Below, piece after piece: positions 1-64,000 of a stretch of DNA of 64,000 nt. Position 1 is the first letter of the stretch; the number at the start of each line of letters is the position of its first letter. The notes under the pieces are model-generated. The model did not search any database. It saw nothing but the letters and a program-made list of their open reading frames with translations, and was not told the DNA's origin. Source of the stretch: Crocinitomicaceae bacterium (GTDB taxonomy: Bacteria > Bacteroidota > Bacteroidia > Flavobacteriales_D > Crocinitomicaceae). Where the stretch lies: NCBI GenBank assembly GCA_030830895.1, contig JAURMC010000014.1, positions 248,001 to 312,000 on the forward strand, in the 5' to 3' direction. A program made the translations under genes and the position numbers.

Positions 1-1608
1 TTGTGTTTTGAGCGGCATGCAACGAGTAAAATCAATCTACTTAATGACCTATTTAGTTTAAACACCATGGGATTTCGAGGCGAAGCTTTGGCATCGATTG
101 CAGCGGTTGCGCATGTTTCCTTAAAAACTAAAAAAGCTGAAGATAATACAGGCACTCATATTAGAATTGAGGGAGGCACTATTATTCAAAACGAGGAGGT
201 TGTTTGCTCAAAAGGTACATTAATAGAAGTGAAAAATCTATTTTTCAATGTACCGGCCCGTCGTAACTTTTTGAAATCAGATAGCATTGAATTTAATCAC
301 ATTGAGGATGCATTTCTCTACATAGCTATCGCTCATCCCGAAGTAAATTTCACTTTACATCATAACAATCAGGCCATTTACAATTTGAGTTCAACGAATC
401 TAAAGCGTCGTGTCACCGATGTGTTAGGAAAGAATTCCGGAGATCGAGTATTTCCAATTGATTCAGAGACCGATATTGTAAAGATTACCGGCTTTATCGG
501 TAAACCTGAGACTGCGAAAAAAACACGAGGTAACCAATTCTTTTTTGTGAATAAGCGCTTTTTTAAAAGTTCGTATTTTAATCATGCTGTTTTGAAAGCA
601 TTTGAAGGATTGATACCAGAGAAAACACATCCTACTTATTTCATTTTCTTAGAGGTAGACCCTGCGAAAATTGATGTTAATATTCATCCAACAAAGACAG
701 AAATTAAATTTGAAGAGGATAGGTTCATATATTCAATATTGCTGAGTACGGTACGTCAATCTCTAGGAAAGTATAACCTAATGCCTAGTCTTGATTTTGA
801 ACTTGAAACCGCATTTGATTTACCCGCAGGCTTTAGAAAGCAGCCAATAATTGAGCCCACAATCCAAGTAGATCCAAGTTTTAATCCATTTAAAGCACAA
901 AACCAAGGTGGTAAATCAAATGGATTTTCAAATGGTATTCGTGAGCAAGGATTTGGAAAATCTAAATCCCATGAAGAAGATTGGAAATCTTTTTATTCAA
1001 TCCAGGAAAATCTAGAGAATCCACAGCAAGAGTTCATAGGAATTGATGCGGGAATCACCAGCGCAGATGTATTGCTCATAGATCGATATATTCTAACACC
1101 AATAAAAACTGGTATTATGGTGATTGATTCAAGACGCGCTATCGAACGGATCTTGTATGATGAGTGCATTGATGCATTTGTTAAGCACCCTTTGAATCAA
1201 CAAATGCTTTTATTTCCAATTGAAAAAGTATTAGAAAAACAAGAACAACGAATTATCTCGATTCATTTAAAGACTTTTGAACAGCTTGGATTCAACCTTG
1301 AACTTGAAGATACTATGCTTCGCATTTTAGGTGCTCCTGAAATATTAGACGAAAACGGGGTCATCCAATGTGTCGATGAATTAATAGAACGAATAAACTA
1401 CAGTGACCAAAATAAAGAAGATATAGCTCATGCGTTAGTTGTAAAAATTGCAACTAATGCGGCAAGGTATCATCGCATTGGCAATAAGCAAGAAGCGGAA
1501 TTACAAATACAACGGTTATTTAGCTGTAAATCACACGCCATAAGTCCATCAAATGAACCAATTTTACAAATTCTCACATTAGAACAGTTAAACCAGTTGA
1601 TAAAATAA
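1..1608 (+). CDS. mutL: DNA mismatch repair protein MutL (5' end missing)
   Basis: MutL couples MutS mismatch recognition to strand removal. The window opens inside the GHKL ATPase domain, so the true start lies upstream. Visible are the GFRGEALASI ATP-lid motif (residues 24-33 of the visible part), the FFNVPARRNFLK transducer motif (81-92) and DVNIHPTK (225-232). A low-complexity linker (about 285-345) leads to a C-terminal dimerisation domain. Where endonuclease-type MutLs have DQHA(X)2E(X)4E, this protein reads DSRRAIERILYD (376-387), and the usual late ACHxA and CPHGRP zinc motifs are not conserved (ATNAA, SPSNEP). The stop is followed 4 bp later by the first rhomboid gene, so the genes probably share a transcript. 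Family assignment is sure; loss of nicking activity is inference. Confidence 0.97.
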   Translation: MCFERHATSKINLLNDLFSLNTMGFRGEALASIAAVAHVSLKTKKAEDNTGTHIRIEGGTIIQNEEVVCSKGTLIEVKNLFFNVPARRNFLKSDSIEFNHIEDAFLYIAIAHPEVNFTLHHNNQAIYNLSSTNLKRRVTDVLGKNSGDRVFPIDSETDIVKITGFIGKPETAKKTRGNQFFFVNKRFFKSSYFNHAVLKAFEGLIPEKTHPTYFIFLEVDPAKIDVNIHPTKTEIKFEEDRFIYSILLSTVRQSLGKYNLMPSLDFELETAFDLPAGFRKQPIIEPTIQVDPSFNPFKAQNQGGKSNGFSNGIREQGFGKSKSHEEDWKSFYSIQENLENPQQEFIGIDAGITSADVLLIDRYILTPIKTGIMVIDSRRAIERILYDECIDAFVKHPLNQQMLLFPIEKVLEKQEQRIISIHLKTFEQLGFNLELEDTMLRILGAPEILDENGVIQCVDELIERINYSDQNKEDIAHALVVKIATNAARYHRIGNKQEAELQIQRLFSCKSHAISPSNEPILQILTLEQLNQLIK

Positions 1609-1612
1609 TTAC

Positions 1613-2380
1613 ATGTTAAACAACATTCCACAGGTTACAAAGAATTTATTACTCTTAAACATATTTGCTTTCATTCTTACTTTCATTCTTGGTGGAAAGG
1701 GGGTGGATTTGAATCAATATTTAAGTACTCATTCCATTGGATCTCCATTATTTAAACCTTACCAAGTGATTACCCACATGTTTGCCCATGCAGGATTTAT
1801 TCATTTGTTAATGAATATGTGGTTGTTTGTAATGCTTGGGGGTTACTTAGAGCGCTTGTGGGGTCCAAAGCGGTTCTTTTTATTCTTTTTAATCTGCGGA
1901 TTCGGTGCATTTTTACTTCAAAATGCCATGAGTGCGTATCAACTTTTTGATTTAAAATCAGAGATTTCTGCTTCTGGAATTGATTTACATACAATCAATT
2001 ATTACATCTCCAAAGCATCAACCATTCAGGAATGTTTTTCAAAAATCAATCGAATGGGAGAGTTTTCCGAAGCTCAAGCTAAACTTGTTTTTGACTATGT
2101 AATGGTTTCTCATTCTTCCATGCTCGGTGCTTCAGGAGCGGTTTTTGGAGTATTAGCCGCATTTGCGATTTTATTTCCAAATCAAGAATTTATGCTGTAT
2201 TTTGCCATTCCTGTCAAGGCGAAATTTTTAGTTGGCGCTTATTTTATATATGAAGTTTATCAAGCTTTTCAAAACAATCCCAATGACCAAGTGGCACATT
2301 TAGCACACGTAGGAGGGGCAATTGCAGGTGCAATCCTCGTACTATACTGGAGAAAAACTGACCGCGCTAATTTTTATTAA
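1613..2380 (+). CDS. Rhomboid-family intramembrane serine protease
   Basis: A 255-residue polytopic membrane protein. The rhomboid catalytic pair is visible: Ser174 in LGASGAVFG and His232 in AHVGGAIAG. The family HxxxN element reads HLLMNMWLF (64-72) and is preceded by the TMH2-side HMFAHAGFIH. A soluble insertion of about 60 residues (about 108-165) lies before the catalytic Ser helix and is longer than in E. coli GlpG. The family cleaves transmembrane helices within the membrane; the substrate here is unknown. The gene follows mutL by 4 bp and abuts a second rhomboid gene. Confidence 0.93.
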   Translation: MLNNIPQVTKNLLLLNIFAFILTFILGGKGVDLNQYLSTHSIGSPLFKPYQVITHMFAHAGFIHLLMNMWLFVMLGGYLERLWGPKRFFLFFLICGFGAFLLQNAMSAYQLFDLKSEISASGIDLHTINYYISKASTIQECFSKINRMGEFSEAQAKLVFDYVMVSHSSMLGASGAVFGVLAAFAILFPNQEFMLYFAIPVKAKFLVGAYFIYEVYQAFQNNPNDQVAHLAHVGGAIAGAILVLYWRKTDRANFY

Positions 2381-2386
2381 TTGAAA

Positions 2387-3241
2387 ATGGAACAACGAAC
2401 TATTGTTGATGAGATAAGATTTCAATTGAAAAACGGTAAAATGACCGTGCGTTTAATCATTTTAAATGTTTTCCTTTTCGCTTTTATACGCCTTGTTGGA
2501 TTTATTGAAGGATTATTTTTCAATACAATGTGGGGTCTACGTTTGGTTAATTTTCCTACTAGCCTCTATCAATTTTTGACTAATCCTTGGACCCTAATTT
2601 CAAGTATTTTTGCCCATGTATCACTAGGGCATCTTTTTTTTAATATGCTTTTTTTATTCTTTGCCGGATCAATGTATGAACAAATATTCGGTTCTAAAAA
2701 GTTACTTATTACTTACTTTGCGGGAGGAATAATAGGCAATTTATTTGAATTGTTCGCGTGCATGATATTACCTGATTTTTTTCCTCCACATTTCGTTTTA
2801 GGAGCTAGCGGGGCAATTATGGCTATTTTTACGGCCATCGCTGTGTATCGGCCGCAGACTCCCATTTATTTGTTTGGGATTATTGGAATTCCAATTTATG
2901 TACTTGCTTTGTTTTTCTTGGCGAAAGATTTAATTGGCATTGGTGCTTCTGATGAAATTGCTCATTTTGCTCATTTAGGAGGAGCATTCTTTGGGTTTTT
3001 ATCTGTTCAAAAAATCCATAGCAATTCAAATATATTAAATCAATTGAATGGTCTATTTAAAAAAAATCAGAACGGAAATTTCGTTAAGAAAAGACGATTT
3101 AAATCGGATGAAGTATACAATGCTGAGAAAAGAGCAAAACAAGAACGAGTAGATGCAATTCTAGATAAAATTTCGAAATCAGGATATGAATCCCTCAATC
3201 GTGAAGAAAAAGATTTTTTATTCAATCAAGGTAACTCATGA
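2387..3241 (+). CDS. Rhomboid-family protease with soluble C-terminal tail
   Basis: A second, divergent rhomboid of 284 residues. Its catalytic residues are Ser141 in LGASGAIMA and His196 in AHLGGAFFG; HVSLGHLFFNM (77-87) supplies the HxxxN segment. After the last membrane helix a basic, charged cytosolic tail of about 80 residues ends in a short segment (EAK-like, about 250-284) that Bacteroidetes rhomboids often carry. I chose ATG 2387 over the in-frame TTG at 2381, because the TTG directly follows the previous stop. The stop overlaps the next ATG (ATGA), suggesting translational coupling. Confidence 0.92.
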   Translation: MEQRTIVDEIRFQLKNGKMTVRLIILNVFLFAFIRLVGFIEGLFFNTMWGLRLVNFPTSLYQFLTNPWTLISSIFAHVSLGHLFFNMLFLFFAGSMYEQIFGSKKLLITYFAGGIIGNLFELFACMILPDFFPPHFVLGASGAIMAIFTAIAVYRPQTPIYLFGIIGIPIYVLALFFLAKDLIGIGASDEIAHFAHLGGAFFGFLSVQKIHSNSNILNQLNGLFKKNQNGNFVKKRRFKSDEVYNAEKRAKQERVDAILDKISKSGYESLNREEKDFLFNQGNS

Positions 3242-4314
3242 AGTGGATTGACCGAATTCTTGCCATTGCCCTTTGGGTAAGTTCTGCGATGTTACTGATT
3301 TCTTATGCAAGCCCGTTTTTCCATCCAGACAGTATTCAATGGTTGCCTTATTTCGGGTTGCTTTATCCAATTTGGGTTTTCGCATGTGTTTTTATAACAG
3401 GTCTGGCTTTTTTACGAAAAATCCCATTCAAATTTATCGGTGTTTTTATCATTTCCATTGGGTTTTCATTCCATATACGATTAATCGCGTTCAACTTCAC
3501 AGAAAACCTTACTTCAAAAGACTCTATTCGATTATTGACCTATAATGTTCGCCTTTTTGGCTTATATGACGATAGTACTTTTGAAAGTAGAAATCAAATT
3601 TTCAATTTAATCCGAAAGGAGGGACCAGATGTGGCTTGTTTTCAGGAGTATTACCGACAAGACAAACCTACCTCATTTGAAACGTATGATTCCATACGAA
3701 CCATTATGCGTTCGATAGATTATCACGAAAGAAGTGCACATAATGAAAGAGGAAAACGAAATTTTGGTATTGCAATTTTTTCTAAATACCCAATGATCGC
3801 TCGAGGAGATGTAATGTTTGAAAGTCAAAGTACCCTTGATTTTAATTATTGTATTTTCGCTGATATTATTTTTAAGAAAGATACATTTCGGATATATAAT
3901 GTGCACCTTCAGTCTATTAGACTCAATGAACCGGGAAAATCGCAAGAGCAAGGAAGATTAGCGCTATTAAAAACAGGGATAAAAAAAATGAATTCCGCGT
4001 ATGTGAAACGTGCAGATCAAGCAAGAAAAGTCATTGAACACATGGAATCCTCACCCTACCCAATTGTTGTGTGTGGAGATTTTAATGATACCCCAATGTC
4101 TTATACATACCACCAGTTTTATAAAAAAATGACGGATGGTTTCAGGGAAGCAAGTTTTGGGCTTGGTGCTACCTACATTGGACGAATTCCGGCAGGAAGA
4201 ATCGATTATGTTTTCCATACGGATGAGTTATTCTGTTCAAATTTCAATGTACACGACGTCAGTTTTTCGGATCATCGACCAATATCTTGTAATATTAACT
4301 TTGCTAGGCCATAA
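3238..4314 (+). CDS. Membrane-anchored endonuclease/exonuclease/phosphatase-family protein
   Basis: A 358-residue protein. Three hydrophobic segments at the N-terminus (about 1-85) anchor a C-terminal EEP (DNase I-like) domain. EEP motifs in order: LLTYNVRLFG (metal-binding Asn), CFQEYY (metal Glu), VHLQSIRL (catalytic His), VVCGDFNDTP, RIDYVF and the terminal FSDHRPI. EEP enzymes cleave phosphodiester or phosphomonoester bonds in nucleic acids, phospholipids or inositides, and nothing here fixes the substrate. The start overlaps the rhomboid stop by 4 bp and the next gene starts at the base after its stop. Membrane topology is inferred from hydrophobicity. Confidence 0.9.
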   Translation: MKWIDRILAIALWVSSAMLLISYASPFFHPDSIQWLPYFGLLYPIWVFACVFITGLAFLRKIPFKFIGVFIISIGFSFHIRLIAFNFTENLTSKDSIRLLTYNVRLFGLYDDSTFESRNQIFNLIRKEGPDVACFQEYYRQDKPTSFETYDSIRTIMRSIDYHERSAHNERGKRNFGIAIFSKYPMIARGDVMFESQSTLDFNYCIFADIIFKKDTFRIYNVHLQSIRLNEPGKSQEQGRLALLKTGIKKMNSAYVKRADQARKVIEHMESSPYPIVVCGDFNDTPMSYTYHQFYKKMTDGFREASFGLGATYIGRIPAGRIDYVFHTDELFCSNFNVHDVSFSDHRPISCNINFARP

Positions 4315-4872
4315 ATGAAGCGTATTCTTATCATTGATTGTGGAAGCAACAAGGTTCCACAGTTAGAAGAAATTATTTTTGAGTTTGCGGATTACGAAAC
4401 ACATTCATTTTTTGATGTCACTGAGGATACTATAGATTTATTTGCTGGTGTAATTATTTCAGGGGCACCTATTTTAATCACAGAGGAAGACATGGTGCCT
4501 TATATTACTCATATATCTTGGATTAAGACTACAGATAAACCGGTGCTAGGTATTTGTTTTGGACATCAACTGATTGGTTTAAGTTACAAAGCCTTTGGCT
4601 CGCGAATGCGAGATTGTCGATCCATGAACGAAATTGAACAATTCGTGGATTGTCCGATCCTATATAGGTTACCAGAAGTTTTTGAAATGCAAGAAGACCA
4701 TTGTGAAAGTATATCAATACCTCAAGAATTTGAATTAGTTGCGAATTCAGATGAGTGTATTAACGAGGTTATGCAGCATGTTACACGAATGGTATTCGGT
4801 GTTCAGTTCCACCCTGAAAGTTCAGGAAACTATGGTCATATTATATTGGAGAATTTCGTTGAATTATGTTAA
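4315..4872 (+). CDS. Class I glutamine amidotransferase domain protein (GuaA-N-like)
   Basis: A 185-residue stand-alone class I GATase domain. The nucleophile elbow GICFGHQLIG supplies Cys, and FGVQFHPES supplies the His and Glu of the triad. It resembles the N-terminal domain of GMP synthetase and archaeal-type stand-alone GuaA subunits, but no ATP-pyrophosphatase subunit is nearby. It starts at the base after the previous stop, so it is translated from the same message. It may deliver ammonia from glutamine to an unknown partner, or act as a gamma-glutamyl hydrolase. Exact role unknown. Confidence 0.88.
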   Translation: MKRILIIDCGSNKVPQLEEIIFEFADYETHSFFDVTEDTIDLFAGVIISGAPILITEEDMVPYITHISWIKTTDKPVLGICFGHQLIGLSYKAFGSRMRDCRSMNEIEQFVDCPILYRLPEVFEMQEDHCESISIPQEFELVANSDECINEVMQHVTRMVFGVQFHPESSGNYGHIILENFVELC

Positions 4873-5004
4873 TTCTCTAAATATTTATAGTCCTTTTAAG
4901 AATAGTTTCAAGGCTTTTATTCATACAGCGTTAACATTCCAATGTAAAGAATCTCATTACACCCCCTCGATTAATTTTTAAATCACAACAACACCTCAAT
5001 TCAT

Positions 5005-5031
5005 AAAAAAAGGCGGTATAAACCGCCTTTT
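5005..5031 (-). terminator. Intrinsic terminator of the T9SS propeller gene
   Basis: A 10-bp stem (5008-5017 with 5022-5031), loop ATAA, contains the GGCGG/CCGCC core and is flanked by A on the left and T on the right. On the minus strand it is followed by a T-run, so it terminates the gene ending at 5050. The flanking symmetry could also stop plus-strand transcription from the mutL cluster. Confidence 0.85.
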
Positions 5032-5049
5032 AAAAGTAAAATTTGCTAG

Positions 5050-7989
5050 TTATAATTTTATAAACTTAACAGATTGGTTTTGTTTTCCAGAAATCAATTT
5101 AATGATATAGGTTCCTTTGGGTAAATCCTCTGAATCGATAGATACTTCATTTTCACCAGAAGCCATGTTTACTTTTTTAATCTGTTTCACTAATCGCCCC
5201 GTAATGGAGTATACTGAAATCTCCACCGATCCACTTTTGTTCAATTCAAAAGATAATGTAGTATTCGCATTGGATGGATTTGGATAGGTGATCAACTTTG
5301 CCTCTAATGAGGTATTGTTGATGTTTCCATTATTTCCTAATCCTAAGTAAGCCTCAGTCTTCCAAATGCCTCGTCCAAAGGTACCAATATAAATTTCTCC
5401 AGGTCGGTTATTTCCTTCTTCAAAGGTTCTCCAACTTTGACGAACTTCAAATACCGGTGTGCCTTCAAATCCTGAGGAGGCGTTTTCCCATGACGCACCT
5501 CCGTTCTCGGTAACAAAGACGCCTTCAGAAGTGCCTACTACAATAATATTTGCATCATCACGATCAATGATTCCATCAAAGCAACCCGGTTGGGAACCTG
5601 GGATAATGCTACCAAGAGCAGTAAAGGTAGGCGTAGCAGCAGTTGCGTTCAAAGATCTTCTATTTGTTCCATTAAATCCTGCAAACAAAACAATGTCATT
5701 TTTGTCAGATGGATTAACAGCTATTCCTTCATAATTAGAAGTTGAAATTTTTGTTGCTGTAGTAAAGGAAGGAGTAGTTGCTTGCGCCCCCGTTCCGACG
5801 AAAGCTACCTTAGACATGAAATTAGGATCGCTCGTGTAGACGCTACCAAGCCCATTAATTCTCCAAACCCCGTTACCTGCAACCACATAGCAATGCTCTA
5901 AATCACTTGAAAACTCAACATCAACAGAACTATTCGAACCAATACCTCTAGCAACACATACCCATTGCGCATTGGTTACCGCTAAACGAAGAGCATTTCG
6001 CGTTCCCCACAATTCTCCACCGTTAGCATTTACATAGACTAAAAACCAAGATTGGAATGGATCTGCTACTTTCAATGTATCCCATGCTACGTTAAATATT
6101 ACCGTATCGGATCCCATATTTACCAATTCACCAGTAGCTGCATTTTGACCAAAATTAATTCCATTCACAGTTAATGCCGGATTATACAACAATGTATCGT
6201 CGAAATGTAAATCAGTGGCAGTAAAATAATTAATTGAATCGCCAGAAGATAGACTAGGGATTCGTATCAAATCACCTGCATTGTAATTCTTTGTAGCAAT
6301 ATAATTTACCGAATCTTCTGAATTTGGATCAAAATACTCTGCCAAGAATACTTCTGTATGAAACGGATGGTTAGGGCTACCATCTGTTCCTGGTGGATCA
6401 TATGTACCTGGTAAAAGGGGTTCAAAAGAAGTCCACGTGACTCCCTTATCACCAGATCTGGATATAGTATTATAATAAATAGTGGAGAACATTACCGCAG
6501 GATTAAAGAATGAAATTTCACACTCGAATCCATCTCCTCCTCCAACTTCTCTGAATTCTTTGTATGTAGACAACGTATGATTGTTGTACAAGGTCCCGTT
6601 GTCTTGAGTTCCGCCCATTACCGCACCATCTCGATCGAATGCGATTCCATAAAACTGCGTGACATTGTATCCTCTATTTGCAACAAACCATGTGTTCCCG
6701 TAATCAGTTGTAATGCTTACTCCGCCATCATTTCCTGCATAAAAACGGTTGTTGCTATCCCATTTCATTTCATGGTTATCTGCATGAACGTATATGGACG
6801 AATTCGGAGCTACAGACCATAAAGATATCTTTTGGAAGCCCCCTGATGGCGGATTATTTACTGTTTGCTTCCATCGCCATATATCTATTCCACCAATTAA
6901 AATTTGTTCTGGGTCATTAGGTACTACGCTCACAATAGAGTTATATCCCCCTTGATCACGATAAATATCAAATTCACTTGGAGGTCCAGAAGCACCCACG
7001 AATTGAGTCCATGTGGCACCATCATCATGAGAAACGTGCATACTCAGCAAATTCGAATTAGTACGCACTGCATACAATGAATAATGATTAGAGCTATTTT
7101 TTACCGCAGAAACAGCAAACTCAATGCGAGGAGCATTGGCAGGAACTAAATTATTTGCTGCCGTACCGGATTTATTAGAGAAATTCGCGCCTCCGTCTGT
7201 GGAAACGAATGTAGTATTTGCACCAAATGCACAAATTATTACCTGACCGTCTTTTGACATTTCTAAAGCGGTACAAGATCCGGCAGTAACTGGTACAGAG
7301 GTCATTGTTGCATCACCAAGTTTCCATTTTTTCAATCCGCCTGATGAAGCCATAAATACGTAATTGTCAGCATCCGAGCTAACAATTTGTGTACAATTGG
7401 TAGTATTCGGTATATTGTCCCATGTGGCTCCAAAATCGGTTGAATACCAAACCCCATTGCCATTCCACGCCTCTTGATTAGAACCAGTTGCAACATATAA
7501 TACTCCGTCTGGTGTTTGAGTCATAGATGAGATGTAAGGATTTGCTCCGGCATTAAAATATTCATCGACACGATTCCAGACATTTCCTTTATTCAAGGAA
7601 ACAAATAATCCCCCTGAGACACCGCCAGCCCAAACACGGTTAACATTGGTTCGATCCACTTGTATGGCACGCGTTCGTCCACCAATGTTATCTGGCCCTT
7701 CTTCGGTAAACATAATATTCTTTGAACGATCCATTAAAGCTACGCGTTTGCGAATTTCTTGTAATTTGTCTTCCGAAATTTGTTCCCCGGTTTGAACATC
7801 AATATAACGTGCTTTCAACCACTCCAATGCTTCATCAGCGCCTTTGGTTGCTTTGTTATTTGAAGCAAATAACTCTGAAGTATTTTCTTCATATACTCCT
7901 AGGGTTGACTTACGCAATTCGTTGATACCTAAACCAACTATTAAAACTGCAACAAACAGAGAACCAATGAGATATATTTTTTTATTCAT
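5050..7989 (-). CDS. T9SS-exported beta-propeller (sortilin/BNR-type) surface protein
   Basis: A 979-residue protein. An N-terminal hydrophobic segment (about 5-25) is followed by a charged linker and a long run of Asp-box/BNR-like repeats, such as VSLNKGNVW, YSTDFGATW, STDGGANF, TTDYGNTWF and TENGGASW. These are typical of sortilin/Vps10-like propellers that bacterial annotations call glycosyl hydrolase-like. The last 80 residues form a T9SS type A sorting domain: YPNPS, SVYSITGRLVKQI, LPKGTYIIKL and a basic C-terminal VKFIKL. The protein is therefore expected in the periplasm and then outside the cell or on its surface. Enzyme activity is unproven; adhesion or carbohydrate binding is equally possible. 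It is monocistronic with its own terminator. Confidence 0.9.
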   Translation of the reverse strand: MNKKIYLIGSLFVAVLIVGLGINELRKSTLGVYEENTSELFASNNKATKGADEALEWLKARYIDVQTGEQISEDKLQEIRKRVALMDRSKNIMFTEEGPDNIGGRTRAIQVDRTNVNRVWAGGVSGGLFVSLNKGNVWNRVDEYFNAGANPYISSMTQTPDGVLYVATGSNQEAWNGNGVWYSTDFGATWDNIPNTTNCTQIVSSDADNYVFMASSGGLKKWKLGDATMTSVPVTAGSCTALEMSKDGQVIICAFGANTTFVSTDGGANFSNKSGTAANNLVPANAPRIEFAVSAVKNSSNHYSLYAVRTNSNLLSMHVSHDDGATWTQFVGASGPPSEFDIYRDQGGYNSIVSVVPNDPEQILIGGIDIWRWKQTVNNPPSGGFQKISLWSVAPNSSIYVHADNHEMKWDSNNRFYAGNDGGVSITTDYGNTWFVANRGYNVTQFYGIAFDRDGAVMGGTQDNGTLYNNHTLSTYKEFREVGGGDGFECEISFFNPAVMFSTIYYNTISRSGDKGVTWTSFEPLLPGTYDPPGTDGSPNHPFHTEVFLAEYFDPNSEDSVNYIATKNYNAGDLIRIPSLSSGDSINYFTATDLHFDDTLLYNPALTVNGINFGQNAATGELVNMGSDTVIFNVAWDTLKVADPFQSWFLVYVNANGGELWGTRNALRLAVTNAQWVCVARGIGSNSSVDVEFSSDLEHCYVVAGNGVWRINGLGSVYTSDPNFMSKVAFVGTGAQATTPSFTTATKISTSNYEGIAVNPSDKNDIVLFAGFNGTNRRSLNATAATPTFTALGSIIPGSQPGCFDGIIDRDDANIIVVGTSEGVFVTENGGASWENASSGFEGTPVFEVRQSWRTFEEGNNRPGEIYIGTFGRGIWKTEAYLGLGNNGNINNTSLEAKLITYPNPSNANTTLSFELNKSGSVEISVYSITGRLVKQIKKVNMASGENEVSIDSEDLPKGTYIIKLISGKQNQSVKFIKL

Positions 7990-8080
7990 GAGAAATAGGT
8001 TTATACTACTAAATTAGTCTGCCAATATAGTGAAAAATCAGTACACAATAAACACAAAATTTAATCTTCTGTTCAAGTTT

Positions 8081-8935
8081 TTATAAAATATGTTTTTCAG
8101 CATGATATGAAGACCTAACTAATGGCCCACTTTCAACGTGTCGAAAACCCATTTTTAGGCCAATTTCACTATAAAAGTCGAATTGCTCCGGAGCAATGAA
8201 CTCCGCCACAGGAAGGTGATTTAGGGAAGGTTGTAAATATTGCCCAAGAGTAACAATATCGACATTCACACGGCGTAAATCCTCCAAGGTTTCAATTACT
8301 TCTTCTTGAGACTCACCAAGCCCTAGCATGATGCCGGATTTTGTTTTCATTCCACCTTTTTTAAGCCGAAAAAGCAATTCTAAAGAACGGTCGTATTTGG
8401 CTTGGATTCTAACTTGTTTGGTTAGTCTACGAACCGTTTCTAAATTATGAGAAACTACTTCAGGTGCCGCCTCAATAATTTTTTGAAGATTTTCCCAATT
8501 CCCCGCAAAATCCGGAATTAGGGTTTCCAAGGTTGTTCCTGGAGATTGATGGCGAATGGCTCGAATGGTTTGCACCCATATATCCGCACCACCATCCTTC
8601 AGGTCGTCGCGATCCACAGAAGTAATCACTGCATGTTTTATCTGCATTGTTTTTACGCTATGAGCGACCTTGCCCGGCTCAAATAAATCTACTTCAGCAG
8701 GTTTTCCAGTCTGAACACCACAAAACCCACAGGAACGTGTGCATACATTACCCAAAATCATGAAGGTAGCCGTTCCTTCACCCCAGCATTCCCCCATATT
8801 TGGACAACTTCCGCTTTCACAGATGGTATGGAGCTTGTGTTCATCAACTAAGCCACGTACCTTTTTGTAATTTTCCCCTGTTGGCAATTTTACTCGTAGC
8901 CAACTTGGTTTTTTCGTGCGTATTTTATCCTCCAT
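8081..8935 (-). CDS. lipA: Lipoyl synthase LipA
   Basis: A radical SAM enzyme that inserts two sulfurs into octanoyl groups on lipoyl domains. Both Fe-S sites are visible. The auxiliary cluster uses Cys39, Cys44 and Cys50 ([13 protein letters not shown]) with the C-terminal RSSYHAE serine. The SAM cluster uses Cys65, Cys69 and Cys72 (CTRSCGFC). Its 284 residues match the family. It lies alone between the T9SS protein and the divergent OsmC gene; lipB is not in the window. Confidence 0.97.
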
Positions 8936-9014
8936 GTACCGTGCAAATTTCGCTAAAAAAATTATTATACAAGTACTAAATCGGTTGGTTTAATTATATC
9001 CATAAAACAATCCG

Positions 9015-9022
9015 TACCTTTG
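9015..9022 (+). promoter_or_regulatory. Promoter -7 element (TACCTTTG) of the OsmC gene
   Basis: TACCTTTG matches the Bacteroidetes TAnnTTTG consensus. It ends 6 bases before the ATG at 9029, so transcription should start at or next to the start codon. No convincing -33 TTG is visible at the usual spacing. Confidence 0.65.
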
Positions 9023-9028
9023 AGGCCT

Positions 9029-9424
9029 ATGACATCCATTGTAACCTATCAAGGGTCACTTAGAACAACCTGTGTGCACAAGGCTGGGGAACAAATTTAT
9101 ACGGATGCCCCACAAGACAATCATGGCATGGGTGCTTTTTTTTCACCAACTGATTTAGTTGCTACTGCGCTTGCTTCCTGCTTTTTAACCATTATAGGAA
9201 TTTATTGCGAGGAACGAGAAATACCATTCAAATCCGCAATAATTGAAGTTGAAAAAATCATGGCTTCCAATCCCCGGAGGATTTCAGACATTCGTCTATT
9301 TATAGATTTCGGAGAAAATGATTGGGATGAAAAAACATTAACCAAAATTATCGCCGCTGGAAAGGCATGTCCTGTGGCTATTACCCTAAAAGATCAAGTA
9401 AATATAGAATATCACTTCAAATGA
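9029..9424 (+). CDS. OsmC/Ohr-family protein
   Basis: A 131-residue OsmC-fold protein. The two family cysteines are seen in TALASCFLTI and GKACPVAITL. OsmC/Ohr proteins reduce organic hydroperoxides with this pair, so a peroxide defence role is likely but the substrate is not known. ATG 9029 is preferred over the TTG at 9020, because that TTG is part of the TACCTTTG promoter element. The stop overlaps the next start (ATGA), suggesting coupling to the methyltransferase gene. Confidence 0.9.
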   Translation: MTSIVTYQGSLRTTCVHKAGEQIYTDAPQDNHGMGAFFSPTDLVATALASCFLTIIGIYCEEREIPFKSAIIEVEKIMASNPRRISDIRLFIDFGENDWDEKTLTKIIAAGKACPVAITLKDQVNIEYHFK

Positions 9425-10194
9425 TTAAAAAACCGCATCCATCATATACTCGAAAGGAAAAATCAGATATCATCTACGGTATTCACAGTGTTAAAGAAGC
9501 CGTTGAAGCAAAACGTGAGATAAATAAGATTTTAATCCAAAAAGGGATTTCAAAAGAAGGGTTTGAAGAGATACGAACTTTTTTAACAGGTAATGATTAC
9601 GTAGTACAATACGTTCCAATTCAAAAACTAAGTCAGTTAACTTCCGGAAATCATCAAGGTATTGTGGCATTTGTTTCTCCTATTGAATACCAAAAGGTTG
9701 AAGAATTGGTAGAGCAGTGGCTAGCAGCCGGGGTTAAACCTTTTATCCTCGCTTTGGACCGTATCACGGATGTTCGAAATTTCGGTGCTATTGCACGCAC
9801 TGCAGAGTGCATGGGTATTCATGCCATTTTAATTCCTTCAAAAGGATCTGCATTAGTTACAGCGGATGCTGTAAAAGCTTCTTCTGGAGCCTTAAATCGA
9901 ATTGCCGTTTGCAAAACTGATCAATTCAAAAACACCTTATTTCACCTACAACAATTAGGACTTCGGGTTGCCGCAGTAACCGAGAAAACCAAAGTTGCCA
10001 TAGACGGCGCAAATCTTAGAGGTTCGATTGTATTAGTGATGGGATCAGAAGAAGATGGGATCACACAAGATATTATTAATATGGCTGATCTTCGGGTTAC
10101 CATCCCAATGAGTGGGTCTACAAGTTCTTTAAACGTTGGGGTTGCGGCTGGAATAGCTATGTTTGAAAAAACCAGACAAGAAAAAACCCGATAA
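9421..10194 (+). CDS. rlmB: SPOUT-family rRNA 2'-O-methyltransferase (RlmB/TrmH type)
   Basis: A 257-residue SPOUT (alpha/beta-knot) methyltransferase. An N-terminal RNA substrate-binding domain (IYGIHSVKEAVEA, then HQGIVAFVSP) is followed by motif 1 NFGAIARTAECMG, motif 2 VMGSEEDGI and motif 3 SLNVGVAAGIAMFE. This matches 23S rRNA Gm2251 methyltransferase RlmB, though other TrmH paralogues are hard to exclude. ATG 9421 overlaps the OsmC stop by 4 bp; a longer reading frame upstream runs within the OsmC gene and is not used. The stop sits back-to-back with that of the convergent HAD gene. Confidence 0.9.
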   Translation: MIKKPHPSYTRKEKSDIIYGIHSVKEAVEAKREINKILIQKGISKEGFEEIRTFLTGNDYVVQYVPIQKLSQLTSGNHQGIVAFVSPIEYQKVEELVEQWLAAGVKPFILALDRITDVRNFGAIARTAECMGIHAILIPSKGSALVTADAVKASSGALNRIAVCKTDQFKNTLFHLQQLGLRVAAVTEKTKVAIDGANLRGSIVLVMGSEEDGITQDIINMADLRVTIPMSGSTSSLNVGVAAGIAMFEKTRQEKTR

Positions 10195-10905
10195 TTATCG
10201 CATTAATTTTGCTGCAAGTTGAGGTATTTCGCTAAGACAAGAGATTTTATTCTCATACTTTGATTTGTCATTCTTCTTTTCTTGATACCAAATAGCTTGC
10301 ATGCCAACTTTAATTGCTCCTGCTACATCTGCTCGATAATCATCTCCGACCATTAAACTACGCGAGGCAGAAGTCTTTGCCAACGTTAATGCATGCCAAA
10401 AAATTTTGGGATTAGGTTTATTTACCCCCAACTCTTCACTACATAGGATTACATCAAACCGATGATGAATCCCAGCATGTTTCAATTTAACATGTTGTAC
10501 TTCAAGAAATCCATTTGTTATAATATGAAGCGTAAACCCCATATCACTAAGATCGGTTAATACCTCGGAGGCATATGGCACCAATGAGGTTTGTTTGGGG
10601 GATAAATCCACATACCCGTCACCAAATCGTTTAATCAGTATTTCATCATCTAACTGAAATTTTTTTAGGGTTGAACGAAAACGCTCGTAACGCAAGGACT
10701 CTTTAGTTATTTTTCCATGAGAATATGCATGCCATAGCGCTTTATTCTTATTGTGATAGACCTTATGAAAAATCTCAAACGATGAGATTTTTGAAGCCAA
10801 CTTGCTTTCATCAAAAAGCAATCGAAGCGCTCGTTCAGAATTCTTTTCAAAATCCCATAAGGTTCTATCTAAATCAAAAAATATATGCTTACCCGAAAAG
10901 GCCAT
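10195..10905 (-). CDS. HAD-family hydrolase, YjjG type (nucleotidase)
   Basis: A 236-residue haloacid dehalogenase hydrolase. Motif I is FFDLDRTLWDFEKN (nucleophile Asp and DxD), motif II IITNG, motif III the Lys in NKPNPKIF, and motif IV VGDDYRADVAGA. A helical cap lies between motifs I and II. The pattern fits the YjjG/YfnB subfamily, which dephosphorylates pyrimidine nucleoside monophosphates. Nearby upp (pyrimidine salvage) supports but does not prove that role. Its first 17 bp overlap the upstream small membrane protein gene. Confidence 0.88.
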   Translation of the reverse strand: MAFSGKHIFFDLDRTLWDFEKNSERALRLLFDESKLASKISSFEIFHKVYHNKNKALWHAYSHGKITKESLRYERFRSTLKKFQLDDEILIKRFGDGYVDLSPKQTSLVPYASEVLTDLSDMGFTLHIITNGFLEVQHVKLKHAGIHHRFDVILCSEELGVNKPNPKIFWHALTLAKTSASRSLMVGDDYRADVAGAIKVGMQAIWYQEKKNDKSKYENKISCLSEIPQLAAKLMR

Positions 10906-11338
10906 ACCACAACAAATTCAACATGATCGAATTAACAATAATCCAAATAATTATTAAGGGAAATGTATATTTATTTTCGCTATAAAACTTAGCACAAATA
11001 ATAGACCCAACTGGAATTGATAAAAAAAGAGGGGCGAAATAAGTTAAACCTAGAATCCCAAATGTCTTTTTTATTCTCACAACCCATTTATTAGTTCGGG
11101 TGAATTTTCTTTTTAATTTAACTTTCCCTTTTAAAGCCTTTAATTCCCGACGTTTTTTTTGGAACAGAATAACTCGTTCACTGGCAAAGTAAAAAACGCC
11201 TGCGCTAAACGAAGCCCCCATGGCCGAAGAAACCGTTATTTCCCAGTAAGGAACCCCCAGTTTTATTCCGGGTATTCCTGAAATTAAAAACTTAAATGTT
11301 GCGAGCACAAATGTGCTCCAGAGGATATGCCAATCCAT
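10889..11338 (-). CDS. Small membrane protein of unknown function
   Basis: 149 residues with two hydrophobic stretches near the N-terminus (about 5-25 and 33-57), a strongly basic loop rich in Lys/Arg (about 60-92) and two more helices (about 95-115 and 124-147). I do not recognise the family. It sits between upp (1 bp gap) and the HAD gene (17 bp overlap), so it is probably co-transcribed and may have a linked membrane role. Coding status is supported by tight packing and a membrane-protein-like composition. Confidence 0.75.
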   Translation of the reverse strand: MDWHILWSTFVLATFKFLISGIPGIKLGVPYWEITVSSAMGASFSAGVFYFASERVILFQKKRRELKALKGKVKLKRKFTRTNKWVVRIKKTFGILGLTYFAPLFLSIPVGSIICAKFYSENKYTFPLIIIWIIVNSIMLNLLWYGLFG

Positions 11339-11339
11339 G

Positions 11340-11987
11340 TTACACTTTTTCTCCGAATGCTAGGTCTCCTGCATCTCCTAGGCCCGGAACAATATATGAT
11401 TGTGCTGTTAATTCTTTATCTACCACAGCTACATAAATCTCTGTATTACTTGGAAAATTTTTCGAAATTCGATCAAGCGCTTCGTTAGTTGCAATTCCAG
11501 CAGCAATGTATATTTTTTTAGGCCGTCCTTGTTGCTTAAGCGCATCAAAAACTGCATTCATAGAATTTCCGGTAGCCAGCATAGGATCTGAAATAATCCA
11601 TACTCTATTATCTAGTGCCGGTGCAGCAAGATACTCCACGTAAATTTCAAAATCTTCTGGTGTGGTATGTTTTCGATAGGCGGAAACGTACGCACTTTCT
11701 GCTCGGTCGAAGTAACGAAGTAATCCACTATGCATTGCTAACCCAGCTCGAAGAATAGTAATTAAAACTGGTTGTTCCTCTAACACTCTACTCGGAGCAA
11801 TACCCAATGGGGTTTGAACATCAACCGATTTATATTTCAGTTTCTTGGAAATTTCATATGCCATAATTTCAGCAATTCGTTCCAAATTCGACCTAAATCG
11901 CATCGGATCAGTTTGAATGTCTACATCTCTTAATTCAGCCAAATAATTACCTATAATTGAATTTGAATCGGATAAATTGTGAACCAT
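11340..11987 (-). CDS. upp: Uracil phosphoribosyltransferase
   Basis: Converts uracil plus PRPP to UMP in pyrimidine salvage. The PRPP-binding loop reads IISDPMLATGNSMNA and the C-terminal uracil-binding segment reads PGLGDAGDLAFG, both typical of Upp. Its 215 residues fit the family. It is the first gene of a minus-strand unit upp - small membrane protein - HAD nucleotidase. Confidence 0.95.
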   Translation of the reverse strand: MVHNLSDSNSIIGNYLAELRDVDIQTDPMRFRSNLERIAEIMAYEISKKLKYKSVDVQTPLGIAPSRVLEEQPVLITILRAGLAMHSGLLRYFDRAESAYVSAYRKHTTPEDFEIYVEYLAAPALDNRVWIISDPMLATGNSMNAVFDALKQQGRPKKIYIAAGIATNEALDRISKNFPSNTEIYVAVVDKELTAQSYIVPGLGDAGDLAFGEKV

Positions 11988-12042
11988 TGTTTAGTTTTTT
12001 ACGAAAATACCAAATTAAAAGTCAAAAACCTGTTAAAACTTG

Positions 12043-13311
12043 CTATCCAAGTTCTTTTTTTAAGGTCGCTTCATCGAGTTGTTTATCCCAGCGCGCAACA
12101 ACAATGGTAGCGACTGAATTGCCAATGAAATTAGTCAATGCACGGCATTCAGACATAAACTTATCAACACCTAAAATCAACGCCATTCCTTGAACGGGAA
12201 ACCCTTTCACAACTGCCAGTGTGGCCGCCAAGGTAATAAATCCTGCCCCTGTAACTCCCGCCGAACCTTTTGAGCTGAGCATGGCAATAAGTAAAATAAG
12301 AATTTGTTGGTTGAGTGAAAGAGGAAAATTACAGGCTTGAGCAATGAACAATGCAGCTAATGTCATATAAATATTAGTTCCGTCAAGGTTGAAGGAATAT
12401 CCTGTTGGAACGACCAATCCAACCACCTGCTTTGAACAACCTAGCTGCTCCAATTTACGCATTAAATTCGGTAATGCAGATTCAGATGAGCTAGTTGCTA
12501 ACACCAAAAAGAGTTCATCCTTAATATATCGCAGCAATTTAAAAATAGAAAACTTATTGTACCAAGCAACTAAGCCAAGAATGACTACAATAAAGAGCAA
12601 TGCAGATATATAAAAGGTTGCCACTAGACCAATTAAATTCCATAAAACCGCTAGTCCATATTTACCAACTGTGAATGCCATTGCACCAAACGCACCAATA
12701 GGAGCAAGTTTCATTAGTATTTCTACAATTTTAAAAATTGGATGCGCTAAGCCATGTAAAAAATCAATTACCGGTTTACTTTTCTCTTGGGTCATAGAAA
12801 GCCCAATGCCAAAGATGATAGCTACAAATAACACTTGCAAAATGCTATCTCCTGTAAGTGAACTTAATAATGAAGTGGGGATAATCCCTAAAATAAAAGA
12901 AGTTAACGAATGTTCTTTGGAGGCATCCACATAATCTTTAATTGACTTTGGATCCAAGGTATTTGGATCAATGTTCATCCCTTGCCCAGGCTGCACCAAA
13001 TTACCAATAATCATCCCGATTACTAGTGCTAAGGTTGAAAATGTTATGAAATAGAGCATAGCTTTTCCGGTTACTCTACCCACTGAATTCAAATTATTCA
13101 TTGAGGCAAGTCCTGAGGAAACAGTAATAAAAATCACGGGGGCGATGATCATTTTTACAAGAGCGATAAATCCATCACCAAGTATTTTTAATCCCTTTGA
13201 CTGATCAGGCCAAAAATGTCCAAGAATAATTCCGAAAAGAATTGCAAAAATTACCTGTACATATAACAAGCGATACCATGGTTTCTTTTGTACTGATTCT
13301 TTAATTTCCAT
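12043..13311 (-). CDS. Dicarboxylate/amino acid:cation symporter (DAACS family)
   Basis: A 422-residue Na+/H+-coupled symporter of the GltP/DctA family. Hallmarks are the serine-rich hairpin [11 protein letters not shown] (HP1), the [10 protein letters not shown] transport-helix motif (family NMDGT) and [13 protein letters not shown] (HP2). Substrates are expected to be glutamate, aspartate or C4-dicarboxylates; the sequence does not decide. It is divergent from the MFS transporter at 13422, with 110 bp between them. Confidence 0.94.
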
Positions 13312-13409
13312 AGTTATTAGTTGAATTCTTACAAAGAAACGAATCTTTCTGAGATGGTATTCATATTATTATCGATTGAGTTTAGAGAACCAAAAAATAA
13401 AAATATCCT

Positions 13410-13417
13410 TACCTTGG
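13410..13417 (+). promoter_or_regulatory. Near-consensus promoter -7 element (TACCTTGG)
   Basis: TACCTTGG differs from TAnnTTTG at one base and ends 4 bases before the MFS start codon at 13422, the same spacing as at several other genes here. Confidence 0.5.
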
Positions 13418-13421
13418 ACTC

Positions 13422-14708
13422 ATGGAAAGTCAAATCTTTAATCGGAAATCTTTATTATTAATCATTGTAGCTTCCCTAGGTTATTTCGTAGATATTTATG
13501 ATTTAGTACTATTCGGAGTTGTAAAAGTAGAAAGTTTACTTACTATAATGCCAACCGCCAGCGATCAACTTCGTGCAGACACAGGGAAAATGCTTTTTAA
13601 CTATCAAATGATAGGCATGTTCATTGGCGGCTTATTATGGGGGATTTTGGGAGATAAAAAAGGTAGAGTGAAAGTGCTATTTGGATCGATATTACTCTAT
13701 TCTGCCGCAAATATTGCAAATGCCTTTGTTGCCGACATACCTAGCTATATCGTTATTCGACTCATTGCGGGCATTGGCCTTGCTGGGGAACTAGGCGCCG
13801 GAATTACCCTGGTTTCCGAACTTATGCCAAAAGAAAAACGTGGTTACGGGACCATGATAATTGTTTGTTTTGGAGCCCTCGGAGCTGTTTTCGCTACGCT
13901 AATCGGCGCTAAAGGTGAAACATTAGGGACCCTATTGAATACTATAACAGGAGTTACGTTTTTGAATTGGCAAATCGCATACCTTGTTGGTGGAATGCTT
14001 GGTTTATTATTGCTTATCATAAGAATGAAAAGCTTGGAATCAAACATGTTTGAACAAATGCAACAGGAGGGAACAACACGTGGAAATCTTAAATTGATTT
14101 TTGGAAAGCGTAATAATCTTATCAAATACTTACAATGTGTTGCAGTAGGCATTCCTATCTGGTTTGTCGTTGGGTTATTGATTATGAACTCAAAAGATGA
14201 TTTTGGTCCATTACTTGGCATTAAAACAATCAATAATGGTCAAGCAGTGATGTATGCATATTTTGGTCTCTCTATTGGTGATTTAATTGCCGGCCTATTA
14301 AGTCAATGGTTAAAAAGTCGCAGAAAAGTAGTGATGATTTTCCTACTGATGACTCTGCTCGTTACATGCAGTTTTCTATTCGCGTTCAAAACTATGAGCG
14401 AAGAAATGTATTATTTTTTCTGCTTTCTTTTGGGAACTTCAACCGGGTATTGGGCAATATTCGTAACGATTGCGGCAGAACAATTTGGCACCAATATTCG
14501 TTCAACGGCTGCAAACACAGTACCTAATTTTGTTAGAGGTAGTGTATTTTTAATTGTTTCGCTCTTTGGAATATTTACTGCTTTTTTAAGTACAGGAATA
14601 TCCGCATTAATTGTAGGCTTATTAACTATTTCGATTGCATTTTGGGGAGTTTATAATCTAAAAGAAACCTTTTCCAAAGATTTAAATTACCATGAAGAGT
14701 TTATTTGA
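13422..14708 (+). CDS. MFS transporter
   Basis: A 428-residue, about 12-helix major facilitator protein. The loop 2-3 signature reads GDKKGRVKVLF, and GLAGELGAGITLVSELMPKEKRG matches the helix 4-loop region of sugar- and metabolite:H+ symporters. The substrate is unknown. The N-terminus sits 4 bp after a near-consensus -7 element, so the first ATG is well placed. A tRNA gene follows, driven by its own promoter inside the end of this gene. Confidence 0.9.
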   Translation: MESQIFNRKSLLLIIVASLGYFVDIYDLVLFGVVKVESLLTIMPTASDQLRADTGKMLFNYQMIGMFIGGLLWGILGDKKGRVKVLFGSILLYSAANIANAFVADIPSYIVIRLIAGIGLAGELGAGITLVSELMPKEKRGYGTMIIVCFGALGAVFATLIGAKGETLGTLLNTITGVTFLNWQIAYLVGGMLGLLLLIIRMKSLESNMFEQMQQEGTTRGNLKLIFGKRNNLIKYLQCVAVGIPIWFVVGLLIMNSKDDFGPLLGIKTINNGQAVMYAYFGLSIGDLIAGLLSQWLKSRRKVVMIFLLMTLLVTCSFLFAFKTMSEEMYYFFCFLLGTSTGYWAIFVTIAAEQFGTNIRSTAANTVPNFVRGSVFLIVSLFGIFTAFLSTGISALIVGLLTISIAFWGVYNLKETFSKDLNYHEEFI

Positions 14709-14735
14709 CTAATTAACCCGCTTCTTGTATCTTTG
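14705..14735 (+). promoter_or_regulatory. Promoter of tRNA-Leu (TTG, 20 bp, TATCTTTG)
   Basis: TTG (14705-14707) and TATCTTTG (14728-14735) are separated by 20 bp, the spacing reported for Bacteroidetes -33/-7 promoters. The tRNA starts 10 bases further on. This is the one place in the window where both halves of the consensus are clear. Confidence 0.75.
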
Positions 14736-14745
14736 CAGTCGAAAT

Positions 14746-14827
14746 GCCCACGTGGTGAAATTGGTAGACATGCCATCTTGAGGGGGTGGTGCCAATAGGC
14801 GTGCTGGTTCGAATCCAGTCGTGGGCA
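14746..14827 (+). tRNA. tRNA-Leu (anticodon GAG)
   Basis: The acceptor strands GCCCACG and CGTGGGC pair perfectly (14746-14752 with 14820-14826), with discriminator A. The anticodon stem CCATC/GGTGG encloses loop TTGAGGG, anticodon GAG, reading CUC/CUU leucine codons. A long variable arm (GCC AATA GGC) makes it class II, as expected for Leu. The T arm is GCTGG-TTCGAAT-CCAGT. The following bases are CCC rather than CCA, so the CCA end is not encoded. Confidence 0.95.
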
Positions 14828-14833
14828 CCCATC

Positions 14834-14860
14834 AAAAGTCTGTTAACGCAGACTTTTTTT
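14834..14860 (+). terminator. Intrinsic terminator after tRNA-Leu
   Basis: A 9-bp stem AAAAGTCTG/CAGACTTTT with loop TTAACG is followed by a run of T, 7 bases after the tRNA end. Confidence 0.9.
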
Positions 14861-14944
14861 ATGGTTAATTTATTGTTTTGTCCAGTAAAAAATTAAGAGC
14901 TCGGTAGTTCGTAAGTTAATCTTTTAGAATCTACATCCTTTCTT

Positions 14945-14952
14945 TACCTTTG
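14945..14952 (+). promoter_or_regulatory. Promoter -7 element (TACCTTTG) 4 bp before a start codon
   Basis: TACCTTTG, then TTGC, then ATG 14957. The identical 15-base arrangement recurs at 25839-25853. Confidence 0.7.
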
Positions 14953-14956
14953 TTGC

Positions 14957-15835
14957 ATGTTGAAATTGGGTCTAGGTTTTTTACTTATTTGCTTTTCGCA
15001 GGTGCTACTTGCACAACGAATCAAATGGGAGAATTTTAATAATCGAACTAATTGGCGAAGCAACCGAATAGAAATTCAAGCGGGTTTCTGCGCTACTCAA
15101 TTTACAGGAGATTTAGGAGGTGGGGCAGGTAATGGTATTGATTATTCGATGAAAGACATGGATAAGGAGGCACTTGGTAAAGGAGCACAGGTGGCATTCA
15201 AGTTGCGATTTAATAGATACCTTGCAACTAAATCAGAATTCAGTTATTTTCAAGTTAAAGGAAGTGATGCTTTTTCCGAAAATGCGAAACGAAAGGCTAG
15301 GAATTTAAGTTTTGAAAGTTATAATTTCGAATTCAGTCAACGACTAGAGTTTATATTTCTAGCCCAAGAATTTAATGGAAAATTCTATAACCTTACCTCA
15401 AGGGCTCGTCATAAAGGGTCAAACTTCCAACTCTACACGTTTGGAGGAATCGGCTTTGCTACATTCAACCCAAAAGCAAATTATAACGGTACGCTAATCG
15501 AACTTCGTCCCTTAAAAACAGAAGGACAGGCGACTTCGTATGGAATTGCAACAGTTGTTATGCCCTTTGGGTTCGGAATGCGTCTGGGATTAACCAAGCA
15601 AATTCGAATCGGTTTTGAAGCGACCTGTTTTAAAACCTTTACTGATTACATGGATGATGTGTCTACTTTTTACCCTGAAGTAGGCGTATTAACGGATCCT
15701 GCCGCAGTTTATTTATCAAATCCAAGTCAATCGTTAGAAATGTTCATACCCGGTAGTCGCAGAGGAGATTTGAACCAAAAAGATACATATTATCGACTTA
15801 GCGCCTCTTTAATTTTCAACTTAAAGAATCGATAA
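14957..15835 (+). CDS. Outer-membrane beta-barrel protein (DUF6089-like)
   Basis: 292 residues with a signal peptide (about 1-19, cleavage after LLAQ). Alternating aromatic and charged strands and a final strand ending in RLSASLIFNLKNR are consistent with an outer-membrane barrel. The segment FTDYMDDVSTFYPE and the late GDLNQKDTYYRLS element resemble Bacteroidetes DUF6089-type proteins. Function unknown. Its last 20 bp overlap the 3' end of the convergent adenosine deaminase gene. Confidence 0.82.
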   Translation: MLKLGLGFLLICFSQVLLAQRIKWENFNNRTNWRSNRIEIQAGFCATQFTGDLGGGAGNGIDYSMKDMDKEALGKGAQVAFKLRFNRYLATKSEFSYFQVKGSDAFSENAKRKARNLSFESYNFEFSQRLEFIFLAQEFNGKFYNLTSRARHKGSNFQLYTFGGIGFATFNPKANYNGTLIELRPLKTEGQATSYGIATVVMPFGFGMRLGLTKQIRIGFEATCFKTFTDYMDDVSTFYPEVGVLTDPAAVYLSNPSQSLEMFIPGSRRGDLNQKDTYYRLSASLIFNLKNR

Positions 15836-16814
15836 AGGGTTTAAAACCTTCATTTAGTATCTTTTGTATGCTTTCTTTTTCTTGGTCTGAGATAAATGCT
15901 GCATGTAATGCTTTATCATTTACATAAAACATGTCATTAATATCCCAACCTTTTGTTTCCTCTAACCAGCAATATTCATCAGCTAATGTTACATTAGAAA
16001 TAGCTCTTCCATCGGTATTAATTCCAAACGAAATTCGATTCTTTAATAATTGATTTATTGGGTATTCTTTTCCAGCCGGAAAAACATGAGTAATGTGATT
16101 ACTAGTTGGACAAATCTCTAAATGAATATCATTTCTTTTCAGATTCTCTATAAGTTCTAAATCTTCTACGCTACGTATCCCATGGCCTATACGTTTTACA
16201 CCCAATATGGATAATGTCTCCATGACCGATTCAGCTCCTCTTGCCTCTCCGGCATGCGCCGTGCAATTCAACCCATACGTATTAATTTTTGTAAAGGCTG
16301 CTTGATGATTTTCCAAACCATAGCCCGCCTCATCGGCTGCCAAGTCTAACCCTACAACTCCTTTAGTTGCATATTTAATTACTAAATCAGCCGTGAGGTT
16401 ACTTTGTTCTTTAGTAAAATGACGAAGGGTACAGAGAATTAAATTGACTTTAACCGGTCCTGTGTAGGAATTTACTGCCTCTAGGCTGGCCTCTACAACC
16501 TCTTCTGGAGTTAATCCTTTCGTTAAATGTTGTAACGGTGCAAATCTCAATTCAGCATATATTACCTGATCATTCTCCAATTGGTGAATGACATCTAATG
16601 TTGCATCAATTATTTGTTCTTTAGTTTGCATTAACAAAATTGCTGCTTGTGCACAGGCCAAATAATCATTTAGTGAACAACAATTCACAGGGGTATTATA
16701 TACCTCTTGATATTCTTTTAAGGTGATGTCGGGCACATACTTCTTAACAAACTGAAAGCTCAATGAACAATCAATGTGAAGATGCAACTCTATTTTGGGG
16801 AAATTATATAACAT
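15816..16814 (-). CDS. add: Adenosine deaminase-family protein
   Basis: 332 residues with the amidohydrolase ADA layout. HLH (His11, His13) supplies N-terminal zinc ligands, TAHAGE gives His187 and catalytic Glu190, IGHGIRS gives His211, and EICPTSN and NTDGR give zinc-ligand Asp268. The expected reaction is adenosine to inosine. Two positions differ from the E. coli/mammalian pattern: HLDG is HIDC (Cys16), and the second Asp of NTDDP is Gly269. A related amidohydrolase specificity is therefore possible. The start codon lies directly beside the T-run of the preceding gene's terminator. Confidence 0.88.
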   Translation of the reverse strand: MLYNFPKIELHLHIDCSLSFQFVKKYVPDITLKEYQEVYNTPVNCCSLNDYLACAQAAILLMQTKEQIIDATLDVIHQLENDQVIYAELRFAPLQHLTKGLTPEEVVEASLEAVNSYTGPVKVNLILCTLRHFTKEQSNLTADLVIKYATKGVVGLDLAADEAGYGLENHQAAFTKINTYGLNCTAHAGEARGAESVMETLSILGVKRIGHGIRSVEDLELIENLKRNDIHLEICPTSNHITHVFPAGKEYPINQLLKNRISFGINTDGRAISNVTLADEYCWLEETKGWDINDMFYVNDKALHAAFISDQEKESIQKILNEGFKPFIDSLS

Positions 16815-16837
16815 AAAAAATCCCGCTGGAGCGGGAT
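16815..16837 (-). terminator. Intrinsic terminator between the secreted protein gene and add
   Basis: The inverted repeat ATCCCGCT/AGCGGGAT (16820-16837), with a very tight loop, is followed on the minus strand by a T-run (16815-16820). It ends the transcript of the gene at 16847. Its T-run directly touches the add start codon at 16814. Confidence 0.82.
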
Positions 16838-16846
16838 AAGATTTGT

Positions 16847-17212
16847 TTATTTCAATTGTTCATTGGAAAATTGATACACGGGAATTTGAACCCCATCAAA
16901 TTCTATAACCTCTACCCCACAACCAATGAGTAAACGCCCTAGCATTAGCCGATTCATTTCTACATTCTCTTTCATGGTAAAAGTCCCGACATAAGTGGTC
17001 ACGTCAAACGCAGTAGTAAAATATTCCGTAAAATTCTCTCCTTGGGTAAGGACTGTTTCTGGTAAAACATCCGCGCCAAAACGAAAATTAATAACACCAC
17101 TTGACTTTTCAGAGGCATAAACATCTTTAGATGCCGCCACCGCATAAACTTGTGCATCGAGATTGATCCAAGTAATCGAAGAGAAAACGATTAGTAAAAT
17201 TAAATTTTTCAT
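16847..17212 (-). CDS. Small secreted protein, unknown family
   Basis: 121 residues with a clear signal peptide (about 1-20, ending near NLDAQ). The rest has beta-rich, mixed hydrophobic character with two short segments around LLIGCGVEVIEFDG. I do not recognise a domain. It has its own terminator and a 182-bp upstream region shared with the divergent T9SS gene. Likely periplasmic or exported. Confidence 0.75.
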   Translation of the reverse strand: MKNLILLIVFSSITWINLDAQVYAVAASKDVYASEKSSGVINFRFGADVLPETVLTQGENFTEYFTTAFDVTTYVGTFTMKENVEMNRLMLGRLLIGCGVEVIEFDGVQIPVYQFSNEQLK

Positions 17213-17394
17213 AAGGGTAATTATTGTTCGAATTTATAAAATTTTGTTCACACAACGATTTTTTTATCAAAAGGGTTGCCAATTCCTGCAATCAGAAACT
17301 AAAACGTCTTCAGTAACTGCATTTATCAACAACTTAGATTATAAGACAGAAGCATTTCGTTTATGCCTCCATTAACCTAAACCCTTCTTATACG

Positions 17395-20190
17395 ATGTAT
17401 CATCTTTTTTCCTACACCCTCAGTGTATTCATTATCCTGCCAACAATTTTCGCGCAACAGAATGCTTGTCCTAATGTTGATGTATCTCAAGGCAACTTTT
17501 CGAATTGGGCTGGATATACCGGTGGTTATTATTCCCCAGGCGCAAACTTTGGAATTGTCAACGGTAGACACACTGTAATTTCTCAACAAGGTACTGATCC
17601 AAATACCTGCAATCAACTCTCGTTTATCCCAAGTGGGCATACCAAGTCAATTAAACTTGGCAATTCGTCTAGTGGTGCGCAATCCGAGCGCTTAGTTTAC
17701 GCCATTCAAGTTACACCCCAAAGTAGCCTATTCATCTATAAGTATGCTGTTGTCTTGGAAAACCCAGGACATATTCCTACCCAACAACCAAAGTTCGAAA
17801 CCAAAATACTAAATTCAATGGGAATGCCGATTGGGGGTGGTTGCGGAACCTATACTGTATATGGTGGACAACCTGGTCAGAATTTTCAACAATGTGGCAA
17901 CCGAACATGGCTTCCATGGACAACAGTAGGATTAGATTTAACTCCATATGTAGGTCAAACCATTCAAATAGAATTTACCACTTGGGATTGCGCACAAGGA
18001 GCACACTTTGGTTATGCTTATTTGGCGGCAGAATGCTTACCCTTATCTATTGATGTTAATTTCTGCGGGGGAAATCAACCACTTATTTTAACGGCCCCGA
18101 ATGGATTTCAATCTTACGTATGGCATCCAGGAAACTATAGCGGACAGCAAGTTACTATCCAAAATCCAAGCCTAAATCAAACTTATACGTGTACAATGAC
18201 CACCTATTCAAATCAAGGAACCTGCGCAGTTGATTTAAGTGTTCAAGCAAGTCCAACCCTTTTACAATCCAATTTTACCTATACGGCAGGTTGTGAAAAT
18301 GAACCCATCACTTTTCAGGCCACTTCAACTGTAACGACAAACGTACCGAATGTGATCTTATCATATCAGTGGGATTTTGGAAATGCAACTCCCGCTTCGG
18401 CCATTGGAAACACCCCAAATACCAATTTTAATAATCCAGGAAATCAACTCGTTGAATTAATTACAAGCAGCTCGAATGGGTGCAGCGATACCATCCAACA
18501 ACAAGTCAATATCCTCCCAACTCCTCATCTTACACCAAGCGCTGATGCCACCTGCATGATGCAGCAAACAAGTTTCACGTTAGTAGGAACCCCTAATCTG
18601 CAACACCTTACTTGGGATTTTGGAGATAATTCAACCCTTGCTTCCGGCAATCCCATTACACATCAGTATTTTACCCCTGGAAACTATACTGTTGAAGTTA
18701 TCGGAATCGGGTTAAATGGATGTCAAGACACGGTATTGATGCCATTGACGATACAACCTCTTCCCTATATAGATGCCGGAAATGATACCGCAATCTGTCC
18801 AGGCCTTGGTCTTGTTTTAAACGCACAAGGCGCACTCAATCTTACTTGGGAACAAAGTTTATTACAGGGTCAACTCTATGTACCAAGCCAACAAGAATAC
18901 CTTAGTGTTATGGGAATAGATAGCTTAAACTGTATTGTAAGTGATAGTTTTCTAGTTCATATTCACCTCATCGATTCAGTACAAGCCATGCCGCATAGTT
19001 TTCTTTGCGATGGCGACAGTGTCCAACTCACGGCGGCTGCATTTGGTGGAATTTGGTGGGAGCATGGATACGTTAACCAGCAATGGATCTCTGAACCTGT
19101 TGGAATTCACCAGTTTGTAGTTCATGGCGTTGATGCAAATGGATGTTCCTCTTCCGATACAACCTATATTGAAGTGTATCCCTTACCTCTGGTACATGCA
19201 GGAAACGACACCACTGTTTGTTCAGGCTCGACTTTACTCTTACAAGCTAACGGCGCAGTGCAATACCAATGGTCTAACCAAGCGATGAATGGAAGCAGCA
19301 TCTCGATTCATACAAACCAAGATTTAAGCGTACTAGGCATCAGTGAACATGGATGCCAAGCGATCGACAGCATTCATATTGGAATAGATTCTATTCCAAA
19401 CTTAGGCTTTGGATTAGCGCCATATAATGGATGTATTCCGGTTGAAATCAATCTACAAAACCTATCCACAGGAAATTCTTTTACCCAAGTTCAATGGTTG
19501 AGTAGTAATGGAAATACTGCATTTGGTAATTCAGCACAACTAGTATTTACAGAAGTAGGCTGTTTCGATCTTACGCAAACTGTGACCACCACACTTGGTT
19601 GCAATTATTCAACGACGCAATCGAATGTAATCTGCACAAACCCTTTGCCTACCTCACAATTTTCACTTCCCCAAACGCCCTTTTCAACGTTGAACTATGG
19701 AGGAAACTTAACGAACTTAAGCATAGGTGCAGGAGGATATCTATGGGATTTCGGCGATGGCAGTTCTACGAGCAACGAAGTCGAACCCTATCATAATTTT
19801 CCGGATAATCAAGGTGCTTCCTATCAAGTCATGTTAATCGCATTCAATGAATTTGGATGTTCTGATACCAGTTTTCAAATGGTACAACTATCAGAGGAGC
19901 TAGCCTTCTACGTTCCCAATTCCTTTACGCCAGATGGAAATCAATTCAATAATGTATGGCAACCCGTTTTTACAGAAGGGCTCGATCCACAAGCGTATCA
20001 TGCAGTGATTTATAACCGTTGGGGTGAAATCATTTGGGAAAGCTATGATGTGGCAGTTGGATGGGATGGTACCTATGGGTTAAATGGCATAAAGGTGCAA
20101 GACGATGTATATATTTATAACATCACATTTGGTTACAAGGAATCAGCAAAAAAAGAACGAATTACCGGACACATTGTGTTGATTAAATAA
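17395..20190 (+). CDS. PKD-repeat surface protein with T9SS type B (gliding-associated) C-terminus
   Basis: 931 residues. A signal peptide (1-20, cleavage near IFAQ) precedes a Cys-rich lectin-like N-terminal region (about 21-225). Several PKD/SprB-type Ig domains follow, recognisable by YQWDFGNAT, LTWDFGDNST and YLWDFGDGSST plus CPG..L.L.A style strands. The last 90 residues are the gliding motility-associated CHU_C sorting domain (FYVPNSFTPDGN, YNRWGEIIWES, GWDGTYGLNG, YNITF, GHIVLIK). It is expected to be exported by T9SS and attached to or released from the surface; adhesion is the likely role. No PorP/SprF gene follows, which is the usual partner of such substrates. Confidence 0.92.
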   Translation: MYHLFSYTLSVFIILPTIFAQQNACPNVDVSQGNFSNWAGYTGGYYSPGANFGIVNGRHTVISQQGTDPNTCNQLSFIPSGHTKSIKLGNSSSGAQSERLVYAIQVTPQSSLFIYKYAVVLENPGHIPTQQPKFETKILNSMGMPIGGGCGTYTVYGGQPGQNFQQCGNRTWLPWTTVGLDLTPYVGQTIQIEFTTWDCAQGAHFGYAYLAAECLPLSIDVNFCGGNQPLILTAPNGFQSYVWHPGNYSGQQVTIQNPSLNQTYTCTMTTYSNQGTCAVDLSVQASPTLLQSNFTYTAGCENEPITFQATSTVTTNVPNVILSYQWDFGNATPASAIGNTPNTNFNNPGNQLVELITSSSNGCSDTIQQQVNILPTPHLTPSADATCMMQQTSFTLVGTPNLQHLTWDFGDNSTLASGNPITHQYFTPGNYTVEVIGIGLNGCQDTVLMPLTIQPLPYIDAGNDTAICPGLGLVLNAQGALNLTWEQSLLQGQLYVPSQQEYLSVMGIDSLNCIVSDSFLVHIHLIDSVQAMPHSFLCDGDSVQLTAAAFGGIWWEHGYVNQQWISEPVGIHQFVVHGVDANGCSSSDTTYIEVYPLPLVHAGNDTTVCSGSTLLLQANGAVQYQWSNQAMNGSSISIHTNQDLSVLGISEHGCQAIDSIHIGIDSIPNLGFGLAPYNGCIPVEINLQNLSTGNSFTQVQWLSSNGNTAFGNSAQLVFTEVGCFDLTQTVTTTLGCNYSTTQSNVICTNPLPTSQFSLPQTPFSTLNYGGNLTNLSIGAGGYLWDFGDGSSTSNEVEPYHNFPDNQGASYQVMLIAFNEFGCSDTSFQMVQLSEELAFYVPNSFTPDGNQFNNVWQPVFTEGLDPQAYHAVIYNRWGEIIWESYDVAVGWDGTYGLNGIKVQDDVYIYNITFGYKESAKKERITGHIVLIK

Positions 20191-20195
20191 CTCGA

Positions 20196-20786
20196 TTATT
20201 TCACAAAATCATAGGTTTTGAATTTGAAAATTCGCAACTGAACACCTACTTCATTCTTAATCGACATGGTATTGGTGATTGGTCCGGGAACATAGCGAAA
20301 ATAAACCTGTGCCTTTACATTCCACGCTTTACTACGTTTTGAGAATCCCGTTTGATAGTGAAAAATTCCCAGCCCAGTGCGAAAAGAAAACTGACCATTA
20401 TCGTATCGATCGGTATTGCTTTTAACTAAATAATTGTATTCCGGGGCTGCAAAAATCTCGATGATTTCTCCGCGACAGGAGCGGCCCTTTTTCCGTTGAT
20501 TAATCGGGAATAAAGATTTGCGGATATTCAATCCGGCAGTCAAATAGACATTATGCATTTGACTATTATCCGAAGCGGCTGCTAATGGGAGTGTCGCTCT
20601 AAGGCCAATCTCTGGCTCAAAATAATTAAAAACGGACCGGGTTAGTCCAATCGAAGCGGTATTGAACTGTGCATCCTTAAAGGTTCCACCCGTGTAGAAG
20701 CCTATATTTTGCTTTTTACGCATGTATACTTGAGCTTCAGCGTGATGAAGCAACGCGATCGAAAGTAGGGCTATGAAAAAACGCAT
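20196..20786 (-). CDS. Outer-membrane beta-barrel-like protein
   Basis: 196 residues with a signal peptide (about 1-18, HHAEAQ) and alternating strands (VYLTAGLNIRKS, FSFRTGLGIFHYQ, AWNVKAQVYFRYVPG, EVGVQLRIFKF) suggesting a small barrel. No named family recognised. It converges on the T9SS gene with only 5 bp between the stops. Confidence 0.75.
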   Translation of the reverse strand: MRFFIALLSIALLHHAEAQVYMRKKQNIGFYTGGTFKDAQFNTASIGLTRSVFNYFEPEIGLRATLPLAAASDNSQMHNVYLTAGLNIRKSLFPINQRKKGRSCRGEIIEIFAAPEYNYLVKSNTDRYDNGQFSFRTGLGIFHYQTGFSKRSKAWNVKAQVYFRYVPGPITNTMSIKNEVGVQLRIFKFKTYDFVK

Positions 20787-20838
20787 GAGGAAGATTTTAC
20801 CTTACAACTCATGCGATGCTAAAGGTTACAATTCTCCG

Positions 20839-21279
20839 TTAGAAATCCTTTACTGCTCGTGAGCAATTACCTGATACGTTGTTGCAAACCGTCATTGTAA
20901 ATCCGTTTCCAAAGAATACAGCAAAATTCAGGCTTCCGCTTTTTGTCGAGGACCAATAAGTACTGTTTCTGAAATTACCAATGCTATGCTTCATGGAATA
21001 CATGGTAAGTAGCTCGTCCTTGCTGGGCATTCTCCATCCTGCTCCGCCTTCGTTGAAACCAGCAATAACATCTAAAGATTCGTAATAATTCATGCTAGGA
21101 CTGGTCGTAACTTGATCTTGCTTTGCAACTACTAGGCCGTGTTCGCCGGTTGCATCGATGTGTATTACTATTCCTCCAAAAGCTTCCTCTCCAATCTTGT
21201 AGGTTTTCACGGGTTGCTTCGAACAAGAGGAAAAAACAAGCACGCAGAGGCTCATTAAAATTAGGAAATTAGTTTTCAT
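20839..21279 (-). CDS. Lipoprotein with Lcl/DUF1566-like domain
   Basis: 146 residues from ATG 21279. This start places a lipoprotein signal at the N-terminus with lipobox VFSSC; the longer in-frame ATG at 21306 would bury it. The body shows GWRMPSKDELLTMY and STYWSST, typical of the Lcl C-terminal/DUF1566 fold of exported bacterial proteins. Expected to be lipid-anchored; function unknown. Confidence 0.8.
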   Translation of the reverse strand: MKTNFLILMSLCVLVFSSCSKQPVKTYKIGEEAFGGIVIHIDATGEHGLVVAKQDQVTTSPSMNYYESLDVIAGFNEGGAGWRMPSKDELLTMYSMKHSIGNFRNSTYWSSTKSGSLNFAVFFGNGFTMTVCNNVSGNCSRAVKDF

Positions 21280-21418
21280 GGCATTAAAATTTAAACGATT
21301 AAACAAGACATCAGTAGTTTAATTTGCGCGCGGAAGGCTTTTCGCCTGGAATTCCAATCAATCCCTGATATTTCGTATAACGGCGAGGAAATTATATGGT
21401 TGCCTTCCTACAAAAAAC

Positions 21419-22675
21419 CTATTTTTTTAACCACATTTCTCGATACAAACCATCCCTATCAAACAACTGCGTTTGCTTTTCTATGTTGAATTCTCGTCCC
21501 CCTCGATTATCATTACCTACTCCTGCGATATAGGCCCAGTTTCCCCAATTCGAAGCCACGTCATAATCTGCCAAACAATGTTCAAACCACGCTGCACCAT
21601 AACGCCAATCCTGTTTTAGTCCAAATACCCAGTAACTCGCCAAAATTTGCCGCATGCGATTGGAAATAAACCCCGTTGTTCGCAACTCATTCATTCCTGC
21701 ATTTATTAATGATTGGCTCGTTTTTCCTTGCGTCCATGCTTCAAATTTTCTTGGGTCAAATTGCTTATAAAGTGCCTGTTGTCCAAGTCCGTTTAAGAGG
21801 AAATAAGATTTAGGATGTTTCTTGAAACTGAAGCGAAAAAAATCGCGCCATAACAATTCAAAAACTAGCCAATAGGTGGAATCGTTCGAAACAACCTGCT
21901 GTTCATACCGTTTAATTTCACTGTAAATTCGTCTTGGAGATATACATCCTTGACTCAACCAGGCTGAGCATTTGGATGAAAAATTCAAGCCCGTTAATTG
22001 ATCTCTTGTTTCTTTGTAGGTTCGAATAGCATGACTTTCCCAAATAAATTCTACTAAGCGTTGTTGAGCAGCATCTTCCCCACCGATCATCCATTCGGGT
22101 GTTGAGCATTCCTTCAATGCCAAAGGCAAGACTTCAAGTTGAGGGGTTACAATGCGCTGAGGCGCTTCAAAAGGAACGCGTACCTTGGATTCTTTTTCAG
22201 TTAGTTTTCGAAACTTGGTGAAAAGCATTGGAATGTCCCGTACGCTAAACGGCAAATCATCGGGATGATATAAGGTACTCGTTGAATATGTTTCAAAATC
22301 AACTCCAAGTTTTAAAAGCTGTTGTTTAATTTCTGATTGAAGTGTTTTTTCTTCGCTTCCCACTTGTTTCTTGGTGTATACCTTACGTATTTGATATTTG
22401 ACACACAACCTCGGTAATTCGACATTGGGAGTCCCCTCAACAACCAACAAGGTTCCCCCAAGTTCATTGAACTTTTTCTGCAAATTCAAAAGAGAATCCC
22501 GGATGAATTTTTCGCGAGCCATGCCTCTTCTCGGGATCGTAAACTGCAGTTGATCGGAAAACGTTTTTAAGAAAAAAACGGGTACGATTTCATCGTTTTC
22601 TTCAATGGCTTTTAGCAAGGTTTCGTTATCATCAACCCTCAAATCTTCTGTAAACCACACCAACCCTCGTTTCAT
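21419..22675 (-). CDS. DASH-type cryptochrome/photolyase
   Basis: A 418-residue flavoprotein. The N-terminal Rossmann-like photolyase domain starts VWFTEDLRVDDN. The C-terminal FAD domain shows SNRMRQILASYWVFGLKQDWRYGAAWFE, then DYDVASNWGNWAYIAGVGND and the downstream GGREFN, matching cry-DASH. Family members repair cyclobutane dimers in single-stranded DNA and may also signal. It is last in the photolyase operon; its ATG overlaps the preceding stop (ATGA). Confidence 0.93.
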   Translation of the reverse strand: MKRGLVWFTEDLRVDDNETLLKAIEENDEIVPVFFLKTFSDQLQFTIPRRGMAREKFIRDSLLNLQKKFNELGGTLLVVEGTPNVELPRLCVKYQIRKVYTKKQVGSEEKTLQSEIKQQLLKLGVDFETYSTSTLYHPDDLPFSVRDIPMLFTKFRKLTEKESKVRVPFEAPQRIVTPQLEVLPLALKECSTPEWMIGGEDAAQQRLVEFIWESHAIRTYKETRDQLTGLNFSSKCSAWLSQGCISPRRIYSEIKRYEQQVVSNDSTYWLVFELLWRDFFRFSFKKHPKSYFLLNGLGQQALYKQFDPRKFEAWTQGKTSQSLINAGMNELRTTGFISNRMRQILASYWVFGLKQDWRYGAAWFEHCLADYDVASNWGNWAYIAGVGNDNRGGREFNIEKQTQLFDRDGLYREMWLKK

Positions 22676-24198
22676 AGATACTCTATATTTTGTTTGATTT
22701 CTTGCGCTTTTTCTAAAATTAATTGCTTTTGAGCATCTTCCATTTTATCCCAAACCTTGTACATCATACCGATGCGTGGGTTTCGCTCAAGCAGGGAACG
22801 GTTGCGGGCATAAAAATCCCAGTACAATGTATTAAACGGACAAGCTTTCTCTCCAAATTTATCTTTATAATTATAGCTGCATCCGTCACAATAATTGCTC
22901 ATTTTCTTAATATAGGCCGCCGAAGAAACATAGGGTTTTGAGCCGACAATCCCGCCATCTGCGAATTGACTCATTCCACGGGTATTCGTAATTTCTACCC
23001 ATTCGAAGGCATCTATGTAAATCCCCAAATACCAGCGATCTACCTCATCGGGATGCACGCCAAGCAAGGAAGCAAAATTACCTGTAACCATCAGGCGCTG
23101 AATGTGATGGGCATAGGCATGATCTAAGGATTGCTTAATGGCATGATGCATGCAATTCATTTTCGTTTCACCCGTCCAATACCACGAGGGCAGCCGTGCT
23201 TCATTGCCAAAATAATTGAGCGTGGAGAATTCGGGCATTTTAGCCCAATAGATGCCGCGCATGTATTCTCTCCAACCTAAAATTTGACGAATAAAACCTT
23301 CAATTTGATTCAACTCATAGGTGTTAGGATGGGCGAAATAAGCTTGTTCCACTGCCCGAATCACTTCCATGGGACCAAGTAATTTCACATTAAGGGCAAA
23401 CGACAATCGTGAATGATACAAATACCAATGCTGGGTTGTCATAGCGTCTTGGTAGGTTCCAAACAATGGCAAGGCCTGTTCAGTGAATTCTTGAAGTAAG
23501 TTCACTGCAGCAACTCTTGATACGGTCCAGGAAAAATTAACCGGATCAATTGCTCCGATAGTTTTAAGTTGAGCCTGTTGGATGTCTTCGTACACCGTAG
23601 TTTGATCCGTAACCCCTAATGCAGTGGTCGAAATCTCGGCTTTTGCTGGTAATTTCTTACGGTTCTCGTGATCAAAATTCCACTGTCCACCTATTGGTTG
23701 ATCGCCTTCCATTAGGACTGCGTGTTTCTTTCGCATGTACCGATAAAAGGTCTCCATGAGGAACATTTTCTTACCAGCAAACAAGGTGGCAACTTCCTCC
23801 CTCCCCGTTAAAAAATGTTCGGAATCAACCGCGTTTAACGGAAACTTTGATTGCTTAAAATATTGATCTAATCGATATTCGTCTGGTAGTTGATAGCTAA
23901 CCTTTGATATACCATGTTCTGTACATAGCGCTTCAATATTTTTTAAAAAATCGTGATGATTGTTTGGTTCGTTGATTTTAACGTAATGTACATTGTGACC
24001 ACGTGTTATTAACTCTTGAGCAAAGGCCCGCATCGCGGCAAAGATGGAAACTACCTTTTGTATGTGATGCGTTACATATTCCGACTCAGACTTCACCTCC
24101 ATTAAAACATACAAAACGGAGGAGTCTACCGATTGAAACCACGGATGGTTTATATTTAATTGATCCCCTAAAACAAGACGTATTTCTTTAAATTTCAT
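22672..24198 (-). CDS. Iron-sulfur bacterial cryptochrome/photolyase (FeS-BCP, PhrB-like (6-4) photolyase)
   Basis: 508 residues. The four [4Fe-4S] ligands of this class are present at Cys349 (MNCMHH), Cys437 and Cys440 (YCDGCSY) and Cys453 (KACPFN). Both spacing and positions are within one residue of Agrobacterium PhrB (350, 438, 441, 454), as I remember that protein. The N-terminus RLVLGDQLN is typical. PhrB repairs (6-4) photoproducts and binds a lumazine antenna; the same chemistry is inferred here. The gene overlaps DUF2256 upstream and the DASH gene downstream by 4 bp each. Confidence 0.93.
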
Positions 24199-24338
24199 GG
24201 TTTCTTTTGGGTTCTACATTGGTCACTGCAATAGATTACTTCGTTCCATACCCGCTCCCATTTTTTTCTCCACGAGAAAGGGCGCTGGCATACTGGGCAA
24301 ACTTTTTGGGGCAGATTCGCTTTCTTAACGTTTTTCAT
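24195..24338 (-). CDS. DUF2256 small zinc-ribbon protein
   Basis: A 47-residue gene found by reading the gap between two photolyase genes. The product begins [12 protein letters not shown] and has a CPVC knuckle and a second pair CSDQC, with a conserved [11 protein letters not shown] core between them. This is the DUF2256 pattern, a tiny protein long noticed beside cryptochrome genes. The four cysteines suggest a zinc ribbon. Its start lies inside the end of the upstream cryptochrome gene (14 bp overlap) and its TGA overlaps the next ATG. Translation is therefore coupled on both sides. Function unknown; a nucleic-acid or photolyase partner is conjecture. Confidence 0.9.
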
Positions 24339-25785
24339 GTGCTGCTCGATTAGGTGAAACATGCTTGGCCAGTACGTTCTTACCGAGAGTTCTCGAGCGG
24401 TGTGACTTTTTTATCCCATACATGATGTCTGAAGCATGTTTACGCGTGGCTTCAATATCGACAATCGGAAAGGGATAATCCTCGCCAATACGGCAATTAC
24501 AAAATACCTGGTCCATTTCACTCATTTTCCAAGGTTCATGAATGAAAGCCTGCGGCACATCGCTGAGTTCAGGTACCCATTTTTTTATAAAAATTCCATC
24601 CGGATCATGCGATTCGGAATTTTTAACAGAATTATAAATGCGTAAGGTATTTACACCGGTTAAGCCGGCTTGCATTTGAATCTGAGGATAATGAATACCC
24701 GGTTCATAATCCAGAAACTGCCGTGCTAAAAAATGGAGTTCTTGCCAATCTTGCCATAGGTTATACACAAAAAAAGAAACTACCATCGCCCGCATTCGAA
24801 AGTTCAAATAACCTGTTGCAACAACACAACGCATGCAGGCATCAACCAAAGGAATCCCAGTCATTCCCTCTTGCCAAGCGGTAATAAATACCTCATTTTT
24901 CACCTTTCCCAAGTGCTCAAAGGCTGCATTAACAGGCAAGAATTCCATGCGACATTCGGTTTCAAACTTTTGAATGAAATGGCAATGCCAGTGCAACCTT
25001 GAAATGAAATTGGCAAGGGAACGTACATTACCACCCTGCTTTTTTACGCGAAGTGCTTGCTGATAAACTTGTCGAATTGAAAGGTTCCCATAGGCTAGAT
25101 ACGGTGACAATCGACTGCACGATTTTCTAGCGGCCTCCGGTTTAGAAATATGTAACGAATATGTTCTATGTCGGACATCAAAAAAAGTATCCATGTATCG
25201 TTTGGCATTGAGTATACCACCCGGCTGAAAGTGTTTATTTGGCGTTTTAATCTCAACTGACAGAGAAGACTCATTGGGTAAATCCATTTTAACCCGAAGA
25301 GAAATCAGCTGATCGAGTTGGGGTTCTTCAGTAGGGGCATGCATAAATTGAAGCCATTCTTTGTCCCATGTTTTGCGGTGATTTAATCCTCTAATAATGC
25401 CGTTGGTTTGAAATTCGTACCACGGAATTTGCTTTAATTTAAGAAATGCCGCAATACGTTTGTCGCGATTGTATGAAATCAAGTTCCCCGTTTCTTGGTG
25501 AGAAAATACGCCTTGAATTTCATAATTGGAGCATAATGCTTCGAACGCCAAATCGGATCTTCCGTGTACTATGGTAACATGCTGTTTAGGTAAGCATTGT
25601 TTTAATTGATTCAAGGACTCATAAACGAAGCGCCAATGACGAACGTCTGAATCCGGTGCTACCATCAATTCAGGTTCAAAAATATATAGCAAAATTATGG
25701 GAAGCCCCTGTTCAATGGCTCGCTTAAGCGGTAGGTGATCACTGAAGCGTAAATCACGTTTGAACCAAAGCACATTTACTTTCAT
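24325..25785 (-). CDS. Cryptochrome/photolyase-family flavoprotein
   Basis: 486 residues. The N-terminal photolyase domain begins [15 protein letters not shown]; the FAD domain holds [53 protein letters not shown] and an extended [19 protein letters not shown] segment. This set marks a Bacteroidetes/proteobacterial cryptochrome-like class distinct from DASH and from FeS-BCP. Whether it repairs dimers or is a light sensor cannot be told. It is the first gene of the four-gene operon and is divergent from the phosphatase gene at 25851. Confidence 0.88.
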
Positions 25786-25838
25786 TATGTGAGAACAACC
25801 AATATTGAAAAGTGTTTCACAAGAATACAGGGTTTACT

Positions 25839-25846
25839 TACCTTTG
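25839..25846 (+). promoter_or_regulatory. Promoter -7 element (TACCTTTG) 4 bp before a start codon
   Basis: TACCTTTG-TTGC-ATG, identical to the arrangement at 14945. It decides the start of the phosphatase gene as 25851, since the in-frame ATG at 25812 lies upstream of the promoter. Confidence 0.7.
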
Positions 25847-25850
25847 TTGC

Positions 25851-26801
25851 ATGTCACGTATAGCTAATTGTCTTTTTCTCCTTTTGATAGGGAATGTTTT
25901 CTTTGGAAATTCGCAAGAAAAACAAATTCAATACAAGTCAGAGTATTTTGTGATCCTGGTGATCGATGGCCCAAGATACACAGAAACCTATGGCGACACG
26001 AGTTGCACCTACACACCCAATTTATGTAACAGCTTAATGCCCCAAGGCACGTTCTTTTCAAACTTTCGAAATAACGGACCAACCTTTACGATTCCTGGAC
26101 ACACCGCATTAATGACAGGTAATTATCAACACATATCCAATGTAGGAGCTGGGTTACCTAGAAATCCATCCTTGTTTCAGTATTACATCAAAGAGCGTCA
26201 CACATTAAATACGGATGCTCAAATAATTGCGAGTAAAGGAAAATTGAATGTATTATCAAATACAAAAAATCGTAAATGGAAAAATAAATTTCGTCCATAT
26301 TCATATTGCGGACCTAATGGTAACGGGTTGAGTTATGGTCCTGACCGAGAAACGATGGTTAAAGTGAAAGAAACCTTATCGTCAGCGGCCCCTCCGCATT
26401 TAATGTTGGTTAATTTATTGGGTGTCGATGTGAATGGGCACGGCAACGATTGGAAAAAATATCTAGATAATATAAAGTATACAGACGCCTATGCCCTTGA
26501 AATCTGGAATACAATTCAAGCAAGTCCTTTGCTTAAAGATAAGACCACTTTATTTATCACGAACGACCACGGAAGGCATACGGAAGGGCACAAAAATGGC
26601 TTTGTTAACCATGGGGATGGGTGTGATGGATGTCGGCATATTTCCTTATTGGTATTAGGTCCGGACATTCCTAAAAATCGAGAAATAAGTACAGAAGCGG
26701 AAATGATAGACATTCCTGTAACCATAGCGAAAATGATGCATATTGGATTCCCAACTGGAAGGGGACGATTTTTGTCTGAAATTTTTAGTGAGAAACAGTA
26801 A
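25851..26801 (+). CDS. Exported alkaline phosphatase-superfamily enzyme
   Basis: 316 residues from ATG 25851, with a signal peptide (about 1-20, FFGNSQ). The superfamily layout is visible: metal Asp in VIDGPRYTETYG, nucleophile Thr in PTFTIPGHTALMTG, DVNGHGND and the metal-binding NDHGRHTEGH. Members are phosphodiesterases, phosphomonoesterases or sulfatases; the substrate is not evident. It is followed by a paralogue after 57 bp. Confidence 0.87.
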   Translation: MSRIANCLFLLLIGNVFFGNSQEKQIQYKSEYFVILVIDGPRYTETYGDTSCTYTPNLCNSLMPQGTFFSNFRNNGPTFTIPGHTALMTGNYQHISNVGAGLPRNPSLFQYYIKERHTLNTDAQIIASKGKLNVLSNTKNRKWKNKFRPYSYCGPNGNGLSYGPDRETMVKVKETLSSAAPPHLMLVNLLGVDVNGHGNDWKKYLDNIKYTDAYALEIWNTIQASPLLKDKTTLFITNDHGRHTEGHKNGFVNHGDGCDGCRHISLLVLGPDIPKNREISTEAEMIDIPVTIAKMMHIGFPTGRGRFLSEIFSEKQ

Positions 26802-26858
26802 GTACCCGAAGATAGTATTTGCATTGAATTAATGACTAGCTTAGTTAAAAATCAACCG

Positions 26859-27764
26859 ATGCAAACTCGATTTATCAGTGTTTTATTCATTCTATTTTTT
26901 GCCATTGCTCCGGGATGTATTGATAAGTTTAAACCCAAAAAAGAAATCAAAACAACCTGTCCTGTTGGTATTGAACCCATAAGAAAAGTGCTATTCATTG
27001 GATGGGATGGTGTTCGATCTGATGCCTTACTTGCTTCCAACACACCAACTTTCGATAGCCTTCTTCAAAGCGCCATTTACTCCTTCAATGTTGATCGTGG
27101 ACCACATACGGTCAGCACCCCAGGTTGGTCTACAATTTTACATGGCGTCTGGCCTGAAAAGCATGGGTTAACAGAAAACTCCTTCAAAAAAAACAACTAC
27201 AAACAATACCCTGATATTTTTCAATTGCTTCGTAGATCGAAACCAAATTTAGGGCTTGCTACCTTAAGCAATTGGGACGCATTTCTCCAAATTACAAGCG
27301 AAGAAACATATTCAAACCGATTTGATACGGATCCAGAAATGACACAAGAAGCCATCAAATTAATAAACGAATGTACCCCAGATGTAATGTTAATGCACTT
27401 TGACTTTCCTGATGATTCCGGCCATGAGTTTGGCTTTGACCCTTCGTCGCTTGAATACAAATCAGCCATAGAAATTTCAGATTATTATTTAGGCTTAATA
27501 ATGACACAAATTTATTTAAGAGAAATGCAATTTAACGAGGAATGGATGGTCGTGTTAACAACGGATCATGGGGGTCAAGGCACAGGACATGGTGGGCAGG
27601 ATAACATTACTGAAACACGGTTTGTGTGGTATGCAGTAAGAACCCCAAACTTCACAAGCACCATGATTTCTCAAGGCGAAACGGTAGATTTATTACCGAC
27701 AATGATGAAATGGCTTGGGGTTTCGAGTTCGAATTCAGGACTTGATGGGACTTCGTTATTTTAG
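26859..27764 (+). CDS. Alkaline phosphatase-superfamily lipoprotein (type I phosphodiesterase-like)
   Basis: 301 residues if started at ATG 26859, which puts the lipobox AIAPGC in normal position; an alternative ATG lies at 26832. Motifs: GWDGVRSDALL (metal Asp), HTVSTPGWSTILHG (Thr nucleophile region), DDSGHEFG and TTDHGGQGTGHGG. It resembles type I phosphodiesterase/nucleotide pyrophosphatase folds and is diverged from the gene upstream. Expected to be anchored in a membrane facing the periplasm or surface. Confidence 0.86.
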   Translation: MQTRFISVLFILFFAIAPGCIDKFKPKKEIKTTCPVGIEPIRKVLFIGWDGVRSDALLASNTPTFDSLLQSAIYSFNVDRGPHTVSTPGWSTILHGVWPEKHGLTENSFKKNNYKQYPDIFQLLRRSKPNLGLATLSNWDAFLQITSEETYSNRFDTDPEMTQEAIKLINECTPDVMLMHFDFPDDSGHEFGFDPSSLEYKSAIEISDYYLGLIMTQIYLREMQFNEEWMVVLTTDHGGQGTGHGGQDNITETRFVWYAVRTPNFTSTMISQGETVDLLPTMMKWLGVSSSNSGLDGTSLF

Positions 27765-27830
27765 ATTAGTGTAACTTAAGTTTCAATTCATTTAATAAAT
27801 TCGAGTGATTTTTGTGAAAATTAATAACCC

Positions 27831-28253
27831 ATGAAAAATACATTTTATTCTATTGCATTTATTTTAACGGCCTTTATTGGGCATTCATGTGCATCAACAG
27901 GTTCGGAAGGTACAGAAATTCAAAGCCCTGCAGGTGGGGATATAAAAACACTTTTAGCGAGCGACTTTAACACGCAAGAAAAAGATACAAACACGGTAGT
28001 TATTGATGTTCGTAGCCCGGAGGAAGTAGCGAATGGATTTATACCTGGGACGGACTTATTCATTAATTTCTTCGACGAAAATTTCCAAGATCAACTTCAA
28101 AAATTAGATAAAACTAAAACCTATATTGTATATTGTCATTCCGGTAACCGAAGCGGAAAAGCGGCGAATGTAATGCAACAACTCGGCTTCACAACTATTT
28201 ACAATTTACAGGGTGGAATTTCAGGTTGGACTGGACCCTTGTCGCAAAAATAA
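27831..28253 (+). CDS. Rhodanese-domain lipoprotein
   Basis: 140 residues. A lipoprotein signal with lipobox IGHSC is followed by a single rhodanese domain: VIDVRSPEEVANGFIPG and the active-site loop YCHSGNRSGKA with catalytic Cys. Rhodaneses carry sulfane sulfur. The stop shares a base with the next ATG (TAATG), so it is coupled to the YeiH-type exporter. Confidence 0.9.
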   Translation: MKNTFYSIAFILTAFIGHSCASTGSEGTEIQSPAGGDIKTLLASDFNTQEKDTNTVVIDVRSPEEVANGFIPGTDLFINFFDENFQDQLQKLDKTKTYIVYCHSGNRSGKAANVMQQLGFTTIYNLQGGISGWTGPLSQK

Positions 28254-29221
28254 TGAATCAAGAAAAGCTGTACAGTGTAATTTGGGTTGGAGGTATCAGT
28301 GCAGCAGCATGGTTTATTGCCCCGTATACCCCAAGTGCACTGAATAGCATCATGCTTGCACTCCTTATTGGAATCATTCTTGGCACGCTCATTAAATTTA
28401 GGCAAGAAGTAAAAAAACCGTCAGCAAGCATTGGTTCAAAAGCCTTGGAATATTCCATACTTTTTCTTGCTTTTGGGATTAACTATCGGTTTTTGATGAA
28501 TATCGGATGGATACCAATCCTCGGGATCTTGACCAGCATCACGGCAGTATTATTGATCACCAAAATCCTGGTAAAACGCTTTAACTGTCCGGCTTCGGCA
28601 GGATGGTTAATTGGCATTGGGACAGCCATTTGTGGGTCCTCGGCAATCGCCGCAGCGGCACCTTTTGTTTTAAAAAACAAAGAAGATATTGGGATATCCT
28701 TAGCTGTAGTTAATTTATGGGGGGCTCTTGGTATGATCATACTTCCTCTACTTTTCCAACTTCCCTTGATTAATTCAATAAACCACGGATTAATCTTAGG
28801 AGGAGGATTGCATTCTGTGGGGAATGTAATGGGAGCTGCATATGGCATGAGTGATGCGCTCGGAAATGAAGCCTTGGCAATAAAAATGGCACGCGTTGCG
28901 TTGCTAACCCCAGCCTTGTTGGTGATCGTTGCTATGAATCGACGTGAAAACAACGCTTCTGAGCGAGTAAAGGCAAAGATCCCTTGGTACATTTATGGCT
29001 TTTTATTCATTACAGCCTTGGTAAGTATTTTCAAGATTCCAAGCGAATTGATTGAATGGAACGAGTGGTTCGGTAAGATTGCACTCACAGTAGCCATGGC
29101 GGCCATTGGAATGAATGTGAATTTAAAAGAACTGCTGATTTCTGGAAGAAAGGGACTGTTATTTGGTCTGTTAATTTTTATTGCGCAGTTAGCAGTTTTG
29201 TTTGTTATCGCTAGTATATAG
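28253..29221 (+). CDS. YeiH/UPF0324-family membrane transporter (putative sulfur-anion exporter)
   Basis: 322 residues, about 10 helices. The family signature GTAICGSSAIAAAAP and the C-terminal VAMAAIGMNVNLKEL are present. YeiH-type proteins are annotated as putative sulfate/sulfite exporters. The upstream rhodanese fits a sulfur theme. ATG 28253 is chosen because it overlaps the rhodanese stop; a TTG at 28226 would extend into that gene. Confidence 0.9.
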   Translation: MNQEKLYSVIWVGGISAAAWFIAPYTPSALNSIMLALLIGIILGTLIKFRQEVKKPSASIGSKALEYSILFLAFGINYRFLMNIGWIPILGILTSITAVLLITKILVKRFNCPASAGWLIGIGTAICGSSAIAAAAPFVLKNKEDIGISLAVVNLWGALGMIILPLLFQLPLINSINHGLILGGGLHSVGNVMGAAYGMSDALGNEALAIKMARVALLTPALLVIVAMNRRENNASERVKAKIPWYIYGFLFITALVSIFKIPSELIEWNEWFGKIALTVAMAAIGMNVNLKELLISGRKGLLFGLLIFIAQLAVLFVIASI

Positions 29222-29309
29222 AGTTTATTATAATCAGGAACACAGCGCGTTAAATTGATTTCCCAAGGTTTTGCTGTAGGATCACTTTTCTAAAAACTAA
29301 ATGTAGCTT

Positions 29310-29972
29310 TTAATTTTCCCTGTTCTCTAGGTAACTTTTATAAAGCTTACGATACGGATTTTTTTTAATATTATAAGGCGTATTTCTAGTCGTTCTTCGA
29401 ATAACCTTGGCCAACATCAATTGTTTAATAGATCCTATGCCTCCAGTATTCATGGTAGTAAGATTCCAAATTGGTACATTTCCCAGGGTATCTAATAATG
29501 ATGCTCGAAGCGAAATCGAATTAGTAATCAATGTAGACCCTGTGGCCTGTTGAAAGAAAATCGCCGTTGCTTCGGAAACGGGCTCTAGAATCTGAACATT
29601 TGACTCCAAAACAGCATCAACCCTGAGTAATTTACAGAGTTCTTTCGGTGAAATAACCCCTTCATTATAACCAGCCGGGAGGACAATATCATTGGTGTAA
29701 TCTAGGTCTATTACTTCCACGAAGCACTTACCCTCATTCATTCTTCTGGTAAAAGATCGTATAATTTGTTCTTGCAATTGACGCTGTTTTTGAAGTGTAA
29801 GCTCATTAAATCTGTCATCGCTCATCCAAATTTTACGTTCAATGGTCGTCCGAGGCGGCAATACCGCAATGGCATGGTGTTTCTGGGTAATTTTTATAAT
29901 ATTCGGGATATAATCAACACTTACGCATGACGAGATTAAAAAAATAAATAAAAAAGGAATTAGGCATTTCAT
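29310..29972 (-). CDS. Lipoprotein of unknown family
   Basis: 220 residues with lipobox LISSC. The central region (HHAIAVLPPRTTIERK, then LLRVDAVLESNVQIL and SLRASLLDTLGNVPIWNL) is reminiscent of periplasmic CsgG/LpoB/GNA1162-type lipoprotein folds, but I cannot assign a family. The start is supported by a TACCTTTG element 4 bp upstream. Confidence 0.8.
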   Translation of the reverse strand: MKCLIPFLFIFLISSCVSVDYIPNIIKITQKHHAIAVLPPRTTIERKIWMSDDRFNELTLQKQRQLQEQIIRSFTRRMNEGKCFVEVIDLDYTNDIVLPAGYNEGVISPKELCKLLRVDAVLESNVQILEPVSEATAIFFQQATGSTLITNSISLRASLLDTLGNVPIWNLTTMNTGGIGSIKQLMLAKVIRRTTRNTPYNIKKNPYRKLYKSYLENREN

Positions 29973-29976
29973 GTAT

Positions 29977-29984
29977 CAAAGGTA
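29977..29984 (-). promoter_or_regulatory. Promoter -7 element (TACCTTTG, minus strand)
   Basis: On the minus strand TACCTTTG, then ATAC, then ATG 29972. Another 4-base spacing case. Confidence 0.7.
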
Positions 29985-30000
29985 TAAGATTGATTTATAC

Positions 30001-30030
30001 AAAAAAAGGGGAACATTGCTGCCCCCCTTT
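30001..30030 (-). terminator. Intrinsic terminator of the outer-membrane barrel gene
   Basis: An AAAGGGG/CCCCTTT stem with a loop of about 12 bases, followed on the minus strand by a T-run, 19 bp after the stop at 30049. Confidence 0.75.
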
Positions 30031-30048
30031 ATTTTTAATCCTTGTTAG

Positions 30049-30765
30049 TTAGAATCTCCATCCAATACGGATGCTCCCATGAGCCGCTCCTAAAGAAGTG
30101 TAACTCATTTTTGAAGGCCCATCTACAAAATTCATTGATGTATTGTCAGCAAAAGTAACCGTTGTTTCTACATCAGTATAATTAACGCTTGAAGATTGTA
30201 ATCCCATTTCTAACCCAACATAAAGGTTGTCTGCTAAATAATAATCCAACCCAGCACCAAGCGTCCAGCCAAATGATCCTGAACCGGCCTTAATCCCAGC
30301 TGATTTAATTGTTGCATCATATTCGTAATCACCAGTTGCTAGATTACTAGCACTTGCCCAACTCTCCTCATAACTTCCTTTACCAAATAATACACCACCA
30401 AAGAAGTATGGAGACATTTTATCATTGCCCGTTAAGTGATATTCCGCACCAATTTGAGAATTCCATGATCCGCGGTTAATATCTACTGTACCTTTAGCTC
30501 CAGTACCATCCATATTCTCATAAAATGTATAAGACTCCTTACTTGGTGTTGGTGAACCATCTCCAAATCCGAATTGGACACGAGCCGCGATATTATCGTT
30601 AACAAAATAACGCAATCTCAATGAAGGTGCCGTCCAATTCATGCCATCATTAGCATTGTAATTAATCAAACCCTCTAATGAGAAATGACTTGCATCACTC
30701 ATCGGTTTCTGGGCCATTAATGATCCTGAAATCACTAATCCTAATCCTAATAATACTTTTTTCAT
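30049..30765 (-). CDS. Outer-membrane beta-barrel protein
   Basis: 238 residues with a clear signal peptide (1-19, GSLMAQ). Aromatic-rich amphipathic strands (LRLRYFVNDNIAARVQFGFG, WTLGAGLDYYLADNLYVGLEMGLQ) and a C-terminal strand ending SIRIGWRF follow, the terminal Phe being usual for BAM-assembled barrels. OmpA/OprF-like porin fold (PF13505 type). It is monocistronic with a 120-bp upstream region and an own terminator, which suggests strong expression. Confidence 0.88.
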   Translation of the reverse strand: MKKVLLGLGLVISGSLMAQKPMSDASHFSLEGLINYNANDGMNWTAPSLRLRYFVNDNIAARVQFGFGDGSPTPSKESYTFYENMDGTGAKGTVDINRGSWNSQIGAEYHLTGNDKMSPYFFGGVLFGKGSYEESWASASNLATGDYEYDATIKSAGIKAGSGSFGWTLGAGLDYYLADNLYVGLEMGLQSSSVNYTDVETTVTFADNTSMNFVDGPSKMSYTSLGAAHGSIRIGWRF

Positions 30766-30892
30766 AATTAAAAATTTAAAAGTTTAGATAAATATAAATA
30801 ATTGTAACGCACAATTAAGAAAAAAGGTTTCAAGTTATGAACAATAAAATGATAATAGGACAGTAACGAACTATCTAATAATTACTAAGAAA

Positions 30893-30915
30893 AAAAATGG
30901 GGCAAGGCCCCATTT
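30893..30915 (-). terminator. Intrinsic terminator of the orphan membrane protein gene
   Basis: A 9-bp stem (30895-30903 with 30907-30915) with a GGGGC core and a 3-base loop, then a T-run on the minus strand. Confidence 0.85.
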
Positions 30916-30940
30916 CAACAATTTGGAGTACGTAAATTAA

Positions 30941-31708
30941 TTATTCAGACTTACTTCTTATAGCTAATGGAATAGCGAATTTAGGTAAGAAACTTAAAAG
31001 GTTAATAATTAATTTCAAAGCATAAACATATATTTCACGATAAATATAATAGCCAATAAGAACAAGTACCGACCCTATTACTCCAAAAAGTCCAGCTTGA
31101 ATTCCCTCTATAAATAAGTTATAATCTCCTGCTATTGATGTTGGCATTAACCCGCTTAGCATATTCATACCCGGAATCATCCAAAACACTGTTCCCATAT
31201 CTAATAAAGGAGCATAAACTGATGCCCCTACAAACGCAGCAAACACTTGTGACAAGCCAATATAAAGCGTAATTATAAAGGCAAACTCACCTGCAAGCGT
31301 AATTATCTTTGGTGCTAGTTGAACAAATATATAATTCAACAATCCGTTAAATGCAATTTCATTAATTTGCTCAATACGTTTTTTCATTATACTGTAAAGC
31401 GACCAAGTGGTTAAAATACTTAGGAGAAGGCCAATTAATAATCCTATACTAGAGCCTATTTTTTTACCCATTGGTAATCCTTCACTTGTTATTGTTGTGT
31501 TTATGTAGCCATCATCACCAAAGAGTAACGCGAAAGTTTCAAAAATTCCGCCAATAAGTATACACCAGGAAAATACTCTTAATAAGTTATAAAAGTACCA
31601 TGTATACATGCTTCCATTGTCAATTTTTCCAAGCATTGGTATAATGCGTGAATTATAGTTTTGATCTGCCGGACCAAAGCTAATTAAAGGTAAATTTTGT
31701 TCATTCAT
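30941..31708 (-). CDS. Multi-pass membrane protein, unknown function
   Basis: 255 residues from ATG 31708 (a longer frame begins at ATG 31789 but its first 27 residues are polar and low in conservation cues). About five hydrophobic segments: 40-62, 78-100, 120-150, 170-190 and 200-225. It has a Ser/Gly-rich helix (IGSSIGLLIGLLLSILTTW). It does not match a family I know. It is isolated, with its own terminator, between the barrel gene and gltX. Confidence 0.72.
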   Translation of the reverse strand: MNEQNLPLISFGPADQNYNSRIIPMLGKIDNGSMYTWYFYNLLRVFSWCILIGGIFETFALLFGDDGYINTTITSEGLPMGKKIGSSIGLLIGLLLSILTTWSLYSIMKKRIEQINEIAFNGLLNYIFVQLAPKIITLAGEFAFIITLYIGLSQVFAAFVGASVYAPLLDMGTVFWMIPGMNMLSGLMPTSIAGDYNLFIEGIQAGLFGVIGSVLVLIGYYIYREIYVYALKLIINLLSFLPKFAIPLAIRSKSE

Positions 31709-31877
31709 AGGTATAGTTTTAGGTTTTCCTACTCTATTTTGGCTTTTCGGATTTCGCCATTTATTGTACTCCAATTTGAATATAATCATTTTAATTGACT
31801 CATTATCAAAATATTAAATAAAATTTATTCTAACCCGAGTATAAATATTAATTATTCATGTTTCAACGCGAAATAAC

Positions 31878-31885
31878 TACTTTTG
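31878..31885 (+). promoter_or_regulatory. Promoter -7 element (TACTTTTG) of gltX
   Basis: TACTTTTG matches TAnnTTTG, lies 14 bp before ATG 31900 and inside the longer reading frame that begins at 31858. It argues against the upstream start. Confidence 0.6.
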
Positions 31886-31899
31886 TAAAAATAAAATCC

Positions 31900-33429
31900 A
31901 TGTCCAAACCTGTACGCGTTCGATTTGCTCCATCACCTACCGGCCCTTTGCATATGGGAGGAGTTAGAACTGCATTATACAATTATCTTTTTGCCAAAAA
32001 ACATAAGGGCACCTTTGTGATTCGAATTGAAGATACCGACCAAACTCGGTTTGTTTCAGGAGCTCAACAGTACATCTTGGATGCATTATCTTGGTGCGGA
32101 ATTATGCCCACTGAAGGTCCTGGATTAGGTGGAAATTATGGTCCTTATGTTCAATCTGAGCGCAAAGCAATGTACCGACCTTATGCGGAATCACTCGTTG
32201 CTAACGACAAGGCATATTATGCTTTTGACAGTGCCGAAGCCTTGGAAGAAATGCGTGAACAAGCCAAACATATGGGTATGCCAAATTGGCAATACAACAG
32301 TGTTACGCGCACTTCTATGAAAAATTCTTTAACCTTGCCAAAAACAGAAGTTGAACAACGCATTTCCAACGGTGATCCCTATGTAATACGCATGAAAATG
32401 CCTCGTAATGAGGATGTGCGATTCCATGACCTCATCCGTGGTTGGGTTGTGGTTAACACAAATAACTTAGATGATAAAGTACTTTTCAAAAGTGATGGAA
32501 TGCCAACCTATCACTTAGCAAATGTCGTGGATGATTATACCATGGAAATTTCCCATGTGATTAGAGGTGAAGAATGGCTTCCTTCTGCCCCGCTACATGT
32601 ACTACTTTACCAAGCCTTTGGATGGAATGCCCCGGAATTTGCCCACCTTCCGCTTTTACTTAGGCCTGATGGAAATGGAAAACTATCTAAACGCGATGGT
32701 GATCGACTAGGATTTCCAGTATTTCCAACCAATTGGACTACGGCGGATGGAGAATTGTATTCAGGATACCGTGAAAAAGGGTACTTATCGGAAGCATTTA
32801 TTAATATGTTAGCTTTGTTGGGTTGGAACCCCGGCACACCTCAGGAGATTTTCACCCTTGAAGAATTAGTAGAGGCATTTTCATTAGAAAGAGTATCAAA
32901 ATCTGGGGCAAAATTCGATCCAGAAAAGACAAAATGGTTTCAACAAAGTTGGTTGCGATTACAACCTGATACAGAAATTGCAAAGAGTTTAAAAGAAACC
33001 ACAGAATCCTTAAATCTTTCGGATTCCGTATTAGAAACTTTGGTTGGTTTAATGAAAGAACGAGCAACCTTTGCAGCAGACATCCTAACGGATGGAGCTT
33101 ATTTCTTGACCAATCCAAGTGAATTTGACAAGGAAACAATTCGTAAAAAATGGAAAGCTGAAACAAACGGATATTTGAATGAATGGATGCTTCGTTTGGA
33201 AGGAATTGCTGAATTCACTGCGGAAAACATTGAATCCTCCTTCAAAGAATATTTAGAGGAAAAAGGATTGGGAATTGGCACGGTGTTGCTTCCTTATCGT
33301 TTATCAGTAACCGGAGTTGGTGCTGGTCCTGGCATGTTTGATGTGAGTGCGTTTCTTGGGAAAGAAGAAGTGTTAAAACGCATGAAAGAAAACCTACCTA
33401 AAATTGCCGCAATTCTAAATGAAACATAA
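31900..33429 (+). CDS. gltX: Glutamyl-tRNA synthetase
   Basis: Charges tRNA-Glu. A class I synthetase: FAPSPTGPLHMGGVRTALYNYLFAK holds the HIGH-type motif and KLSKRDG the KMSKS-type motif; VIRGEEWLPSAP is also typical. 509 residues from ATG 31900, where the protein begins MSKPVRVRFAPSPTG as in relatives. Its last 11 bp overlap folB. Confidence 0.97.
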   Translation: MSKPVRVRFAPSPTGPLHMGGVRTALYNYLFAKKHKGTFVIRIEDTDQTRFVSGAQQYILDALSWCGIMPTEGPGLGGNYGPYVQSERKAMYRPYAESLVANDKAYYAFDSAEALEEMREQAKHMGMPNWQYNSVTRTSMKNSLTLPKTEVEQRISNGDPYVIRMKMPRNEDVRFHDLIRGWVVVNTNNLDDKVLFKSDGMPTYHLANVVDDYTMEISHVIRGEEWLPSAPLHVLLYQAFGWNAPEFAHLPLLLRPDGNGKLSKRDGDRLGFPVFPTNWTTADGELYSGYREKGYLSEAFINMLALLGWNPGTPQEIFTLEELVEAFSLERVSKSGAKFDPEKTKWFQQSWLRLQPDTEIAKSLKETTESLNLSDSVLETLVGLMKERATFAADILTDGAYFLTNPSEFDKETIRKKWKAETNGYLNEWMLRLEGIAEFTAENIESSFKEYLEEKGLGIGTVLLPYRLSVTGVGAGPGMFDVSAFLGKEEVLKRMKENLPKIAAILNET

Positions 33430-33772
33430 AATTCATGTGCGAGGCATTCGTTGCTATGCCTACCATGGGTGCATGGAGGAAGAAGCGCGTATTGGTGGAC
33501 ATTATACCGTGGATGTAGATATTGATACCGACTTTTCAAAAGCTGCAGCAAGTGATGAATTAAGCGATACTGTAGATTATTGTGCAGTCCAACAGATTGT
33601 GGAGGAAGAAATGGCCATTCGATCAAAGTTAATTGAGCATGTCGGACAGCGTATCTTCTCTAGAATTAAAGTTGAATTTGCAGGAGTTACCCGCCTTCAA
33701 GTTGAAATTCATAAGCTTTGTCCTCCGATTAATGGCGATACTCAAGAAGTGTCTGTCGTTTTAGAAGGGTAG
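33419..33772 (+). CDS. folB: Dihydroneopterin aldolase
   Basis: 117 residues. VRGIRCYAYHGCMEEE matches the FolB N-terminal motif (usually YAYHGVxxEE), DYCAVQQIVEEEM the central helix, and the catalytic Lys sits in EIHKLCPPI. It makes 6-hydroxymethyl-dihydropterin in folate synthesis. Co-transcribed with gltX by overlap. Confidence 0.93.
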   Translation: MKHKIHVRGIRCYAYHGCMEEEARIGGHYTVDVDIDTDFSKAAASDELSDTVDYCAVQQIVEEEMAIRSKLIEHVGQRIFSRIKVEFAGVTRLQVEIHKLCPPINGDTQEVSVVLEG

Positions 33773-34075
33773 CATTACTTTCTTTTTTTAAATTTGCTTT
33801 AAATTCCATAATTATTCCCGACAATAATAGAACTTCTCCTTTTTTATATTCTTACTAATTTGATTTTGAATTGTATTAAAAAAATGACGACTACAACGTG
33901 CCTTTTAAGGCACATTTAATTTAAGTTTATTAATTTCGAATATGTTCACAAACGAAATTTTACTAGACACTCTGATTATTTTACAAGGGCCACATGACCT
34001 TTCAAAAAATATGATATAATTTAATATCTCGATCAATAGACCAGAATAAAAAGTTGAAAAAAAAGAAAAACCTCT
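33773..34075. other. Intergenic region with a palindrome
   Basis: A 303-bp AT-rich gap between folB and the antiporter gene. The only structure seen is a perfect 16-base palindrome, GTGCCTTTTAAGGCAC, at 33898-33913. It could be a weak hairpin terminator (no clean T-run follows) or an operator. A 25-codon frame near 33942 has no supporting features. Confidence 0.5.
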
Positions 34076-35260
34076 ATGTCAAACACAATAATTATATTGC
34101 TTTGTATCTTGATATTAATCGCCTATTTGTTTGATATTACTTCAAGTAAAACTAAATTACCTACAGTTATATTATTGCTTGCTCTTGGTTGGGGATTAAA
34201 ACAAATAACCATGATATTTGGATTTGAGCTTCCGAATATAACCTTGATCCTTCCAATTGTAGGGACCTTTGGATTAATCTTAATCGTATTGGAGGGATCT
34301 ATTGACCTTGAAATGAATTCAAATAATGCAAAGATTATTAGACAATCGTTTTTTATGGCGATTTTTCCGCTAATATTATTCTCAGCTACATTAACTTATA
34401 TTTTAATGGAATATGCAAATATTCCTTTGAGAATAGCATTAATCAATTCAATTCCATTAGGGATTATTAGTAGTGCTATCGCAATTCCTAGTGCACGAAA
34501 TTTTAAAAAACAGGACCAAGAATTCATTATATATGAAAGTAGTTTCTCCGATATTTTTGGGGTTATTTTATTTAATTTCTTACTCATTAATGAGTCTATT
34601 CATTTAAAAGCTTTTGGAAATTTTGCGCTTCAATTAGTAATCATTCTCATCGTATCCATCATAGCTACTTTAGGATTATCTTATTTGTTAAACAAAATAA
34701 ATCACAAAATAAAATTCATCCCTATCATTATTTTAATTGTATTAATTTATTCCATTTCAAAATTATTCCACTTACCTTCTTTAATTTTTATTTTGATTTT
34801 TGGAATCACCCTAGCGAATATTGAAATCTTAAAAACTAAATCTTGGCTAAAACGATTTAATTTAAAACGACTTTCTGCTGAAACAACAAAGTTTAAAGAT
34901 ATACTGAGTGAGGGGACATTTCTTGTTAGAATTTCATTTTTTATCATTTTTGGATTTTTAATTGAACTTGAAGATTTGAAAAACTTAGATTCCTTATTTA
35001 TAGCAATTCCAATCAGTTTGGGCATTTATTTCGTAAGGTTCATTTTTTTAGCTCTAATCAAAAAACTGAATGCGCCTTTGCTTTTTAATGCGCCTAGAGG
35101 ACTAATTACAATCCTACTTTTTGTGACGATAGATGCCAAAAACCAAATTGAGTTTATAAATAATTCATTAATAACTCAAATAATCATTATCACTTCGATA
35201 CTCTTAATCTTAGCACAATTTCAATCTAAAGAAATTACACAGCCGGAAGTTGAAGAGTAA
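34076..35260 (+). CDS. Cation:proton antiporter (CPA-type)
   Basis: 394 residues, about 11-12 helices, very AT-rich and Ile/Leu-rich. Elements of the Na+/H+ exchanger fold: KLPTVILLLALGWGL (helix 1-2), GTFGLILIVLEGSIDLE (helix 3, as in KefB/CPA1 type), GIISSAIAIPSA and ESSFSDIFGVILF, which resembles the ND/DD helix of antiporters. It exchanges Na+ or K+ for protons; which ion is unknown. Confidence 0.82.
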   Translation: MSNTIIILLCILILIAYLFDITSSKTKLPTVILLLALGWGLKQITMIFGFELPNITLILPIVGTFGLILIVLEGSIDLEMNSNNAKIIRQSFFMAIFPLILFSATLTYILMEYANIPLRIALINSIPLGIISSAIAIPSARNFKKQDQEFIIYESSFSDIFGVILFNFLLINESIHLKAFGNFALQLVIILIVSIIATLGLSYLLNKINHKIKFIPIIILIVLIYSISKLFHLPSLIFILIFGITLANIEILKTKSWLKRFNLKRLSAETTKFKDILSEGTFLVRISFFIIFGFLIELEDLKNLDSLFIAIPISLGIYFVRFIFLALIKKLNAPLLFNAPRGLITILLFVTIDAKNQIEFINNSLITQIIIITSILLILAQFQSKEITQPEVEE

Positions 35261-35348
35261 CCAATACTCAGGGAGATTTAAAAATGTTCTTAGGGTATTG
35301 ATTTAAATTATGCCGTATTTAGTAATAGACACTTTGATTTAATTGATA

Positions 35349-36197
35349 ATGTATAAACTAAACAATCAAGATATTTCAATAACAATTAACACTTATGGCG
35401 CAGAACTGCAGGAACTTCAACATGTTGAGCACGGAAAACTCCTCTGGCAAAAAGACGATGCCATATGGAATCGCTATGCTCCTATCTTATTCCCAATCGT
35501 TGGACGCTTAGTGAATGATACATATACCTACCAAGGAAAAGCATACGCGATGCGCCAACACGGTTTTGTCCGCGATCAAACGTTTCATGTAGTAGACCAA
35601 AGCCCAACCTCGATTACCTTATGCCTTACGGACAGCGATGTTACTCGAGCGCAGTATCCGTTCGCATTTGAATTACACGTCACCTACACTTTAACCGACC
35701 ACAGCCTTGAAATAAAGCATGGGGTCTTCAATCCTGGAAGCGAAGATTTGCTGTTCAGCCTTGGCGGTCACCCTGGATTTCACATCGATGGAAACCTGAA
35801 TGACTATTCGCTTGATTTCGGAGGTGAATTTACGGTTCAACAACATTTAATTACAGGTAATTTCTACAACGGAGAAAAGAAAGATTTATGTCTAAATCGA
35901 ACATTCGAACTGTCTGAATCATTATTTGAATCGGACGCAATTGTATTCAAAGCCCCTCCCTTTCAATCCATTGGATTTGGTAAAAAGGATGGCACCCAAC
36001 TGCTCACATTGCACTGCAAGGATTGGAGCGCTGTCGGTTTATGGACCAAACCAGGCGCTCCGTTTTTCTGCATCGAACCGTGGTGGGGTTGGGCCGACGC
36101 TATTAATTCAGATGGTTCATTTAAAGATAAGGAAGGGATGATTTCACTTGCACCGGGAAGGCGTTCTATACACGAATATTCAATCGAAGTACATTAA
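35349..36197 (+). CDS. Aldose 1-epimerase-family protein
   Basis: 282 residues from ATG 35349 (an in-frame TTG at 35343 is less likely). The galactose-mutarotase fold shows NTYGAELQEL, PILFPIVGRL, AMRQHGFVRDQ with the catalytic His region, LGGHPGFHI and the late CIEPWWGWAD with the Glu of the active site. It is the YphB/LacX-like branch, hexose mutarotase by inference. Apparently monocistronic. Confidence 0.88.
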   Translation: MYKLNNQDISITINTYGAELQELQHVEHGKLLWQKDDAIWNRYAPILFPIVGRLVNDTYTYQGKAYAMRQHGFVRDQTFHVVDQSPTSITLCLTDSDVTRAQYPFAFELHVTYTLTDHSLEIKHGVFNPGSEDLLFSLGGHPGFHIDGNLNDYSLDFGGEFTVQQHLITGNFYNGEKKDLCLNRTFELSESLFESDAIVFKAPPFQSIGFGKKDGTQLLTLHCKDWSAVGLWTKPGAPFFCIEPWWGWADAINSDGSFKDKEGMISLAPGRRSIHEYSIEVH

Positions 36198-36231
36198 CAA
36201 AGGTTTTTGTTACTCATTTTCACCTTTTCGA

Positions 36232-36819
36232 TTACTTTATTATTCTTAATACCGTTTTCCAAACCACGCCAAAATCACTCCAAACGGTTGCATTCGTTTG
36301 ATATGCCAAGTTAATGCGAATTTTTTCCGGCATAATTTCTTCTATATACGTTTTTTGTGGATCCAATGATTGGGAAAGCAACTTGTTTTCCTCAAAATAG
36401 GTTATTGAGGCAATATCGGTAATTCCTGGTTTATAATCCAAAACCCTTCGCTGTTCATTGCTGTATTGTGCAACATATTCCAACACCTCAGGACGTGGAC
36501 CAACCACACTCATTTCCCCTTTCAGCACGTTGATGAATTGGGGAAACTCATCGAGCTTGTATTTTCGGATGAAGGTCCCCGTACGTGTTACTCGAGGATC
36601 GCGCTCTCCAACGGTAAGTTTTCCTTCTCGTTCGGCATTGGGACGCATAGAACGAAACTTAATTAATTTAAAGGGTTTTCCCTTCAACCCAATGCGTTCT
36701 TGCCGGTAAAAAACCCCACCCTTGGATTCCAACACAATGCACAGTGACAGCAGCAATCCTACTGGAAAAAACAGGGCAAGAATAACCAACGACATGAGTA
36801 GGTCCATTAACCGCTTCAT
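36232..36819 (-). CDS. Bacterial sugar transferase (PglC/WcaJ-type initiating phosphoglycosyl transferase)
   Basis: 195 residues. One N-terminal re-entrant/membrane helix (about 5-30) is followed by FYRQERIGLKGKPFKLIKFRSM, then DEFPQFINVLKGEMSVVGPRP, the diagnostic motifs of the short monotopic class. It transfers a sugar-1-phosphate to undecaprenyl phosphate and so starts the glycan. It is the last gene of the minus-strand half of the glycan locus and overlaps the aminotransferase gene by 4 bp. Confidence 0.94.
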   Translation of the reverse strand: MKRLMDLLMSLVILALFFPVGLLLSLCIVLESKGGVFYRQERIGLKGKPFKLIKFRSMRPNAEREGKLTVGERDPRVTRTGTFIRKYKLDEFPQFINVLKGEMSVVGPRPEVLEYVAQYSNEQRRVLDYKPGITDIASITYFEENKLLSQSLDPQKTYIEEIMPEKIRINLAYQTNATVWSDFGVVWKTVLRIIK

Positions 36820-38021
36820 CCCATCACCTTATGGTATGCTACTTTTACTGCGCGAACGACGCTGTCCACTTGTTCATTGGTCAGGTTGTAATAGATGGGC
36901 AAAGAAATTTCGCGGGAATACTTATCATAGGCTATTGGATAATCCGAAATGCTGTACCCTAAATTCTTGTACGCCGTGAGCAAGGCCAAAGGCTGAAAAT
37001 GGACATTCACTGAAATATCTTGCTCAAAAATTTCGTGCATGATGGCGTCGCGTTGTGCCTCTGTAATTCCTTTGATGTTCAACTGGTATAAATGGCAGCA
37101 AGAAACCCTCTCAGCGTCTTCTCGCACAGGATTTTCAGCCCAATCTAAGCCCGCAAAAGACGTGGCATACTGCTCAAAAATTTCCCTTCTGCGGGTTAAC
37201 GTCTCATCGTAACGCGCCAGTTCCACTAGGCCAATTGAGGCTTGGAGGTCGGTCATATTGCACTTATATCCGGGCTCAATGACGTCGTAACGCCAAGCAC
37301 CCTTTTGCATTTTCGCCAGGGCATCTTTGGATTGGCCGTGTAAGATTTTAATGCAGAACAACTTGTACAATTCATCGTGGTCGAAGGCTGCCGGTAAGTT
37401 AAAGCAAATGGCTCCTCCTTCCGCAGTGGTCAAATTCTTTACCGCATGAAAAGAAAAACAGGTAATGTCCGCTACTGCGCCCATTTGTGCGCCTTTGTAA
37501 GTTGCTCCAAAACTATGGGCCGCGTCTGAGGCAATCAATATCCTGCCTAATTTTCGCTGCTCTTCGTTTGATGGAGTAAACAACGGTTTCGCCTCTTCCA
37601 CCAGTTGCTTGATGGCATCAAAATCGCAGGGCAATCCCGCAATATCCACTGGCATGATGGCTTTCGTATTGGGAGTAATGGCCTTACGAATGGCTTCAAT
37701 GCTGATGTTAAAATCGTCGGAATTGATGTCAACCATGACCGCTTTCGCGCCGGTATGCAATACCACATTAGCACTCGCGCAGTAGGTATACACCGGAATA
37801 ATAACCTCATCTCCTGATCCGATGCCCCACCAACGCAGCGCGACTTCCATTCCTGTGGTCCAAGCGCTTACGGCAACGGTTGTTTTACACCCTACATATT
37901 CGGTGATTTTCTTTTCAAATAACTTCGTTTTTGGACCTGTAGAAATCCAACCACTCCGTAAGGTATCGGTTACTTCATCAATTATTCTTTGGTCAATTCG
38001 AGGGGGAGAGAAAGGTAACAT
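36816..38021 (-). CDS. DegT/DnrJ/EryC1/StrS aminotransferase
   Basis: 401 residues. PLP-dependent sugar aminotransferase with the Asp in IASDAAHSFGA (Asp166) and the Schiff-base Lys195 in FHAVKNLTTAEGG. It most likely makes an amino-deoxy sugar nucleotide for the locus. It lies one base from the second DegT-like gene upstream and overlaps the sugar transferase downstream. Confidence 0.94.
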   Translation of the reverse strand: MLPFSPPRIDQRIIDEVTDTLRSGWISTGPKTKLFEKKITEYVGCKTTVAVSAWTTGMEVALRWWGIGSGDEVIIPVYTYCASANVVLHTGAKAVMVDINSDDFNISIEAIRKAITPNTKAIMPVDIAGLPCDFDAIKQLVEEAKPLFTPSNEEQRKLGRILIASDAAHSFGATYKGAQMGAVADITCFSFHAVKNLTTAEGGAICFNLPAAFDHDELYKLFCIKILHGQSKDALAKMQKGAWRYDVIEPGYKCNMTDLQASIGLVELARYDETLTRRREIFEQYATSFAGLDWAENPVREDAERVSCCHLYQLNIKGITEAQRDAIMHEIFEQDISVNVHFQPLALLTAYKNLGYSISDYPIAYDKYSREISLPIYYNLTNEQVDSVVRAVKVAYHKVMG

Positions 38022-38022
38022 A

Positions 38023-39168
38023 CTAGATAATTTCGTTTTTGTAAAGTTCGAGAAAATTAATCAATCTATGTACAGGTAAATCCAAGGGGAGATTAACAAT
38101 GTGCTTACTAACAAATACTGCATTTGGAAAATTAGAAACTTCCAAGCCCCAGGGTTTCAAGGAATCCAATACGGGATGCAAGGGGGAAATAAACCAATCT
38201 CCCATCGGGATTTTTCCTTTTTCAGCTTGCTGCAAGAACAACTCCCTATCCCTAACAAGCAGGGGATACTTAAGAAAGGCATGTTGCGCTAAATGTTCTG
38301 TTGGTACAGCTGTTTTGCCTTGACTGGTCAACCATTCATGCACTGAGATTCCCGAATTTTTGCGCTTCGAAATCACTTGATTTAATGTGCTTATCGCCTT
38401 AATTCCTGCTCTACATTGTACCTTACTCATTCCTTTTACATAGTCCTTCGGCATGTGAATCCCCTCCAATTCGGAGGCGCTGGAAGAGCCTACCACCAAC
38501 CCTTTTTTACTTAACCATCGATACATTCGAAGAAAGGTCCAATAAGTAAACCCTTTCAGCAAATAAGTCCTTGCCCAAATTAGAACAAACAGAATGAACC
38601 TATCCTTAGCATTTGGTTTGATTAATTTCGATTGCAAGGAATAAACGGATTGAAGTAATTCTTGATTATTTACCACCAACATTCCCCCAATTCCTGTAGA
38701 GAATGGCTTATTCCATTGACTAGAAAAAAATGAAGCATCGCTCCGAAGGCCATTAAAGACTCCCTGATGCTTTCCACCAAACCCATGGGTACAATCTTCG
38801 ATGGTAAAGATGCTGTGTTTTTTAGCTAAGGCAATTATCTCCGATACCTGCACACTCAATCCAAGCATATTTTGAATTAAAATCACTTTGGTTTTTGGAC
38901 TAATCGCCTTTTCAATCTGTTCAACATCGCAACATAGGCTATCCGGATTGATATCTACATAGACCGGAATTGCTCCCACATATAGAATGGCATTCGGAAC
39001 TACTACACACGTAAATGCAGGAAGAACAACCTCATCTCCCGGTCCAACTCCCATCGCTTTTAACATGGTGTATAACGCAACTCGTCCTTTCCAATAAAGC
39101 GAAACTTGCTCCACATCAATTTGGAGATACTCAGCGATTTTAGATTGATATGTGAGCTCCATATTCAT
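38023..39168 (-). CDS. DegT/DnrJ-family aminotransferase, divergent
   Basis: 381 residues. The fold-type I layout is retained: VVLPAFTCVVVPNAI, Asp125 in IEDCTHGFGG, and a Lys (154) in SSQWNKPFSTGIGG at the place of the PLP lysine. It is clearly diverged from its neighbour at 36816, so the two probably act on different sugars or in different steps. A transfer function on a lipid-linked sugar is also possible. Overlaps the GT2 gene by 4 bp. Confidence 0.88.
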   Translation of the reverse strand: MNMELTYQSKIAEYLQIDVEQVSLYWKGRVALYTMLKAMGVGPGDEVVLPAFTCVVVPNAILYVGAIPVYVDINPDSLCCDVEQIEKAISPKTKVILIQNMLGLSVQVSEIIALAKKHSIFTIEDCTHGFGGKHQGVFNGLRSDASFFSSQWNKPFSTGIGGMLVVNNQELLQSVYSLQSKLIKPNAKDRFILFVLIWARTYLLKGFTYWTFLRMYRWLSKKGLVVGSSSASELEGIHMPKDYVKGMSKVQCRAGIKAISTLNQVISKRKNSGISVHEWLTSQGKTAVPTEHLAQHAFLKYPLLVRDRELFLQQAEKGKIPMGDWFISPLHPVLDSLKPWGLEVSNFPNAVFVSKHIVNLPLDLPVHRLINFLELYKNEII

Positions 39169-40175
39169 ATCTTTCTAGAAGTAAAAGGTAAACTCAGTAA
39201 TCCGATTAAGGAACCAAGTCCGTACGAAAAATGAAGTAACTTAAAGCCAATCAGTACCATTAACACCATATTTTTTCCATTACGCGCCTGCCACGAAACG
39301 GCTAATAATATTCCGGTATAAGCGGTGAGCACTCCCAATGTAGCCAATGACCACCAAGGATTCCAGGTGATTAATGAAAGAAGGAGAGGAAGAATCCACG
39401 ACCCCATAAATAACATAGGGATAAAATGCCTTAAACTTAGAGAGGAAAAGGTTCGGGTAATAAATACTGTTTTTAAATTCCACTTGCCATTATTAAAGTT
39501 ATTCTTTGCCATGGCCCAAAGAGTTTCTCGTGCATAATAGGTGCATCTAGCCAATGGGGTTAAATATATCTTTCCGCCATTACGCAGCAAACGTTTGGAT
39601 AATTCCATGTCATGGTTTCGAATAAGTCGTTCATCATAGCCTCCTGAAGCTTTTAATTCTTGCGCATGGTATAATCCAAAGGGTACGGTGTCTACAGCAA
39701 TTACATCCGAAACTCCTGTTCTAAATTTAGCATTCCCTACCCCTACAGGATGCATGAGCACAGTACGAATAGACTCAGAAATCACGGTACTATTTTTAAC
39801 CTTAGTTTCCATGACACCTCCCACCGCAATGGCGTCAGTACGCTGTTTTATCGCAGAAAAAAGGGTATCAATATATCCATAATCAAAGGATGCGTGCGCA
39901 CCTGAAATTAAAATGTAGGTTCCTTGAGCGGCATGAACACCTATATTTAGTGCCCGGGGTGTAATCCGATCTGGATTGTTCAACACCTTCAGTTGGGGAT
40001 TCCTATGTGAAAGCTCGTTCAATAATGCTACGGTTCCATCGGTCGACCCTCCATCAATTACCAACAATTCCATGCGTGAAGGGTCTGTGCCATTTGACAA
40101 CAAGGAATCAATGCAATCTCTGATGTATCGCACCTCATTATAGCATGGAATCACTACAGAAACTTCAGGATTCAT
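39165..40175 (-). CDS. Glycosyltransferase family 2
   Basis: 336 residues from ATG 40175, which begins MNPEVSVVIPCYNE as GT2 enzymes do; a longer frame to 40241 would overlap the upstream gene by 77 bp. The GT-A core has VIDGGSTDGT, NPDRITPRALN and ETKV, with two or three C-terminal membrane helices (about 265-330). Adds a sugar to the lipid-linked glycan, identity unknown. Confidence 0.92.
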   Translation of the reverse strand: MNPEVSVVIPCYNEVRYIRDCIDSLLSNGTDPSRMELLVIDGGSTDGTVALLNELSHRNPQLKVLNNPDRITPRALNIGVHAAQGTYILISGAHASFDYGYIDTLFSAIKQRTDAIAVGGVMETKVKNSTVISESIRTVLMHPVGVGNAKFRTGVSDVIAVDTVPFGLYHAQELKASGGYDERLIRNHDMELSKRLLRNGGKIYLTPLARCTYYARETLWAMAKNNFNNGKWNLKTVFITRTFSSLSLRHFIPMLFMGSWILPLLLSLITWNPWWSLATLGVLTAYTGILLAVSWQARNGKNMVLMVLIGFKLLHFSYGLGSLIGLLSLPFTSRKI

Positions 40176-41409
40176 TCGATTGGTTATTAAGTACGGGATA
40201 AATCCCAATAAGCATACAACTCCATAACAACCAGAAAACAATGCCGGATTGACGTTCTAGCATCGATTCAAATAGACCATTGAAAGCAAAAGCGCAAACC
40301 ACAAGAATTAACAATTCTTGTTTATGTTTCCACCCAAACCACAACATACTTAACAACAATGCAAGTAACCAAAGCATACCAATCCACCCGGTTTCCACCG
40401 CCGTATGGAAAAACTGATTGTGAGGATTCAGGTGTTCCTTTGCTAAATTAACCTGACCGTATTCAAGAAGTTTTGCTTCTATTGCAAAAGGAAGGTTCCC
40501 AACCCCTACACCGTTTGGGTGTTCTTTTAAAAGTTCAGCAGAGGCGCTCCATAAAATCAAGCGGGCATCGTTTCCACGAATTTCTCCTCGGGGAACATGC
40601 GTATAGGCGTATGGGTCCTTCATATAATTTGAGACAAAAGAAACGGAATCAAACACATTACTTCGCAAGGAAGGAATTAAGTAAATTCCAAGGTAAAAAA
40701 CTACCACACCAGTAGTAAACACTCCGATAAGTATGGTCCAACCTTGTTTTTTTAACAACCAATATCCAACCAGCCATGTCATGAGTAGTGCAGCGAACAA
40801 TAAGCCCGACAAACTTTCTAAATGCACATGGGTATAAAGCAAAAAAAGTATCCCTACCGCCGATAACAGATGTTCCCTCATTGTTCGAGGGGTTTCCCAA
40901 CGCCTAAATAATATAAATAACCCTAAGGCGCAGAAAATAGAAACATACGTCGGGTGATGAAACAATCCTGAGAAATGTGACGAGAACAAATAGGCTGGAT
41001 TAAAATTGTGCTCCTCATAATTGAAAAATGCTCCCAAATAACACAAAAATAACATTAAAAACAAGGCGAATAAAAACCCGTTTTCTATCCTTCGTTTTTT
41101 CAGCGAAAAAGAAGGAACCAAAGAAAACACCAAAGGAAAGATTACAAATGACAGCTTTTTCTCCATTCCGAACATTGCTGCGTTCGGATCCATAGCATTG
41201 GTTGTATAAAGCGCATAAAATGGGAAAAACAAGGCGATGCCAACCAAGACTCCATTCAAATGAAAACGGAGATTTTTACTGATTGCTCCATAGAGAACGA
41301 TGAGAAAAAAAAGAATACACAACAATCCTGTTAGGTTGGGGAAAAGCATCCATGCCCCTATGAGTAAGGTAAGTGACCATTCGTATATGCTCGGATAATT
41401 CATCTTCAT
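40165..41409 (-). CDS. O-antigen ligase/polymerase-like membrane protein (1)
   Basis: 414 residues from ATG 41409, which overlaps the upstream stop (ATGA). About 11 hydrophobic helices, a large periplasmic loop with PRGEIRGNDARLILW (Arg-rich, as in WaaL/Wzy) and the late HNQFFHTAVETGWIGM, typical of PF04932. It either polymerises or ligates the glycan. A second family member is at 43175. Confidence 0.87.
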   Translation of the reverse strand: MKMNYPSIYEWSLTLLIGAWMLFPNLTGLLCILFFLIVLYGAISKNLRFHLNGVLVGIALFFPFYALYTTNAMDPNAAMFGMEKKLSFVIFPLVFSLVPSFSLKKRRIENGFLFALFLMLFLCYLGAFFNYEEHNFNPAYLFSSHFSGLFHHPTYVSIFCALGLFILFRRWETPRTMREHLLSAVGILFLLYTHVHLESLSGLLFAALLMTWLVGYWLLKKQGWTILIGVFTTGVVVFYLGIYLIPSLRSNVFDSVSFVSNYMKDPYAYTHVPRGEIRGNDARLILWSASAELLKEHPNGVGVGNLPFAIEAKLLEYGQVNLAKEHLNPHNQFFHTAVETGWIGMLWLLALLLSMLWFGWKHKQELLILVVCAFAFNGLFESMLERQSGIVFWLLWSCMLIGIYPVLNNQSNES

Positions 41410-42515
41410 AGGTTCAGTATCTCTGTGTAACACCTAACTAGTTTCTCCTCTTCAAGAGACCAATTATACGTATCTTTTACCCGTAGTATTCCTCGGTCAC
41501 CCATAGACTTTGCTAGCGTTGGGTTCGTTCTTAAATATTCAATCGCTTCGCCAATCGCTTTAGGATCTTTTGGATCGACGCATAGACCAAGCTCCTGTAC
41601 TTCAATTAGTTCCTTCCACAAAGGGAAATTAGAACCAATCACAGGAATTCCAGATGCCATATATTCAAAAATCTTATTGGGTTGGGCATTAATATGATTA
41701 GGAAAAGGAAGAAAGGTTACAATACCCGCAAATGCTTTTTGCTTAATAGACAAGGCTTCCTTTCGACTCACGTGACCGCATGGAACCACCTGACTCCATC
41801 CCGGGCTTTGTTCAAGTTCTTCTTGAAAGGATAGCGATAAGGTTCCTGCTAATTGCAAGGTAGTTTTGGTAAATTGCATCGCATCTACAAGCTGAGAAAT
41901 CCCTCTTATGTGCGTTAAGCCACCAATATAACACACATGGGAGCGCGACTCTAGGGACTCATCAAACTCTAATTCAGAGAGCAATGGATAGTTATTAATA
42001 TCAATTACTTGAGGATGAATTTTTTGAAAGCGATCTCGAATAAAAGGCGTTGCGGCAATCACGGCATCTACACGGTTAACGATAAAATTCTCATACCATT
42101 CAAAAAGAACAGAAAACACTCGGCTCATGGGTAAATAACTCTTTCCTATCAATTGCCTTGGCAAATCCTCATGGGCGTCATAAATCACCAATTTCCCTTT
42201 ACGTTTTAATTTAGGAACAATGCGCAGTAACTCTGGATCGTGAACATGATAAATAGAACCATCTAATGACAGGGCTTTTTCATACACGTGATTCACGGTT
42301 TGCCACATGCGTTTTAACCGACTTCCCGTTCGAGCAGGAACCGAATGTATGTGAACTCCTTCTTCAATCCGTTCTGTTACGCCAGATAAGACCAAATGTA
42401 CTTCAGCCGTTGGAAATCGTTTAGCCAAGGAACAACACTCCTTTAAAAATATTCGCACATCGAGGTCCGGATGTGCACTGCTTAGGTGAATGATTTTCAA
42501 CGGCGAAATCGACAT
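41406..42515 (-). CDS. Glycosyltransferase family 4
   Basis: 369 residues, GT-B fold. The N-terminal domain contains IHLSSAHPDLDVRIF and VIYDAHEDLPRQL. The C-terminal donor site contains CHVSRKEALSIKQKAFAG and FEYMASGIPVIGSNFPLWKE with the family E-x7-E motif. First gene of the minus-strand half. Its start is supported by a TACTTTTG element 4 bp upstream. Confidence 0.93.
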   Translation of the reverse strand: MSISPLKIIHLSSAHPDLDVRIFLKECCSLAKRFPTAEVHLVLSGVTERIEEGVHIHSVPARTGSRLKRMWQTVNHVYEKALSLDGSIYHVHDPELLRIVPKLKRKGKLVIYDAHEDLPRQLIGKSYLPMSRVFSVLFEWYENFIVNRVDAVIAATPFIRDRFQKIHPQVIDINNYPLLSELEFDESLESRSHVCYIGGLTHIRGISQLVDAMQFTKTTLQLAGTLSLSFQEELEQSPGWSQVVPCGHVSRKEALSIKQKAFAGIVTFLPFPNHINAQPNKIFEYMASGIPVIGSNFPLWKELIEVQELGLCVDPKDPKAIGEAIEYLRTNPTLAKSMGDRGILRVKDTYNWSLEEEKLVRCYTEILNL

Positions 42516-42519
42516 GAAA

Positions 42520-42527
42520 CAAAAGTA
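42520..42527 (-). promoter_or_regulatory. Promoter -7 element (TACTTTTG, minus strand)
   Basis: Minus-strand TACTTTTG, then TTTC, then ATG 42515. It forms the left arm of the divergent promoter region of the glycan locus. Confidence 0.68.
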
Positions 42528-42600
42528 TCAGAAAGGGAGCCACAAAACACATCCCTTTGATGGAGTTTTCCCCATAAGATGTTGAATAAAGCGCTTTTAG

Positions 42601-42608
42601 TATCTTTG
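42601..42608 (+). promoter_or_regulatory. Promoter -7 element (TATCTTTG)
   Basis: TATCTTTG ends 7 bases before ATG 42616 and forms the right arm of the divergent promoter region of the glycan locus. Confidence 0.66.
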
Positions 42609-42615
42609 ATGCCAT

Positions 42616-43191
42616 ATGCTAGGTAAACCAAGTTTATTGAAAAGAATTCTGCGAAGGATTTTCCCGACGCTAAGCCCGTATATGATTACACGAATTAAAG
42701 ACAAGAACGGGAAAAATATACCTGGCACACGAATTTCATCGCACACGTTTATTGATTATCCTGGCTCGCTTGATCTGGCTCAAGGTGTTTATATTGGACA
42801 TTTTAATGTACTTGAGGCCAGTCACGGATTAAGCATTGAGGAAGGCGTTCAGGTTACTACACACTGCGTAATCACTACCCATTCAAGCCATCAATCCATC
42901 CGCTTATACGGGTCTTCCTATGCAGGAAATGAAATGATTGGCTATGTTACGGGAGGCGTACAAATTGGTAAATTTTCCTTTATTGGTCCGCACAGTACCA
43001 TTATGCCTGGAACTAAAATTGGAAAAGGAAGTTTAGTGCACGCTTATAGCTATGTCAGGGGAGAATTTCCAGATTTTGCAATCATCGGTGGAAATCCCGC
43101 CATAGTACTTGGCGATACCAGAACATTAGACCGTGCACTGCTGGAGCAGTATCCTGAATTGAATTCTATGTATAATGAATGGTCGAACTAA
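42616..43191 (+). CDS. Hexapeptide-repeat acyltransferase
   Basis: 191 residues. Left-handed beta-helix repeats run from about 45 to 160 (YPGSLDLAQGVYIGHFNVLEA, VQIGKFSFIGPHSTIMPGTKIGKGSLVHAYS). HSSHQSI provides a candidate catalytic His, and the tail has the usual IIGGNPA. It is WcaF/Lac-acetyltransferase-like and probably acetylates a sugar of the glycan. Ends 17 bp inside the next gene. Confidence 0.92.
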   Translation: MLGKPSLLKRILRRIFPTLSPYMITRIKDKNGKNIPGTRISSHTFIDYPGSLDLAQGVYIGHFNVLEASHGLSIEEGVQVTTHCVITTHSSHQSIRLYGSSYAGNEMIGYVTGGVQIGKFSFIGPHSTIMPGTKIGKGSLVHAYSYVRGEFPDFAIIGGNPAIVLGDTRTLDRALLEQYPELNSMYNEWSN

Positions 43192-44395
43192 TTTGCTTAC
43201 CCTTGGGTGTGCAATGCTTGTATTACTCGATGCCTTCTTTATTCCAGATATTCGGATATCAACCCTATTACCTGCATTTCAACTCACAGATTTCTTACTA
43301 CCAATCATTGGACTCCTTTTATTCCCCCACTTAGCCCAGGTAAAAAAAGAATGGTGGTTTTTATCAATTGCATTGTTTGCAGGATACATGATACTTCCTA
43401 TTCTAATTAATGGACGAATCAAGCAATGGAACGATTATTTTGAACTTTATAAGGTTCTAAAATTAGGGGTGATTTTCTTATTATTTCGATTTATTAGAAC
43501 TCAATCATTATATAACCTAATAGCCGGCAGCTTCATTGCTTTAGTCCTTATTAATGTGCTACACTTTTACAACGTTTTTCATATAAATGACCTATTAACT
43601 TACACCTATGGTGATAGTATTCACTTCAAACTTTTTGGACGCGACTCACTCGGTAATCCAGCGGTAAAACGAATGTTAGGTACCTTGGGAAACCCAAACA
43701 CTAATGCCTTGATGTTTTTGTTTTTTACGATTTATTTTATGCCTTTAGAAAAGAACATTACCCAAAGGATACTTTTTTTCTCGGCACTTTTAATGGTGTT
43801 TTTATGTCAATCTAGGACCTCACTCCTGGCGGTAGGATGGATTATAATAGCGATGATCTTCCTAGGCCAAAAAGGCGGTGTTAAAAACACTGTATGGAAC
43901 ATTGTTATCTCAGTCGGATTATATGGCATCGCGACTATGTTGGCCACATCATTTTTCAAGTATTCAAGTTACAGCAATAGCCTGATCGATGGTTCGGCCC
44001 TTTACTCATCCTCATTGCGAAGTCGTTGGGAAACGTGGGGTATCCTATGGGACATGATTAAAACTAAACCCCTCTTTGGTTTCGGGCCCTATAAATCTTA
44101 TTTTACTACACATCAATTGTATTCAGAAAATGAATATTTATTGATTTGGTGGCGATATGGAGTCTTTGGATTGTTGTTTTATTTAGGGCTTTTTCTATTG
44201 CCATTTTGGGAATTGTTTCGCCGAAAATTCGATACGCACAGTGTGAAAGCGATGATTATGATTGGAGTAATGTTAATAAGTGCATTATCAAATAATCCAC
44301 TAACGGAACGTTCAATCTGTGTGCTTTTTATCTTTTTACTTGCTTCGGGTTTACCAAAAACAAAAGAACATGAAAAAACTCTTGCTCATTGGTAG
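43175..44395 (+). CDS. O-antigen ligase/polymerase-like membrane protein (2)
   Basis: 406 residues, about 11 helices. The periplasmic loop holds SRTSLLAVGW and ALYSSSLRSRWETWGILWDM, with KTKPLFGFGPYKSYF and ENEYLLIWWRYGVFG, as in Wzy/WaaL-type proteins. It differs in sequence from the protein at 40165. One may be the polymerase and the other the ligase. Confidence 0.86.
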   Translation: MNGRTNLLTLGCAMLVLLDAFFIPDIRISTLLPAFQLTDFLLPIIGLLLFPHLAQVKKEWWFLSIALFAGYMILPILINGRIKQWNDYFELYKVLKLGVIFLLFRFIRTQSLYNLIAGSFIALVLINVLHFYNVFHINDLLTYTYGDSIHFKLFGRDSLGNPAVKRMLGTLGNPNTNALMFLFFTIYFMPLEKNITQRILFFSALLMVFLCQSRTSLLAVGWIIIAMIFLGQKGGVKNTVWNIVISVGLYGIATMLATSFFKYSSYSNSLIDGSALYSSSLRSRWETWGILWDMIKTKPLFGFGPYKSYFTTHQLYSENEYLLIWWRYGVFGLLFYLGLFLLPFWELFRRKFDTHSVKAMIMIGVMLISALSNNPLTERSICVLFIFLLASGLPKTKEHEKTLAHW

Positions 44396-45425
44396 CAATA
44401 CCGGTAACGCACACCTAAAAAACTATTTAGAATTAGTTCGTGATTACTTCGATGAGGTCTTGGTTGTAAGTGATTTTCCTGTTGAATATGCTCCGTCTAA
44501 ATCAGTGTCATTTTCCCTTAAGAATCCGCTGAAAATTAGAAATTCTATTCAAAAACTAAAACAGATTATCCATGATTACAACCCGAATATTATCCATGTA
44601 CACCAAGCAAACAGCTATGCATTTATCGCAGGAAAAGCAAATAATGGCAGTAAACCTTTGGTACTCACTGCATGGGGAAGTGATATACTCCTTTTACCAA
44701 AAAGATCGATCATTCATCGGTGGTTGGTAAACCAGGCTTTAAGATTTGCTGATATTGTTACTGCAGACTCCGAACAAATGATTCAAGAAATACATACGCT
44801 TTACCCTGGGAAAGAGGCAATCAATGTAAACTTTGGAGTAGATATTGATTTGCCGGAGACAATGAATGCCGACCGTGAGCTCATTTTTTACTCGAATCGG
44901 ATGCATGAGCCGCTCTATCGAATCGAAGATATACTTAAAGAATTCAAGGCGTTATGCAAGGAATCAGACGGACAATTAATTCTTGCTGGAAAAGGAAGTT
45001 TAACTGAATCTCTTAAGGAATATACCAAACAAAACCAACTTATTAATCACGTTACCTTCGCTGGGTTTATTACAAAAACTCAGAATAAAGAAAACTATAT
45101 GAAGAGTAAGTTCTTTGTTTCAATTCCCAAAAGTGATGGTACATCGATTTCGTTACTGGAAGCTATGGCATATGGGTGTATTCCTGTGTTGTCCGATATC
45201 CCAGCAAATCGAGAATGGGTTGAGGACGGTAAAAACGGAATTATAATCGGTCAAACGGAACCATTAAGTATGGCCATTAATCGAGGGCTCGAATTGGATA
45301 TAGAAAAGGTTCAACAATTCAACCTTGATCTCATAAATCAACGTGCAACGAAAAGTGCTAATGCAACAATATTTAAAGGGATTTACTCTCGTATCTTAGC
45401 GTCTGAAGCCAAGGCAAAACGATAG
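44370..45425 (+). CDS. Glycosyltransferase family 4 (2)
   Basis: 351 residues from ATG 44370 (MKKLLLIGSNTGNA), overlapping the previous gene by 26 bp. GT-B motifs: IHVHQANSYAFIAGKA, LTAWGSDILLLPKR, SLLEAMAYGCIPVLSDIPANREWVEDGKNG with E-x7-E. Its 3' end overlaps the convergent flippase gene by 43 bp, so no room is left for a separate terminator. Confidence 0.92.
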   Translation: MKKLLLIGSNTGNAHLKNYLELVRDYFDEVLVVSDFPVEYAPSKSVSFSLKNPLKIRNSIQKLKQIIHDYNPNIIHVHQANSYAFIAGKANNGSKPLVLTAWGSDILLLPKRSIIHRWLVNQALRFADIVTADSEQMIQEIHTLYPGKEAINVNFGVDIDLPETMNADRELIFYSNRMHEPLYRIEDILKEFKALCKESDGQLILAGKGSLTESLKEYTKQNQLINHVTFAGFITKTQNKENYMKSKFFVSIPKSDGTSISLLEAMAYGCIPVLSDIPANREWVEDGKNGIIIGQTEPLSMAINRGLELDIEKVQQFNLDLINQRATKSANATIFKGIYSRILASEAKAKR

Positions 45426-46678
45426 TACAAGTACAAGGTGAAAATCAACCAAATGGCCTGAACATACGACACAGTTTGTAAGGTCAAGATAAATACGGAT
45501 GATGATTTCCCATATAACAAGGGGAAGACCCAAAAGGGTATCACTTGAATCAAGGAACTCACCAAGCCCATAATCAAGGCATAACGCTGTTTGTTGAGCA
45601 ACAAGGGAAGTGCTGAAATGGGAGATAAGACAAAGTTGACCAGTAACCAAAAAGCCATCGTTTCTGCATACGTACCTGATATGGCCCAAGAAGTTCCAAA
45701 AATAAATCCGAATATCTCGGTGCCAAAGAAAAATAGTAAGGTAAACGGAATAATTGAAATCATGGTAAGTACACCAATGGTTTTGGAAAGTATCGGTGTA
45801 AGTGCTTTTCGCTTGTGCATTGCTTCGGACGAACGGTTATAAAAAAGCTGTCCTACTGAAACCCCCACCAACATTAACGGAATTCGCAGCATTTGATAAG
45901 AGTGCCCATAAGAGCCATAAACGGCTTCTCCAAAGTATGCAAGTATAAAGGTTGCTAATAATATATCTCTACCATTATCAATTAGCACATGGGGTAGATT
46001 GAGCAATGGAAACTCTCGATGTTCTTTAAGTACTACTCGGGTTTTACGTGAAGAAAACCGCACTCGGAATCGATGATGGGTTTTTCGGAAATCCCAGATA
46101 AATTCAAGTGCAGAAACAATAAAACCTAAGAGGGTTGCTAAAATAAGTCCAAAGGATTTCCAGTGAAGAAAAAAGAAGGCCCATTTGAGTACATTTGAAA
46201 CCAGAGAATTGGTGATTTTTTGTCGTGAAATAATACCATAAGTACCCGTCCGTACCGCCCAACTGGTTCCGACATTGATAATAATCATAGCTGCCGCGCC
46301 AAGAATTACACATAAAATAAACCACGGTTTAAAGTTTATAAAACCAAAAACCAAAGAAAAAACGAATAGAAAACATGCTATAAAGACCAAGACCCAAAAA
46401 GAAAACAAATACACAAACCGATACATTAAGTAGGAATGCTCATCCCGTTTTGGTAAGGGAAGTGCTGCTTCGTAACGTAAGGTAGCGATTGAAGAAATGA
46501 ATGCTATTAAACGCATGTAATAAAGCATCTCACCCATTTCAGCGTTAGTATAAAGCCGGGTCAAGATCGGTGCGATGGCATACCCAAACACCTGAGCCAT
46601 TAAGGTCCCTGAAAAAAGGACTGTAAACGATTTAAATACTTCGCTTTGTGTGAACTGTCTTATTCTTTGAAATGGCAT
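45383..46678 (-). CDS. Wzx-type polysaccharide flippase
   Basis: 431 residues, about 12 helices, MATE/MVF-like oligosaccharide flippase (PST). The N-terminus FKSFTVLFSGTLMAQVFGYAIAPILTRLYTNAEMG is a typical flippase start, and YEAALPLPKRDEHSY and NRSSEAMHKRKAL follow. It would translocate the lipid-linked repeat to the periplasm. TATCTTTG lies 6 bases before its ATG. Confidence 0.93.
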   Translation of the reverse strand: MPFQRIRQFTQSEVFKSFTVLFSGTLMAQVFGYAIAPILTRLYTNAEMGEMLYYMRLIAFISSIATLRYEAALPLPKRDEHSYLMYRFVYLFSFWVLVFIACFLFVFSLVFGFINFKPWFILCVILGAAAMIIINVGTSWAVRTGTYGIISRQKITNSLVSNVLKWAFFFLHWKSFGLILATLLGFIVSALEFIWDFRKTHHRFRVRFSSRKTRVVLKEHREFPLLNLPHVLIDNGRDILLATFILAYFGEAVYGSYGHSYQMLRIPLMLVGVSVGQLFYNRSSEAMHKRKALTPILSKTIGVLTMISIIPFTLLFFFGTEIFGFIFGTSWAISGTYAETMAFWLLVNFVLSPISALPLLLNKQRYALIMGLVSSLIQVIPFWVFPLLYGKSSSVFILTLQTVSYVQAIWLIFTLYLYYRFALASDAKIRE

Positions 46679-46684
46679 TAATCA

Positions 46685-46692
46685 CAAAGATA
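46685..46692 (-). promoter_or_regulatory. Promoter -7 element (TATCTTTG, minus strand) of the flippase gene
   Basis: Minus-strand TATCTTTG ends 6 bases before ATG 46678. Confidence 0.66.
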
Positions 46693-46699
46693 CTATGAT

Positions 46700-46707
46700 T
46701 ATATTTG
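46700..46707 (+). promoter_or_regulatory. Promoter -7 element (TATATTTG) of the hydroxyacyl-CoA dehydrogenase gene
   Basis: TATATTTG matches TAnnTTTG and lies 19 bp before ATG 46727, back-to-back with the flippase promoter. The two elements are 7 bp apart on opposite strands. Confidence 0.5.
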
Positions 46708-46726
46708 TCGGACTAATTAAGAAATC

Positions 46727-47614
46727 ATGAAACACATAGCGGTAATTGGAGCAGGAACAATGGGAAACGGAATTGCGCATGTATTTGCCCAATTTGGACA
46801 TCAGGTAAACCTCATTGATATATCTCAAACAGCTTTAGATAGTGCAATCGCTACTATAGGTAAAAACCTCGACCGACAAGTAAGTAAAGGGACCTTAACC
46901 GAAGCCCAAAAATCAACAACTTTAAATAATTTAATTACACACACTGACATGAAGTCAGGGGTACAAGGAGTGTCACTAGTTGTAGAAGCTGCAACAGAAA
47001 ACATAGACTTAAAGCTTAAGATATTCAAAGATCTGGATATGCTAACCGATCCAACGGTAATATTAGCCACGAACACCTCTTCCATTTCAATTACCCAAAT
47101 TGCTGCGGTAACAACACGTCCAGAAAAAGTGATTGGAATGCATTTCATGAATCCTGTACCTATAATGAAGTTGGTTGAAATCATTCGGGGATATTCTACG
47201 TCCAATGAAGTCACAAACACCATTATGGAATTGTCAAAACGACTCAATAAAATACCTGTGGAGGTAAATGATTACCCCGGCTTTGTTGCGAATCGAATAT
47301 TAATGCCCATGATAAACGAGGCCATTTATTCGTTATACGAAGGTGTTGCAGGGGTAGAAGAAATTGATACAGTGATGAAATTAGGAATGGCTCACCCAAT
47401 GGGGCCCTTACAGTTAGCCGATTTTATAGGGTTGGACGTATGTCTCGCTATTTTGAACGTGCTATATGACGGCTTCGGAAATCCAAAGTACGCGCCTTGT
47501 CCATTGCTTGTTAATATGGTAATGGCAGGAAAAAAAGGAGTGAAATCTGGAGAAGGATTTTATACTTGGAATCAAGGTACCAAGGAACTATTGGTTGCTC
47601 CAAAATTCAAATAA
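46727..47614 (+). CDS. 3-hydroxybutyryl-CoA/3-hydroxyacyl-CoA dehydrogenase
   Basis: 295 residues. NAD-binding Rossmann GAGTMGNGIAHVFA is at the N-terminus, TNTSSISITQIA and HFMNPVPIMKLVEII carry the catalytic His region, and DYPGFVANRILMP and GMAHPMGPLQLADFIGLD form the C-terminal domain. It oxidises 3-hydroxyacyl-CoA or reduces acetoacetyl-CoA (HBD/PaaH class); direction and chain length unknown. It converges with the XRE gene, 8 bp apart. Confidence 0.94.
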   Translation: MKHIAVIGAGTMGNGIAHVFAQFGHQVNLIDISQTALDSAIATIGKNLDRQVSKGTLTEAQKSTTLNNLITHTDMKSGVQGVSLVVEAATENIDLKLKIFKDLDMLTDPTVILATNTSSISITQIAAVTTRPEKVIGMHFMNPVPIMKLVEIIRGYSTSNEVTNTIMELSKRLNKIPVEVNDYPGFVANRILMPMINEAIYSLYEGVAGVEEIDTVMKLGMAHPMGPLQLADFIGLDVCLAILNVLYDGFGNPKYAPCPLLVNMVMAGKKGVKSGEGFYTWNQGTKELLVAPKFK

Positions 47615-47622
47615 TCCGAAAA

Positions 47623-47901
47623 CTACACCGTATGCTTTCTAGGCATGTAAGTTTGTTCTAGATTCGCAAAATCAAATGGAAAATCAAATAAATTTACCAT
47701 TGTGCAATTCAAAGCCGATGCAATTTTAACATAGGTTAATAGCTGCGGATTTGATTTACCATTTTCAATCACGGATAAATTCGATGGCTCCATTCCTACG
47801 GCTTTTGCTAAGTCTTTTAGCGCCATGCCTTGCTTTTTACGAATTAATCGTATTTGCTTTCCAACACCTACTAATAAATCTTTGTCAGTGTTTAATTTCA
47901 T
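47623..47901 (-). CDS. XRE-family transcriptional regulator, small
   Basis: 92 residues with one Cro/C1 helix-turn-helix: IRLIRKKQGMALKDLAKAVGMEPSNLSVIENGKSNP (about 16-51). No sensor domain is seen. Targets unknown. A TACTTTTG promoter lies 35 bp upstream. Confidence 0.9.
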   Translation of the reverse strand: MKLNTDKDLLVGVGKQIRLIRKKQGMALKDLAKAVGMEPSNLSVIENGKSNPQLLTYVKIASALNCTMVNLFDFPFDFANLEQTYMPRKHTV

Positions 47902-47936
47902 AGTTCAAGTAAGTTCATGTATTTATCAAAAGTACA

Positions 47937-47944
47937 CAGAAATT
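47937..47944 (-). promoter_or_regulatory. Promoter -7 element (TACTTTTG, minus strand) of the XRE gene
   Basis: Consensus TAnnTTTG match with a 35-bp leader to ATG 47901, longer than at the leaderless-type genes, so an operator or RBS could lie between. Confidence 0.5.
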
Positions 47945-48001
47945 CAATACAACCGACCCAAAAAATGGAATAAAAAAAATATATATCTTTTTTCTAATCC
48001 C

Positions 48002-48439
48002 TTATATCAATTTTTTAGCAACCAATTTATCGATTGGGAAAGTCATCATAGATAACAAACCTTGGGAAATAGGAACCCAACTTACCCATTCATAATCACC
48101 CAAATTGTTAGCGCCAAAAGGAACGTGAGATAATTCTGTTTTAATGGCAGAAGTGTCGACGCTTACCCTATAGTAAAATGAAACTATTTGATCGTTTGAA
48201 TTAAAAGATGAGACTTGGAAATGGTCATTCACATAAAAAAAGGATGCGGTTTCAATGAGGACATTGAGTTCTTCATTAAATTCTCGATTTAATGCTTCAA
48301 GAATTCCTTCACCAAGTTCTACACCGCCGCCAGGAAATTTATTAAACTCATAACCATCACGCCGCTCATGAGAAACTAAGACTTCGTGGTTATCGTTAAT
48401 AACGATTCCATATACGCGCAGATTAAAGCGAGTAATCAA
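48002..48439 (-). CDS. NUDIX hydrolase
   Basis: 145 residues. The Nudix box GGVELGEGILEALNREFNEELNV (about 39-61) is intact at the metal-binding REFNEE. Hydrolyses a nucleoside diphosphate linked to another moiety, substrate unknown. Its start abuts the eno stop, so it is probably on the carA-eno message. Confidence 0.9.
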   Translation of the reverse strand: MITRFNLRVYGIVINDNHEVLVSHERRDGYEFNKFPGGGVELGEGILEALNREFNEELNVLIETASFFYVNDHFQVSSFNSNDQIVSFYYRVSVDTSAIKTELSHVPFGANNLGDYEWVSWVPISQGLLSMMTFPIDKLVAKKLI

Positions 48440-50832
<2,393 letters not shown>

Positions 50833-50845
50833 GAAAATATTTTAG

Positions 50846-50853
50846 CAAAATTA
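50846..50853 (-). promoter_or_regulatory. Promoter -7 element (TAATTTTG, minus strand) of carA-eno
   Basis: Matches TAnnTTTG, 13 bp before the carA ATG and just after the rplQ terminator, so carA-eno-NUDIX is likely a separate transcript. Confidence 0.55.
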
Positions 50854-50881
50854 ATCGCTTCTGAGGAAGCAGCACCGATAT

Positions 50882-50916
50882 AAAACAAAAAAGACGACTA
50901 ATTGCCGTCTTTTTTT
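50882..50916 (-). terminator. Intrinsic terminator of the ribosomal/alpha operon
   Basis: A 10-bp stem AAAAAAGACG/CGTCTTTTTT (50887-50896 with 50906-50915), loop of 9. Read on the minus strand it follows rplQ and ends in a T-run. Confidence 0.85.
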
Positions 50917-50936
50917 ATTAACATCATGTGAATAGC

Positions 50937-51716
50937 TTATTCATCATTAGATTTTTCTTCTTCAGTATCATTTGAAGTTTCTGTACTATCACCCTCGCCA
51001 TTTCCTTCAGATGGCTCTTCTAATGCAGGCGATTCATCTACTACAGGAGCTTCTTCCACTGCAGGTGCCTCTTCCACTGCAGGTGATTCATCTACTACAG
51101 GAGCTTCTTCAGTTACAAGTGTTTCTTCAACTGCAGGTGATTCATCTACTACAGGAGATTCTTCCACTGCAGGTGCCTCCTCCACTGCAGGTGATTCATC
51201 TACTACAGGTGCTTCTTCAGTTACAAGTGTTTCTTCAACCAAAACCGCATCTTCAACTACTGAATTTGATTCTACCATTGGTGATTCTTTGGCTGGGCTT
51301 GAACCACCTCGTCTTGAACGACGTGTTGTTTTCTTAGTGCGTTCAGTGTTGTACACCTCATTAAAATCTACTAATTCTATCATACACATTTCGGCATTAT
51401 CCCCTAAGCGGTATCCGGTACGAATAATGCGGGTATATCCGCCGTTACGCTCCGCGATTTTCGGGGCGATATCTCTGAATAATTCAGTAACAATTTCCTT
51501 ATTTTGTAAATAAGAGAACACCACACGACGTGAATGAGTAGAATCAGTTTTTGATTTAGTTAAAAGGGGTTCAACAAAAACGCGCAACGCTTTTGCTTTT
51601 GCAAGGGTTGTATTGATACGCTTATGTTGAATCAATGAACAAGCCATATTTGAAATCATTGCCTTTCTATGGGCAGATTTTCTTCCTAGATGGTTTAATT
51701 TATTTCCGTGTCTCAT
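50937..51716 (-). CDS. rplQ: 50S ribosomal protein L17 with long acidic repeat tail
   Basis: 259 residues. Residues 1-125 are ordinary L17 ([41 protein letters not shown]). The usual protein ends near there. Residues 130-138 are basic (TTRRSRRGG), and 139-259 are an Ala/Val/Pro/Glu tail containing two nearly identical 36-residue repeats (160-195 and 196-231) and ending in a Glu/Asp/Ser-rich stretch. The tail is in frame, with no stop or frameshift. Last gene of the ribosomal supercluster. Confidence 0.95.
51024..51239 (-). repeat. Two 108-bp direct tandem repeats inside rplQ
   Basis: Units 51132-51239 and 51024-51131 (108 bp = 36 codons each) differ at four bases by my reading. A shorter 18-bp periodicity ([12 protein letters not shown] type) lies inside each unit. 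The near identity points to a recent duplication. Confidence 0.9.
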
Positions 51717-51733
51717 CTCTCAGTTCTTTGGGA

Positions 51734-52726
51734 CTAATCTCTGTCTAATTTATACTTTGATACATTCATTCCAAACGTAAGTCCTTTATTATCTACAAGG
51801 TCTTCAAGCTCCGTAAGTGATTTCTTGCCGAAATTTCGGAATTTCAATAAATCCGATTTTGCAAAAGAAACCAAATCACCTAGGGTATCCACTTCAGCAG
51901 CCTTTAAACAATTAAGCGCACGAACAGATAAATCCATGTCTACTAACTTTGTTTTTAACAATTGGCGCATGTGCAATGAGCTTTCATCGAATTCTTCCGT
52001 TTCGGTTTTCATTTCATTATCCAAAGTAATGCGCTCATCAGAAAACAACATAAAATGCTGAATCAATATTTTTGCGGCATCTTTTAGCGCTTCTTTGGGC
52101 TGAATAGAACCATCGGTAGTGATATTCAAAACCAATTTTTCATAATCTGTTTTTTGTTCAACCCGATAATTTTCAATGGTGTATTGAACATTTTTAATTG
52201 GGGTAAAGATAGAGTCAATGAAGATGGTGCCAAAAGGAGCGTCCTCGATTTTATTCTCTTCAGACGGATAATAACCCCTCCCTTTGATGATGTTTAACTC
52301 CATTTCTAACTTAACAGAAGGTTCCATGTTACAAATCACTAGGTCTGGATTTAGCACTTGAAAACCATTGGTGAATTTACCAATATCGCCAGCCGTTAAG
52401 GTATTTTGACCAGTAATTGAAACGATTACCGTTTCATTTTCTACTGAGTCAATTTGTTGTTTAAAACGTACTTGCTTGAGATTTAAAATCATCTCAGTTA
52501 CATCTTCAACCACTCCCTTCATAGTGCTAAACTCATGATCTACGCCTTCAATGCGTATGGAGGAAATTGCGAAGCCTTCCAAAGAAGACAATAAGATTCT
52601 TCTTAGAGAGTTACCTATTGTAATACCATATCCTGGTTCTAGTGGGCGAAATTCAAATTCTCCATTAAACGCATCCGACTGGAGCATTACAACTTTATCT
52701 GGTTTTTGAAAATTAAGTATTGCCAT
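51734..52726 (-). CDS. rpoA: RNA polymerase alpha subunit
   Basis: 330 residues. The N-terminal assembly domain has [28 protein letters not shown], the C-terminal domain has [23 protein letters not shown] and [14 protein letters not shown]. Sits between rpsD and rplQ as usual. Confidence 0.98.
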
Positions 52727-52741
52727 TGTTGAAATTAAAAA

Positions 52742-53350
52742 TTATTTAGAATACAATTCGACGATTAACTGTTCCTTGATGTTTTCAGGAATCATCTCAC
52801 GAGAAGGCATATTGATCAATTTACCTGTCATAGAAGAGCCATCCCAATCTATCCAATCCAGTCTTTTGTTTATAGCATTTAAAGACGACACGATAGCTTC
52901 CAATGATTTAGATTTTTCTCTAACACTTACGGTATCGCCTGGACGAACATGAAACGAAGGTACGTTAACGATTTCTCCGTTTACAGTAATGTGGCGATGC
53001 CCTACTAATTGACGTGCTGCCCTTCGAGAAGGAGCTATACCTAAACGAAACACCATATTATCCAAGCGTGATTCACACAGTTGTAGTAAGTTTTCACCTG
53101 TAATACCTTTCATTCGCGATGCTTTATCAAACATGTTTGCGAACTGACGCTCTAAAATACCATAGGTATATTTGGCTTTTTGTTTCTCCCCCAACTGAAT
53201 TGCGTATTCAGATTGCTTTCCTCCTCTTCGCTTCGACGGCCCGTGTTGTCCGGGACCATAACTTCTGCGCTCAAGTGCTTTATCAGGACCAAAAATTGGA
53301 TCTCTGAATCGGCGAGCGATTTTTGATTTAGGACCTCTATATCTTGCCAT
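52742..53350 (-). CDS. rpsD: 30S ribosomal protein S4
   Basis: 202 residues. [15 protein letters not shown] start, the [32 protein letters not shown] block and the S4 RNA-binding domain [24 protein letters not shown]. No N-terminal zinc cysteines (the C-minus type). Confidence 0.97.
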
Positions 53351-53409
53351 TATTATTAATTTTTAGTCATGAATTAAGGCATTTTCCTTCGATGACTGGT
53401 TAGTTAAAA

Positions 53410-53796
53410 TTATACTCTTCTTTTCTTTGGTGGACGACAACCGTTGTGCGGTAGTGGCGTTACATCTATAATTTCAGTTACTTCTATTCCTGCATTGTGT
53501 AGGGATCGAATTGCCGACTCTCGACCGGCTCCAGGACCTTTTACAAAAACACGAACTCTACGTAGTCCGAAGTCATGAGCTTCTTTCGCAGCGTCTTCAG
53601 CGGCTAGCTGAGCGGCATACGGGGTATTCTTTTTAGAACCTTTGAAGCCCATTTTACCAGCAGATGACCATGAAATCACCTGACCGGAGTTGTTTGTCAA
53701 GGAAACAATTATGTTATTGAAACTAGCTTGGATATGTGCTTCTCCAGCGGCCTCAACCTTGACATTTTTCTTCTTCTTTTGATTGGATTTTGCCAT
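53410..53796 (-). CDS. rpsK: 30S ribosomal protein S11
   Basis: 128 residues. Conserved [40 protein letters not shown] and the C-terminal [18 protein letters not shown]. Basic N-terminal [10 protein letters not shown]. Confidence 0.97.
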
Positions 53797-53807
53797 GTTC
53801 TTACTTA

Positions 53808-54182
53808 TTATTTAGTTACCTTTTTCTTGTTGGCAACAGTTTTTCTTTTACCTTTTCTTGTTCTAGAGTTATTCTTCGTATGTTGTCCACGTAATGGTAA
53901 CCCGGCACGGTGACGGATTCCACGGTAACATCCAATATCCATTAATCGCTTAATGTTTATTTGAACTTCAGAACGCAGTTGTCCCTCAGTTTTAACCTCA
54001 TTAACAGATGAACGAATAGCTGACAATTGGTCATCATTCCAATCTTGGACTTTAATGTTCTCGTCTATTCCGTTTTTAGTTAGAATTTTTTTAGACGTAC
54101 TTCGGCCAATCCCATAAATATAGGTTAATCCGATAACTCCTCTTTTGTGTTTTGGTAAATCTATACCTGCAATACGTGCCAT
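53808..54182 (-). CDS. rpsM: 30S ribosomal protein S13
   Basis: 124 residues. [15 protein letters not shown] start, [14 protein letters not shown] helix-hairpin element, [29 protein letters not shown] tail. Confidence 0.97.
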
Positions 54183-54192
54183 ATATACTATT

Positions 54193-54309
54193 TTATCCTT
54201 GTCGTTGTTTTAATTTCGGGTTCTTTTTGTTGATCACATAAACCTTCCCTTTTCGCTTTACAATTTTGCAATCCGCAGTTCGCTTTTTAACAGATGCTCT
54301 AACTTTCAT
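54193..54309 (-). CDS. rpmJ: 50S ribosomal protein L36
   Basis: 38 residues, read directly from the gap between rpsM and infA: starts [11 protein letters not shown] and ends [10 protein letters not shown]. The L36 zinc site is reduced: one Cys at position 14 ([11 protein letters not shown]) is present, but the second Cys and the His are replaced ([15 protein letters not shown]), so this is a C-minus (non-zinc) L36. Confidence 0.94.
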
Positions 54310-54323
54310 TGTCTATATATTAA

Positions 54324-54542
54324 TTATTTGTATCTAAATGAAATCCTACCTTTGGTTAAATCATAAGGAGACATTTCAACCTTCACGCGATCACCTGGTA
54401 AAATTTTGATATAGAACATTCTCATTTTACCAGAAATGTGTGCGGTAATCACATGCCCATTTTGTAGTTCAACACGAAACATCGCATTTGGTAATGCTTC
54501 CAAAATTGTCCCGTCTTGCTCTATTGATGATTGTTTTGCCAT
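54324..54542 (-). CDS. infA: Translation initiation factor IF-1
   Basis: 72 residues. S1/OB-fold: [53 protein letters not shown]. Begins 3 bp after secY. Confidence 0.97.
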
Positions 54543-54545
54543 TGC

Positions 54546-55904
54546 TTAAAATCCTGATAATTCGTTTGCACCTCTTCTACCCCTAACCCTAGTATCTCCC
54601 ATTAAAGAATCCATATGTCGGTTCAACAAATATGTTTCAATTTGTTGTAATGTATCCAGAACAACCCCAACCATGATCAATAGTGAGGTTCCCCCAAAGA
54701 ACATAGCGAATGAATCGTTTACCCCTGCAATTTTAGCAAGAGCGGGAATCACTGCAATTGCTGCTAAAAATAGTGACCCTGGAAAGGTTATACGTGTAAC
54801 TAAATCATCAATATGATGCGCTGTTTCTTCTCCTGGCCTCACCCCTGGAACAAAACCACCACTTCTCTTAAGGTCATCTGCAATTTTCCGTGGATTAATC
54901 ATAATTGCCGTATAGAAATAAGTAAAAACAACAATCATAACAACTAGGATTACATTATACCATAGCCCATAAGGATCACTTAAAATACGTTGTACCACAT
55001 TGCCCCCACCATTAGAGTCAGTAGCGCTAATGAAGATGGTCATTGGAATTGTTAAAATTGCTTGGGCAAAAATAATAGGCATTACCCCACTTGCATTCAC
55101 TTTCAATGGAAGGTAATTTCGAGTTTGCTGTAATTGGACCGCGCGGTTTCCTACAACCCCTTTGGCCGTATTTAAAGGAACTCTCCGAACTCCCTGAACA
55201 ATTAAAATGACACTTAAAATTATTAGCATTAACACCACCACTTCCAACACCAACTTTATTAAGTTACCCCCTTCAAAGGATTTACCAACCTCAGCAATAA
55301 ACGCTCCTGGAAGTCGCGATAAAATACCAACGGCAATCAACAATGAAATTCCATTACCAATTCCTTTTTCGGTAATTCGCTCGCCCAACCACACAGCAAA
55401 CATTGAGCCTGCGACCAAGATGATAATGGTCTGGGCCCACCAAAACGTAGAGGGATCATCTGGTAATGCCCCTTTTTGTTCAACATACATTTTCAGATAT
55501 GACGGTGCTTGTAAAGCACAAATTACAATGGTTAAGATACGCGTGTAGTTATTAATAACTTTACGCCCAGATTCACCTTCATTCTGCAATTTTTGAACTG
55601 CTGGAACAGCCATTCCTAACAACTGCATGATGATACTTGCCGAAATGTAGGGCATAATTCCTAAAGCCATAATAGATGCATTAGTAAAACCACCCCCCGA
55701 AAAAAGTGAAAGCAAGTTTTCTATTCCTTTTTGAGTCTCAGAACTTCCTGCTGATGCACTTTCCAAAATACTATAATTAATCCCTGGTAATATTACAAAG
55801 GATCCAATGCGATATGCAAGCACCAATCCTAGGGTTAATAGAATCCGTTGACGAAGCTCGACAACGTTCCAGATATTTTTTAGATTGGTAATGAATCTTT
55901 TCAT
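54546..55904 (-). CDS. secY: Protein translocase subunit SecY
   Basis: 452 residues, 10 helices. Recognisable elements: the start FITNLKNIWNVVELRQRILLTLGLVLAYRIGSF, LSLFSGGGF, ALGIMPYISASIIMQLL (helix 2b), RRVPLNTAKG (C4 loop) and GFVPGVRPGEETAHHI (C5 loop). Channel of the Sec translocon. No map gene lies between secY and infA, as in many flavobacteria. Confidence 0.97.
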   Translation of the reverse strand: MKRFITNLKNIWNVVELRQRILLTLGLVLAYRIGSFVILPGINYSILESASAGSSETQKGIENLLSLFSGGGFTNASIMALGIMPYISASIIMQLLGMAVPAVQKLQNEGESGRKVINNYTRILTIVICALQAPSYLKMYVEQKGALPDDPSTFWWAQTIIILVAGSMFAVWLGERITEKGIGNGISLLIAVGILSRLPGAFIAEVGKSFEGGNLIKLVLEVVVLMLIILSVILIVQGVRRVPLNTAKGVVGNRAVQLQQTRNYLPLKVNASGVMPIIFAQAILTIPMTIFISATDSNGGGNVVQRILSDPYGLWYNVILVVMIVVFTYFYTAIMINPRKIADDLKRSGGFVPGVRPGEETAHHIDDLVTRITFPGSLFLAAIAVIPALAKIAGVNDSFAMFFGGTSLLIMVGVVLDTLQQIETYLLNRHMDSLMGDTRVRGRRGANELSGF

Positions 55905-55916
55905 GATTGTTCAGTA

Positions 55917-56363
55917 TCAGATTTTTGTAACACTACCTCCTGCTGCTTCAATCGCTGAAATTGCCGTAGCGGAAAAATGATGCGCACTAACATTTATGGC
56001 AACCTTTATTTCGCCACGTCCTAAAATTTTCACCAACTTTGTTCCGGAAATTAATCCATTGCTTAAAAAGGTCTCTAGATTAAACTCTTTGATGCCTTTA
56101 GTTTCGGCAAGCATTTGTAATGAATCTAGATTAATCCCTTTATATTCTATACGATTTATATTCTTAAACCCGTACTTCGGTACACGACGTTGCAAAGGCA
56201 TTTGACCTCCTTCGAATCCTATCTTTTTAGAATACCCTGAACGAGACTTTGCTCCTTTGTGACCACGAGTTGAAGTTCCCCCTCGTCCGGACCCTTGTCC
56301 TCTACCAATTCTTTTCTCACTTTTAACCGATCCCGCGGCCGGTGTTAAATTATTTAAACCCAT
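55917..56363 (-). CDS. rplO: 50S ribosomal protein L15
   Basis: 148 residues. MGLNNLTPAAGSVKSEKRIGRGQGSGRGGTSTRGHKG start and the conserved GFEGGQMPLQRRVPKYGF. Confidence 0.97.
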   Translation of the reverse strand: MGLNNLTPAAGSVKSEKRIGRGQGSGRGGTSTRGHKGAKSRSGYSKKIGFEGGQMPLQRRVPKYGFKNINRIEYKGINLDSLQMLAETKGIKEFNLETFLSNGLISGTKLVKILGRGEIKVAINVSAHHFSATAISAIEAAGGSVTKI

Positions 56364-56381
56364 TTCTAAGTTATTTTCTTA

Positions 56382-56558
56382 TTAATCAACGATTTGAACA
56401 AGGTGCTTTACCTTATCTATCATACCTAAAATCTGCGGTGTACTTTCTTTTTCAACCACATGATTAAGGCGTTTAAATCCTAGTGCCTTGATTGTCGCTT
56501 TTTGATTAGCTGGACGTTTAATGGCACTTTTTACCTGTTTGATTTTAATTACACTCAT
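56382..56558 (-). CDS. rpmD: 50S ribosomal protein L30
   Basis: 58 residues, read from the gap between rplO and rpsE: starts MSVIKIKQVKSAIKRPANQ, then LGFKRLNHVVEKE and QILGMIDKVKHLV. Bacterial short L30. Confidence 0.94.
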   Translation of the reverse strand: MSVIKIKQVKSAIKRPANQKATIKALGFKRLNHVVEKESTPQILGMIDKVKHLVQIVD

Positions 56559-56570
56559 TTGTTTGAAAAA

Positions 56571-57092
56571 TTACCCGTTAAACACTTTATCAAGATCAAT
56601 TCCTCGTTGACGAGCTACTGCTGCCGCATCTCGCATTTTCGAAAGTGCATCCATAGTAGCTTTAACTACATTGTGAGGATTAGAAGAGCCTTGAGATTTG
56701 CCTAATACATTGTGAACACCTACGCTTTCAAGCACGGCACGCATCGCACCCCCTGCGATAACACCGGTTCCGTCCGTAGCCGGCTTTAATAAAACCTCTG
56801 CACCGCCGTATTTACCCTTTTGAGAATGAGGAACTGTTCCTTTTCGAATCGGAACGCGTATTAAGTTTTTCTTGGCATCGTCAATTCCTTTCGTAATTGC
56901 CTCGGTTACCTCTTTGGCTTTTCCAAGGCCGTGACCTACCACTCCGTTTTCATCTCCAACAACCACAATGGCTGAAAAACTAAACGTTCTACCTCCTTTA
57001 GTTACTTTTGTTACACGATTCACGGCAACGAGTTTATCTTTTAACTCAATATCTGCCGATTTTACTCTGTTTAAATTTTGTTGCGTACTCAT
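56571..57092 (-). CDS. rpsE: 30S ribosomal protein S5
   Basis: 173 residues. [43 protein letters not shown] and [15 protein letters not shown]. Both RNA-binding halves present. Confidence 0.97.
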
Positions 57093-57097
57093 TATTA

Positions 57098-57451
57098 TTA
57101 AAATTTAAGTCCACTTTCTCGAGCTGAATCTGCAAGTGATTTCACTCTTCCGTGATATAAATAACCATTTCGATCAAAAACAACAGTATTTATTCCTGCT
57201 TTTGATGCATTTTCAGCGATCATTTTCCCAACTTTAACCGCTTGCTCTAATTTTGCCACTTTTTGAGCATCTTCATGCTTCAATGAACCAGCAGAGGCAA
57301 GCGTTTTACCTGTTGTATCATCAATAATCTGTGCATAAATCTGTTTATTGCTTCTAAATACAGATAATCTTGGAATCGCAGATGTACCAAAAACTTTTTT
57401 TCTGATTCTACGCTTGATTTTAGATCTTCTTAATACTTTGTTTAGTGCCAT
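57098..57451 (-). CDS. rplR: 50S ribosomal protein L18
   Basis: 117 residues. [38 protein letters not shown] and the C-terminal [24 protein letters not shown]. Confidence 0.97.
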
Positions 57452-57462
57452 GATTTTATCTA

Positions 57463-58020
57463 TTATTTTTTAGCGGCTGATTTACCTGCTTTTCTTCTTA
57501 ATTCTTCTCCAACAAACTTGATTCCTTTTCCTTTGTAAGGCTCAGGCTTTCTCAAGCTTCGAATTTTTGCTGCAACTGCACCTAGTAATTGCTTGTCGTA
57601 TGACTCTAAGGTTACTACTGGAGCTTTACCTTTTTCCGTTACTGTGGTACATTTAACTTCTTTAGGGATTTCAAACACAATTTGGTGAGAAAAACCAAGG
57701 GCTAACTCTAACAGTTGACCGTTTGCATTTGCACGGTAACCTACCCCTACGATTTCCATTTCTTTTTTAAAACCCTCAGAAACTCCAATAATCATATTCT
57801 GTATCAACGCACGATATAACCCATGTTTAGATCGGTGATCAGGAGCGTCAGTAGTGCGGGTAATTGTTAGAACATTACCTTCAAGGTTTAATGAAACACT
57901 TGATAAATCAATATCTTGAGTTAATGTCCCTTTCTTTCCAGTGACAGAAACCATGTTGCCGTTCAGCGAATATTCTACGCCTGCTGGAATAGTGATGGGT
58001 GCTTTACCAATTCTTGACAT
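57463..58020 (-). CDS. rplF: 50S ribosomal protein L6
   Basis: 185 residues. [18 protein letters not shown] start, two alpha/beta repeats, and [24 protein letters not shown]. Confidence 0.97.
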
Positions 58021-58030
58021 CTTTCAATTT

Positions 58031-58429
58031 TTAATATACGTAACATAATACTTCACCACCTATATTCAACTTGCGTGCTTCTTTGTCAGTAATCACACCT
58101 TTTGAAGTCGAAATCATAGCGATACCTAATCCGTTTAATACACGCGGCAATTCTTCTGAACCTGCATATTTACGTAAACCAGGTTTCGAAATTCGCTGTA
58201 ATTTTGTTATCGCTGGAACACGAGTTGATACATTGTATTTCAAAGCAATTTTAATAATACCTTGTTTGTTGTCCTCCTCAAACTTATAGTTCAGGATATA
58301 TCCCTGATCAAATAAAATCTGTGTCATAGCACGTTTTGTATTTGAACTTGGAATTTCAACCATTTTCAACCCTGCGGCACTTGCGTTGCGAATTCGGGTT
58401 AAAAAATCTGCGATTGGGTCTGTAGTCAT
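58031..58429 (-). CDS. rpsH: 30S ribosomal protein S8
   Basis: 132 residues. [14 protein letters not shown] start and [26 protein letters not shown] end, both diagnostic. Confidence 0.97.
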
Positions 58430-58449
58430 TTCTTTTAAACTTTATTTAA

Positions 58450-58764
58450 TTACCAACTAGCTTTACGAACTCCCGGGATTTTTCCTGAGAGAGCCATCTC
58501 TCTAAAAGTCACCCTTGAAATCCCAAAATGACGCATGTAACCACGAGGACGTCCTGTTAAACCGCATCGGTTGTGCAGTCTTATTTTCGCCGAATTTGCA
58601 GGAATTTTCTGAAGGGCCATCATCGCATCCCATTTTTGATTAATTACCTCCTCATTCGTTGAAGTAGATTTTAACACTTTGGTCAATTGCTCTCGCTTAT
58701 TAGCATATCGAGCTACCATCCGTTCTCTTTTGCGCTCACGCGCTTTCATTGATTCTTTCGCCAT
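58450..58764 (-). CDS. rpsN: 30S ribosomal protein S14 (long, non-zinc form)
   Basis: 104 residues. [16 protein letters not shown] start and [28 protein letters not shown] end. An extra segment of about 15 residues (about 32-47, [12 protein letters not shown]) makes it longer than the 89-residue S14 that I recall from most Bacteroidetes and closer to the proteobacterial length. Confidence 0.96.
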
Positions 58765-58770
58765 TTTTTA

Positions 58771-59322
58771 TTATTTTTTTACAAATGGAAATCCAAATAA
58801 GTCCAACAATGCTTTTGCCTCTTCATCACTTTTCGCAGAAGTTACTAAGGTGATATCCATTCCAAGAATTTTATTTACTTTATCGATATCGATTTCAGGA
58901 AAGATAATGTGTTCTTTGATGCCTAAGTTAAAGTTTCCTCGACCATCAAATCCTTTTGGACTGATTCCTCTAAAATCGCGAGTTCTAGGAAGTGAAACCG
59001 ACAGAAATCGATCGAGGAAATCATACATTCGATCACCTCTTAGCGTAACCTTAGTTCCAATTGGCATTCCTTTACGCAGTTTAAAATTCGAAATATCTTT
59101 TTTCGAATTTGTCGTAATCGCTTTTTGCCCTGCTATTCTAGAAAGATCTGCAGCAGCACTTTCAATTAACTTTTTATCTGCAACTGCGTCGCCCATTCCT
59201 TGACTTAAAACAATTTTAGTCAGTTTTGGCACTCGCATGATTGATTTATATCCGAACTGTTCTGTTAATTCCTTAATAATTACAGTGTGATACCTTTCTT
59301 TAAGTCTTGGTGTGTAAGTCAT
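58771..59322 (-). CDS. rplE: 50S ribosomal protein L5
   Basis: 183 residues. [38 protein letters not shown] start and [34 protein letters not shown]. Confidence 0.97.
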
Positions 59323-59639
59323 TATTTAATCACCTCCCCTGATTTCTTTGAAAAACGTACTAATTTACCTTTATCATTTTCTTTTCTACCTACTCTTGTT
59401 GCTTGACCAGCAACAACAAGCATTAGATTTGAAACATGAATTGTTCCTTCTTTTTCCTCAATTCCACCTTGTGGATTAGTCGCGCTTGGCTTTGTGTGAC
59501 GCTTCACTAAATTAACGCCTTCAACAGTTGCCCTCATTTTCGAGCGATTGATTGAGGTAATCTTACCTTCTTGACCTTTTGAGTCACCACTAATGACTTT
59601 CACAAGGTCGCCAACTTTTATTTTTAACTTCGTTTGCAT
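59322..59639 (-). CDS. rplX: 50S ribosomal protein L24
   Basis: 105 residues. KOW motif [29 protein letters not shown]. Its stop overlaps the L5 start by one base. Confidence 0.97.
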
Positions 59640-59650
59640 ATCTCTATAAA

Positions 59651-60019
59651 TTACAATACCTCTGGTGCTAAAGAAACGATTTTCATATAATTATTCTCAC
59701 GTAATTCTCGAGCAACAGGACCGAAAATACGTGTACCACGCATTTCTCCAGCTTGATTCAAAATTACACATGCATTATCATCGAATCGAATGTATGAGCC
59801 ATCGGGCCGTCTGATTTCTTTTTTAGTTCGCACTACAACAGCAGTGGCAACGGATCCCTTCTTAACTGCGCCTGTGGGCATTGCGCTTTTCACAGTAACA
59901 ACAATTTTATCACCAATGGAAGCGTATCTTCTGCGAGTACCGCCCAACACTCTTATGCAAAGGACTTCTTTCGCACCGGAATTATCAGCAACTGCTAATC
60001 TTGATTCTGTTTGTATCAT
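59651..60019 (-). CDS. rplN: 50S ribosomal protein L14
   Basis: 122 residues. [27 protein letters not shown] start and [27 protein letters not shown] end, diagnostic. Confidence 0.98.
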
Positions 60020-60027
60020 CTCTCAGG

Positions 60028-60285
60028 TTATTTCGCTCTTTCAACAATTTCTACTAAGCGCCAATTCTTTGATTTACTCAAAGGACGCGTTTCCATAATT
60101 TTAACGGTATCACCAACGTGGCAGTCATTTGTTTCATCGTGTGCTACAAATTTCGTAGTCGTTTTAACAAACTTTCCATATTTCGGGTGTTTTTTCTTTC
60201 GTTCCACAGCAACTACAATAGACTTATCCATTTTATCGCTTGTTACGATTCCGATTCTTTCTTTTCTTAAATTTCGCTTTTCCAT
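60028..60285 (-). CDS. rpsQ: 30S ribosomal protein S17
   Basis: 85 residues from ATG 60285 ([14 protein letters not shown]). An in-frame ATG at 60297 would only add four residues. The S17 signature VETRPLSKxKxW is seen as [17 protein letters not shown]. Confidence 0.96.
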
Positions 60286-60297
60286 GTTAAGCATCAA

Positions 60298-60501
60298 TTA
60301 TTGCGCTGTTACAGCACTGTTTCTTTTGGTTAATTCCGTATTAAATCTTGCAATGGTCTTTCTTAAACTCTTTATTCTCATAGGGTTCTCAATGGGAGCA
60401 GTTTTGTGAGTTAAAGTCAAAGAAATCATTTGGTTTTGCAATTCTGCAAGTTTACGATTCAATTCTTCGTGTGATAACTTTGATATATCTTGTGTTTTCA
60501 T
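60298..60501 (-). CDS. rpmC: 50S ribosomal protein L29
   Basis: 67 residues. ISKLSHEELNRKLAELQNQMISL and MRIKSLRKTIARFNTEL, helical hairpin typical of L29. Confidence 0.96.
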   Translation of the reverse strand: MKTQDISKLSHEELNRKLAELQNQMISLTLTHKTAPIENPMRIKSLRKTIARFNTELTKRNSAVTAQ

Positions 60502-60511
60502 TTTCTAATTT

Positions 60512-60937
60512 TTAAGCAGGTATTTCAAAATCATTGCGAACCACAAACTTGCATTTCACTGGAAGCTTTTGTGCGGCAAGTCGCAATGCTTCTTTGGCAA
60601 TCTCGTATGGTACCCCATCTGCTTCAAACATAATTCTACCAGGTTTTACCACAGCTACCCAATGGCTTGGTGCTCCTTTTCCTTTACCCATACGTACTTC
60701 GGCAGGTTTAGCTGTAACGGGTTTATCAGGAAAAATACGAATCCACACTTTTCCTTCCCTTTTCATGTAACGCGTTACCGCAATACGAGAAGCTTCAATT
60801 TGACGTGAAGTGATCCAGCCTGGCTCTAAGGTTTTTAAACCAAATGATCCAAAAGCTATCCTCGAACCACGGTGTGCCAACCCCCGATTTCTACTTTTCT
60901 GTACTCTTCTGAACTTCGTTCTTTTTGGTTGTAACAT
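60512..60937 (-). CDS. rplP: 50S ribosomal protein L16
   Basis: 141 residues. [19 protein letters not shown] start, [45 protein letters not shown] and [19 protein letters not shown]. Confidence 0.98.
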
Positions 60938-60958
60938 TTTACTACTCTTTTAAGCGTA

Positions 60959-61672
60959 TTACTTTTTCTTTCTTTTTGGTGAAACAGAACCACCTCCTGC
61001 ATTTGTATTTGCGGAAGACATTCCAACATTCGGTGAAAGGTCACGTTTTCCATAAACCTCTCCTCGACAAATCCAAACCTTTATCCCAAGACGACCATAG
61101 GTTGTATGTGCTTCTGAAACAGCATAGTCTATGTCCGCTCTAAATGTGTGTAATGGCGTTCGACCGTCTTTGTACATTTCAGAACGCGCCATTTCAGCAC
61201 CATTCAATCTTCCGGAAATTTTAATTTTAATTCCTTCAGCACCTAAACGCATAGTACCTGCAATAGCCATTTTTATAGCTCTACGGAATGAAATGCGCGC
61301 TTCAAGCTGACGAGCCACTGCATCAGCAACTAATCGTGCATCAAGTTCAGGGCGTTTTACCTCAAAGATGTTAATTTGAATCTCTTTCTTAGTAAGTTTT
61401 TTCAACTCTTCTTTCAACTTGTCTACTTCCTGCCCTCCTTTTCCAATGATAACTCCTGGTCGAGCCGTATTAATAGTCACCGTTACCAACTTAAGAGTAC
61501 GCTCAATTATAATCTTAGCAATACTTGCTTTAGCCAAACGAGCATTTAAATACTTTCTGATTTGATCGTCTTCAACGATTTTGTCTTTATAGTTTCTACC
61601 GCCATACCAGTTAGAATCCCATCCGTGGATGTAGCCTAAACGATTGCCTATTGGATTTGTCTTTTGTCCCAT
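60959..61672 (-). CDS. rpsC: 30S ribosomal protein S3
   Basis: 237 residues. [25 protein letters not shown] start, KH domain [20 protein letters not shown], and [40 protein letters not shown]. Short basic tail. Confidence 0.98.
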
Positions 61673-61677
61673 ATTAT

Positions 61678-62076
61678 TTAAGAATTTACACCATCAACGA
61701 TGATTGTAACATGATTTGATCTTTTTCTAATTCTGTGTGCACGTCCTTGAGGAGCTGGTTGAATTCTTTTCAACATCGATCCTCCGGCAACTTGGATTGA
61801 TTTTACAATCACTTTCTCCTCACTAAGGTCCTTGCCCTCATTTTTCTGTTCCCAATTTGCAATTGCAGAACGCAAAAGCTTCGCTAAATCTACAGAGGCA
61901 AACTTAGAGTTATAGTTTAAAATATTCAGCGCTTTATTTACTTCAACTCCGCGAATTAAATCAGCAACCATTCTCATTTTTCGGGGAGAAATCTTAGAAT
62001 CATTCAACTGCGCAAAAGCAATTTGCTTTTTCTCATCTTTCAACTTCTCAGCCCTTAGTCTTTTTCTAGCACCCAT
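61678..62076 (-). CDS. rplV: 50S ribosomal protein L22
   Basis: 132 residues. A lysine-rich N-terminal stretch precedes [53 protein letters not shown] is the exit-tunnel loop and tail. Confidence 0.97.
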
Positions 62077-62091
62077 GACTTAAAATTTATC

Positions 62092-62370
62092 TTATCGTTT
62101 TTTATCTTTTTTATTTCCGGCATGTCCACGGAACACTCTCGTTGGAGAGAATTCTCCCAATTTGTGACCTACCATATTCTCTGTAACAAATACAGGAATG
62201 AATTTATGACCGTTATGGACTGCAAAGGTTAAACCAACGAAATCCGGTGTAATTGTTGACGCACGCGACCAAGTTTTGATTACTGCCTTGCTGTTTGAAG
62301 CTTGTGCATCATCTACTCGTTTCATCAATTTGTAGTGAACAAAAGGCGGCTTTTTTAATGAACGACTCAT
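62092..62370 (-). CDS. rpsS: 30S ribosomal protein S19
   Basis: 92 residues. [15 protein letters not shown] start and [22 protein letters not shown] end. Confidence 0.98.
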
Positions 62371-62376
62371 ACTACG

Positions 62377-63201
62377 TTATTTTTTTCTTCTTTCTATAAT
62401 GAACTTATTTGAATACTTTGTTTTAGATCTAGTTTTGTATCCTTTCGCAGGCATACCATTTCTAGATCGTGGGTGACCTCCGGAATTTCTTCCTTCTCCA
62501 CCACCCATTGGGTGATCCACTGGATTCATAACTACCCCGCGTACACGAGGACGTCTTCCTAACCAACGAGACCGACCTGCCTTGCCTGATCGCTCAAGGT
62601 TGTGCTCTCCATTGGAAACAACTCCAATTGTAGCTATACAGGTTACGAGTACCATTCTTGTCTCACCACTTGGCATTTTAACCACCGCAAACTTACCTTC
62701 CCGAGCATTCAATTGCCCATATGTTCCAGCCCCTCTAGCAATTGATCCCCCTTTACCGGGCATCAATTCAATATTATGAATCAACGTTCCTAATGGAATA
62801 TCGGATAAGTACATCGCATTACCTACGTTAGGCGTTGCTGTTCTACCAGAAGTAACTGTATCTCCTACTTTCAAACCATTTGGCGCGATAATATAGCGCT
62901 TCTCTCCGTCAGCGTAAAATAATAATGCAATGTTGGCCGTTCGATTCGGATCATACTCAATTGATTTAACAATTGCAGGAATATCGAACTTATTTCGCTT
63001 GAAATCAACGATTCGATACTTTTGCTTATGTCCTCCACCAATGTAACGCATTGTCATACGTCCATCATTATTACGCCCTCCAGACTTCGTTCCGCCTTTA
63101 ACAAGGCTTTTCTCTGGTTTTGAGGCGGTAATTACCGACATGTCTATCGCCACTTTATGACGTTGACCCGGAGTTGTTGGTTTAAACTTTTTAACGCTCA
63201 T
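62377..63201 (-). CDS. rplB: 50S ribosomal protein L2
   Basis: 274 residues. [36 protein letters not shown] start and [26 protein letters not shown], which carries the peptidyl-transferase-proximal His. Confidence 0.98.
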
Positions 63202-63208
63202 TGCTCAA

Positions 63209-63505
63209 TTAATAGTTGTTAAACAAATCAATGGTTTCACCATCTGCGATTGAAACTACAGCCTTCTTCCATTGTTTACTTCTTTGCTCAACAATGCCTT
63301 TGTTTGTAAATTTCACAGAAGATTTTCCACCGCCATAATTTTGTGTACGTACATCTGTGACGTGTACCCCGTACATTTTCTCGACAGCCAGCTTGATTTC
63401 AAGCTTATTTGCCTTTCTATCCACTTCAAAAGTAAATGCATTTCTAGCTTCGGAGGCAAAAGATGCTTTCTCAGTGATTATCGGCTTTTTAATTATTCCT
63501 TGCAT
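63209..63505 (-). CDS. rplW: 50S ribosomal protein L23
   Basis: 98 residues. KPIITEKASFASEARNAFTFEVDRKANKLEIKLAVEKMYGVHV, followed by the tunnel loop. Confidence 0.97.
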   Translation of the reverse strand: MQGIIKKPIITEKASFASEARNAFTFEVDRKANKLEIKLAVEKMYGVHVTDVRTQNYGGGKSSVKFTNKGIVEQRSKQWKKAVVSIADGETIDLFNNY

Positions 63506-63514
63506 GATCCTGGA

Positions 63515-64000
63515 TTAATTTAAAATTTCTTCAATACGACTTATAGCCGATTGAGTTACTATAACCTTCCGGGCGTTCAATACGTCGTAGGTATTGAAGG
63601 ATTCGACCGTTACAACCTTTACTTTCTTCAAATTTCTAGAAGCCAAATAAACGTTGTCATTTTTATCTCCTAAGATTAACAGAACTTTCTGATTCTCTAA
63701 AGAGAAAGCAGAAACCATCGCAACAAAATCTTTTGTTTTGATTGCATCCATCTTTACATCTTCAAGCACCATTAAGGCATCATTCTTCATCTGGTAAGAA
63801 AATGCTGACTTTCTAGCTAATCTTTTAAGTTTGACATTTAATTTGAAGGAATAATTTCTTGGTCTTGGTCCAAAAATTCGTCCTCCACCTACACGAGTAC
63901 CGGACTTTGCACTTCCTGCTCTTGCACCCCCCGTACCCTTTTGCTTTTTAAGCTTTTTAGTTGAGCCTGCAATTTCATTTCGCTCCTTCGATTTGTGCGT
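63515..64000 (-). CDS. rplD: 50S ribosomal protein L4 (N-terminus beyond the window)
   Basis: 161 residues visible; the gene runs off the right edge, so the true start is outside the window. The reading frame is open from 64000. The internal loop has KKLKKQKGTGGARAGSAKSGTRVGGGRIFGPRPR, diagnostic of L4, and the tail holds LNARKVIVTQSAISRIEEIL. An internal Met codon at 63790 is not the start. Confidence 0.97.
   Translation of the reverse strand, partial: THKSKERNEIAGSTKKLKKQKGTGGARAGSAKSGTRVGGGRIFGPRPRNYSFKLNVKLKRLARKSAFSYQMKNDALMVLEDVKMDAIKTKDFVAMVSAFSLENQKVLLILGDKNDNVYLASRNLKKVKVVTVESFNTYDVLNARKVIVTQSAISRIEEILN

Follow-up and report, generated by a model that had tools for sequence, protein, structure and literature searches.

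Overlapping photolyase-family genes in a Crocinitomicaceae genome and the co-occurrence of DUF2256 with bacterial (6-4) photolyases

Within the window analyzed here, a 64,000-nucleotide stretch of a Crocinitomicaceae bacterium genome (contig JAURMC010000014.1), three photolyase-family genes and one very small gene overlap on the minus strand, which raises the question of whether they form a functional unit and what the small protein contributes to it.

Layout and recurrence of the gene block

According to the ORF list of the window, the block (21419-25785, minus strand) consists of four ORFs in the order A-D-F-H. The first gene, A (24325..25785), encodes a 486-aa member of the photolyase/cryptochrome family (PF00875 and PF03441), followed by gene D (24195..24338) for a 47-aa DUF2256 zinc-ribbon protein (PF10013), gene F (22672..24198) for a 508-aa iron-sulfur prokaryotic (6-4) photolyase (PF04244) with a CxxC..C motif, and gene H (21419..22675) for a C-terminally short DASH-family protein of 418 aa (TIGR02765). 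The D frame is open from an upstream ATG at 24362 (55 aa); the start common to relatives, which begin with MKxVKK, corresponds to the ATG at 24338. With D starting at this conserved ATG, A and D overlap by 14 bp (24325..24338), and the D/F (24195..24198) and F/H (22672..22675) overlaps comprise 4 bp each (ATGA), confirming all ORFs and the overlaps of 14, 4, and 4 bp given in the original prediction. This packing suggests that the block may be read as a single transcript. A scan for sigma-70-type promoters returned fewer sites than shuffled sequences (28 versus a mean of 35.1), and the pattern TANNTTTG of the Bacteroidota -7 element was found 7 times in a 4.5-kb locus, not clearly above shuffles (mean 5.0).

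A search for the same four-gene order in relatives, as had been proposed, revealed A-D-F-H in 4 of the 38 relatives carrying gene A and in 11 of 80 DUF2256 loci, one of which belongs to a genome already among the four. Overlaps of 14/4/4 were found in three further genomes of the genus and of 14/14/4 in a fourth, at protein identities of 72-88%, and other Bacteroidota exhibit the same gene order with looser spacing. Since the overlaps are kept within the genus at this degree of divergence and the order extends to other Bacteroidota, the arrangement is not a matter of chance. In the remaining species, the genes of the block are reshuffled or swapped. The tight, conserved order and the linked DUF2256 gene support this part of the original prediction, but these genes are reshuffled between species, and the A-D-F-H block is one of their arrangements. 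Across 183 loci, no single regulator was found as a regular neighbor, a TetR gene being present in 10. In relatives, A can be adjoined by a gene that is absent from the window, here called X (approximately 320-400 aa); the one copy that was scanned contains an FAD-binding domain only.

Three photolyase-family lineages

The assignments of F as an iron-sulfur (6-4)-type and of H as a DASH-type protein were borne out by profile scores. Sequence features of FeS-BCP (6-4) photolyases were found in F: a PF04244 match (238.9 bits), a full-length alignment to solved members (PDB 7ykn/8a1h, 4dja, 3zxs; residues 1-506, 542 bits), and four cysteines, three of which (CxxC..C) were found by script, while the fourth, upstream one was judged from the sequence by eye. 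Among the family members compared, CxxC..C is present in every F protein longer than 470 aa and in no member of a branch designated F2. H scored 450.6 bits against TIGR02765, above the curated DASH cut-off of 317.05, and is placed in the tree within a 16-row clade (support 100/100) that includes two annotated DASH proteins. While H thereby agrees with the DASH cryptochromes (TIGR02765; PDB 1np7, 6kii, 2j4d), it aligns to residues 9-433 of the 489-residue chain 1np7 and is approximately 55 C-terminal residues shorter. An annotated DASH protein of Pseudoalteromonas (435 aa) is similar to H in length.

For A, which had been described as cryptochrome-like, membership in the photolyase/cryptochrome family was retained, but no curated cryptochrome or photolyase cut-off was reached: scores were 150.3 bits for PRK10674 (class I CPD photolyase, cut-off 506), 133.3 bits for TIGR02765 (DASH, 317.05), and 140.1 bits for TIGR02766 (plant cryptochrome, 603.85). 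In a tree built without eukaryotic, plant, and class II rows, A forms a clade apart from the class I rows used. Many photolyase classes score close together among its fold matches; none of the 50 matches listed was an FeS-type photolyase, a result that still allows for kinship. Taken together, profile and structure searches and the tree support three separate lineages for A, F, and H rather than one redundant subclass.

Alignment with E. coli photolyase showed Arg263, Phe329, and His365, which are invariant across the A lineage, at the columns of Glu274, Asn341, and Asn378, respectively. Glu274 is the CPD-contacting residue and Asn378 the residue at flavin N5; the codon of His365, positioned by hand from the ORF and the alignment, lies at 24691..24693 on the minus strand. 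Of the Trp triad (again in E. coli numbering), Trp382 and Trp306 are replaced and Trp359 is kept, so that A differs from class I/III CPD photolyases (1dnp, 4u63) at all of the positions Glu274, Asn341, Asn378, Trp306, and Trp382. As judged from its sequence, A is a distinct lineage of the photolyase family with an altered flavin pocket. Furthermore, A is fused to a uracil-DNA glycosylase (UNG) in Deinococcus, a fusion for which no description was found in the open-licence literature. This fusion favors a role of A in repair over one in light sensing. Light sensing by the module, as originally proposed, met with no support.

Co-occurrence of DUF2256 with (6-4) photolyases

With 77.3 bits against PF10013 (gathering cut-off 25) and the four cysteines Cys14, Cys17, Cys37, and Cys41 invariant in a 30-row alignment, D is a clear DUF2256 member. 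The available text of PMC4047054 describes DUF2256 as a metal-binding finger of the TRASH clan, and that of PMC11796252 reports it as frequent among bacterial small proteins of ≤50 residues. Structural matches were weak, the best being the gyrase inhibitor YacG (E 0.61, TM 0.52), followed by the FCS finger 2w0t (E 1.5). No paper linking DUF2256 to photolyases was found in the open-licence literature, in which the term occurs in two papers, neither of them concerned with photolyases. Likewise, passages from one of two papers that mention DUF2805 contain no photolyase.

The co-occurrence of D and F extends far beyond the block. Among 148 Bacteroidota genomes, D was found in 50, F in 49, and both in 46; among 199 Pseudomonadota genomes, D and F were each found in 48 and co-occurred in 41 (Fisher p = 8e-30 and 6e-28, which overstate independence, as the genomes are related). 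In 25/46 and 22/41 of these pairs, the two genes do not lie within 5 kb of each other, although many of these unlinked pairs lie on different contigs of draft genomes (in 7 of the 25 pairs, both genes share a contig). There are exceptions: D lacked F in 4/50 (two weak matches), 7/48, and 12/80 cases, and F lacked D in 3/49 and 7/48 as well as in Haloferax among the control genomes. A match to the A query served as a proxy of light exposure, albeit a rough one, since certain photolyase types, the short gene X among them, escape this query. Genomes with such a match and no F contained D in only 3/41 and 5/47 cases, in contrast to 6/9 and 9/10 for genomes with F and no A-query match; it should be noted that the latter do not represent F alone, as gene X is located next to D and F in at least three of the nine. 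The proposed link of DUF2256 to the photolyase module was thereby strengthened: D adjoins F and tracks the (6-4) family in two phyla. That DUF2256 follows this family even when unlinked is more informative than the four-gene block itself.

D is located within 4 kb of both F members with CxxC..C and F2 members without these cysteines. In six relatives, F2 directly follows A and D is not adjacent within the locus; a fusion of DUF2256 to F2 was sought in six loci seemingly devoid of DUF2256 and was not found. Separately, no extra Pfam domain was present in the long frames of DUF2256, A, or H that were considered as fusions (L170, L178, L199, L231, L241), which are, therefore, probably read-through frames in GC-rich DNA. 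Since D lies directly downstream of 31/89 A genes, it may serve A as well, and because genomes with A mostly contain both D and F (20/20, own genome included, and 15/18), the partners of D are hard to separate.

A predicted repair cassette, its rivals, and known systems

We consider it rather probable that the block represents a co-transcribed cassette for light-driven DNA repair with D as a zinc-ribbon accessory protein. By family, F would repair (6-4) photoproducts via FAD and a 4Fe-4S cluster, and the short DASH protein H would repair CPDs, probably best in single-stranded DNA. A may belong to a lineage of its own among the repair photolyases, in which the photolyase fold is kept and the flavin and lesion pocket is rebuilt, implying that it acts on DNA through another chemistry or on another photoproduct. 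The prokaryotic (6-4) photolyases, and perhaps A as well, may depend on D to function fully, with D more likely aiding the binding or handover of damaged DNA or contact with another protein than building the Fe-S cluster. A bolder combined proposal, which we put forward only tentatively, is that A constitutes a new photolyase class, with His facing flavin N5 and Arg in the lesion pocket, acting on cytosine-containing or deaminated, uracil-bearing photoproducts, and that bacterial (6-4) photolyases in general have DUF2256 as a near-obligate partner subunit. Uracil-bearing substrates would explain the A-UNG fusion in Deinococcus, and a partner of approximately 47 residues that is often unlinked could easily have been missed.

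The altered residues of A also permit a different reading, in which A is a blue-light receptor (cryptochrome) controlling the module and the lost Trp triad and the His near flavin N5 reflect a signaling photocycle. The absence of both the CPD-contacting Glu and two Trp of the triad as well as the failure to reach any photolyase subfamily cut-off fit such a receptor, but it is unlikely in view of the glycosylase fusion and because no single regulator gene is regularly found nearby. We give similarly little credence to D and F co-occurring merely because both belong to light-exposed bacteria, with D serving an unrelated task. While the many unlinked D-F pairs and the weak likeness of D to YacG are in line with this, an A-query match without F is a poor predictor of D, whereas F without such a match does predict it. 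Less probable still is that horizontally acquired repair genes came to lie together by chance and do not function jointly, as the conservation of overlaps and order outweighs the reshuffling and swapping between species. Least probable is that DUF2256 serves the iron-sulfur photolyase in Fe-S or metal assembly. Its four invariant Cys, its assignment to the TRASH-clan fingers (available text of PMC4047054), and its position next to F would suit this role; however, D also lies near members of the F2 branch without Fe-S cysteines, which led us to drop Fe-S assembly as the main idea.

The predicted repair cassette would combine three proteins of repair type in a single compact stretch, which could be moved as a whole. 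Moreover, that DUF2256 accompanies (6-4) photolyases in two phyla, often unlinked, provides a first testable role for it, and the altered flavin pocket of the A lineage together with its natural glycosylase fusion allows a connection of light-driven repair to the removal of uracil to be tested directly.

Parts of this gene set resemble known systems. As far as the available text of PMC9178010 describes them, F2, compared by its cysteines alone, resembles subgroup M, an FeS-BCP subgroup without cluster Cys, and gene X is similar to the short photolyase-like proteins (SPL) named there, a likeness based on its sole FAD-binding domain and its length. No description of the A-D-F-H arrangement was found in the open-licence literature, in line with the original prediction, but an operon of two photolyase-family genes has been published: in Synechococcus sp. 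PCC 7335, they overlap by 11 nt, are co-transcribed, and are induced by UV-B (PMC9649867). That paper does not contain the term DUF2256, and the operon it describes comprises two genes with a PhrSph98-like bifunctional partner, whereas the block described here has the four-gene order A-D-F-H.

The A-D-F-H block and its recurrence

Read on the minus strand, the block opens with A (24325-25785), an open reading frame (ORF) of the photolyase/cryptochrome family matching PF00875 and PF03441, followed by the DUF2256 gene D (ORF at 24195-24338, counted from the start common to relatives, MKxVKK), F (ORF at 22672-24198, matching PF04244), and H (ORF at 21419-22675, above the curated DASH cut-off). 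With this start of D, the overlaps are 14 bp (A/D), 4 bp (D/F), and 4 bp (F/H), the same values as in the original prediction. Judged by family, F is probably responsible for (6-4) repair and H for DASH-type CPD repair, and A contributes a third pocket to the unit. Another photolyase-family gene of the same genome (assembly 64% complete) lies on contig C3; in a tree built with its relatives (class P) rather than the C3 gene itself, these relatives cluster with class I rows.

An A orthologue (E < 1e-85) was found in 38 of the 59 other relatives searched, and the neighbourhoods of all 38 were examined, with the block cut by a contig end in some. A-D-F-H is contiguous in 4 of the 38 (L034-L037), and in L046, from another family, a 1.25-kb insert separates A from D. 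The remaining A neighbourhoods hold varied sets, e.g., X-A, X-A-D-F2, X-A-F2, or A-D-H, and some have just A. Here, X denotes a ~320-390-aa protein (FAD-binding domain only in the one copy scanned), and F2 denotes another branch of PF04244, with 30-36% identity to F. In the 148-genome Bacteroidota sample, the exact order is absent from all 49 D loci outside the window; one of them (L103) reads D-H-F-A; D-H-F, D-F, A-D, or X-D-F are frequent; and the fetched stretch lacks a photolyase-family gene in 14.

Among named genomes, with F2 scored as F and H2 as H, A-D-F-H was present in 11 of the best 80 of at least 595 candidate DUF2256 loci, including those of a Crocinitomicaceae MAG and Flavobacterium hiemivividum as well as the genus-mate locus (G004) already counted among the relatives. 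In 39 of these best 80 loci, no photolyase-family gene lies within 5 kb on the strand of D, and in 32, none lies within 3 kb on either strand. The D locus of Flavobacteriales bacterium ZE-Oct18-11 (L167) has the same gene block as the window. A and D are separated by a DUF2071 gene in L173 and L226, in the latter by a TspO gene too, and by a gap of 719-720 bp in 3 other A-D-F-H loci. A-D-F-H recurs, yet the sets differ between loci; thus, the block is one stable arrangement within a reshuffled gene set. The proposed four-gene arrangement is real and conserved, and its interpretation as a UV/blue-light module is mostly right, except for light sensing, which found no support.

Co-occurrence of DUF2256 and the (6-4) photolyase family

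Within the Bacteroidota sample (148 genomes including the window's own; F or F2 scored by PF04244), D is present in 50 genomes, F or F2 in 49, and both in 46 (49, 48, and 45 of 147 when the window's genome is excluded). For 199 Pseudomonadota, the corresponding numbers are 48 (D), 48 (F), and 41 (both). Fisher p-values for the association, which ignore kinship, are 8e-30 and 6e-28, respectively. D and F lie within 5 kb of each other in 21/46 Bacteroidota genomes with both and farther apart or unlinked in 25/46 (18 pairs are split between contigs and 7 share a contig); in Pseudomonadota, 19/41 pairs are within 5 kb and 22/41 are not.

Genomes were also divided by whether the A query gave a photolyase-type match (E cut-off 1e-3 for Bacteroidota, 1e-20 for Pseudomonadota). 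With a match, D is found in 40/40 Bacteroidota genomes with F and 3/41 without F, and in 32/38 and 5/47 Pseudomonadota genomes. Without a match, these fractions are 6/9 and 1/58 (Bacteroidota) and 9/10 and 2/104 (Pseudomonadota), a class that may still hold other photolyase-family members such as X, which is present in at least 3 of the 9 Bacteroidota genomes with F. Genomes of the best 80 named DUF2256 loci have F inside the locus in 31 cases and elsewhere in 34/41 and 3/8 of the rest (68/80 in total). Among 14 named control genomes, Caulobacter and Synechococcus elongatus have D, and F occurs in both of these and in Haloferax. D and F are both present in 20/20 Bacteroidota genomes with an A orthologue (window's own included) and in 15/18 Pseudomonadota; the other 3 have neither, and 2 of these have the weakest A matches (33-34% identity).

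Possible roles of DUF2256

D comprises 47 residues with 4 Cys, and DUF2256 is assigned to the TRASH clan of metal-binding fingers in PMC4047054. The predicted structure of D has a pLDDT of 82.8. In structure comparison, this model weakly resembles the FCS finger and YacG, a gyrase-binding zinc protein. At the examined loci, CxxC..C is found in every F protein longer than 470 aa and in no F2 protein; since D adjoins members of both branches, a task in Fe-S assembly is unlikely. In relatives, D is missing alongside F2 at six loci, which may count against a strict need for D. We favour an accessory role, in which D would aid the enzyme in finding or holding DNA or another protein. In L137, an intact DUF2256 gene adjoins a 61-aa DASH-like frame (7072-7257) and may have outlived this neighbour.

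Neighbouring genes, the A lineage, and known operons

Over 183 loci, with each recurrent neighbour named from the Pfam match of one representative, SDR (50), DUF2805 (41), and flavin reductase (27) genes are commonest, and TetR (10) and ABC1-kinase (9) genes are rarer, as expected for a neighbourhood linked to light and oxidative stress. The 10 flanking window ORFs scanned include none of the three commonest. In Vibrio fortis, a flavin reductase gene is directly downstream of A, and DUF2805 (TIGR03643-type) genes lie near photolyase loci such as L042, L043, L045, L046, L103-L106, L164, and L189. In the window, two adjacent alkaline-phosphatase-superfamily genes (PF01663; 25866-27764, plus strand) diverge from the cassette and are followed by a rhodanese gene. 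About 2.4 kb from A is a YeiH-like transporter gene (28226-29221, plus strand) that matches PF03601 but scores under the NCBIfam cut-off for YeiH; on a Pseudoalteromonas plasmid (L255), a YeiH gene adjoins the gene for DASH. The stretch at 17395-20190 (plus strand) encodes a PKD-repeat protein of 931 aa whose C-terminal domain (CHU_C) is of the type IX secretion kind.

On plasmid P2 of Deinococcus gobiensis, a single ORF holds an A-type domain in frame with uracil-DNA glycosylase, with Pfam matches to both photolyase domains and the glycosylase; the annotated glycosylase start falls inside the photolyase-type region. For both D. radiophilus and D. psychrotolerans, the A match falls in one RefSeq CDS, which encodes a 760-aa protein named only uracil-DNA glycosylase, and 4 further Deinococcus plasmids carry this label under the A match. 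At the Deinococcus plasmid loci L166, L265, and L266, the N-terminal part of the RefSeq uracil-DNA glycosylase genes is thus photolyase-type but unnamed. Because cytosine-holding CPDs deaminate to uracil, such a fusion is sensible for repair, and A may act on deaminated cytosine-holding CPDs together with uracil-DNA glycosylase. Photolyase operons as such are already known (PMC9649867); what merits follow-up here is the A lineage and the link to DUF2256.
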